DNA from: Thermodesulfovibrionia bacterium
GTDB lineage: Bacteria > Nitrospirota > Thermodesulfovibrionia > UBA6902
DNA: 32,630 bases
Direction: 5' to 3'
NCBI GenBank assembly: GCA_020057065.1
Contig: JAGVGM010000280.1
Coordinates: 1-32,630, forward strand
The translations under genes and the position numbers were made by a program. Under the pieces are notes generated by a model. That model was given only the letters and a program-made list of their open reading frames with translations. It was not told the DNA's origin and did no database searches. Of the stretch, positions 1 to 32,630 are shown piece after piece. Positions within the stretch are counted from its first letter, which is position 1, and each line of letters opens with the position of its first letter.

Positions 1-32
1 ACAGCCTTTATTACCGCTTCAATTTTTGTCAT
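1..32 (-). CDS. Start of a downstream gene, possibly a PII-like nitrogen regulator (partial)
   Basis: An ATG at 32 opens a frame that runs out of the window and reads MTKIEAVIKA. It begins 6 bases after the nrpR-like stop codon, so it is probably in the same operon. The pattern M-x-K-I-E-A-x-I-K resembles the N-terminus of GlnB/GlnK PII proteins, and a PII gene beside an NrpR-type regulator would make biological sense. Only ten codons are visible, so this is a guess from a short motif and context. Confidence 0.35.
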   Translation of the reverse strand, partial: MTKIEAVIKA

Positions 33-38
33 ATGATA

Positions 39-1013
39 TCATACTAATTCATTAAATACCTTTAATTTTAAATACGAATAAAGCGTTGACATGGCTTTAC
101 TTTCTGTAGGTATGCCGGATTCTTCGATCGCCCCAATGGGATTCAATCCTCCGACAATGACCACTCCAACCTTGTCCATCCCGACAGGGACCTCGAGGAT
201 CGGTTTGTTTGGACTGCCGACAAGTAAAATACCTCCGATGCCTTTGTCTGCCATTTTTTCGGCAAGAATTTTTGCCTCATTAAGGCATACAACGGGTATC
301 TCTCTTAAACTTGCAAGCACTTTTCCAGAACCATTTTTTACGGCCCCCAGCACATCGGTCATTTTGCTCTTTATAAATACCTCCAGTGGGTCAAGTGATG
401 AACCTGCATAACTTATAAGTGAAATGAACCTCTCAGGTTTCCTGTCTACTATCTCAACTACCCCTCCGAATTTAGACGTGACAGGAATGCCTGCCTTCAG
501 AAATATGCTGTTAATAGTTACACTGCAAACCGTCCCTATGCCTATTTTGCCTTCGGGAACAGTTGCGCTTCCGATTCGTTCTCCTTCTCTGGCAATAACG
601 ATCCTGTTGCTCATAACAAATGGTGACCTGAAAACCGGTGTCAGTAATTTAAGTATCTTTTTTAGATCTTTTTCATTACAAAATGAAATATTTAATATAA
701 TATCTCCCTCCTGGGTGTCTATATTGAATGTTGTAAGATATGAGAGAGTTTCTATCCTGCTTATGACAAATCCGAGTTTCTCGGAAACAAGTGACTGTGA
801 TAATTCCTCTCTTCCCTTTTGAGTGATTCTTCTTCCCTCTTTGGCGAACACTTTTGTAAGGCCTCTCTCATCGAGGATCTTCATGTGATAGCGCACCGTC
901 CGCTCAGTCAGGTCAACTCCATGCAATTTTAACTGCTTGGATATCTCGGTAGAACCAATGACATCTGATTGCTTGTCAAGTATCTTTAAAATTGCGAACA
1001 TGGTCTTGTTCAT
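39..1013 (-). CDS. nrpR: NrpR-like transcriptional regulator (winged helix plus one NrpR/DUF128 domain)
   Basis: This 324-residue protein has an N-terminal winged helix (about residues 5-75; the recognition region is LTERTVRYHMKIL near 35-47). One NrpR regulatory domain (about 85-320) follows, with the typical hydrophobic G-rich segments GIGTVCSVTINSIFLKAGIP and GVVIVGGLNPIGAIEESGIP. In methanogens NrpR represses nitrogen-assimilation genes and is released by 2-oxoglutarate. Those proteins often carry two NrpR domains, while this one has a single copy. The gene starts 34 bp after the NuoG-like gene on the same strand, so it looks like the distal part of the oxidoreductase operon. That is unusual for a nitrogen regulator. 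The ATG at 1013 has a weak GGGATGGAAT upstream. Family assignment is fairly sure. Its targets are inferred, the nearest candidates being the glutamate synthase genes in this window. Confidence 0.8.
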   Translation of the reverse strand: MNKTMFAILKILDKQSDVIGSTEISKQLKLHGVDLTERTVRYHMKILDERGLTKVFAKEGRRITQKGREELSQSLVSEKLGFVISRIETLSYLTTFNIDTQEGDIILNISFCNEKDLKKILKLLTPVFRSPFVMSNRIVIAREGERIGSATVPEGKIGIGTVCSVTINSIFLKAGIPVTSKFGGVVEIVDRKPERFISLISYAGSSLDPLEVFIKSKMTDVLGAVKNGSGKVLASLREIPVVCLNEAKILAEKMADKGIGGILLVGSPNKPILEVPVGMDKVGVVIVGGLNPIGAIEESGIPTESKAMSTLYSYLKLKVFNELV

Positions 1014-1047
1014 TTATTCCATCCCTAATTTTGGACTAAAATGATAT

Positions 1048-1785
1048 CTAACCCTCATTTATAAATACAGAGGGACCGGAAAACTTATTCCTGAAATCGG
1101 CGATAGCATTTTTCGCTTCCTCAATAAATTGTTGTTCAGTCTCACAGGTTTCGCATTTATATTCATTCCGGCATGGATGAATTGCCGGTCTGTCCATGTT
1201 CATAGTATGTTTTTCGGAATGCTCTTTATCCTGCACCATCTCTATGCATCCGGTCGGGCAGATATAAGTACAGGATCCACATCCGATACACGTTTCAGTT
1301 GGCGCCTTGAATGGTGTAGTTATTTCGCATTCCGTTCCCCTGTTAGAGAATCCTATCGCTTTTGCCCCTACAGCTTCTTCACAGAAACGCACACATAGAC
1401 CGCACAGGATACACCTCTTTTTTTCTGTTTTATTGAACATCGGTGTTTCGATGCCCATGTGCTTTGCCATGCTCCTGATTTCAGGAACATCTGGACATCG
1501 GGCGAGCAGCAGCTCAACGACCATCCTTCTTGCATGTTTAACTCTTGCCGTGTCCGTTAAAACTTTCATCCCCACTCCGGCAGGAAAGGTGCATGATGTA
1601 ATAAGCTTTCTCCGTTTGTTTTGAACGACCTCAACAATGCACAGGCGGCACCCACCATATGGCTTAAGCGCCTCATGATAACAAAGGGTTGGAATAACGA
1701 TCCCTGCTTTTCTGGCGGCATTAAGGATCGAGGTTCCTTCATCCACCTGGACCAGACGGCCGTCAACGATTATCTGAATCTTCAT
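1048..1785 (-). CDS. NuoG/HoxU-like iron-sulfur subunit (BamI-like)
   Basis: This 245-residue protein corresponds to the N-terminal electron-transfer part of NuoG and lacks the large molybdopterin-like domain. A plant-type [2Fe-2S] domain comes first, with Cys at about 35, 46, 49 and 65 (CYHEALKPYGGCRLC). The His-Cys3 region around 97-110 is only partly recognisable. Two [4Fe-4S] motifs follow at 125-135 (CILCGLCVRFC) and 166-176 (CIGCGSCTYIC). An extra C-terminal Cys group, C205/C211/C214 (CRNEYKCETC), is not standard for HoxU and may bind another metal. It lies 71 bp downstream of the NuoF-like gene and should form an NADH-oxidising or NAD-reducing module with NuoE and NuoF. In the Bam complex the equivalent subunit is BamI. 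NADH-dependent formate dehydrogenases and hydrogenases carry similar subunits, so the partner is inferred from context. Confidence 0.83.
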   Translation of the reverse strand: MKIQIIVDGRLVQVDEGTSILNAARKAGIVIPTLCYHEALKPYGGCRLCIVEVVQNKRRKLITSCTFPAGVGMKVLTDTARVKHARRMVVELLLARCPDVPEIRSMAKHMGIETPMFNKTEKKRCILCGLCVRFCEEAVGAKAIGFSNRGTECEITTPFKAPTETCIGCGSCTYICPTGCIEMVQDKEHSEKHTMNMDRPAIHPCRNEYKCETCETEQQFIEEAKNAIADFRNKFSGPSVFINEG

Positions 1786-1856
1786 CTCATTAGCCTTTTA
1801 AAGCGATCAGCTTTTCATTTATCATGCATATAGCTAATTGCCTGGAGCTAAACAGC

Positions 1857-3719
1857 TCATTGAATTTTTATTGCTTTAAATTTGCACGCATTAAAACATA
1901 TCCCGCATCTTATACATTTCGAGTTATCTATACTGTGAGCTTGTTTCTTTTCGCCTGACACAGCCTTTTCCGGACATTTTAATCTGCACAACGTACAGCC
2001 GTTACACATCTTTTCATCAATGAAATATTCAAACAGGTTCTTGCAGACCCCTGCAGTGCATTTTTTGTCATGGATATGGGACTCATATTCTCCACGGAAA
2101 TGTCTTATAGTGCTTAGTACCGGGTTGGCGGCGCTGCTGCCGAGGCCGCAAAGAGAAGCGGTGGTCATATAATTTCCGAGCTGAATAAGTGTTTCAATAT
2201 GGTCCTCTTCCCCGCGCCCTTCACATATATCCTCAAGGATCTTGAACATCTGTTTGAGCCCCTCTCTGCACGGGACACATTTTCCGCAGGACTCATAAAG
2301 CAGGAAACGGATAAAATACCTGGCGACATCCACCATGCACGATGTTTCATCCATCACGATCATGCCGCCGGAACCCATGATCGCACCTGCCTCTTTCAGA
2401 CTGTCATAGTCAACAGGCATATCTATCCTGCTCACCGGAATGCAGCCCCCGGACGGGCCGCCGGTCTGCACCGCCTTGAACCGCTTGCCATTCCTGATAC
2501 CTCCCCCTATATCAAATATTATCTCCCTTAGAGTCGTTCCCATCTCAACTTCTACAAGGCCTGTATTTTTCACCTTGCCGACCAGCGAAAATATTTTGGA
2601 ACCCTTGCTCTTTTTTGTCCCGATGCCTGCATACCATTCCGGGCCGTTGTTAATTATCAAGGGGATGTTTGATAATGTCTCAACATTGTTAAGGACAGTT
2701 GGTTTTCCCCATAAGCCTTCGTATACGGAATTCGGCGGCCTGGACCTCGGCATTCCCCGTTTTCCTTCTATTGAGTACATCAGGGCTGTTGACTCTCCGC
2801 AGACAAAGGCCCCGGCTCCCCTGTTGATCTGTATGCCGAAGTCAAATCCGGAACCCAGTATGTCTTTGCCGAGCAGGCCGTACGCTTCAGCCTGTTTTAA
2901 GGCTATTGATAAATGCTCTATCGCGATGGGATATTCCTCTCTTACATAGATAAATCCCTGTGCTGCTCCAATAGCGTAAGCTCCTATGATCATCCCCTCG
3001 ATGATGCTATGAGGATCTCCTTCCATAAGACTGCGGTCCATGAAAGCACCGGGGTCTCCTTCGTCCCCATTGGCTATAATATAACGCATGTCCCCCGGGG
3101 CTGAACTGCAAATTTTCCATTTCAGGCCGGCAGAGAATCCCCCGCCGCCGCGTCCCCTAAGTCCTGAGGCAGCCACGGTCTCGATGATTTCCGCTGCGGA
3201 CATTTCTTTCAGGGCCTTACAAAGGGCGGAATACCCGCCCGCTGCAATATAACTGTCAATATCGGTTGTACCGATCCTTCCGCTATTACCGGAAACGATT
3301 TTCTTCTGCTTCCTGTAGAAAGGAATACTTTTCTCGGTGATGTAGCGCTCACCGGTTTCCGGATCTTCCCATAAAAGACGCTCCACGAGATTTCCTTTTA
3401 ATACAGTCTCGGAAATTATGTCATCTACGTCTTCGGCTTTAATTCTTTTGTAAAAAATATTTCCCGGCTCAATAACCAGTATCGGGCCCATTTCACAGAA
3501 TCCGTGGCATCCTGTTTTCAGGATCTTTACTTTATTCTCAAGGCCGTCTTCTGATATCCTGTTTTCGAGTCTTTCTATAACTTTCCGGGACCTTCTTGCC
3601 CGACACCCTGTATTACAGGCCCTAATAATTATTTTCCCGGAATTGCTGTCTTTCAGGACAGAATCTTTTATTCTCTCTAAATCTGATATTGATCTGATCT
3701 TTTCCATCTGCTTATTCAT
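1857..3719 (-). CDS. nuoF: NuoF-like NAD(H)/FMN subunit with N-terminal thioredoxin-fold and C-terminal 2x[4Fe-4S] domains (BamH-like)
   Basis: This flavoprotein of about 620 residues would exchange electrons between NAD(H) and iron-sulfur clusters. The N-terminal [2Fe-2S] thioredoxin-like domain has Cys near 35, 39, 71 and 75. The NADH/FMN-binding glycine-rich loop GRGGGGFSAGLKWK is at about 188-202. The N3-type [4Fe-4S] motif ESCGKCVPCREG is near 476-487, with the fourth Cys near 524. A C-terminal ferredoxin domain has CNGCTLCRLKC (about 572-582) and CIRCGICFNAC (about 602-612). This is the layout of bifurcating hydrogenase, formate dehydrogenase and Bam NuoF subunits, not respiratory complex I. 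I chose the ATG at 3719, which overlaps the nuoE stop. An in-frame ATG at 3734 would add five residues and one at 3707 would remove four. No start has a strong ribosome binding site. Confidence 0.9.
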   Translation of the reverse strand: MNKQMEKIRSISDLERIKDSVLKDSNSGKIIIRACNTGCRARRSRKVIERLENRISEDGLENKVKILKTGCHGFCEMGPILVIEPGNIFYKRIKAEDVDDIISETVLKGNLVERLLWEDPETGERYITEKSIPFYRKQKKIVSGNSGRIGTTDIDSYIAAGGYSALCKALKEMSAAEIIETVAASGLRGRGGGGFSAGLKWKICSSAPGDMRYIIANGDEGDPGAFMDRSLMEGDPHSIIEGMIIGAYAIGAAQGFIYVREEYPIAIEHLSIALKQAEAYGLLGKDILGSGFDFGIQINRGAGAFVCGESTALMYSIEGKRGMPRSRPPNSVYEGLWGKPTVLNNVETLSNIPLIINNGPEWYAGIGTKKSKGSKIFSLVGKVKNTGLVEVEMGTTLREIIFDIGGGIRNGKRFKAVQTGGPSGGCIPVSRIDMPVDYDSLKEAGAIMGSGGMIVMDETSCMVDVARYFIRFLLYESCGKCVPCREGLKQMFKILEDICEGRGEEDHIETLIQLGNYMTTASLCGLGSSAANPVLSTIRHFRGEYESHIHDKKCTAGVCKNLFEYFIDEKMCNGCTLCRLKCPEKAVSGEKKQAHSIDNSKCIRCGICFNACKFKAIKIQ

Positions 3720-4185
3720 CAGACATGCTGTCATGATCTTTTAAAATTTTCTCGACCTGGCCTGGATTAACCGCATCATAATATTCCTCTCCTACAGTTA
3801 TAACAGGCGCCAATGCACACGTACCAAGGCAATTGACGGTCTCAAGAGAATACCTGCGGTCCTCTGTGGTCTGTCCTTCCTGTATATTTAATACCCTCTT
3901 TATCTGATCGATATTCGACACAGCGCCGCTGAGATGACAGGCAGTGCCGCAGCATACCTTAATGATATGTTTGCCCCTCGGCCTCAGGCTGAACGCTTTA
4001 TAAAAGGTGGCAATATCAAAGATCCTGGTAAGGCTTAGCTCCATCTTTTCAGATATATAGTGCAATACCTCTTCAGGCAAGTAATTTTCAATTGCCTGCG
4101 CATCCTGTAATATCCCGATGATATTGTAATGCCTGTATTCATACTTCTTCATAATGTTGTCTATTGCCAGAAGATCCATTGTCAT
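3712..4185 (-). CDS. nuoE: NuoE-like [2Fe-2S] subunit (BamG-like)
   Basis: This thioredoxin-fold [2Fe-2S] protein of about 157 residues is the usual partner of NuoF. The four ligands are visible as CCGTAC (about 78-83) and CLGTC (about 119-123), and the helical N-terminal region (YLPEEVLHYISEKM) is typical of the family. The ATG at 4185 overlaps the HdrC-like stop codon (ATGA), which implies translational coupling. The nearby ATG at 4179 has better spacing to the AAAGGA upstream and is an alternative start. The NuoF-like gene overlaps its 3' end. The tight overlaps through MvhD, HdrC, NuoE and NuoF argue for one stoichiometric complex. Family assignment is confident. Membership in a Bam-like complex is inferred from order. 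Confidence 0.9.
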   Translation of the reverse strand: MTMDLLAIDNIMKKYEYRHYNIIGILQDAQAIENYLPEEVLHYISEKMELSLTRIFDIATFYKAFSLRPRGKHIIKVCCGTACHLSGAVSNIDQIKRVLNIQEGQTTEDRRYSLETVNCLGTCALAPVITVGEEYYDAVNPGQVEKILKDHDSMSDE

Positions 4186-4646
4186 TTGTCCTTTGCCGCT
4201 TTTTGCCAACAAGGCATTTTGTGCGGGCCCCGGAAGCCGTTTCTCACTTTTTTAAACATCGTACTGCGGCATAGATCCTGCAAATAACCTTTTACATGTT
4301 CCAATCCTTTTAAAAACTCATGATCCACATACCCTTCCTCAACAGCCATTTTCTGAAGTTCCTTTGCTATCCTGCTGAACCCGATCCCCTGGGGGCAGAC
4401 GGAAAGACAGGAATTGCAAAGGCAGCAAAACCAGATCAGATCGGAGGAAAGGACATCCTTTTTCATGCCGAGCATAACCATGTGTATCAACCGCCGCGGG
4501 TCGAAATCATCCACGACCTCGCGCACAGGACAAACACCTGTGCATGAGCCGCAAGTGTAGCAGGGCCTGATCTTTTCCAGCCCTATCTTTTTCGCTACAA
4601 CTTCCGTGAAATCATGATCAGTACTTTTTAGATCAACAGGGTCCAT
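4182..4646 (-). CDS. HdrC-like 2x[4Fe-4S] protein without an HdrB domain
   Basis: The 154-residue soluble protein carries two [4Fe-4S] motifs of the HdrC type: CYTCGSCTGVCPV (Cys about 29, 32, 35, 39) and CCLCNSCLSVCPQG (Cys about 74 or 75, 77, 80, 84), spaced as in heterodisulfide reductase subunit C. It overlaps mvhD by 14 bases and nuoE by 4, so it is co-translated with them. No CCG domain (HdrB, the noncubane-cluster disulfide-reducing subunit) is fused to it or encoded nearby. In the Bam complex the comparable position is taken by the HdrD-like BamD. This protein may therefore be a reduced electron wire between HdrA and the AOR or NuoEFG modules rather than part of a heterodisulfide reductase. 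Confidence 0.83.
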   Translation of the reverse strand: MDPVDLKSTDHDFTEVVAKKIGLEKIRPCYTCGSCTGVCPVREVVDDFDPRRLIHMVMLGMKKDVLSSDLIWFCCLCNSCLSVCPQGIGFSRIAKELQKMAVEEGYVDHEFLKGLEHVKGYLQDLCRSTMFKKVRNGFRGPHKMPCWQKAAKDK

Positions 4647-5370
4647 TGGTCGATAGCTCCCCGGTCCACATTTCTTTTTTCTTCAGTGTTTCAATAAATG
4701 ACATTACTTGTTCTTCAGGGACGCCGAGAAGTTCGGCAAGTTCCTCTGTCGAGCGCCTCTTCTCTTCAAGATAAAGCAATGTCTGATACAGATTCATTTC
4801 CCTGATGAACATTTCAAGGAGCTTATCCTTCTGAGGGAACTTTCCGAACGTTCCTTCATCCTTTATCTGTTTCGCCTGTCTGGCAAAAGCCATACGGAAA
4901 TTACGGCCCTCAAGCGCTTTTATTGCTGCCTTCAGTTTGTAGGTCACAGCATCAGGTTCAAGTCCTTCTTTGTCTCCAAACGGGCCGAGGTCCGATATTT
5001 GACCGTCAAACTCCGTTATCAGCTTTACAAACCTTATACCCTCTGCAGCAGATATCCACTGATACGTAAACCTTCCGGTGTCAATACCGAGATGTCCGAG
5101 GACGATAGTCACCAGTTCGAACCTGTTCACTGCTTCGTAATTACCTGACCGGTAATGACACTCTTTCAGGTGTCAGCCGCCTACAAAGACCCCATCGGCG
5201 TTGTTCAAAAAACCGTTCAGGATATATGAAGGTTCGATCCTTCCGGTGCACATTACCCTTATCACCCTGATGTTCGGTGGATACTGCATACGGCTTACTC
5301 CGGCTGCATCGGCTGCGGCATAACAGCACCAGTGACACAGGAAGCCGAGTATCCTTGGTTTGTATTTCAC
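4633..5370 (-). CDS. mvhD: Selenocysteine-containing MvhD/VhuD-like [2Fe-2S] subunit (BamF-like), read through an in-frame TGA
   Basis: Reading the TGA at 5173-5175 as selenocysteine gives one 245-residue MvhD protein: start GTG at 5370, Sec66, end at 4633. The [2Fe-2S] ligand region shows [15 protein letters not shown] (residues 10-24), RVMCTGR with C41, then GG[15 protein letters not shown] (Sec66, C71). Known MvhD/VhuD proteins have Cys or Sec followed by H-x-x-D/E-C-H-Y at this point. Stopping at the TGA would leave a 65-residue stub and an orphan C-terminal half. The GTG start overlaps the hdrA stop (GTGA) and has GGAAGGAG upstream. MvhD passes electrons between a redox partner and HdrA. 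Here the partners would be the NuoEFG-like proteins. No hydrogenase gene is present. Confidence 0.92.
5140..5175 (-). promoter_or_regulatory. Probable bacterial SECIS element in mvhD (UGA plus hairpin)
   Basis: On the minus strand the UGA (5175-5173) is followed after 16 nt by a perfect 6-bp hairpin: ATTACC, loop GGTCA, GGTAAT (5156-5140). The loop begins with GGUC, the feature recognised by SelB in classic bacterial SECIS hairpins such as that of formate dehydrogenase, and it lies 22 nt after the UGA. An alternative hairpin pairs TGACAC with GTGTCA directly at the UGA. Both need RNA folding to rank them. Confidence 0.75.
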
Positions 5371-8300
5371 GACCTTACTCCTTCCGGCTTATTTGCAAAG
5401 GCCCCAAACGCCTCGATCTGTGCGTTGATCTGTCCGTCTGTAAACCTCCCCATTGTGATAGCCTTTGTCGGGCAATAAGAGGCGCATACCCCGCATCCTT
5501 TGCATGCCGCGATTATGATCTCCGCTTTTTTCCCTTTTTCCGCTTTTGTCATCTGTATCGCACTATAAGGGCAGAAGTGAGCGCAAAGGCTGCATCCTAT
5601 GCATATTTCAGGATCGCATGAAGACACGATCGGCTCAGCTTTCACATATCTCCGGGAAAGAAGCATTCCGGTTTTTGACGCCGCTCCTTTTGCCTGGGCG
5701 ATCGATTCGTCAATTGATTTCGGGAAATGCGACATGCCGCAAATGTAAATACCATCTATGTACGAATCAACAGGCTTTAACTGTACATGAGATTCCAGGA
5801 AAAACCCGTCTGAAGAACGAGGCACGGAAAGCGCCTTTTCCGACTTCTCATCACGGTCAGGAATAATTGCGGTGCTAAGGGCGACTTTATCCGCAGATAT
5901 CCTGATCTTTCTTCCAATTATGTTGTCCTTTACGATAACGGCCAAGTTGCCTTTTTGCTCCGTTACTTCCGGTCTGTTATTACGGTCGAACCGGATGAAC
6001 AGCACCCCCCTGTTTCTTGCAAGCGTGTAGTAGTCCTCGAGAAATCCGTATGTCATTATATCCCTATAGAGGATGTATACATTGGTCTTAGGGTTCATCT
6101 CTTTTATTTTCAGGGCATTCTTTATGGCTGTGCTGCAGCAGATGCTGCTGCAGTAGCGGCGCTCCATGTCCCTTGAACCAACGCATTGGATCATAACTAC
6201 AGTATCTCCGTCCTTCGGCACATAGCTGCCCAGGGCCACCTGCCTTTCAAGTTCGGATTGAAGCAGGACATTCTCATTTTTTCTGTACAGATGATCGTCA
6301 GGAATATATTGTTTTGCCCCCGTTGCAAGGACTATTGCACCATGCTGAAGTTCAACGGGTCCTTCAGTATTTCTGGTGGTAAGCACCGTTCTGTAATTAC
6401 CGACAAACCCATCTACACTCTGTATCTCTGCATTTGTATATACTTTAATGCGCTCATGACGATCTGTACGATCAATTATATTTGCAAGATAGGCCTGCGG
6501 GTCGTCACCCCTTAATGTGAAATAGAGATTTCTGAGATTGCCGCCGAGTTGGGCGCTTCTCTCAACAAGATAACATTCAAATCCCTGATCAGCAATGGAT
6601 AACGCGGCTGTCATCCCGGACAGACCTCCTCCGATAACCAGCGCTGTTGGAATTACGTTAATAATAAGTTCATCAAGCGGTTGTATAAGCCGTGCCTTTG
6701 CAATACCCATTCTGACCAGATCTTTGGCCTTTCTTGTCGCCTCTTCTTTTTCATGAGAGTGAGCCCACGAACACTGGTCTCTGATATTCACCATCTCAAA
6801 GAGGCATTTGTTCAGTCCAGCTTCACGCACTGTCTCCTGAAAAAGAGGTTCATGGGTCCTGGGAGTGCACGCCGCGACCACGACCCTGTTAAGCTTTTCC
6901 TTTTTAATTATTTCACTGATTTTAGCCTGAGCATCCTCTGAACATGAATAGAGATTTTCTGTGCACATAACAACATCAGGGAGTTCAGAAGCATATTTTC
7001 TGACATCAGACGTATCAACAACCCCTGCTATGTTCTTCCCGCAGCGGCAGACAAATACTCCTATGCGTATGTTATTTCCCAGAGCGGACTCTTCGGAGAA
7101 TTCCCGATTGATTATCATAGTGCCGCGTGCTGATTGCAGAAGTTCCGCGGCACCTGCGGCCGCGCCGCTTGCCTGTATAACACTGTCCGGAAGCGCAACA
7201 GGTTCACGCAGACCGCCCGCGACAAATATTCCTTCCCTGCTTGTGGACAATGGATCGAACAGCCCGGTACTGCAGAAACCGTATTTATTAAGTTTGATAC
7301 CGCCCGCCTTTGCCAGCGCAAAAGTACCCTGCGAAGGTTCAAGACCGGTGGGCAGGACCACCAGATTAAAGGTCTCATGTCTTAGATGTCCGTCTTCTGT
7401 TATATATTTAACAGTGAGGTCCTCTGTTTCTGCATTACGATCGATCTCTGAGACCCTGGAGCGGACAAATTTTACCCCGGATTCAATTGCTCTCTCATAA
7501 AATGTGTCAAGCCCCTTTCCGTACATGCGCATGTCCATAAAGAAGATCGTAATATCCAGATCGGGCTCATGTTCAAGCGCCACGATAGAGTCCTTTACCG
7601 CGTACTTGCAGCAGACCGAGGAACAGTAACTGTTGCCCGAAACCGATGAACGGGAGCCTGCGCACTGGATGATGGCTATTTTCTGAGGCTTAGTCAGGTC
7701 TGACGGCCTGAGGATCTTTCCCTGATACGGCCCTGATGCACTTGATATACGCTCAAATTCCAAACCGGTCACTACATTTGGTGAAATACCATAAAGATAC
7801 TCTGAAAGTCCGGCGGGATTAATGTCCTTAAATCCGGCTGTAAGAATGACCGCCCCGACCTGATAGGTTGCTGTTTCAGGCTTTTGAGCAAAATCGATCG
7901 CTCCGGTCTGGCATGCCTTTGTGCACTGTTTGCATTCCTTATTCTTCAAAAAAAGACAGTGGTCAGGATCAATGTAATAGGATGAAGGGACAGCTTGTTT
8001 GTATAGGATATCAATAGCCTTTTTATGTGTAAAATGCTGGTCATAGGGATTTGGTATTGTTACAGGGCAATAGGGCGAACAGTATCCGCATCCGGTGCAC
8101 TTTGCGCTGTCCACATAGCGCGGACGCTTCTGCACCTTCACACTGAAATTACCCGCTTTCCCCGTTATTTCCTGAACGTCAGTATTGGTAATGATCTCAA
8201 TGTTCGGCGACCGACCGGTCTCCACCAGTTTTGGCGCCAGTATTCATATTGAGCAGTCATTGGTCGGGAAGGTCTTGTCAAGGGCAGCCATAAGCCCTCC

Positions 8301-8435
8301 TATTGCGGAAGATTTCTCAACGAGATACACATAGAACCCGTGCTCCGCCAGATCCATGGATGCCTGGATACCCGCAATACCTCCGCCGACTACCATCACT
8401 GCGCCGATGGGTTTGTTATTGTTATTATTTGCCAT
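5367..8435 (-). CDS. hdrA: Selenocysteine-containing double-module HdrA (BamE-like), read through an in-frame TGA
   Basis: Reading the TGA at 8244-8246 as selenocysteine gives a 1022-residue flavoprotein with Sec64, about 1.5 times a standard HdrA. Module 1 has a Rossmann FAD site [14 protein letters not shown] (about 13-26), then NDCSI[11 protein letters not shown], where ordinary HdrA has Cys in C-S-x-C. A ferredoxin motif [11 protein letters not shown] (113-123) and CKQCTKAC follow. Module 2 starts near [12 protein letters not shown] and has a second FAD site [14 protein letters not shown]. It ends with [11 protein letters not shown] and [11 protein letters not shown]. HdrA is the flavin-bifurcating hub that splits electron pairs between high- and low-potential acceptors. 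Its stop overlaps mvhD. No clear ribosome binding site precedes the ATG at 8435, and a repeat-rich 233-bp gap separates it from the ferredoxin gene upstream. The fusion resembles BamE. Confidence 0.93.
8206..8246 (-). promoter_or_regulatory. Probable bacterial SECIS element in hdrA (UGA plus hairpin)
   Basis: The UGA (8246-8244, minus strand) is followed after 14 nt by ACTGGT, loop GGAG, ACCGGT (8229-8214), a 6-bp stem with one U-G pair. An outer GGCG/CGCC pairing (8238-8235 with 8209-8206) could extend it. The apical loop carries the expected G residues about 20 nt from the UGA. The pairing is less clean than in mvhD but the position is right. Confidence 0.6.
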
Positions 8436-8468
8436 ATTTAGTAATTCAGCTTTATCAAAAGAATTCCT

Positions 8469-8483
8469 CGATGCTTTGCATCG
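8469..8483. repeat. Short hairpin CGATGC-ttt-GCATCG
   Basis: This perfect 6-bp inverted repeat with a 3-base loop lies 34 bp upstream of the hdrA start, between that start and the larger palindromic element. Transcribed, it would form a stable hairpin in the hdrA leader. No T-run follows on either strand, so it is not a standard terminator. Confidence 0.5.
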
Positions 8484-8507
8484 GGATTAATTATCTACTT
8501 CTTTGAT

Positions 8508-8591
8508 CTGTCATGCCCGAAGTTCTTAATCGGGCATCCACAACTTATTCAAAAGACTGGATTCCCGCTCAAAAGACTGCGGGAATGACAG
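8508..8591. repeat. Small palindromic intergenic element bounded by CTGTCAT / ATGACAG
   Basis: The element has 7-bp terminal inverted repeats, CTGTCAT and ATGACAG. It contains two internal hairpins: TGCCCGA/TCGGGCA and ATTCCCGC/GCGGGAAT. The word caaaagactg occurs twice inside it. A related element with TGTCATTCC ends occurs at 28698-28804, so it appears to be a dispersed REP/MITE-like family. It sits in the gap between the AOR partner ferredoxin and hdrA. Confidence 0.6.
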
Positions 8592-8668
8592 TTAAATGTT
8601 CGAGTTTATATCCAGACTCTAACTAAATACTATTGCACTTTTGAACTTTGGCACTTCAGCACTGTCTT

Positions 8669-9043
8669 TCAATCTTCCACCAATTCCAGTGCCCCGGTAT
8701 TACACCACCTGACGCAGGAAGGCGACGGCGGAATACCGCAGAAATCACATTTCAAAGGTATCCCGGTTTCTGCCTCGATAAAATAGGGCTTCTGCGGACA
8801 TGACGCCCTGCATAAGGCGCACATATCATATTTGTGTCCATCTATCTCAATGATATGTTTTGAAGTACAGGCAGCATCCACAAAAGGTCCTGCTATCACA
8901 GGGTAATATCGATTTTTGTCTTTCATCACTCTTATCCTGGCGCGCCTCGGATTTGCAACATTTGCTACATGGTTCAGAGAACATGCGATCTCACAATGTC
9001 TGCATCCGGTACATTTTGCATGGTCGATCTTTATTCGCGGCAT
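8669..9043 (-). CDS. Polyferredoxin-type iron-sulfur partner of the AOR-family protein (BamC-like)
   Basis: This 124-residue protein resembles the HycB/BamC/AOR small-subunit family. Cys groups are CTGCRHCEIAC (11-21), C59, CALCRASC (about 76-83), CDFCG and CVRWCNTGAL near the C-terminus, enough for three to four [4Fe-4S] clusters. It should carry electrons from the tungsten or molybdenum site of the upstream AOR-family enzyme to the Hdr/Mvh/Nuo proteins. Its ATG overlaps the aor stop (TAATG), with GGAGG located inside the end of aor, so the two are translationally coupled. A 233-bp repeat-containing gap follows before hdrA, so a common transcript with the downstream set is likely but not proven. 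Confidence 0.87.
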   Translation of the reverse strand: MPRIKIDHAKCTGCRHCEIACSLNHVANVANPRRARIRVMKDKNRYYPVIAGPFVDAACTSKHIIEIDGHKYDMCALCRASCPQKPYFIEAETGIPLKCDFCGIPPSPSCVRWCNTGALELVED

Positions 9044-10863
9044 TATAGTTCCTCCAATCCAAGCGCCTCCAAAGTTTCGGATATAGGCTTGCCTTGCTCA
9101 TTCCACCCTCTTAAATTGTAGTATTCAGGGAGCATCTCACGGACTCTGCTTATATGCTTTTCTCCATCGTCGCCGGAAAGCGGTGCTTCAGTAAATCTGG
9201 CCGGAAGGACATCATGTGACCCGTCAAAACCTGCCTTCATATTGAAAAGGCGTTCAACATTCCAAACCCTCTCACCAATTAATAGCAGGTCATCAGCAGT
9301 ATAGCCGGTTCCGAGACAACTGTTCACAAGGGGCACAAAATTCTTGAATTTGAGTCCCATAAGCGGCCAGTTGCATAGACCGAGCGAATCCATAACAGCT
9401 GTAATATCCTGATAAAGCTTTGTTAGGGCAGGCTTCCCTTCAATTGCCGAAGGGTCCATATTTTCATTTACATTAAGAAGTTCATCTATAAATGTATAAG
9501 CATACAGATGGTGGGGACCGTAATTGCTGGTGGCAAAATGCAGTCCCATACCCTGAATAGCGCGGGGGTCAAACGGCGACATAGACATACCTTTTACCCC
9601 CATAAAAAGATCGGCCCTGTCGAAAGATGCTGCGAGGGCTTTTGCCCCCTGTCCGAGTTTTTGCGCAGGGCCTGTTTTTGTGGAAACAAGCTTCAGTGCC
9701 TCCAGCATTCCATTACCATTACCGAACTCAAGATCGAGTTTAAGTTCTTCTGTTGAGGTCACTTTCTTTTCAACCAATTCCATAGCCGTTGCCAGAGCAC
9801 CTCCTGTTGCAACGGGGTCGAGTCCCATTTCAGCGCATAGCATGCTTGCTGTCCCTATTGTTGAAAGGTCGCTGATCCCGCAATTAAGTCCTAGGGCCCC
9901 GATTGCCAGGTAGGTCGGCACCATCCCCTTGCCTTCATATGAAGAATGCTTCATTTCGGTCTTCTTTATGCACGCTATCGGACAGGCAAAACACCCCCTG
10001 CTTCGCAGGGCAAAGGCGCTCTCAAGCGCTTCCGCACCGATATTTTTCAGGGTAATGGACGACCTCTGAAAATTGTTGCCGGGTATTATCTTCTTTTGAT
10101 AGCATAGCCCAACAAGAAACGCGGTGCCCCACTGGGTCATAGACTGGGAAGTTAAAGGAGCGCTGTTCAGTTTGTTGATCATGGTATTGACAACCTGGAC
10201 GAATTTATTGCCATCAGCCACCTCTATTGAGTGCTGTCCTTTTACCGCAACAGCCTTAAGGTTCTTTGATCCCATTACCGCCCCAATGCCGGCCCCACCG
10301 ACTGACAGGAAACGATCGTTGATAATATTTGCTATAGGAAGAAGTCGTTCTCCGGCAGGCCCGATCGTTACCAGAAAAGTCTCGCGCGCGATCCACTGAT
10401 CGCCGAGGCTTTCCTTGAACATATCTTCAGTTTGAGATGTTGACCGTCCCCAGTATTCAAGTGCCGGCATGAGTCTTATCTTGTCATCCATGATTGACAG
10501 GATGACCGGCGATTCGGCCTTGCCCTCGATAATAATAATGTCGAAACCGGCATATTTCATTTCAGAACCGAAGTGGCCGCGCATCTTTGCGCATGCGAGC
10601 GTACCGGTTAAAGCTGATTTCGTGACGACATTGCAGGAGGCGCCTGTAACAGCGCCGGTCCCAACCATCGGTCCGGAAGAAAAAATCAGCTTATTGTCTG
10701 GTGAGAGAGGATCTGTAAGCGGAGACACCTCATCTGAAAATATCTTAACCGCAAGCCCGCGTCCTCCTGGAAACATTTGAATTACATCCTTGTTCAAATC
10801 CTCAATGCCGTATTTCCCCGAAGTCAGGTTTACTCTCAAACAACGACCAATCCATCCGTTCAT
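9043..10863 (-). CDS. aor: Tungsten-containing aldehyde:ferredoxin oxidoreductase family protein (AOR/BamB superfamily)
   Basis: At 606 residues this has the normal AOR length. The [4Fe-4S] ligands are visible as GCFACPIAC (C291, C294, C298) and C497. Pterin-binding family motifs include AGIGAVMGSKNLKAVAVKG (191-209) and FDPRAIQGMGLHFATSNYG (431-449) followed by HH (451-452), close to the active-site His of characterised AORs. The acid-containing PEYE-type motif usually found after the Cys group is replaced by KGMVPTYLAIGALG (312-325), so the catalytic Glu of true aldehyde oxidoreductases is not evident. The substrate may differ, as in BamB of class II benzoyl-CoA reductase. The start has AAGGTGACAAATG. 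It is followed directly by its ferredoxin partner and then the Hdr/Mvh/Nuo genes. The family is certain and the substrate unknown. Confidence 0.92.
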   Translation of the reverse strand: MNGWIGRCLRVNLTSGKYGIEDLNKDVIQMFPGGRGLAVKIFSDEVSPLTDPLSPDNKLIFSSGPMVGTGAVTGASCNVVTKSALTGTLACAKMRGHFGSEMKYAGFDIIIIEGKAESPVILSIMDDKIRLMPALEYWGRSTSQTEDMFKESLGDQWIARETFLVTIGPAGERLLPIANIINDRFLSVGGAGIGAVMGSKNLKAVAVKGQHSIEVADGNKFVQVVNTMINKLNSAPLTSQSMTQWGTAFLVGLCYQKKIIPGNNFQRSSITLKNIGAEALESAFALRSRGCFACPIACIKKTEMKHSSYEGKGMVPTYLAIGALGLNCGISDLSTIGTASMLCAEMGLDPVATGGALATAMELVEKKVTSTEELKLDLEFGNGNGMLEALKLVSTKTGPAQKLGQGAKALAASFDRADLFMGVKGMSMSPFDPRAIQGMGLHFATSNYGPHHLYAYTFIDELLNVNENMDPSAIEGKPALTKLYQDITAVMDSLGLCNWPLMGLKFKNFVPLVNSCLGTGYTADDLLLIGERVWNVERLFNMKAGFDGSHDVLPARFTEAPLSGDDGEKHISRVREMLPEYYNLRGWNEQGKPISETLEALGLEEL

Positions 10864-10917
10864 TTGTCACCTTTTGATAGTAGGGATTCAAATATGCAGT
10901 AAATGAATACCTGAGCC

Positions 10918-10961
10918 GTTTCAACCGTCCGAACCGCTTGAACTGTTCGAACGGTTGAAAC
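10918..10961. repeat. Long imperfect inverted repeat upstream of aor
   Basis: Two 19-nt arms (10918-10936 and 10943-10961) pair at 17 of 19 positions around a 6-nt loop. Each arm contains GTTTCAACCG and CGAAC. It lies between the small ferredoxin stop and the aor start. No T-run follows on the minus strand, so it is not an ordinary terminator. It could be an operator, an RNA processing hairpin or a dispersed repeat. Confidence 0.6.
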
Positions 10962-11007
10962 TCTGCTTCTTAATTCCCTGAATCCATTTTGAATTATTTT
11001 AAAATCT

Positions 11008-11217
11008 TTATGCTGTGCCTTTCAGCCACTCAACTGTTTTGTCTTTAAGCGCATTATCGTAGCCAAAGGTGATGCAGGCTGTACGGCAGCAGCCGCAGCC
11101 TATACATTTTTCTGTCTGAACATACACTGATCCCTGCTGCGTAATGATCGCCTGCACGGCGCATACCGGCTCTGCAAAACACGAAGCACAATTTTTCTTG
11201 CATATAGCGTTCAACAT
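11008..11217 (-). CDS. Small 4Fe-4S ferredoxin-like protein
   Basis: This 69-residue protein has CIGCGCCRTAC (about 39-49) as one clear [4Fe-4S] motif. An N-terminal Cys set, CKKNCASC and C18 (about 6-18), could supply a second. It has a strong GGAGG ribosome binding site and starts 23 bp after the glutamate-synthase-like gene, so the two should be co-transcribed. It could be the electron donor of that FMN protein, since the split glutamate synthase genes across the spacer carry their own ferredoxin domains and this one does not. It also precedes aor by 144 bp. Confidence 0.8.
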   Translation of the reverse strand: MLNAICKKNCASCFAEPVCAVQAIITQQGSVYVQTEKCIGCGCCRTACITFGYDNALKDKTVEWLKGTA

Positions 11218-11240
11218 TTCATTAACCTCCTTAATTTGAA

Positions 11241-12806
11241 TTAACCCAATATCTTATCAACTTCTTCACGATCAGCATCCATGACATAGGAAATTCCTGA
11301 TACATCCGCTGCTTCCCTGGTCAAGGCAGTAAGGTCGTTGCGATCAATATGTTTGAGAGCAAATTTCCTCGCCCCGGCCATAAACTGCTGCAAGCCCTGT
11401 TTTAACCTGTCGATATAGGAATACATCCCGATCGCGCCTGCGGGTATTTTATTAAAATCCTTACCAAAACGTTCTTTTAACTGAGCGCCTACAGCAAAGA
11501 GTCTGATATATCCATTTTCGATGTCCTCGCCCTCCATTTCCATCTTGTCCGCCATAAGCTTACCGTGGGTCTTTCCTACCATAGCTGCTGTAAAAATTGC
11601 ACGGCCTAAACAGATAGCTTTTACAAATGGAGCGCCGAGAGCGATGGCCTTGAAGATATGGTCTTCAAGGGAGAGTCCGCCTGCGATCGCGATAGGGGGG
11701 ACATAAGAGCCTTTAGCTGCAAGCCTCTTGCACATCTGATGTGTCAGACATTCGATCTGCACAGTGGGGATACCCCATTCATTCATCATTCGCCATGGGC
11801 TCATACCTGTGCCTCCGCCTGCACCGTCTATCGTAAGCATATCGATCTTTGCCTCGGAGGAGAACTTTATGGCCCTTGCCAGGTCGGCCGGCCTGTAAGC
11901 GCCGGTTTTCAATGTAACGTACTTGAATCCAAGTGAACGGAGGTGTTCGACTGTTTTATAAAAGGTATCCTCTTTGACCATACCAAGACGTGAATGACGC
12001 TCAAACTCTGTGATGCCGCCTGCCTTGAAAGCATTCTGGGCCGATGCAGTTGTCGGGTCAGGAAGAACGATGTAGCCTCTCTCGTTCAATTGCAGCGCCC
12101 TTTCTATCGAGCGTAGTTTAACCTCGCCGCCGATGTCTTTTGCGCCCTGTCCCCATTTTAGTTCAAATATATCAATGCCAAGTTTTTCCCTTACGTATTC
12201 AGGAACGCCGAGCCTGTAATCTTCTACATTTGCCTGAACTACTATGCCTCCGGTACCGTCGTACCATTTTTTAAAAGCGTTAACGCGGCGGTCCATTTCA
12301 GGTGATTTGGTCACCTTCCCATTTTTAAACTCCGCCTGAGGATCCATTCCGCAAACGTTCTCGCCTATAACGACCAGCACTCCGGATATTGCAGCGCCCA
12401 CAGCTACCTCATCCCAGTTAATGCGGGATATATCTGTAGAACCCACAGCTCCTGTAAATACAGGGAAGTTCATCTTGATACTGTTATCCGCGGCGACCGT
12501 GGTAGTCGTATCTACAGCAGGAAATCTTGCTTTATCGGAGTCAGCTTCAATACCGACCGCGCCTACTGCGGTACCCTGAATATTGAAATGGGAAAAATCA
12601 ATTGGATAATCCTTCTCGGAACCCGCAGTGATTTTACCAAAAGGCACAGGATAAATGACCTCTCTCCCTTTGAGGGCTGACCTCCCGATTTCACACGGTC
12701 CTTCACAACCGTCAATACAGGTTACGCATATACCTGATACCGGAGCGGGAGTAACTCTTGTTGTAGTGAGTGTTGCTGCACTGTAATTTGGTTTGCTGAA
12801 ACTCAT
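11241..12806 (-). CDS. FMN-binding glutamate synthase family protein with an N-terminal four-Cys motif
   Basis: The 521-residue protein matches the FMN-binding synthase domain of GltB. Signature segments are KWGQGAKDIGGE (218-229), DGAGGGTGMSPW (327-338) and IAGGLSLEDHIFKAIALGA (374-392). The glutaminase and GXGXG domains are absent, and the usual CNxC...CP cluster motif after the barrel is not seen. Instead there is an N-terminal CVTCIDGCEGPC (C27, C30, C34, C38) able to bind a [4Fe-4S] cluster. A full glutamate synthase is encoded at 14832-20029, so this one may use another substrate, or a different amine donor. The start has AAAGGAGGTGCTTAATG. It is followed by a ferredoxin and aor. Family is secure and the reaction unknown. 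Confidence 0.85.
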   Translation of the reverse strand: MSFSKPNYSAATLTTTRVTPAPVSGICVTCIDGCEGPCEIGRSALKGREVIYPVPFGKITAGSEKDYPIDFSHFNIQGTAVGAVGIEADSDKARFPAVDTTTTVAADNSIKMNFPVFTGAVGSTDISRINWDEVAVGAAISGVLVVIGENVCGMDPQAEFKNGKVTKSPEMDRRVNAFKKWYDGTGGIVVQANVEDYRLGVPEYVREKLGIDIFELKWGQGAKDIGGEVKLRSIERALQLNERGYIVLPDPTTASAQNAFKAGGITEFERHSRLGMVKEDTFYKTVEHLRSLGFKYVTLKTGAYRPADLARAIKFSSEAKIDMLTIDGAGGGTGMSPWRMMNEWGIPTVQIECLTHQMCKRLAAKGSYVPPIAIAGGLSLEDHIFKAIALGAPFVKAICLGRAIFTAAMVGKTHGKLMADKMEMEGEDIENGYIRLFAVGAQLKERFGKDFNKIPAGAIGMYSYIDRLKQGLQQFMAGARKFALKHIDRNDLTALTREAADVSGISYVMDADREEVDKILG

Positions 12807-12919
12807 TAAGCACCTCCTTTAATAGTATGGTTAAATTTAAATAGGCTGCACAGACAACCGGCGGTTTTTAAAAATTGCAAATTAAAATTCATGTCTGTTA
12901 ACGCACATACATCTGACAA
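12806..12919 (-). CDS. Possible 37-residue leader peptide ahead of the glutamate-synthase-like gene
   Basis: A TTG start at 12919 is preceded by a strong GGGAGGTGATAAAAG. The frame runs 37 codons to a TAA that overlaps the next ATG as TAATG. The peptide begins MSDVCALTDMNFNLQFLKTA and matches nothing I recognise. A good Shine-Dalgarno and the coupled stop/start suggest a leader ORF, but low complexity and a non-ATG start keep this tentative. Confidence 0.3.
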   Translation of the reverse strand: MSDVCALTDMNFNLQFLKTAGCLCSLFKFNHTIKGGA

Positions 12920-12936
12920 CTTTTATCACCTCCCTC

Positions 12937-12977
12937 ATTTAAGTATTATTGAACATTCTGACGATTATTTAAGTATT
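12937..12977. promoter_or_regulatory. Pair of 11-bp direct repeats ATTTAAGTATT, possible operator
   Basis: ATTTAAGTATT occurs at 12937-12947 and 12967-12977, a 30-bp pitch close to three helical turns. The pair lies between the stop of the XRE/cupin regulator and the glutamate-synthase-like gene, just upstream of its possible leader peptide. It could be a binding site for that regulator. The sites are AT-rich, so chance is possible. Confidence 0.35.
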
Positions 12978-13000
12978 GCTTATCTCAAAGGGCAAAAAAA

Positions 13001-14263
13001 TTAATTGCTTGAGATCATCAGCAGTTCAGCTCTATCACTTTCTTCATTCTTCCACTGTGTGGGGATGTTTTCCTTTAAAAATATACTATCTCCCCGACTA
13101 AGCCTGACTTCTATTCCCTCCACTGTTACTAAAATATGTCCGTCAAGAACGCAAATAAATTCAGGAGACTTTTTATGAAAAAAATGTCCCTGTAAAACAT
13201 TATCAGGCGGCATTTCAATAAATTTTGCATAAAGTTTTTCATCGCTCAGAATATCGTAGATCTTGATCCCCTCCTGAATATAAGGAGGAACTGAAACTAC
13301 AATGTCTTTTTTCAGAAGCCACGAATTTGTTAACGGCTTAGTATCTTTTAATAATTCACCCGGACTGACATTGAGTGCACTGCATATCTGAAGAAAAGAG
13401 CTGAGGGACGGGCTTATCTGGTTGTTCTCAAGCTGTGAAATAAAGCTTGCAGAGAGCTCGACCCTGTCAGCCAGTTCTTTCTGGCTTATGCCGATCCTTG
13501 TTCTGACATTTTTTATTTTTTGACCAATTTCGACAGCCGGCTCCTTCCTGGGTAAAGTAATTGTTACAAACTTATCATTTGCCTCAAAGAGATGGGGCTT
13601 GAATGCTTCCCTGTCCTGCCTGCCGTCCAGTTTCAGCGCTTTTATATACAACTGATCATTTCTTTTGTAGAGGTCAAAAACAACCTGCGTTATGTGTCTC
13701 AGATTTGCTTTGAATTTCTGACTGTGGGCATCTTTTTCCAAGATCCAGTAGGCTACAGTGTCAAGATCATATAACCTTGGACACATATACGTAAACAGCC
13801 GGTATGTAATATTTTCATCTCCCCAGAGATCCTGCATTCCTGTCAGGCTGTCAAAAATATATCTTGCACCAGGAGGAAAACTGTCTTCAATGGAGTTGAG
13901 GGTCTGCGTAAATTCGTCAGTGTCTTTTGGATTGCCGATCCTTATGATTTTAAGGTCTGTGGGCTTTTCATAAAATTTCAGAAATGTATTGTCATTCTTG
14001 CCCTTACCGGAAGTGAAACAATCGATTAGAACAAAATTATTTGCATCAATGAAACTGCTGATAGAATTAATAATACTCTGAGGCGATCTATTGAAACTTA
14101 CATAAATGACTTTCTGTGCATCAGAAAAAGACCGGCGGACAAAATTATGAATGAAAATGCTGTATGGTGTGCCTGCGTCGACTTCCCAGACAACATTGTC
14201 TCCTATGTATAAAGAGTCAATAAGCCTGTCAAGATTTATGATCCCGGATGAAATTTTAGACAT
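13001..14263 (-). CDS. Three-domain regulator: degenerate KaiC/RecA-like domain, XRE helix-turn-helix, cupin
   Basis: The 420-residue protein starts like a KaiC-family RecA domain (GIINLDRLIDSLYIGDNVVW, residues 7-26). The Walker A lysine motif is replaced by EVDAGTPYSIF, while a Walker-B-like YIFDSLTG (135-142) remains. An XRE helix-turn-helix follows (246-305: VRTRIGISQKELADRVELSA, then SFISQLENNQISPS). A C-terminal cupin (about 345-419) contains GHFFHKKSPEFICVLDGH and RGDSIFLKENIPTQW. XRE-cupin proteins are small-molecule-responsive regulators. The added ATPase-like domain probably cannot bind ATP normally and may serve as a protein-interaction or sensing module. The gene lies between the orphan glutamate-synthase-like gene and the divergent glutamate synthase operon, so both are likely targets. 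AGGTGA precedes the ATG. Confidence 0.85.
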   Translation of the reverse strand: MSKISSGIINLDRLIDSLYIGDNVVWEVDAGTPYSIFIHNFVRRSFSDAQKVIYVSFNRSPQSIINSISSFIDANNFVLIDCFTSGKGKNDNTFLKFYEKPTDLKIIRIGNPKDTDEFTQTLNSIEDSFPPGARYIFDSLTGMQDLWGDENITYRLFTYMCPRLYDLDTVAYWILEKDAHSQKFKANLRHITQVVFDLYKRNDQLYIKALKLDGRQDREAFKPHLFEANDKFVTITLPRKEPAVEIGQKIKNVRTRIGISQKELADRVELSASFISQLENNQISPSLSSFLQICSALNVSPGELLKDTKPLTNSWLLKKDIVVSVPPYIQEGIKIYDILSDEKLYAKFIEMPPDNVLQGHFFHKKSPEFICVLDGHILVTVEGIEVRLSRGDSIFLKENIPTQWKNEESDRAELLMISSN

Positions 14264-14287
14264 GGCAAACGGTCACCTATTGGCATA

Positions 14288-14317
14288 ACTTTACACAAGA
14301 TAAAATTTGTTTGTCAA
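14288..14317 (-). promoter_or_regulatory. Probable sigma-70 promoter of the KaiC-like/XRE/cupin regulator gene
   Basis: On the minus strand TTGACA (14317-14312) and TAAAGT (14293-14288) are separated by 18 bp, and the expected start near 14281 is about 18 nt before the ATG at 14263. The -35 is perfect and the -10 moderate. Confidence 0.5.
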
Positions 14318-14535
14318 GGGATTTTTAATCGTTGTTCTATCTTGCATCCTTATTGATATATGATAGAAATTTCAATGAAAGAGCTATAGCAGCGTTTATG
14401 TTCTGAACACGATCTCGCCTGGTTTCACAAGTTCCATGGATTTTGCCGCCTTAGTAGTAGAAAAATACATAATCTGAAAACAAAATTATCATCAGTTCAA
14501 ACAGGAAATTTCTTTACTTGCCCTAACATTCAAAT

Positions 14536-14559
14536 TTGTAGCAAACTACAATATTGTAG
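14536..14559. promoter_or_regulatory. TTGTAG/CTACAA inverted repeat with a third half-site, possible activator site
   Basis: TTGTAG-CAAA-CTACAA (14536-14551) is a perfect 6-bp inverted repeat, and a further TTGTAG sits at 14554-14559. It lies about 50 bp upstream of the sigma-54 promoter, in the usual zone for enhancer-binding proteins. The protein that binds it is unknown. Confidence 0.4.
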
Positions 14560-14604
14560 CCTTTTAGTTTTGCAGTAATCCTTAAAATACAACGAGTTCC
14601 AAGC

Positions 14605-14620
14605 TGGCACTATTTTAGCA
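14605..14620 (+). promoter_or_regulatory. Sigma-54 (RpoN) promoter, -24/-12 type
   Basis: TGGCACTATTTTAGCA has the invariant GG (14606-14607) and GC (14618-14619) with exactly 10 bases between them and a perfect TGGCAC -24 box. It points toward the glutamate synthase genes, a classic class of nitrogen-controlled targets. The predicted start is near 14631. Confidence 0.65.
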
Positions 14621-14671
14621 TTTCAATGAGTAATGACACATATTTACATAAGAATGATATCAATGATATGT

Positions 14672-14700
14672 TTGACAAAAAACACCTTAATTGATAGTAT
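14672..14700 (+). promoter_or_regulatory. Strong sigma-70-like promoter upstream of the leader terminator
   Basis: TTGACA (14672-14677) and TAGTAT (14695-14700) are separated by exactly 17 bp. The predicted start near 14707 lies only about 70 nt before the terminator at 14734-14780, so the direct product would be a very short RNA or an attenuated leader. Confidence 0.6.
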
Positions 14701-14713
14701 AACACCTACGGCT

Positions 14714-14726
14714 AACGGTTACCGTT
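14714..14726. promoter_or_regulatory. 13-bp palindrome AACGGT-T-ACCGTT
   Basis: This perfect 6-1-6 palindrome lies just after the predicted sigma-70 start site, a repressor-like position. It can also form a small RNA hairpin in the leader. Confidence 0.4.
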
Positions 14727-14733
14727 CAAAACA

Positions 14734-14780
14734 GCGTCCGTACCACTTTAATTGCAGAGGTGGTAATGACGCTTTTTTTT
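14734..14780 (+). terminator. Intrinsic terminator/attenuator before the glutamate synthase operon
   Basis: GCGTC-cg-TACCAC (14734-14746) pairs with GTGGTA-at-GACGC (14760-14772), giving 11 base pairs around a 2x2 internal loop, followed at once by eight T residues. No plus-strand gene lies upstream within the spacer, so it must act on RNA started at the promoters at 14605 and 14672. Confidence 0.75.
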
Positions 14781-14807
14781 GCCTAAATATAAATATGGAG
14801 TTATAAT
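14779..14807 (+). promoter_or_regulatory. Sigma-70-like promoter immediately upstream of the glutaminase gene
   Basis: TTGCCT (14779-14784) and a perfect TATAAT (14802-14807) are 17 bp apart, with a predicted start about 18 nt before the ATG at 14832. It would allow transcription of the operon independently of the upstream attenuator. Confidence 0.5.
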
Positions 14808-14831
14808 CTCAATTACTTAAGGTTTTGCAAA

Positions 14832-15941
14832 ATGTGTAGACTTGCTGCAATAACATCAAAAGATTATTTCTCGCCCACAGAGAACATAACCGCCCTGGAG
14901 ACCATGAAAGAAGGGCATGACGGTTCCGGTATGGGTCTTATCCTGAAAGGCCTCGGCGGTGAATTTGAGGAATTAAAAGACTATCCCATTCTTTCGGGCA
15001 TCTGTTCCAAGAACGGAATGCATACGCTTGATGAGTACCTGAATAAACTTGGTTTTAAACTAAAATACGCCTGGACCCCGAGGATCAAGCCGGTAAAAGG
15101 GATCTCTCACAGGGACTACTATTTTGCGAGGGCTTATGATTATCCGGATGTTTACAAGGACAGATCCATGGAAGAGAAGGAAGATTTACTTCTGAAAACG
15201 AGATTGACCCTCAGGAAATTCGGCGAGAACGACGAGTCGATAATCGTATTTTCTTTTTATCCTGATGTGCTGACATTGAAAGAGGTTGGGGACCCGCTTG
15301 AGCTTTGTGAGTTTTTCGGTCTCGAGAAATCTACGCTCAAGGCAAAGATCATCTTTGCGCAAGGAAGACAAAATACCAATTACGCTATTAACCTCTATGC
15401 ATGTCACCCATTTTTCATTCAGGGCTTCGGCGCGATGGTAAACGGCGAAAATACGGCATTCGTGCCTATAAGAGAGTTCTTGATGAGCAGGAACTTTCCG
15501 GGCTATATCGGTTATAACAGCGACAGCGAAGTTTTCTGTCACATCTTACACTACACATGCAAACGACTCGGGTATCCGCTTACATATTATAAAGATGTTA
15601 TCACTCCTCTAAAGCAGAAGGAGATTGACGCAAGACCAGACAGCGAAGCTGCGAGGTTGATGAAAATATCACTGAGACCGCTTTGCATAGACGGCCCTAA
15701 TTGCGTTATTGCATTTACGCCTGATGGGACCTGCATCATGGTCCAGGATGCAAAAAAACTGAGGCCTGGGGTTGTTGGAGGGATTAAGGGTAAATACGGA
15801 TTTATGTCCGAGGAATGCGGGCTTGACAGCATAATTCCCGAAAGAGATAAAGCGCAGGATGTTTTTCCCATGAAATATGACATGGTTATTGTCAAACCAG
15901 ATGCGCAGGAGGTGATGGTATGGAACCAGCTTCACGGTTAG
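14832..15941 (+). CDS. Glutamate synthase glutaminase subunit (class II glutamine amidotransferase, archaeal-type split GltB1)
   Basis: The 369-residue protein begins MCRLAAITSKDYFSP, so the catalytic Cys of class II (Ntn) amidotransferases is exposed as Cys2 after Met removal. Further family features are HDGSGMG (about 30-36) and GFGAMVNGENTAF near 199-211. It releases ammonia from glutamine for the FMN synthase domain encoded by the next gene, whose start codon overlaps its last 22 bases. Having the amidotransferase as a separate protein is the archaeal-type arrangement, while most bacteria fuse it into GltB. AAGG lies nine bases before the ATG. Confidence 0.88.
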   Translation: MCRLAAITSKDYFSPTENITALETMKEGHDGSGMGLILKGLGGEFEELKDYPILSGICSKNGMHTLDEYLNKLGFKLKYAWTPRIKPVKGISHRDYYFARAYDYPDVYKDRSMEEKEDLLLKTRLTLRKFGENDESIIVFSFYPDVLTLKEVGDPLELCEFFGLEKSTLKAKIIFAQGRQNTNYAINLYACHPFFIQGFGAMVNGENTAFVPIREFLMSRNFPGYIGYNSDSEVFCHILHYTCKRLGYPLTYYKDVITPLKQKEIDARPDSEAARLMKISLRPLCIDGPNCVIAFTPDGTCIMVQDAKKLRPGVVGGIKGKYGFMSEECGLDSIIPERDKAQDVFPMKYDMVIVKPDAQEVMVWNQLHG

Positions 15942-17581
15942 ACCATAATCACGAACTGGCGATAAAGGATCTGCCATATATAGTCAGATGGAATGAAGAA
16001 AGGTGTAAACGCTGCGGAAGATGCACAGCCGTATGTCCTATGCTTTCTATAGAACCTGCAGTCGTTGTTAAACGTGTAGTACAGTCAGAGGGAATTACAC
16101 CTGAGCCGAAGGCAGCGCGTGTCGTCACTACAATGGTGAAACAAACAACAAACATAGAGCGTTATTGTATAGGTTGCGCAACTTGTGCACTCGTATGTCC
16201 TAACGAGGCTATTGAGCCGGAGTATAATCCGCAAAGTAAATTCAACTTCCACAAAAACAAAGGCGGGCATCCTTACAGAAGGGGAGGCAGAAGAAATGAT
16301 CCCAATCCTTCCACGCTGGACAGGCTGAGGTTTACAAGAATCTCGATGCTCACCGACCCGGCGCTTGATGCGGGAAGACATGAATTCAGGATAAGGACGT
16401 ACCTGGGCAGGATACTTCCCGCAGAAGAACTGCCGTTGAAAATGATTGACGGCAAGCTTGCTGCGGATAAAATTTCCGGTAAATTCATACCGCCTGTCCG
16501 TGAGATATATCCCGTAATGATAGGAAGTATGTCCATAGGGGCTCTTTCTCCGACTATGTGGGAAGGGCTTGCAATGGGCATCACGTATCTCAACGAAGTT
16601 GAAGGAATGCCTGTTGTTATGTGCTCAGGTGAAGGCGGTATGCCGCAGAGACTTCTTAAGTCCCGGTTCATAAAATATTTTATCCCGCAGATCGCCTCAG
16701 GCTATTTCGGGTGGGATGAAATCGTCAGGGCGCTCCCCCACATGATTGAAGACCCATGCGCTATAGAAATCAAATACGGTCAGGGCGCGAAGCCCGGAGA
16801 CGGCGGACTCCTTATGGCGCACAAGGTTCTGAAGTTAATATCAGAAATAAGAGGCGTGCCGATGGGCGTAGACCTTCCGTCCCCGCCAACACACCAGACT
16901 CAATATTCGATTGAAGAATCCGTTGCAAAGATGATCCAGTCCATGTCAATGGCATGGGGTTTCAGGGTGCCTGTTTATCCGAAGATTTCAGGCACTATAA
17001 CCGCCAAGGCTGTTTTAAATAACCTTGTAAGAAATCCATATGCCGCTGCCCTTTCCATTGACGGGGAAGACGGCGGGACCGGAGCTGCATACAACGTCTC
17101 GATGGACACTATGGGACACCCCATTGCATCAAATATAAGAGAATGCTATCTCGACCTTGTAAAACAGGGCAAGCAGAACGAATTGCCGCTTATTGCTGCA
17201 GGTGGTATTGGTAAAAAAGGCAATCTTGCTGCAAATGCTGCAGCTCTGTTTATGTTAGGGGCCTCTGCCGTTTCAATCGGGAAATATATTATGCAGGCTG
17301 CAGCGTCCTGTCATGGGGATGAGATGAACCGGTGCAATGTGTGCAACCTCGGGAAATGTCCGAGAGGTATCACGACACAGGACCCGAAGCTTTACAGAAG
17401 GCTCGATCCTGACGCAGTTGCCGAGAGGGTTGTTGAAGTTTATAAATCTTTGGATGTGGAACTTAAAAAGATATTCGCCCCTATGGGCAGAAGCACCGAA
17501 TTGCCTATAGGCATGTCAGACGGCATCAGTACCGATGATCATGCTATTGCCGAGAGGCTGCAGATAAGTTATGTTTGTTGA
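15920..17581 (+). CDS. gltB: Glutamate synthase FMN subunit with N-terminal 2x[4Fe-4S] ferredoxin domain (archaeal-type GltB2)
   Basis: The 553-residue protein has two ferredoxin motifs, CKRCGRCTAVC (29-39) and CIGCATCALVC (83-93). These are followed by the FMN-binding synthase barrel with KYGQGAKPGDGG (about 285-296) and DGEDGGTGAAYN. The iron-sulfur motif CNVCNLGKCPRG (about 473-484) corresponds to the [3Fe-4S] site of GltB. It combines 2-oxoglutarate and ammonia to make glutamate with electrons from NAD(P)H or ferredoxin. A strong AGGAGGTGATGGT precedes the ATG. Together with the genes on either side it forms a complete split glutamate synthase. Confidence 0.92.
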   Translation: MEPASRLDHNHELAIKDLPYIVRWNEERCKRCGRCTAVCPMLSIEPAVVVKRVVQSEGITPEPKAARVVTTMVKQTTNIERYCIGCATCALVCPNEAIEPEYNPQSKFNFHKNKGGHPYRRGGRRNDPNPSTLDRLRFTRISMLTDPALDAGRHEFRIRTYLGRILPAEELPLKMIDGKLAADKISGKFIPPVREIYPVMIGSMSIGALSPTMWEGLAMGITYLNEVEGMPVVMCSGEGGMPQRLLKSRFIKYFIPQIASGYFGWDEIVRALPHMIEDPCAIEIKYGQGAKPGDGGLLMAHKVLKLISEIRGVPMGVDLPSPPTHQTQYSIEESVAKMIQSMSMAWGFRVPVYPKISGTITAKAVLNNLVRNPYAAALSIDGEDGGTGAAYNVSMDTMGHPIASNIRECYLDLVKQGKQNELPLIAAGGIGKKGNLAANAAALFMLGASAVSIGKYIMQAAASCHGDEMNRCNVCNLGKCPRGITTQDPKLYRRLDPDAVAERVVEVYKSLDVELKKIFAPMGRSTELPIGMSDGISTDDHAIAERLQISYVC

Positions 17582-17596
17582 AAAATCCCCCTTCAT

Positions 17597-17646
17597 CCCC
17601 CTTTTTCAAAGGGGGAGATATTATTCCCCTCTTTGGTAAAGAGGGG
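17597..17646. repeat. Pair of C-rich/G-rich hairpins between glutamate synthase genes
   Basis: Two perfect hairpins lie in tandem: CCCCCTTT-ttc-AAAGGGGG (17597-17615) and CCCCTCTTT-ggt-AAAGAGGGG (17626-17646). They are flanked by further TCCCCC and GGGGAGA words. The composition differs from the surrounding genes and looks like an inserted repeat. Neither hairpin is followed by a clean T-run, so read-through into the third synthase gene is expected. Confidence 0.65.
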
Positions 17647-17695
17647 TTAGGGGAGATTTTATGAAACTATATTTTGACTACAAAACTGTTTAAAC

Positions 17696-20029
17696 ATGAA
17701 AAAGATTATTATTAAAGGCAACATCAAAGGTAAACGAACTCCGTCAAGGATTTTTGAAGAAGAAATTCAGGACGCGGTTCGCCATGGCGCGCGTGAACTC
17801 CAGGTTGTTGCTGACGGACAGCACGGCATCGGCGGCCGGATATGGCCGAGAGGCGAGTCAGTAAAGATTTTTATTGAAGGTCCTGTCGGGCAGAGACTTG
17901 GCAGCATGGGCATGTTCGGCACAGAGATTGTGGTGAAAGGAAGCGTCTCAGATGATGTGGGCTGGATAAACTGCGGGGCCAGGATAACCGTGCTCGGCGA
18001 CGTCACAAACGGAGCGCATAACGCCGCCGCACAGGGGGTGCTTTATGTGCAGGGCGGAGGAGGCGCACGTTGTGACACGATGACAAAGCATAACCCCAAG
18101 TTTGACCCGCCTCAATCATGGTATTTCAGAGATGTAGGCGACACATTTGCAGAATTCAAGGCAGGCGGCATAGCGGTTGTTTGCGGAGTAAATCCGAGAA
18201 ATCCGGAGAATATTCTCGGCTACCGTCCCTGTGTGGGAATGGTAGGTGGAATAGTCTATTTCCGGGGGCAGATCCAGGGTTACAGTGAAAGCGATGTGAA
18301 ACTTCTTGATTTGACCGATCAGGACTGGCAATGGCTGACCTCCAATATGAAGCCTTATCTTGAGGCTATAGAGCGTACTGAAGATTTCTCTGAACTTACC
18401 CGTTCAAGAGATGAATGGAAAAAACTTCTTCCATTCACAGCTCAGGAGCGCGCAAAGAAAAAAGTTTTTAAGATGTCTATCACAGAGTTCCGTAATAATG
18501 TTTGGGAGTCAGGCGTCGGCAAAGGCGGAATTTTTGCAGAATATCTTAACCATCCCTGCACTGTTCTTCCTTACATCACAACCGGAACAGACAGGAGATT
18601 TAAGCCTGTATGGAATAATTACAAATATTCTCCTCCATGTGAACATGCATGTCCGAGCGGGATACCCACACAAAAACGCGCACAGCTTATCAGGGCCGGA
18701 AAACTTCACGAGGCGCTTGAACTGGTCCTTCAGTACAGCCCGCTTCCTGCTTCAGTGTGCGGTGAGATATGTCCCAATCTCTGCATGAGCGCCTGTACGA
18801 GGTCGAGGGTTGACAGCGCATTCAATATAAAGGAAATGGGAAAGGCAAGCCTTAATGTAAAGGCCTCAAAGCGGGCGAAAAGGACCTCTAAAAAAGTTGC
18901 CGTTATAGGCGGCGGGCCCGGAGGGTTATCTGCTGCATGGCAGCTTGGACTGAAAGGACATGATGTTGATATTTACGAAGCTGCCGGAAAACTCGGAGGC
19001 AAGCTCGAACTCTGCATCCCAAGAGAAAGGCTGCCGCAAAAAGTGCTGAAGAAAGAGCTGTCAAGGTTTGAAGAGACCGGTATCACCGTTCATCTGAAAA
19101 CAGCAGTGAATAAAAAGAAATTTGAAGAGATTTACAAAAAACATGATGTCGTAGTAGTTGCATGCGGGGCGCACAAACCGAGAATGATGACGGTCCCGGG
19201 AGCCGAGATCATGGTCTCTGCCTATGATTTCCTGAGAGGTATAAATACCGGCAACGTCCCGAAAATGAAAAATCAGAGGGTAGTCATCATTGGAGCCGGC
19301 AATGTCGGTATGGATGCCGCGGCGCAGGCTTTTCACTGCGGGGCAAAAGAGGTTACGGCGGTTGACATTCAAAAACCCGCTGCATTCGGCAAAGAGCTTG
19401 AGATCGCACAATCACTCGGAACAAAGATCGTCTGGCCCAAATTCACTGAGAAATACGTGAAAAAGGATAAAAAGATATACTTTACCGACGGTTCATCGCT
19501 TGATGCGGATGCCGTCATAATTTCAATTGGCGACATGCCTATGACAGAGTTCCTGCCGCCTTCAGTGCATACTGATAAGAACGGATGGATACAGGCAGAC
19601 GAGGTCGGACATACCTCTGACCCGAAAGTTTACGCGATCGGAGATGCTACAAAACTTGGTCTCGTGACACATGCGATCGGTCAAGGCAGAAAGGCTTCAG
19701 AAGCAATTCATGCCCTGCTTTCAGGAAGGTCTTATTACATGCCTGCTCCGCGGCCGTTGGTGCCCTACGAAAAAATAAAAACATCTTATTACGATGTCTG
19801 CAAAGGCGAACCCTTTAAGCCTGAGACAGAAGCAAACCGCTGCATGTCATGCGCTGTATGCAGGGACTGCCACATGTGTGAGGCGACCTGCTACTACGGG
19901 GCCATAAGCAGGAAAGAATACGAAGACGGCTCATATGAATACGTAGTTGATGAGAACCTCTGTATCGGTTGCAGCTTCTGCGCCGGTATCTGCCCCTGCG
20001 GTGTGTGGGAGATGACGGAGAATATTTAG
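17696..20029 (+). CDS. Fusion of GXGXG domain, GltD-type NAD(P)H oxidoreductase and ferredoxin domain
   Basis: The 777-residue protein joins three parts. Residues 1 to about 250 form the GXGXG beta-helix domain normally at the C-terminus of GltB (GSMGMFGTEIVVKGSVSDDVG; GVLYVQGGGGARC). From about 310 comes a GltD-like subunit with N-terminal [4Fe-4S] Cys (CEHACPSG, CGEICPNLCMSAC), an FAD site VIGGGPGGLSAAW (about 403-415) and a second Rossmann site VVIIGAGNVGMDAAA (about 528-542). The C-terminus (about 715-777) adds a ferredoxin domain, CMSCAVCRDCHMC and CIGCSFCAGICPC. It would feed NAD(P)H or ferredoxin electrons to the FMN subunit. No clear ribosome binding site precedes the ATG, and the start is chosen because the beta-helix domain follows directly. 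Confidence 0.9.
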   Translation: MKKIIIKGNIKGKRTPSRIFEEEIQDAVRHGARELQVVADGQHGIGGRIWPRGESVKIFIEGPVGQRLGSMGMFGTEIVVKGSVSDDVGWINCGARITVLGDVTNGAHNAAAQGVLYVQGGGGARCDTMTKHNPKFDPPQSWYFRDVGDTFAEFKAGGIAVVCGVNPRNPENILGYRPCVGMVGGIVYFRGQIQGYSESDVKLLDLTDQDWQWLTSNMKPYLEAIERTEDFSELTRSRDEWKKLLPFTAQERAKKKVFKMSITEFRNNVWESGVGKGGIFAEYLNHPCTVLPYITTGTDRRFKPVWNNYKYSPPCEHACPSGIPTQKRAQLIRAGKLHEALELVLQYSPLPASVCGEICPNLCMSACTRSRVDSAFNIKEMGKASLNVKASKRAKRTSKKVAVIGGGPGGLSAAWQLGLKGHDVDIYEAAGKLGGKLELCIPRERLPQKVLKKELSRFEETGITVHLKTAVNKKKFEEIYKKHDVVVVACGAHKPRMMTVPGAEIMVSAYDFLRGINTGNVPKMKNQRVVIIGAGNVGMDAAAQAFHCGAKEVTAVDIQKPAAFGKELEIAQSLGTKIVWPKFTEKYVKKDKKIYFTDGSSLDADAVIISIGDMPMTEFLPPSVHTDKNGWIQADEVGHTSDPKVYAIGDATKLGLVTHAIGQGRKASEAIHALLSGRSYYMPAPRPLVPYEKIKTSYYDVCKGEPFKPETEANRCMSCAVCRDCHMCEATCYYGAISRKEYEDGSYEYVVDENLCIGCSFCAGICPCGVWEMTENI

Positions 20030-20250
20030 GACATTAATTGCCTTGTTTTTGTTCAAGATCTTTCAAGTCTTTCATTGATATTCCCGCGAGGGGACCCGTA
20101 GACTGCTTGCTAACCGCTTTAGCAATTCCCTGTATCCCTTAAGCTTATACATATTTAATCCGATAATAAAAGAGAAGAGAACGCTCGTATTGCAGTATGC
20201 ATAACGAATATACAATTTAGAAAAAAACCATGATTGAGAGGTAAAGAAAA

Positions 20251-21183
20251 ATGAAAAAAAAATTGTTTTTGGCTTTGATATGCCTGATCATTGCTGGAAC
20301 CCTGGGTTGCAGCAGAAACGACGAGGCCCCAAAAGTAAACCTTTCTAAAATAACAGATATAAAAAACACAGAACAACCCTCAGGAGAAAGTCCTATCCGT
20401 ATCGCTGTTGGCGGTATGACTACTCCCAGGGAAGGATTTGTTTATTATAAACAGCTTCTGAACTATATAGGAGAAAAATTAGGGGAAAAAATTGAATTTA
20501 TTGACAGGGAAGACTATGCCGCGATCAACGACATGCTGAAAAACAGGGATATTGACGTGGCCTTTGTATGCGGCGGACCGTATGTTGACGGATATGAAGG
20601 GTTTGGTCTTGAGCTGTTAGTCGCTCCCAAGGCCTACGGCGAGACAGTATATTACTCTTATATTATCGTACCAAAAGACAGCCCTGTTAAAAGTTTTAAA
20701 GAGCTTCGCGGGAAAACCTTTGCCTTTACCGACCCGTTGTCCAACAGCGGGAAATTAATCCCCACATATATGCTGGCTAAAATGAATGAGACTCCGGAGA
20801 GTTTCTTTAAAAGTTTTTTCTATACACATGCCCATGATAAATCCATCAAGGCAGTCGCTACAGAAGCTGTAGACGGAGCCGCTGTTGACAGCCTTATATG
20901 GGAATATGCAAATCATACGAATTCCGAATTTACATCGAAGACCAAGATAATTGAAAAGTCTTCACCGCATGGAATTCCGCCTGTTGTAATCCGCCACGGA
21001 ATTGACCTCGAATTGAAAGAAAGACTGCGCCAGATTTTCTTAAACGCCCACAATGACGCAAAGGGAAGGGAAATTCTCAAGGGTATGATGATAGATAAAT
21101 TTGTCCCGATAGATGATAAAGCGTATGATTCTATCAGGGAAATGAAGCAATGGGTAGAGAAACAAGAAGAAAAAAAGAAATAA
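20251..21183 (+). CDS. PhnD-like periplasmic binding lipoprotein, probable sensory component
   Basis: The 310-residue protein has a lipoprotein signal (lysines, hydrophobic stretch, GTLGC with Cys20). A PhnD/phosphite-type substrate-binding fold follows: IRIAVGGMTTPREGFVYYKQ, then DVAFVCGGPYVDGYE and RGKTFAFTDPLSNSGKLIPT. Such proteins bind phosphonate, phosphite or related oxyanions for ABC transporters. No permease or ATPase gene is nearby, and a histidine kinase begins 17 bp downstream. It is therefore more likely to deliver a signal to the kinase than to feed a transporter. The ligand cannot be told from sequence. GAGAGGTAAAGAAAA precedes the ATG. The 221 bp upstream contain no gene I can support. 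Confidence 0.85.
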   Translation: MKKKLFLALICLIIAGTLGCSRNDEAPKVNLSKITDIKNTEQPSGESPIRIAVGGMTTPREGFVYYKQLLNYIGEKLGEKIEFIDREDYAAINDMLKNRDIDVAFVCGGPYVDGYEGFGLELLVAPKAYGETVYYSYIIVPKDSPVKSFKELRGKTFAFTDPLSNSGKLIPTYMLAKMNETPESFFKSFFYTHAHDKSIKAVATEAVDGAAVDSLIWEYANHTNSEFTSKTKIIEKSSPHGIPPVVIRHGIDLELKERLRQIFLNAHNDAKGREILKGMMIDKFVPIDDKAYDSIREMKQWVEKQEEKKK

Positions 21184-21200
21184 TTGAGGTTTCATGAATT

Positions 21201-23054
21201 ATGACAATAACAAATAAATCACCTTTTTACTATATGGGCATGATCGCCATCTCTGTATTCATTGCCGAGATAATAATTATGTTATTCATCAATTTTATGC
21301 CGGTTTCGTCCAAGCCATTAATAGCTGTTCTGGATGCCGTAATGCTGGTTATTCTTATCTCTCCTACTATTTACTTCTTTTGTGTTAAGCCATTGAAAGA
21401 ACATATAAATAAATACATACAATTTGAGGATGCCGCCTATGAAAGCCAGAAGGTTTTAATTGAAGAGCATAACTCATTGAATAAGGTATTTAAGCAAGTA
21501 GCGGTTGCAAAGAAAGAATGGGAAAAAACCATTGACTGCATTGGAGATATGATAATTATTACAAACGACAAAGGCGAGATAAAGAGAATTAATCGTATGG
21601 TTAAAGATTTTGCAGAAAAACCTTATACGGAGATATTAGGTAAAAACTGGGAAGAAATAATAAAAGAAAAGGGCCTGGAAAGCCGCACTTTTTATGCCGA
21701 TGGCGTAGAGTTGTATCAGGAATCTACGGGGAATTGGTTTCAGCTTAACTCATATCCGTTCAACGCTGAGGATGTCGGATATTCAGGGACGGTTATAACA
21801 CTTCATAGCACCACAGAATTAAAGCAGATTGCAGCAAAGCTTGAGGAGACCACAAAAGAGATTAACGAGGACAGGGAAAAACTCTCAGGGGCTCTTGAGC
21901 GTATTTCCAATCTTATTCAAAATGTCACCCATCAGCAGCATTATGAAATGGCGCTTGACAACCCCTATTTAACAACATGCTATGAAATAAAAAATTGCAA
22001 AAAGGAAGATTGTCTCTGTTACGGCAAGGGAGCGACAAGATGCTGGCAGATAGCCGGGACCTTCTGCGGCGAAAAGGTGCAGGGGGCGTTTGCGCAAAAA
22101 TACAATAACTGCGCAGAATGCAATGTATTTAAAACAGCAACGTCAGACCCTATTCACCAGATCGGGGAACAGTTCAACAACATGATGCATGTGCTTGAAG
22201 CGAAAAACAGGGAGCTTGAGAATGCCTATGCGGAACTCAAGGAGACTCAGGCACAGATACTGCAGCGTGAAAAAATGGCTTCAATCGGGCAGCTTGCCGC
22301 CGGGGTTGCGCATGAGATTAACAACCCCATGGGGTTTATCTCAAGCAATCTGAGCACTCTCGGAAAATACACAAATAAACTAACAGAATTTATAAATGCA
22401 CAAGGCGAGATTATCGAATCCCTTAAATCAGCAGAGGCCTCAGGAAGCCTGACAGAACTTAGGAAAAAACTTAAGCTTGATTATATCCTTGAAGATGTCC
22501 AACAGTTGATAAAAGAATCTCTTGATGGAGCCGAAAGGGTGAAGAAGATTGTGCAGAACCTCAAGAGTTTCTCAAGGGTTGACGAGGCGGACTACAAATT
22601 TGCAGATATTAACGAATGCATTGAGAGCACGTTAAATATCGTATGGAACGAACTGAAATATAAGGCAACAGTGACAAAAGAATACGGAGAAGTCCCCCAG
22701 ATTAAATGCTATCCCCAGCAGATTAACCAGGTCTTTATGAACCTCTTTATCAATGCGGTTCAGGCTATTGAAAAACAGGGGGAGATAAAGATAAAGACCT
22801 GGAACGGCAACGGGCTGATCAATATATCAGTATCAGATACAGGAAGCGGGATCCCTGAAGACAAGCTTAACAGGATATTTGAACCGTTTTTTACAACAAA
22901 ACCGGTGGGGCATGGGACCGGGCTTGGATTAAGCATAATCTACGATATAGTAAAGAAGCATAAGGGAGAGATCACAGTTGAGAGCGAAGTGGGCCGGGGA
23001 ACTGTTTTTACGGTAAAACTACCGGTCATTGTGGAGGAAAATAAAAATGTATGA
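21201..23054 (+). CDS. Membrane PAS histidine kinase with a Cys-rich CW-type domain
   Basis: The 617-residue protein has two adjacent transmembrane helices (about 11-31 and 41-61) with only a short loop between them, so it has no periplasmic sensor domain of its own. A coiled region and a PAS domain (about 105-210) follow. A Cys-rich segment comes next (about 258-312: CYEIKNCKKEDCLC, RCWQIAGTFCG, NCAECNVF). HisKA has the phospho-acceptor His in GQLAAGVAHEINNPMG (near 370), and HATPase_c carries DTGSGIPEDK, EPFFTTK and GTGLGLS. The Cys pattern suggests a metal or iron-sulfur redox sensor and recurs in kinases of anaerobic bacteria. The PhnD-like lipoprotein upstream may supply the periplasmic input. 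The response regulator start overlaps its stop. Confidence 0.9.
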   Translation: MTITNKSPFYYMGMIAISVFIAEIIIMLFINFMPVSSKPLIAVLDAVMLVILISPTIYFFCVKPLKEHINKYIQFEDAAYESQKVLIEEHNSLNKVFKQVAVAKKEWEKTIDCIGDMIIITNDKGEIKRINRMVKDFAEKPYTEILGKNWEEIIKEKGLESRTFYADGVELYQESTGNWFQLNSYPFNAEDVGYSGTVITLHSTTELKQIAAKLEETTKEINEDREKLSGALERISNLIQNVTHQQHYEMALDNPYLTTCYEIKNCKKEDCLCYGKGATRCWQIAGTFCGEKVQGAFAQKYNNCAECNVFKTATSDPIHQIGEQFNNMMHVLEAKNRELENAYAELKETQAQILQREKMASIGQLAAGVAHEINNPMGFISSNLSTLGKYTNKLTEFINAQGEIIESLKSAEASGSLTELRKKLKLDYILEDVQQLIKESLDGAERVKKIVQNLKSFSRVDEADYKFADINECIESTLNIVWNELKYKATVTKEYGEVPQIKCYPQQINQVFMNLFINAVQAIEKQGEIKIKTWNGNGLINISVSDTGSGIPEDKLNRIFEPFFTTKPVGHGTGLGLSIIYDIVKKHKGEITVESEVGRGTVFTVKLPVIVEENKNV

Positions 23055-23889
23055 GCAGGTAAGAATTTTATGCGTAGATGACGAGGAAAACGTCCTCAGG
23101 TCCCTGAAGAGGCTTTTCCTTGACAGTGAATACGAGATCTTTATTGCAACTTCGGGCGATGAAGGGCTGGAAATCCTCAGAAGAACAGAAAACATTCAGA
23201 TTGTAATATCTGATTACAGGATGCCAAAAATGAACGGAGTTGATTTCCTCAAGGAGGTATACAAACGCTGGCCTGATACAATCAGGATAGTCCTTTCAGG
23301 TTATGCAGATACATCGTCTATAGTCGAAGCAATAAATGTAGGACATATTTACAAGTTTATTCCAAAGCCCTGGAATGACGCTGAACTTAAGGTTGCCATA
23401 TCCAATGCCCTGGACCGCTATGTTATTAAACAAAAGAATGTTCAGCTTACAAAGGAACTGGAATTGAAAAACAGGGAGCTTCAGGAGATCAACAATAATC
23501 TTGAAAGGCTTGTTGCAGACAGAACCGCTGATCTGATGATGCGGAATAAAATGCTGACCTGCTCCCAGAATATCCTTGATTCATTGCCTCTTGCCGTAAT
23601 CGGCATAGACCCTGAAGGGCAGATAGCGCAGTGTAATAAACTTGGGATGGAACTTTTCCACCATGAAAACGGTAATATCCTGGGAACTGACAGAAAGGAC
23701 TCGTTGCCTGAAGAAATAAATACCTTTATTGAGAAAGTATTTGAAAAAGGAAAACTCTCAGCGCATATTCTCAAAAACGGCAAAGGCATACATACAAAAG
23801 GGGTGCATATGAAATACTACGATGGACAGGAGGGGATCATCCTGATTTTTGACAAAGACAGGGTAATTGTTAATGGAAACTGTGAATGA
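23047..23889 (+). CDS. Response regulator with receiver, coiled coil and PAS-like domain
   Basis: The 280-residue protein has an N-terminal receiver (VDDEENV, phospho-acceptor Asp in SDYRMPKM, conserved Lys in KPW). A coiled coil (about 125-170) and a PAS-like domain (about 175-275, SLPLAVIGIDPEGQIAQCNK) follow. The KPWND ending is typical of RpfG-type receivers. The ATG at 23047 lies in ATGTATGA overlapping the kinase stop and has GGAGG at proper spacing, so it was preferred over an upstream in-frame start. It should accept phosphate from the preceding kinase. No DNA-binding or enzymatic output domain is present, so it may relay or titrate the signal. Confidence 0.85.
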   Translation: MYEQVRILCVDDEENVLRSLKRLFLDSEYEIFIATSGDEGLEILRRTENIQIVISDYRMPKMNGVDFLKEVYKRWPDTIRIVLSGYADTSSIVEAINVGHIYKFIPKPWNDAELKVAISNALDRYVIKQKNVQLTKELELKNRELQEINNNLERLVADRTADLMMRNKMLTCSQNILDSLPLAVIGIDPEGQIAQCNKLGMELFHHENGNILGTDRKDSLPEEINTFIEKVFEKGKLSAHILKNGKGIHTKGVHMKYYDGQEGIILIFDKDRVIVNGNCE

Positions 23890-25207
23890 AATAAAATCCG
23901 ATACACCGGTAGAAATTCTATTTGTTGATGACGAGAAGAACGTGCTGCAGTCGCTCAGGCGGTTGTGCATAGAAGGTAATTATTCCGTTATACTGGCAAA
24001 TTCAGGTGAAGAGGCGCTGGAGATATTGAAAAACAATCCCAATATAGGACTTATTGTCTCAGACCAGAGGATGCCGGCGATGACCGGCTCCGAATTTCTT
24101 GAGAAAGCAAAAGAGATGCTGCCTGATACCGTAAGGATACTGCTCACCGGTTACGCAGATATCAACGCAGTCGCTGATGCCATAAATAAAGGGGGAGCCT
24201 ACAGGTATATAACAAAACCCTGGAATGACGAGGAACTCCTTCAGATCATAGGAGATGCCGTCAGGAGATATTCACTCATAAAGGAAAACAAGAGATTACA
24301 GGAAATTATCAAAAAACAGAATGAGGAACTTAAAAAATGGAATTCCCAGCTTGAGTATTTCGTGCAGGAGCAGACCCTCGAGATACAGAACAAAAACAAA
24401 GAACTCGAAAAACTTAATAAGAATTTGAAGGTTAATTTTAAGAATTCAATTCACGCCTTTTCAAGCCTGATTGAGCTTCGTGACAAAAAAACAGGGAATC
24501 ATTCCAGAAACGTAGCTGAGATGTCTACAAAAATAGCAAGAGCAATGAACCTCTCAGCCGGTGAAGTAGAAACCATTGCTATAGCAGCTCTGCTTCATGA
24601 TATAGGCAAGATCGGTATCCCGGATGTGGCGCTTTTACTGGAAATAGATGAAATGGATACAGAGGCACGGAATGAATACATGCAGCATCCCGTGAGGGGA
24701 CAGGCCGCAATTGATTCCGTGGAAGACCTGAGAGAGGCGGGCGTTCTGATCAGACATCATCATGAATGGCACAACGGTATGGGGTTTCCTGACAAACTCT
24801 CCGGAGAAAAGATACCTGTTGGGGCCAGGATTATTGCCATCACCGATTTTATTGAGAGGGAGTTCAGAAAGCTGAATGCAGATAATGCAATTCAACTTGT
24901 GCTTGATAAAATAAAAAAAGAATTCGGCAAAAGGTTTGATCCACAAATATCTCCTTTCATTGAAGCGCCGGTAAGAGAGGTTTATTCAAAGATTTCACTT
25001 AAAACCGGAACTAAAATGGTTGAGATGGAACTCAGCGTAAACGATATAAAAGAAGGGCTGCTGCTTTCGAGAGACGTAAAAAGCGGGACCGGAATTATTC
25101 TTTTATCGAAGGGTACAACATTGAAATGGAAAAACATTCAGGCGCTCAGACGTTACTATCAGCTTGACCCTTCAGAAACCGGGATATTTGTGCTGGTACC
25201 AAGGTGA
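23873..25207 (+). CDS. RpfG-like response regulator with a divergent HD-GYP phosphodiesterase domain
   Basis: The 444-residue protein has a receiver (VDDEKNV, SDQRMPAM, TKPWND), a coiled coil (about 135-190) and an HD domain (about 195-360). Key motifs are HSRNVAEMS, LLHDIGKIGIP (about 240-250), and HHHEWHNGMGFPDKLSG followed by IPVGARIIAITD. The signature GYP reads GFP and the usual YDAMTS segment is replaced by FIEREFRK. A further domain of about 80 residues (VNDIKEGLLLSRDVKSGTG) follows, as in related receivers. The HD residues that bind metal remain, so c-di-GMP hydrolysis is plausible but not certain. The ATG at 23873 overlaps the preceding stop. Confidence 0.87.
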   Translation: METVNEIKSDTPVEILFVDDEKNVLQSLRRLCIEGNYSVILANSGEEALEILKNNPNIGLIVSDQRMPAMTGSEFLEKAKEMLPDTVRILLTGYADINAVADAINKGGAYRYITKPWNDEELLQIIGDAVRRYSLIKENKRLQEIIKKQNEELKKWNSQLEYFVQEQTLEIQNKNKELEKLNKNLKVNFKNSIHAFSSLIELRDKKTGNHSRNVAEMSTKIARAMNLSAGEVETIAIAALLHDIGKIGIPDVALLLEIDEMDTEARNEYMQHPVRGQAAIDSVEDLREAGVLIRHHHEWHNGMGFPDKLSGEKIPVGARIIAITDFIEREFRKLNADNAIQLVLDKIKKEFGKRFDPQISPFIEAPVREVYSKISLKTGTKMVEMELSVNDIKEGLLLSRDVKSGTGIILLSKGTTLKWKNIQALRRYYQLDPSETGIFVLVPR

Positions 25208-25235
25208 AACAACGAATGAACAATGAATAATGATG

Positions 25236-25278
25236 AATGAGTAATTAAGGAAAATTATTTATTCCTTAATTACTCATT
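25236..25278. repeat. Perfect 17-bp AT-rich inverted repeat
   Basis: AATGAGTAATTAAGGAA (25236-25252) and its exact reverse complement (25262-25278) flank a 9-nt loop, between two response-regulator genes. The flanks contain further AATGA and TTAATTATTAA words, suggesting a dispersed low-complexity repeat. It could act as a bidirectional transcript-end or RNA-stability hairpin. It lacks a GC-rich stem and a proper T-tail. Confidence 0.7.
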
Positions 25279-25311
25279 GTTAATTATTAATTGCTGATAG
25301 GAGGATAAAAC

Positions 25312-25875
25312 ATGGAAGATTCCATACTCATAGTTGATGACGAACCCGACGTAATATCGGCTATAAAGAGATCATTAATGGAAGAGACATACAATATTTT
25401 TTCAGCAAACAGCGGAGTTGAGGCGCTAAAAATACTAAAAGAACATAAGATAAAACTGGTGATCTCTGATGAAATGATGCCGGGAATGTCAGGGACTGAA
25501 TTTCTGTCAGCAGTAAAAAATATATTTCCTGAAACCATCAGGATTATGCTAACAGGACATGCAAGCATTCTGGCCGCAATGAAAGCAGTCAATAGCGGTG
25601 AGATTTACAGGTTTTTTTCAAAACCCTGGGATGATATTGAACTGAAGCTTTCCATTCGCTCTGCCATTGAGAAGTATAATCTTGAGGAAGAGAACAGGAG
25701 ACTTCTTAAAACTGTAAAGCGTCAGGAGTCGGAAATAAAACAGCTTGAAAAAATGCACCCCGGAATTACAAGTCTGAAAAAAGACAATGAGGGGCACTTT
25801 ATTCTCTCTGAAATATCAGACGATGATGAAGACATCTCCGAAATAATAACACGTTCCGAATTCAAGAAAGCATAA
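25312..25875 (+). CDS. Response regulator, receiver plus coiled coil and acidic tail
   Basis: The 187-residue protein has a receiver with VDDEPDV, the phospho-acceptor Asp in SDEMMPGM, and the RpfG-type Lys in SKPWDD. A coiled coil (about 125-150) and a charged C-terminal tail rich in Asp and Glu follow. No output domain is seen. It has a strong AGGAGG before the ATG. It lies 105 bp after the HD-GYP gene, behind the inverted repeat, and ends 19 bp from the convergent hybrid kinase. It is probably a relay or adaptor of the same system. Confidence 0.85.
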   Translation: MEDSILIVDDEPDVISAIKRSLMEETYNIFSANSGVEALKILKEHKIKLVISDEMMPGMSGTEFLSAVKNIFPETIRIMLTGHASILAAMKAVNSGEIYRFFSKPWDDIELKLSIRSAIEKYNLEEENRRLLKTVKRQESEIKQLEKMHPGITSLKKDNEGHFILSEISDDDEDISEIITRSEFKKA

Positions 25876-25894
25876 GTTGTTTCATTCTGAAATT

Positions 25895-28288
25895 TTACTT
25901 TGCAGTGATATCCAGCACGCTCCTCACCATCCTCAAAAGCTTCATCGGTGAAACGGGCTTGAAGATCAGAAGGGCGCCGTTTTCGAGAGATGCTTTCTGT
26001 AGGACCAGGTCGGGCGCGTATCCGCTGGCAAAGATGACCTTCATGTCAGGCTTAATCTTCCGTATCTCGTCATAGGCCTCTTTACCGCTCATCTTAGGCA
26101 TGATAAGGTCGAACAGGAGGAGTTGAATTATATCTTTATTTTCCTTGAATTTTATAACCGCGTCCTCGCCGTCAACGGCCTCGATGACGGTATAGCCGAA
26201 TTCTGCCAGCACGGTTTTTGACAGACTTCTCACTGATTCGTCATCCTCGGCAAGAAGGATCGTTTCAGTACCACGGGAGGGCGTTTCTTCCTGATGCTCC
26301 CTGGTCAATTCCCTTGTTTCCGGGGCGATGATCGGCAGGTATATCCTGAACGTAGTGCCTTTGCCGGGCTCGCTGTACACATTGATAAATCCCTCATGCT
26401 GCTTGATGATTCCGTACACGACAGCCAGTCCGAGCCCTGTGCCTTTGCCGACTTCCTTGGTCGTAAAGAAAGGCTCAAATATACGTGTCCGCGTCTCTTC
26501 GTCCATTCCCTTGCCGGTGTCCGATACAGTAATCATTGCGTACGTCCCGGGCTTGCCGTAGCCATGGGATTCTGTGAAGTCTTCGTTCAGATGAACTTGT
26601 TCCGTTGTTACAGTGAAGGCGCCGCCTGTCTGCATGGCGTCACAGGCGTTCGTGGCAAAGTTCATCAGCACCTGCTCAAGCTGATGGCTGTCGGCGAGGG
26701 CCATTATCGGCCGGTCTTGCAATATGATTTTAGACTCTATATCCTCTCTAATGACCCTCTTTAGGAATTTCTCAACCTTCCTGATGACTTTATTCAGGTC
26801 CACGGGTTTACGTTCGCTTACCTGTTTTCTGCTGAACAGGAGGAGATCCTTCGTAAGGTGGGCGGCCCGGTCCGCTCCTTCGAGCATGTTCTCGATGTTC
26901 AGCCGCAGCGGATCGTCCTGTGCCATTTTCATTAGCGCTATATGACCGTAGCCGATGATGGCCGTCAGGATGTTGTTGAAGTCATGGGCCACGCCTCCGG
27001 CAAGCTGCCCTACCGCCTCCATCTTTTGGGCCTGAAGATACTGCATCTCAAGTTTGCGGTGCTCGGTGATGTTCCTGCCGAGTTCGATCACATTGACAAC
27101 ACGGCCTGCTTCTATAATGGGGATGGTTCTGATCTCCCATATCTTTCCATCCGGGGTAGTGACGGTTTCTGTTGCGGGTTCGCCGCTGCGAAAACTCTTG
27201 AGCACAGGACAGGGCTCACAGGGCTCTACTTTATTGTGCCAAAGCTGGTAGCAGTAGGCGCCAATCAGTTCATCTGGTTTTTTGTTCAACCCGGCAGCAG
27301 CGCTGTTGTTTGTCCAGAGCATCTTGAGGTCCGGAGACTGAAGTGTGAGGTTGTCCGGTATGGCATCGAGCAGTGCATTGAATTCCTGAGAAAGCTTGCG
27401 GAACTTCGCTTCGCTCTCCACCAGGGCTTCCTCCATCTTCTTCCGTTGTGTGATATCTTTTGCAAAATGCACCACTCCCCGCACTGCTCCGTTTTTATCG
27501 AGAAGCGGGAAGCATGTAATGGAAAGCCAGCAGTTGAGTCCTGGCTCAAACATCTCTGTTTCAAAAAGATTTCCTGTCTGCTCTGTTTTAAGCTTCGGGC
27601 AGGCCTCATGAGGCTCCTTCCTACCGTGAAATAACTCAAAACATTTTCTGGAGCGGATCTCATTCTGCGAAGCGCCGAGGATTCTCTCGCAAGACTTGTT
27701 TGCAAGGAGCATATTAAAATCCCTGTCATGGATCGTTATGCAGTCGCCAATTGAGTCAAAGGTCATCTGCCATTCCTGCTCCTTCGCCTCGACTGTCGCC
27801 TTAGCCTTTTCAAGTTCCCTGACCTTCTCCTCAAGTTTTGTAGCAACAATATGGCTGTATTTCCTGAGAAATTCTTCATCTTTCTCAATCAATTCTGCTG
27901 TAATAATCTTTTCTTGTTTTAGTTTACATTCTTCAAGTATGCTCTTAAGTTCTTCCCAGAAGTCTTCAGGGTCTTTAGGCTTGATTATAAAAGCCTCCGC
28001 AATGGATATGGCAAGTTCAGCCTCTTTGTATCCCGTGTAAACAGCAGAGTAGAATATGAATGGTATGTCTTTCAGGACTTCATCTGTTTTGACAGCCCGC
28101 AAAAACTGGAAGCCGTCCATTACCGGCATGAGCGCGTCAGAAACAATCAAGTCCGGCTTTTTTACGTTTGCCAGATGCAGACCCTCTGCACCATCTGACG
28201 CCTCTATAACCTCACAGCCGTGATGCTCAAGGTTAAATTTAAGAACTTTTCTGTCATCAGGGTTATCTTCAACAATCAGTATCTTCAT
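25895..28288 (-). CDS. Hybrid histidine kinase: receiver, two PAS domains, kinase, receiver
   Basis: The 797-residue protein has no membrane segments. Domains in order are a receiver (1-125, VEDNPDD, SDALMPVM), a coiled coil, PAS 1 (about 170-285), PAS 2 (about 300-412), HisKA with His in GQLAGGVAHDFNNILT (near 433), HATPase_c (DTGKGMDEET, EPFFTTK, GTGLGLA) and a C-terminal receiver (about 675-795, LFDLIMPKM). Both PAS domains carry spaced Cys: KCFELFHG with EACP in PAS 1, and CYQLWH with PCEPCP in PAS 2. These could bind a metal or respond to redox state. The ATG lies inside the end of the preceding receiver gene (20-base overlap), so the two are co-translated and probably exchange phosphate. 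Confidence 0.92.
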   Translation of the reverse strand: MKILIVEDNPDDRKVLKFNLEHHGCEVIEASDGAEGLHLANVKKPDLIVSDALMPVMDGFQFLRAVKTDEVLKDIPFIFYSAVYTGYKEAELAISIAEAFIIKPKDPEDFWEELKSILEECKLKQEKIITAELIEKDEEFLRKYSHIVATKLEEKVRELEKAKATVEAKEQEWQMTFDSIGDCITIHDRDFNMLLANKSCERILGASQNEIRSRKCFELFHGRKEPHEACPKLKTEQTGNLFETEMFEPGLNCWLSITCFPLLDKNGAVRGVVHFAKDITQRKKMEEALVESEAKFRKLSQEFNALLDAIPDNLTLQSPDLKMLWTNNSAAAGLNKKPDELIGAYCYQLWHNKVEPCEPCPVLKSFRSGEPATETVTTPDGKIWEIRTIPIIEAGRVVNVIELGRNITEHRKLEMQYLQAQKMEAVGQLAGGVAHDFNNILTAIIGYGHIALMKMAQDDPLRLNIENMLEGADRAAHLTKDLLLFSRKQVSERKPVDLNKVIRKVEKFLKRVIREDIESKIILQDRPIMALADSHQLEQVLMNFATNACDAMQTGGAFTVTTEQVHLNEDFTESHGYGKPGTYAMITVSDTGKGMDEETRTRIFEPFFTTKEVGKGTGLGLAVVYGIIKQHEGFINVYSEPGKGTTFRIYLPIIAPETRELTREHQEETPSRGTETILLAEDDESVRSLSKTVLAEFGYTVIEAVDGEDAVIKFKENKDIIQLLLFDLIMPKMSGKEAYDEIRKIKPDMKVIFASGYAPDLVLQKASLENGALLIFKPVSPMKLLRMVRSVLDITAK

Positions 28289-28655
28289 GGGGTTTCTCTA
28301 TTATCTTCCTTATCTCTGCCATAACTGTCTCAGGGTCTATGGGTTTCTCAATGTAGCCTGTACAGCCGGCATGCAGAAGCTTCTCCCTGTCCCCACTCAT
28401 TGCATAAGAGGTCATGGCGATGATCGGAACTTTCCCGTCTGCCTCTGACATGCGTATCAGTCGCAGAACCTCGTAGCCGTCTATATCAGGGAGCTGTATA
28501 TCGAGTATGATGAAGTCCGGCTTTTCCTGAACGGCAAGCTCCACACCCCTCCTGCCGTTTTCCGCCCAGACCGTGCTGTAGCCGTTCTTCTTCAGTATGA
28601 ATGTTATGAGATTCATATTATCTTCGTTGTCTTCAATTACTAGAACTTTTTTCAT
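28269..28655 (-). CDS. Single-domain response regulator (CheY/DivK-like)
   Basis: The 128-residue protein is a receiver only: acidic pocket IEDNEDN, phospho-acceptor Asp in IILDIQLPDIDG, Thr in AMTSYAM and Lys in IEKPIDP. The pattern is that of DivK-type relay proteins that work with hybrid kinases. Its last 20 bases overlap the hybrid kinase start, which argues for a common phosphorelay. No output domain is attached. Confidence 0.9.
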   Translation of the reverse strand: MKKVLVIEDNEDNMNLITFILKKNGYSTVWAENGRRGVELAVQEKPDFIILDIQLPDIDGYEVLRLIRMSEADGKVPIIAMTSYAMSGDREKLLHAGCTGYIEKPIDPETVMAEIRKIIEKPHEDTDC

Positions 28656-28697
28656 ATGCTTTTCACCTTATAAAGAATTCAGAATAATAAATCTTGC

Positions 28698-28804
28698 TGT
28701 CATTCCGGCGGCTCCGTCCGGCCTACTGTTGGCTCGTCCGGAATTCTTCTTTTTTCTCCTGTCATATGCTTTCGCGGAAAGATTCCTGACAAGCGGGAAT
28801 GACA
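28698..28804. repeat. 107-bp palindromic intergenic element with TGTCATTCC / GGAATGACA ends
   Basis: The element is bounded by perfect 9-bp inverted repeats (28698-28706 and 28796-28804). Inside is ATTCCGG/CCGGAAT, plus a second internal TGTCAT. It shares the TGTCAT...ATGACA design and the GCGGGAATGACA end with the element at 8508-8591. It fills the gap between the CheY-like gene and the large sensor kinase and looks like a non-autonomous mobile or REP-type repeat. Confidence 0.6.
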
Positions 28805-28853
28805 TACAAAAAACAGGTTTTCTTTTCTCATTATGACTCCTATATTCTGTCTT

Positions 28854-31556
28854 TCATATCTTCACCGGAATCCTAATCATAAATGTGCTGCCTTTTCCGT
28901 AAGTGCTCGCAACCGACACCTCGCCATTGAGCACTTCGGTGACCAGTTTCCTGGTAAGGTAAAGTCCCAAACCTGTACCGGCAACAGTCATCTTTAAAGT
29001 CGAATCCAGTCTTACAAATGATTGAAAAAGCATAGGGATATCCTTCTCTTTTATGCCGATACCGGTATCCGTCACCTTTAACTGGATTATATCACCTTTT
29101 TCTTCGGCAAAGACTGTTATTTTCCCTTTCTCCGTAAACTTCACTGCATTGCTCAGGTAGTTCAGGACGCACTGAAAGAGCCGCTTTCTGTCGGTATTCA
29201 TAGTAATCTTCTCCGGAACCATATTGACCTCAAGTTCGAGCCCCTTTTCCTTGATCTGGAGCTTCAGGTCCGATACAGCATCGTTCAGCACCCCTTCAAG
29301 CTCGAACTCCTCAGCATAGGCCTCAATCTTTCCTGCCTCGATCTTAGAAATATCAATAACATCCGTGATAAGAGACAAAAGATGCTTTCCTGCCTTTGAT
29401 ACCCTCTGGAGCTGGTCCCTCTGCTCCTCATTTATATCACCGGTCATACCCTGAAGGATTATACCGGTAAACCCTATAATGGAATTCAGGGGAGTCCTGA
29501 GTTCATGGCTCATGGACGCGATGAACATGGACTTCAGACTGTCGAGGTCCTTCAGCTTGACGTTTGCCTGTTTGAGGTCTTCTTTTTTAAGATTAAGGTC
29601 TTCAACAAGATTCTGCAACGCCTTCTGACTTGCCTGAATATCTTTCGTGCGCTCTTCAACCTCATCCTCAAGTATGGCGGCATGGCGGGATATTTTTTCA
29701 AACATCTGCGCATTATCTACTGCAATCGCTATCTGAGCCGTGACGGTCTCAAGAAGTTTCAATCTCCTTTCAGCCGGTTTTTTATCCGTCCGTGTAAATA
29801 CACACAAGACCCCAAGGCATCTTTCGCCGATTACAAGCGGAAATGCAGCATGAAAACGGATGTCCTCGCCACGGGTTGCCTCACGTGTGGCAAACTTAAG
29901 CACTTCATCCCTGTTCCGCAGAATTAGAGGTTTATGATCTCTTGCGCTTTCACCGCATAGACACTCACCGACCTTAATTTCATTTGTTGTTAAATCTAAA
30001 ATTGTCGCCTCGGAAGTTTCCCTATGCGCAGCAAGATGAAGAGTTTTATCAGGAGTTACCATGCATATAGTCCCGCCTTCAAACCCTGTTATGCTCAGCG
30101 CTTCATCCATGACTTTCTCAAGGATTTCTTTGACTCCAGTAGTAGTAGTAATGATTATCCTTTGAATTGCAAGAAGTTCCTCATTGGTTATCCTTAATTC
30201 TTCCTCAGCACGCTTGCGCTCGGTGATGTCCATGATATTTCCGAACACCCGCACAGTCTTGCCGTCTTTTTGCTCGGCCTTTCCAATTGTCCGCACCCAT
30301 AGACTCTTTCCACCGGCGTTCCTGAACTTCAGTTCAAGGTCATAAGGTTCGCCAAATTCAACCGCTCGCCTGAATGCGTTTTCAATGGCTTCCGCGTCTT
30401 CATAAAAAGCTATATCCTGTGTAATATCATTCGGATCATAATCATCATGAGATACGCCATAAATTCTGTAAACCTCATCCGTCCATGTCAATTTCTTTTT
30501 CTCGATATCATATTCCCACCCTCCGACCTGTGAGACTTGCTGTGTCTCTTTCAGCAGGGCTTCGCTCTTCCGCAGCGTCTCTTCCGCCTGCTTGCGTTTT
30601 TCCTCTTCCTTCACTATCAACCAGGCCTTTGCGCCCAGCAGTGAGAAGACAATTCCGAATAAGAATATAACGCCAAGTATAAGGATAAGCCTGTTCTTGA
30701 AAGATATCAGTCCGGAAAGTACATCCTGTTCGGCAGATGTCACAACAATGGACCAGAATGTATTGCCGAGTTGAATCGGCATATACACGGCGTATTTTTT
30801 TATCTGTCCGACAGCCCGGTCGCCTATTCTGTCAAATGTGTATTCTGCAATACCTTCATGTCCCTTCAGCATATCGTTCACCATAGCAATAACCGAAGGG
30901 TAATCCTTGTAGTTTTCAAACACGGATTTGCCGGCAAATCCGGTGGTTGCGCTGTAAAGCTGAGTCCCATCACGGCTGATTACCCATGCGTAGCCTGTTT
31001 CGCCGATTTTTATCACATCAAGGTAACGTTTTGCCAGACTTTCGAAGTTTACTACTATAGCGATTGTGCCTTTAAATACAGATCCTTTAAATACCGGCAC
31101 ATGGAGAGCAACCGCATAAAACCCCTGAACTGTCTTGAACACATCGCTTATGACAGGCTTGTGCTTATTTAGTATCTCATTAACATGTTTCTGCTCCGAG
31201 ATATTGCTTCCTATGGAACGGCTGAAAGGAACTGTATAGATTATTGTTCCTCTATCATCCATACGGGTGATTGACCTAATTTCCCCATGGTGGGCTTCAT
31301 AAAAAAGTTTGATGTAGCGTTTTCCGTCAGCATCGGTATTGATGATTTCATCCATTTTTGAGAAAGAGTTCAGGGTCACTGTCCATGTTCTAAAAAAATC
31401 CTCAATCCCAAGAGCCGCCTGTCTCGCGTGGACAACCTGTTCATCGTTCAGTTTTTTGATCGCGGTGTTCTTGGCCTCTCTGTAAAAGGCATTGAATGCT
31501 AAAGCGCAGACTGCGCTGAATGTGATTACAAGAAAAACAAGGTGTCTTTTTTTCAT
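28854..31556 (-). CDS. Membrane sensor histidine kinase: dCache, PAS, GAF, kinase
   Basis: The roughly 900-residue protein has a first membrane helix (about 5-22) and a large periplasmic dCache-type sensor (about 35-280, with GYAWVISRDGTQLYSAT). A second membrane helix follows (about 287-310), then PAS (about 335-455), GAF (about 475-625) and a long coiled coil. HisKA has the His in ASMSHELRTPLNSIIG (near 690), and HATPase_c carries DTGIGIKEKDI and GTGLGLYL. dCache domains bind small extracellular ligands such as amino acids or organic acids. The kinase has no receiver of its own. The ATG at 31556 was chosen over an in-frame TTG two codons upstream. The membrane PAS protein upstream is on the same strand, 78 bp away. 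Confidence 0.9.
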   Translation of the reverse strand: MKKRHLVFLVITFSAVCALAFNAFYREAKNTAIKKLNDEQVVHARQAALGIEDFFRTWTVTLNSFSKMDEIINTDADGKRYIKLFYEAHHGEIRSITRMDDRGTIIYTVPFSRSIGSNISEQKHVNEILNKHKPVISDVFKTVQGFYAVALHVPVFKGSVFKGTIAIVVNFESLAKRYLDVIKIGETGYAWVISRDGTQLYSATTGFAGKSVFENYKDYPSVIAMVNDMLKGHEGIAEYTFDRIGDRAVGQIKKYAVYMPIQLGNTFWSIVVTSAEQDVLSGLISFKNRLILILGVIFLFGIVFSLLGAKAWLIVKEEEKRKQAEETLRKSEALLKETQQVSQVGGWEYDIEKKKLTWTDEVYRIYGVSHDDYDPNDITQDIAFYEDAEAIENAFRRAVEFGEPYDLELKFRNAGGKSLWVRTIGKAEQKDGKTVRVFGNIMDITERKRAEEELRITNEELLAIQRIIITTTTGVKEILEKVMDEALSITGFEGGTICMVTPDKTLHLAAHRETSEATILDLTTNEIKVGECLCGESARDHKPLILRNRDEVLKFATREATRGEDIRFHAAFPLVIGERCLGVLCVFTRTDKKPAERRLKLLETVTAQIAIAVDNAQMFEKISRHAAILEDEVEERTKDIQASQKALQNLVEDLNLKKEDLKQANVKLKDLDSLKSMFIASMSHELRTPLNSIIGFTGIILQGMTGDINEEQRDQLQRVSKAGKHLLSLITDVIDISKIEAGKIEAYAEEFELEGVLNDAVSDLKLQIKEKGLELEVNMVPEKITMNTDRKRLFQCVLNYLSNAVKFTEKGKITVFAEEKGDIIQLKVTDTGIGIKEKDIPMLFQSFVRLDSTLKMTVAGTGLGLYLTRKLVTEVLNGEVSVASTYGKGSTFMIRIPVKI

Positions 31557-31634
31557 TGGCAAAACATCATGCGACTCACAGCTTCAGGGTCCACTTTTTT
31601 TACCTGCATCTTCTTTTTTTATCCTTGACCCTTG

Positions 31635-32426
31635 CTACTTGCTACGTGACCCTATCTGTTTCTCTAATTCTTTTATCCCCTCCTTCAATTCTATCATCCT
31701 CAACTCCCTGCCCACAAAGAGCTTGTTCATGCGCTCTATCACAGAGATTTTTGTTTCGAGTTCCTGAGTCCGCTCCTTGACCAGTTCCTCAAGATTTTCA
31801 CGGTGTTTCTCCAGATCCAGTTCGGCTTTCTTGCGCTCGGTGATGTCTTCAACGCTCGACCAGATGAAGTCTTCACCGTCTCTTTTGATAATGCGTCCCT
31901 TAAGCCGCACCGGAACAAAATGTCCATCTTTGTGTTTGTATGCCTTTTCATACGGGCCGTAGCGGCCTGTTGTTCTCAGGGATTCAAGCTGTTGCGCCTC
32001 CTGATCTGCATATTTCTCTGGCGTGATGTCCCAATAAGTGAGCCTGAGCGTTTCCTCAATAGTCCTTCCGATAATCTTTGCGAATGCCTCGTTCACATCC
32101 ACAAGCGCGCCGTCCACACGGCAGAGGGCAAGACCGATGGGTGAAAGATCGAACAGATTGCGGTTATATCCCTCGCTTTCCCGCAGGCTTTCTTCCGATT
32201 TCTGCATTTCAGATACATATCGTTTGATAAGCCCGTAAACCAACAAAGCAGTCACAGCTACAAATCCCCAACCCTTATATGTCTGTAAGCGTGTAAGAAT
32301 ATGAGGGTCTTCTATCAGCGAGGCAAGCATCTTGTCTGAAAATAAAATCCATAGCCCGCCTGCAACGGCATATATAGCAGCGATTTTGAAAGGAGAAAGT
32401 TTTCTTTTAGGCTGTATCTGTTTCAT
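31635..32426 (-). CDS. Membrane-anchored PAS protein lacking a kinase domain
   Basis: The protein of about 263 residues has two membrane helices (about 15-32 and 50-68), one PAS domain (about 80-210, with SPIGLALCRVDGALVDVNEA and VRLKGRIIKRDGEDFIWSS) and a C-terminal coiled coil ending at a natural stop. No HisKA, HATPase_c or output domain follows, so it must act through another protein, most simply the dCache kinase encoded next. It could also be a remnant of a split kinase, but the coiled-coil end with a clean stop looks complete. The ATG at 32426 has AAGGGTGA upstream and is preferred over a GTG four codons earlier. Confidence 0.8.
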   Translation of the reverse strand: MKQIQPKRKLSPFKIAAIYAVAGGLWILFSDKMLASLIEDPHILTRLQTYKGWGFVAVTALLVYGLIKRYVSEMQKSEESLRESEGYNRNLFDLSPIGLALCRVDGALVDVNEAFAKIIGRTIEETLRLTYWDITPEKYADQEAQQLESLRTTGRYGPYEKAYKHKDGHFVPVRLKGRIIKRDGEDFIWSSVEDITERKKAELDLEKHRENLEELVKERTQELETKISVIERMNKLFVGRELRMIELKEGIKELEKQIGSRSK

Positions 32427-32630
32427 ATGCTTATTCACCCTTGCTGCTCTTATAGTTTCATATTTCAGGTTCCAAGTCTTTACTTGCCCCTGTCTTTTTC
32501 ACTTGACACCCCAAAACCATAAAAGTTTTACTATTGAGCCAATTGCAAAAGTCATAAAATGAAGGAAATTATTTGAGGTTCAGAGGACTCTAAATCTGTT
32601 ATAATTTATCACCAAACAAAAAAAACAGAA

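Follow-up and report, generated by a model that had tools for sequence, protein, structure and literature searches.

The 5' region of a split glutamate synthase operon occupies a 568-bp gap between two divergent genes in the window, by which we mean the whole 32,630-nucleotide stretch of Thermodesulfovibrionia DNA that was analysed. On the right of the gap lies gltB1 (positions 14832-15941, forward strand), whose product we read as the probable glutaminase (class II amidotransferase-like) subunit because it begins with MC, has conserved C2, GHDGSGMG and NGEN motifs and is encoded ahead of the other subunits, preceding a Glu_synthase-domain gene. Within the class, GltB1 sequences share about 70-90% identity; Pfam, NCBIfam and the PDB gave no match for the protein at the thresholds applied, and its predicted structure has a pLDDT of 56. 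It is followed by a Glu_synthase-domain subunit with a 4Fe-4S ferredoxin domain (15920-17581, forward; Pfam PF01645, E = 3.7e-61) and, judging from domain matches, by a glutamate synthase GXGXG and pyridine-nucleotide (NAD(P)-binding) oxidoreductase subunit (17696-20029, forward). On the left of the gap, the divergent gene (13001-14263, reverse strand) encodes a putative regulator composed of a KaiC-like domain, an XRE-type helix-turn-helix (HTH) and a cupin (Pfam ATPase/KaiC, HTH_3 and Cupin_2); inspection by eye revealed no evident Walker A motif in the KaiC part. Further along the reverse strand, 11241-12806 encodes a second Glu_synthase/IMPDH-like-domain protein with partial 24% identity to the product of 15920-17581. 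Glutamate synthase is one half of the main route of ammonia assimilation and, to our knowledge, little is known about its control in deep-subsurface Nitrospirota. The relatives compared below are Nitrospirota, mainly Thermodesulfovibrionia metagenome assemblies. One of them (L002, genome G044) encodes a GltB1 89% identical to that of the window in a genome placed in another family, which points either to operon transfer or to mis-binning.

A preliminary description of this DNA had placed a sigma-54 promoter, a sigma-70 promoter, a terminator and a separate TATAAT promoter ahead of gltB1, and the three promoters are indeed found there. The sigma-54 site (TGGCACTATTTTAGCA, 14605-14620, forward, inferred start near 14631) has a single mismatch to TGGCACN5TTGCW with the GG-N10-GC core intact, and is the best of 11 window matches to a two-mismatch sigma-54 pattern, 11 being no more than chance would give. 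The sigma-70 promoter P1 (TTGACA-17-TAGTAT, 14672-14700, forward, inferred start near 14707) and the third promoter just ahead of the gene (TTGCCT-17-TATAAT, 14779-14807, forward) each match the consensus at 10 of 12 positions, and the -35 box of the latter consists of the end of the terminator's T-run plus GCCT. The terminator hairpin itself spans 14733-14780 on the forward strand, with arms at 14733-14749 and 14757-14773 and a U-tract at 14773-14780. Its earlier placement at 14734-14780 and its eight T residues hold, but the 11-bp stem originally proposed does not: the actual stem has 6 + 9 bp around a 2x2 internal loop, owing to which a simple terminator scan overlooked it. The hairpin is more stable than expected (z = -3.45, with 1 of 200 shuffles equally stable), and it has the makings of an intrinsic (Rho-independent) terminator, namely a U-tract behind a G+C-containing stem whose pairing has been kept in evolution. 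From the coordinates, RNAs ending here are predicted to measure about 74 and 150 nt, in agreement with the 70 and 150 nt foreseen previously.

Among 107 distinct relatives, comparison of the gltB1 upstream regions revealed one hairpin design directly before a T-run in 43, with the form [A/G]GCGTCT-N-ATACCA, a free loop, TGGTAT-AGACGCT and T7, often followed by GCC. When the 43 leaders were aligned by MAFFT, blind to structure, 90.7% of the cells over the 13 pairs counted were paired, 28 cells were double-changed versus 10.5 +/- 2.6 after shuffling, and the covariation score was 0.272 versus 0.044-0.114 for slid partners. A larger alignment of 63 sequences, fitted to the covariance model, gave 48 double-changed cells versus 19.5 after shuffling. 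The covariation search in relatives that the preliminary description had proposed, taking absence of conservation as the outcome that would speak against it, thus found a conserved hairpin with covarying pairs. The outer stem GCGUC/GACGC varies hardly at all (GCGTC is identical in 35 of the 43 leaders and reads GCGTT in 5 more), an identity exceeding what pairing requires, and a single unpaired 5'-side base separates the outer from the inner stem in 38/43. The loop, by comparison, is free, and the unpaired 5' part of the RNA is conserved only within lineages, mostly not class-wide. A DNA-binding site in place of an RNA hairpin is unlikely, since the distance between the arms varies by more than 20 nt. 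In two upstream regions (L103 and L118) the 5' arm is retained and the 3' arm is replaced by short AGAGCAG-type repeats, an arrangement that we take from its sequence to be a natural loss of the terminator.

The hairpin is closely tied to gltB1. A covariance model run over 61 genomes gave strong matches almost only at one site per genome, before gltB1, with the window's own copy scoring as a divergent family member (37.6 bits). At a threshold of E <= 0.001, the hairpin was detected in 65 of 230 genomes of the class Thermodesulfovibrionia and not in the other 165; it is nearly always single-copy, on which ground a multi-copy sRNA was rejected, and it lies ahead of gltB1 in 63 of the 65 (counting G009, where the locus is split over two contigs whose ends overlap in sequence). 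All 19 distinct leaders outside the model-building set also precede gltB1. The two matches elsewhere, in G075 and G228, are both weak, and the one in G075 was discarded as an unrelated terminator. Mapped on the GltB1 tree, hairpin-bearing leaders fall in both main halves, and their distribution takes 14 changes to explain versus 30 with shuffled labels, a pattern that fits an old element often lost. As a separate observation, in G228 (L224 / L242, G228:C93) the whole module of promoter, operator and hairpin stands ahead of genes that we annotated by eye as mvhD-metV-metF-like rather than ahead of gltB1.

The promoters recur among the relatives to different extents. A sigma-70 promoter with a score of at least 9/12 precedes the hairpin in 43/43 hairpin leaders versus 6.9 in shuffles, so that P1 has counterparts throughout; the distance from the end of its -10 box to the hairpin is usually 23-35 nt, from which terminated RNAs would be about 65-85 nt long. 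The sigma-54 site is restricted to a minority of relatives that includes the window's lineage. It is nonetheless supported against shuffles, occurring in 15 of the 107 upstream regions (4.2 in shuffles) and, together with a palindrome further upstream, in 13 (0.4 in shuffles). A clear counterpart of the third promoter (score 9 or more) was found in 8 of the 32 leaders with room for it versus 2.4 in shuffles, a minority drawn from several lineages. In 23 of the 43 leaders fewer than 45 nt separate the terminator from the ATG, too few for another complete promoter, and in eight this gap measures only 24-27 nt; gltB1 in those leaders must therefore be reached through the terminator.

Three elements had escaped the preliminary description: an 18-bp operator, its regulator and an enhancer. 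The putative operator (ACGGCTAACGGTTACCGT, class consensus ACGGYAANCGNTTRCCGT) is a class-wide palindrome located at +1 of P1 (14708-14725), and a second copy covers the divergent regulator's Shine-Dalgarno sequence and start codon (14262-14279). The same palindrome overlies these signals in 11/11 homologues of the regulator gene, nearly all of which also have a TTGACA promoter before it. Orthologues of the regulator occur in 11 of the 61 genomes, the window's included, and in several other lineages they are likewise divergent to gltB1. The operator precedes gltB1 in 7 of 11 genomes with the regulator gene versus 3 of 43 without it (Fisher p = 1.8e-4 over 54 genomes, kinship ignored), and it has been lost from several congeneric relatives. 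The simplest reading is that the KaiC-HTH-cupin protein is an autoregulated repressor that would also cover the gltB1 start, repression rather than activation being suggested by the position of the operator. Like XRE-cupin repressors such as PuuR, the protein combines an HTH with a cupin and matches the PuuR model weakly; unlike PuuR, it scores 50.8 bits against a cut-off of 211 and has an N-terminal KaiC-like domain, the comparison being one of protein domains. In three upstream regions (L111, L126 and L127), the same position behind the operator is taken by a terminator-like hairpin whose stem differs (AACGCC...GGCGTT).

The palindrome located 59 bp upstream of the sigma-54 site (CTACAATATTGTAG, 14546-14559) is the probable enhancer (UAS) of that promoter. 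In most relatives having both, the palindrome CTACAANNTTGTAG lies 58-59 bp before the sigma-54 site. Within the window's genome it occurs only before gltB1 and as three clustered copies at amtB-glnK, and because these are its sole other copies we consider it likely to be the enhancer of a nitrogen regulator in this group. The three copies (L238, G000:C312:12296-12397) stand between the ammonium transporter and PII genes, and the palindrome was also seen near amtB/glnK in several relatives. The genome encodes rpoN, which together with the GG-N10-GC core and the putative enhancer site completes the features of a sigma-54 (RpoN) promoter. The enhancer sequence could serve to trace the nitrogen regulon in uncultured Nitrospirota.

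The anatomy of the region, the covarying pairs of the hairpin and its near-strict linkage to gltB1, the pairing of operator with regulator and the enhancer shared with amtB-glnK can all be read directly from the sequence. We consider it probable, with some reserve, that the leader acts in cis to attenuate transcription of the split glutamate synthase operon, subject to control by nitrogen and by a repressor. The hairpin, a candidate for an uncatalogued RNA element, most likely limits the amount of glutamate synthase. Initiation would take place at P1, covered by the operator of the KaiC-HTH-cupin repressor, while in the window and some relatives a second start would be provided by the nitrogen-responsive sigma-54 promoter upstream. 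Both transcripts would meet the conserved intrinsic terminator, which the P1 RNA reaches after 25-35 nt, and most would stop there at a length of about 74 or 150 nt, leaving the read-through fraction alone to make glutamate synthase. This scheme presumes that transcription does stop at the hairpin in vivo, that the regulator acts as a repressor and that the extent of read-through is under control. For the leaders with a gap of 24-27 nt, which offer no other way into the gene, attenuation in cis would be unavoidable if the hairpin terminates.

The conserved stem, with no antiterminator to accompany it, poses a concrete question as to how a leader of this type might be opened. Pairing of the 5' segment with the 5' arm, the 3' arm or the loop was no better than with permuted partners, and an attenuator or riboswitch with an alternative antiterminator was rejected because no upstream segment pairs above these controls. 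The absence of a recognizable riboswitch, remarked on previously, is borne out by Rfam, in which neither the window nor eight relatives matched any family at gathering or permissive thresholds. A peptide-coded attenuator was likewise discarded, as no conserved leader ORF runs over the terminator and the candidates present in two leaders only are unrelated; the window's hairpin contains an SD-ATG-MTLFFA reading that is not conserved in relatives. Given the conserved stem sequence and bulge and the lack of an alternative fold, read-through is most likely set by a hairpin-reading factor or by polymerase/Nus factors, and not by an RNA switch. One version of this, which we put forward tentatively and hold to be possible but rather doubtful, is that the bulged hairpin is the target of a dedicated antitermination or termination factor or of a ligand, with the terminator itself acting as the sensor and no alternative fold involved.

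The preliminary description had left open whether the region is an attenuated leader or a source of nitrogen-controlled free RNAs. The presence of rpoN and the enhancer shared with amtB-glnK speak for nitrogen control, and the cis leader is favoured over free RNAs because the hairpin is nearly always single-copy and tied to gltB1 and because 23 of the 43 gaps are too short for another promoter. The promoter-terminator unit could still be a stand-alone sRNA acting on other mRNAs under low nitrogen, with the third promoter driving glutamate synthase. The unit is complete, having its own promoter and terminator and yielding RNAs of 65-150 nt, nitrogen-controlled sRNAs are known in other phyla, and in leaders of the window's type the third promoter, recurring as it does in several lineages, could drive the gene alone and bypass the terminator. 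Against this, the hairpin almost never stands alone, being found beside gltB1 in nearly all genomes with a match; conservation of the loop and of most of the unpaired 5' part does not extend across the class, leaving no shared seed; and half of the leaders have no room for the third promoter. We therefore regard a stand-alone sRNA as unlikely.

We consider it quite unlikely that the hairpin is a constitutive damper, that is, a fixed leaky terminator that keeps glutamate synthase low relative to promoter activity while regulation takes place wholly at initiation. Control of initiation is well marked by the operator, the sigma-54 site and the enhancer, and the searches for an antiterminator fold, a leader peptide, an ANTAR protein and an Rfam match all came back empty, but for mere damping the pairing would suffice, and the near-invariant stem letters and the one-base bulge exceed that need. 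Within the window alone, each promoter pattern is matched about as often as chance would produce, which is what can be said for an assembly of unrelated promoter- and terminator-like matches in A+T-rich intergenic DNA; conservation, covariation and the fixed order of the elements across the class refute this reading and make it scarcely credible.

RNA-based control at the glutamine synthetase/glutamate synthase (GS/GOGAT) step is known from the glutamine riboswitches (glnA and Downstream-peptide RNAs) and from cyanobacterial NsiR4/gifA, unlike which the gltB1 leader has neither an Rfam match nor an aptamer-like conserved loop. The closest working parallel in outline is NalA, reportedly first listed as an sRNA, of which the gltB1 leader is not a member. 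NalA, the nirBD leader of Pseudomonas, comprises a sigma-54/NtrC promoter, a leader RNA and a terminator that is overcome through antitermination by the ANTAR protein NasT (PMC12830290). Both systems have a sigma-54 nitrogen-assimilation promoter firing into a leader terminator, but NalA is opened by NasT, and the gltB1 leader also has a sigma-70 promoter with an operator. The nasF leader of Klebsiella, which uses an ANTAR/NasR mechanism with hexaloop hairpins (PMC3369931), similarly places a terminator before a nitrogen assimilation operon as its single target, but its ANTAR and hexaloop features have no equivalent in the gltB1 leader. An ANTAR antitermination leader, defined by two A1/G4 hexaloop hairpins, of which the second overlaps the terminator, and by an ANTAR-domain protein, was rejected: ANTAR proteins were found neither in the window's genome nor in any hairpin genome among the 61, and paired A1/G4 hexaloops in the leaders were not above chance. 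A literature search, with subscription papers outside its scope, gave no description of the gltB1 leader. By its sequence, the leader appears to be a new RNA element that belongs to a familiar kind of regulation, and the region supplies a defined RNA element outside Rfam, a putative operator with its regulator and a candidate nitrogen enhancer.

Finally, we compared the 5' end of the RNA with the bases behind the T-run, to which it can pair (GGCAAA/UUUGCC, with lineage variants such as CCGGUC/GACCGG). The mean duplex energy was -5.93 versus -5.35 +/- 0.28 for permuted partners, 9 of 500 permutations being as good, a borderline result that is no more than suggestive of a helix that could form only in the read-through RNA. 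Complementarity of this kind was noted in L089, L029, L038, L134 and others, for example as CAGGUAA/UUGCCUG and UCCGGUC/GACCGGU.
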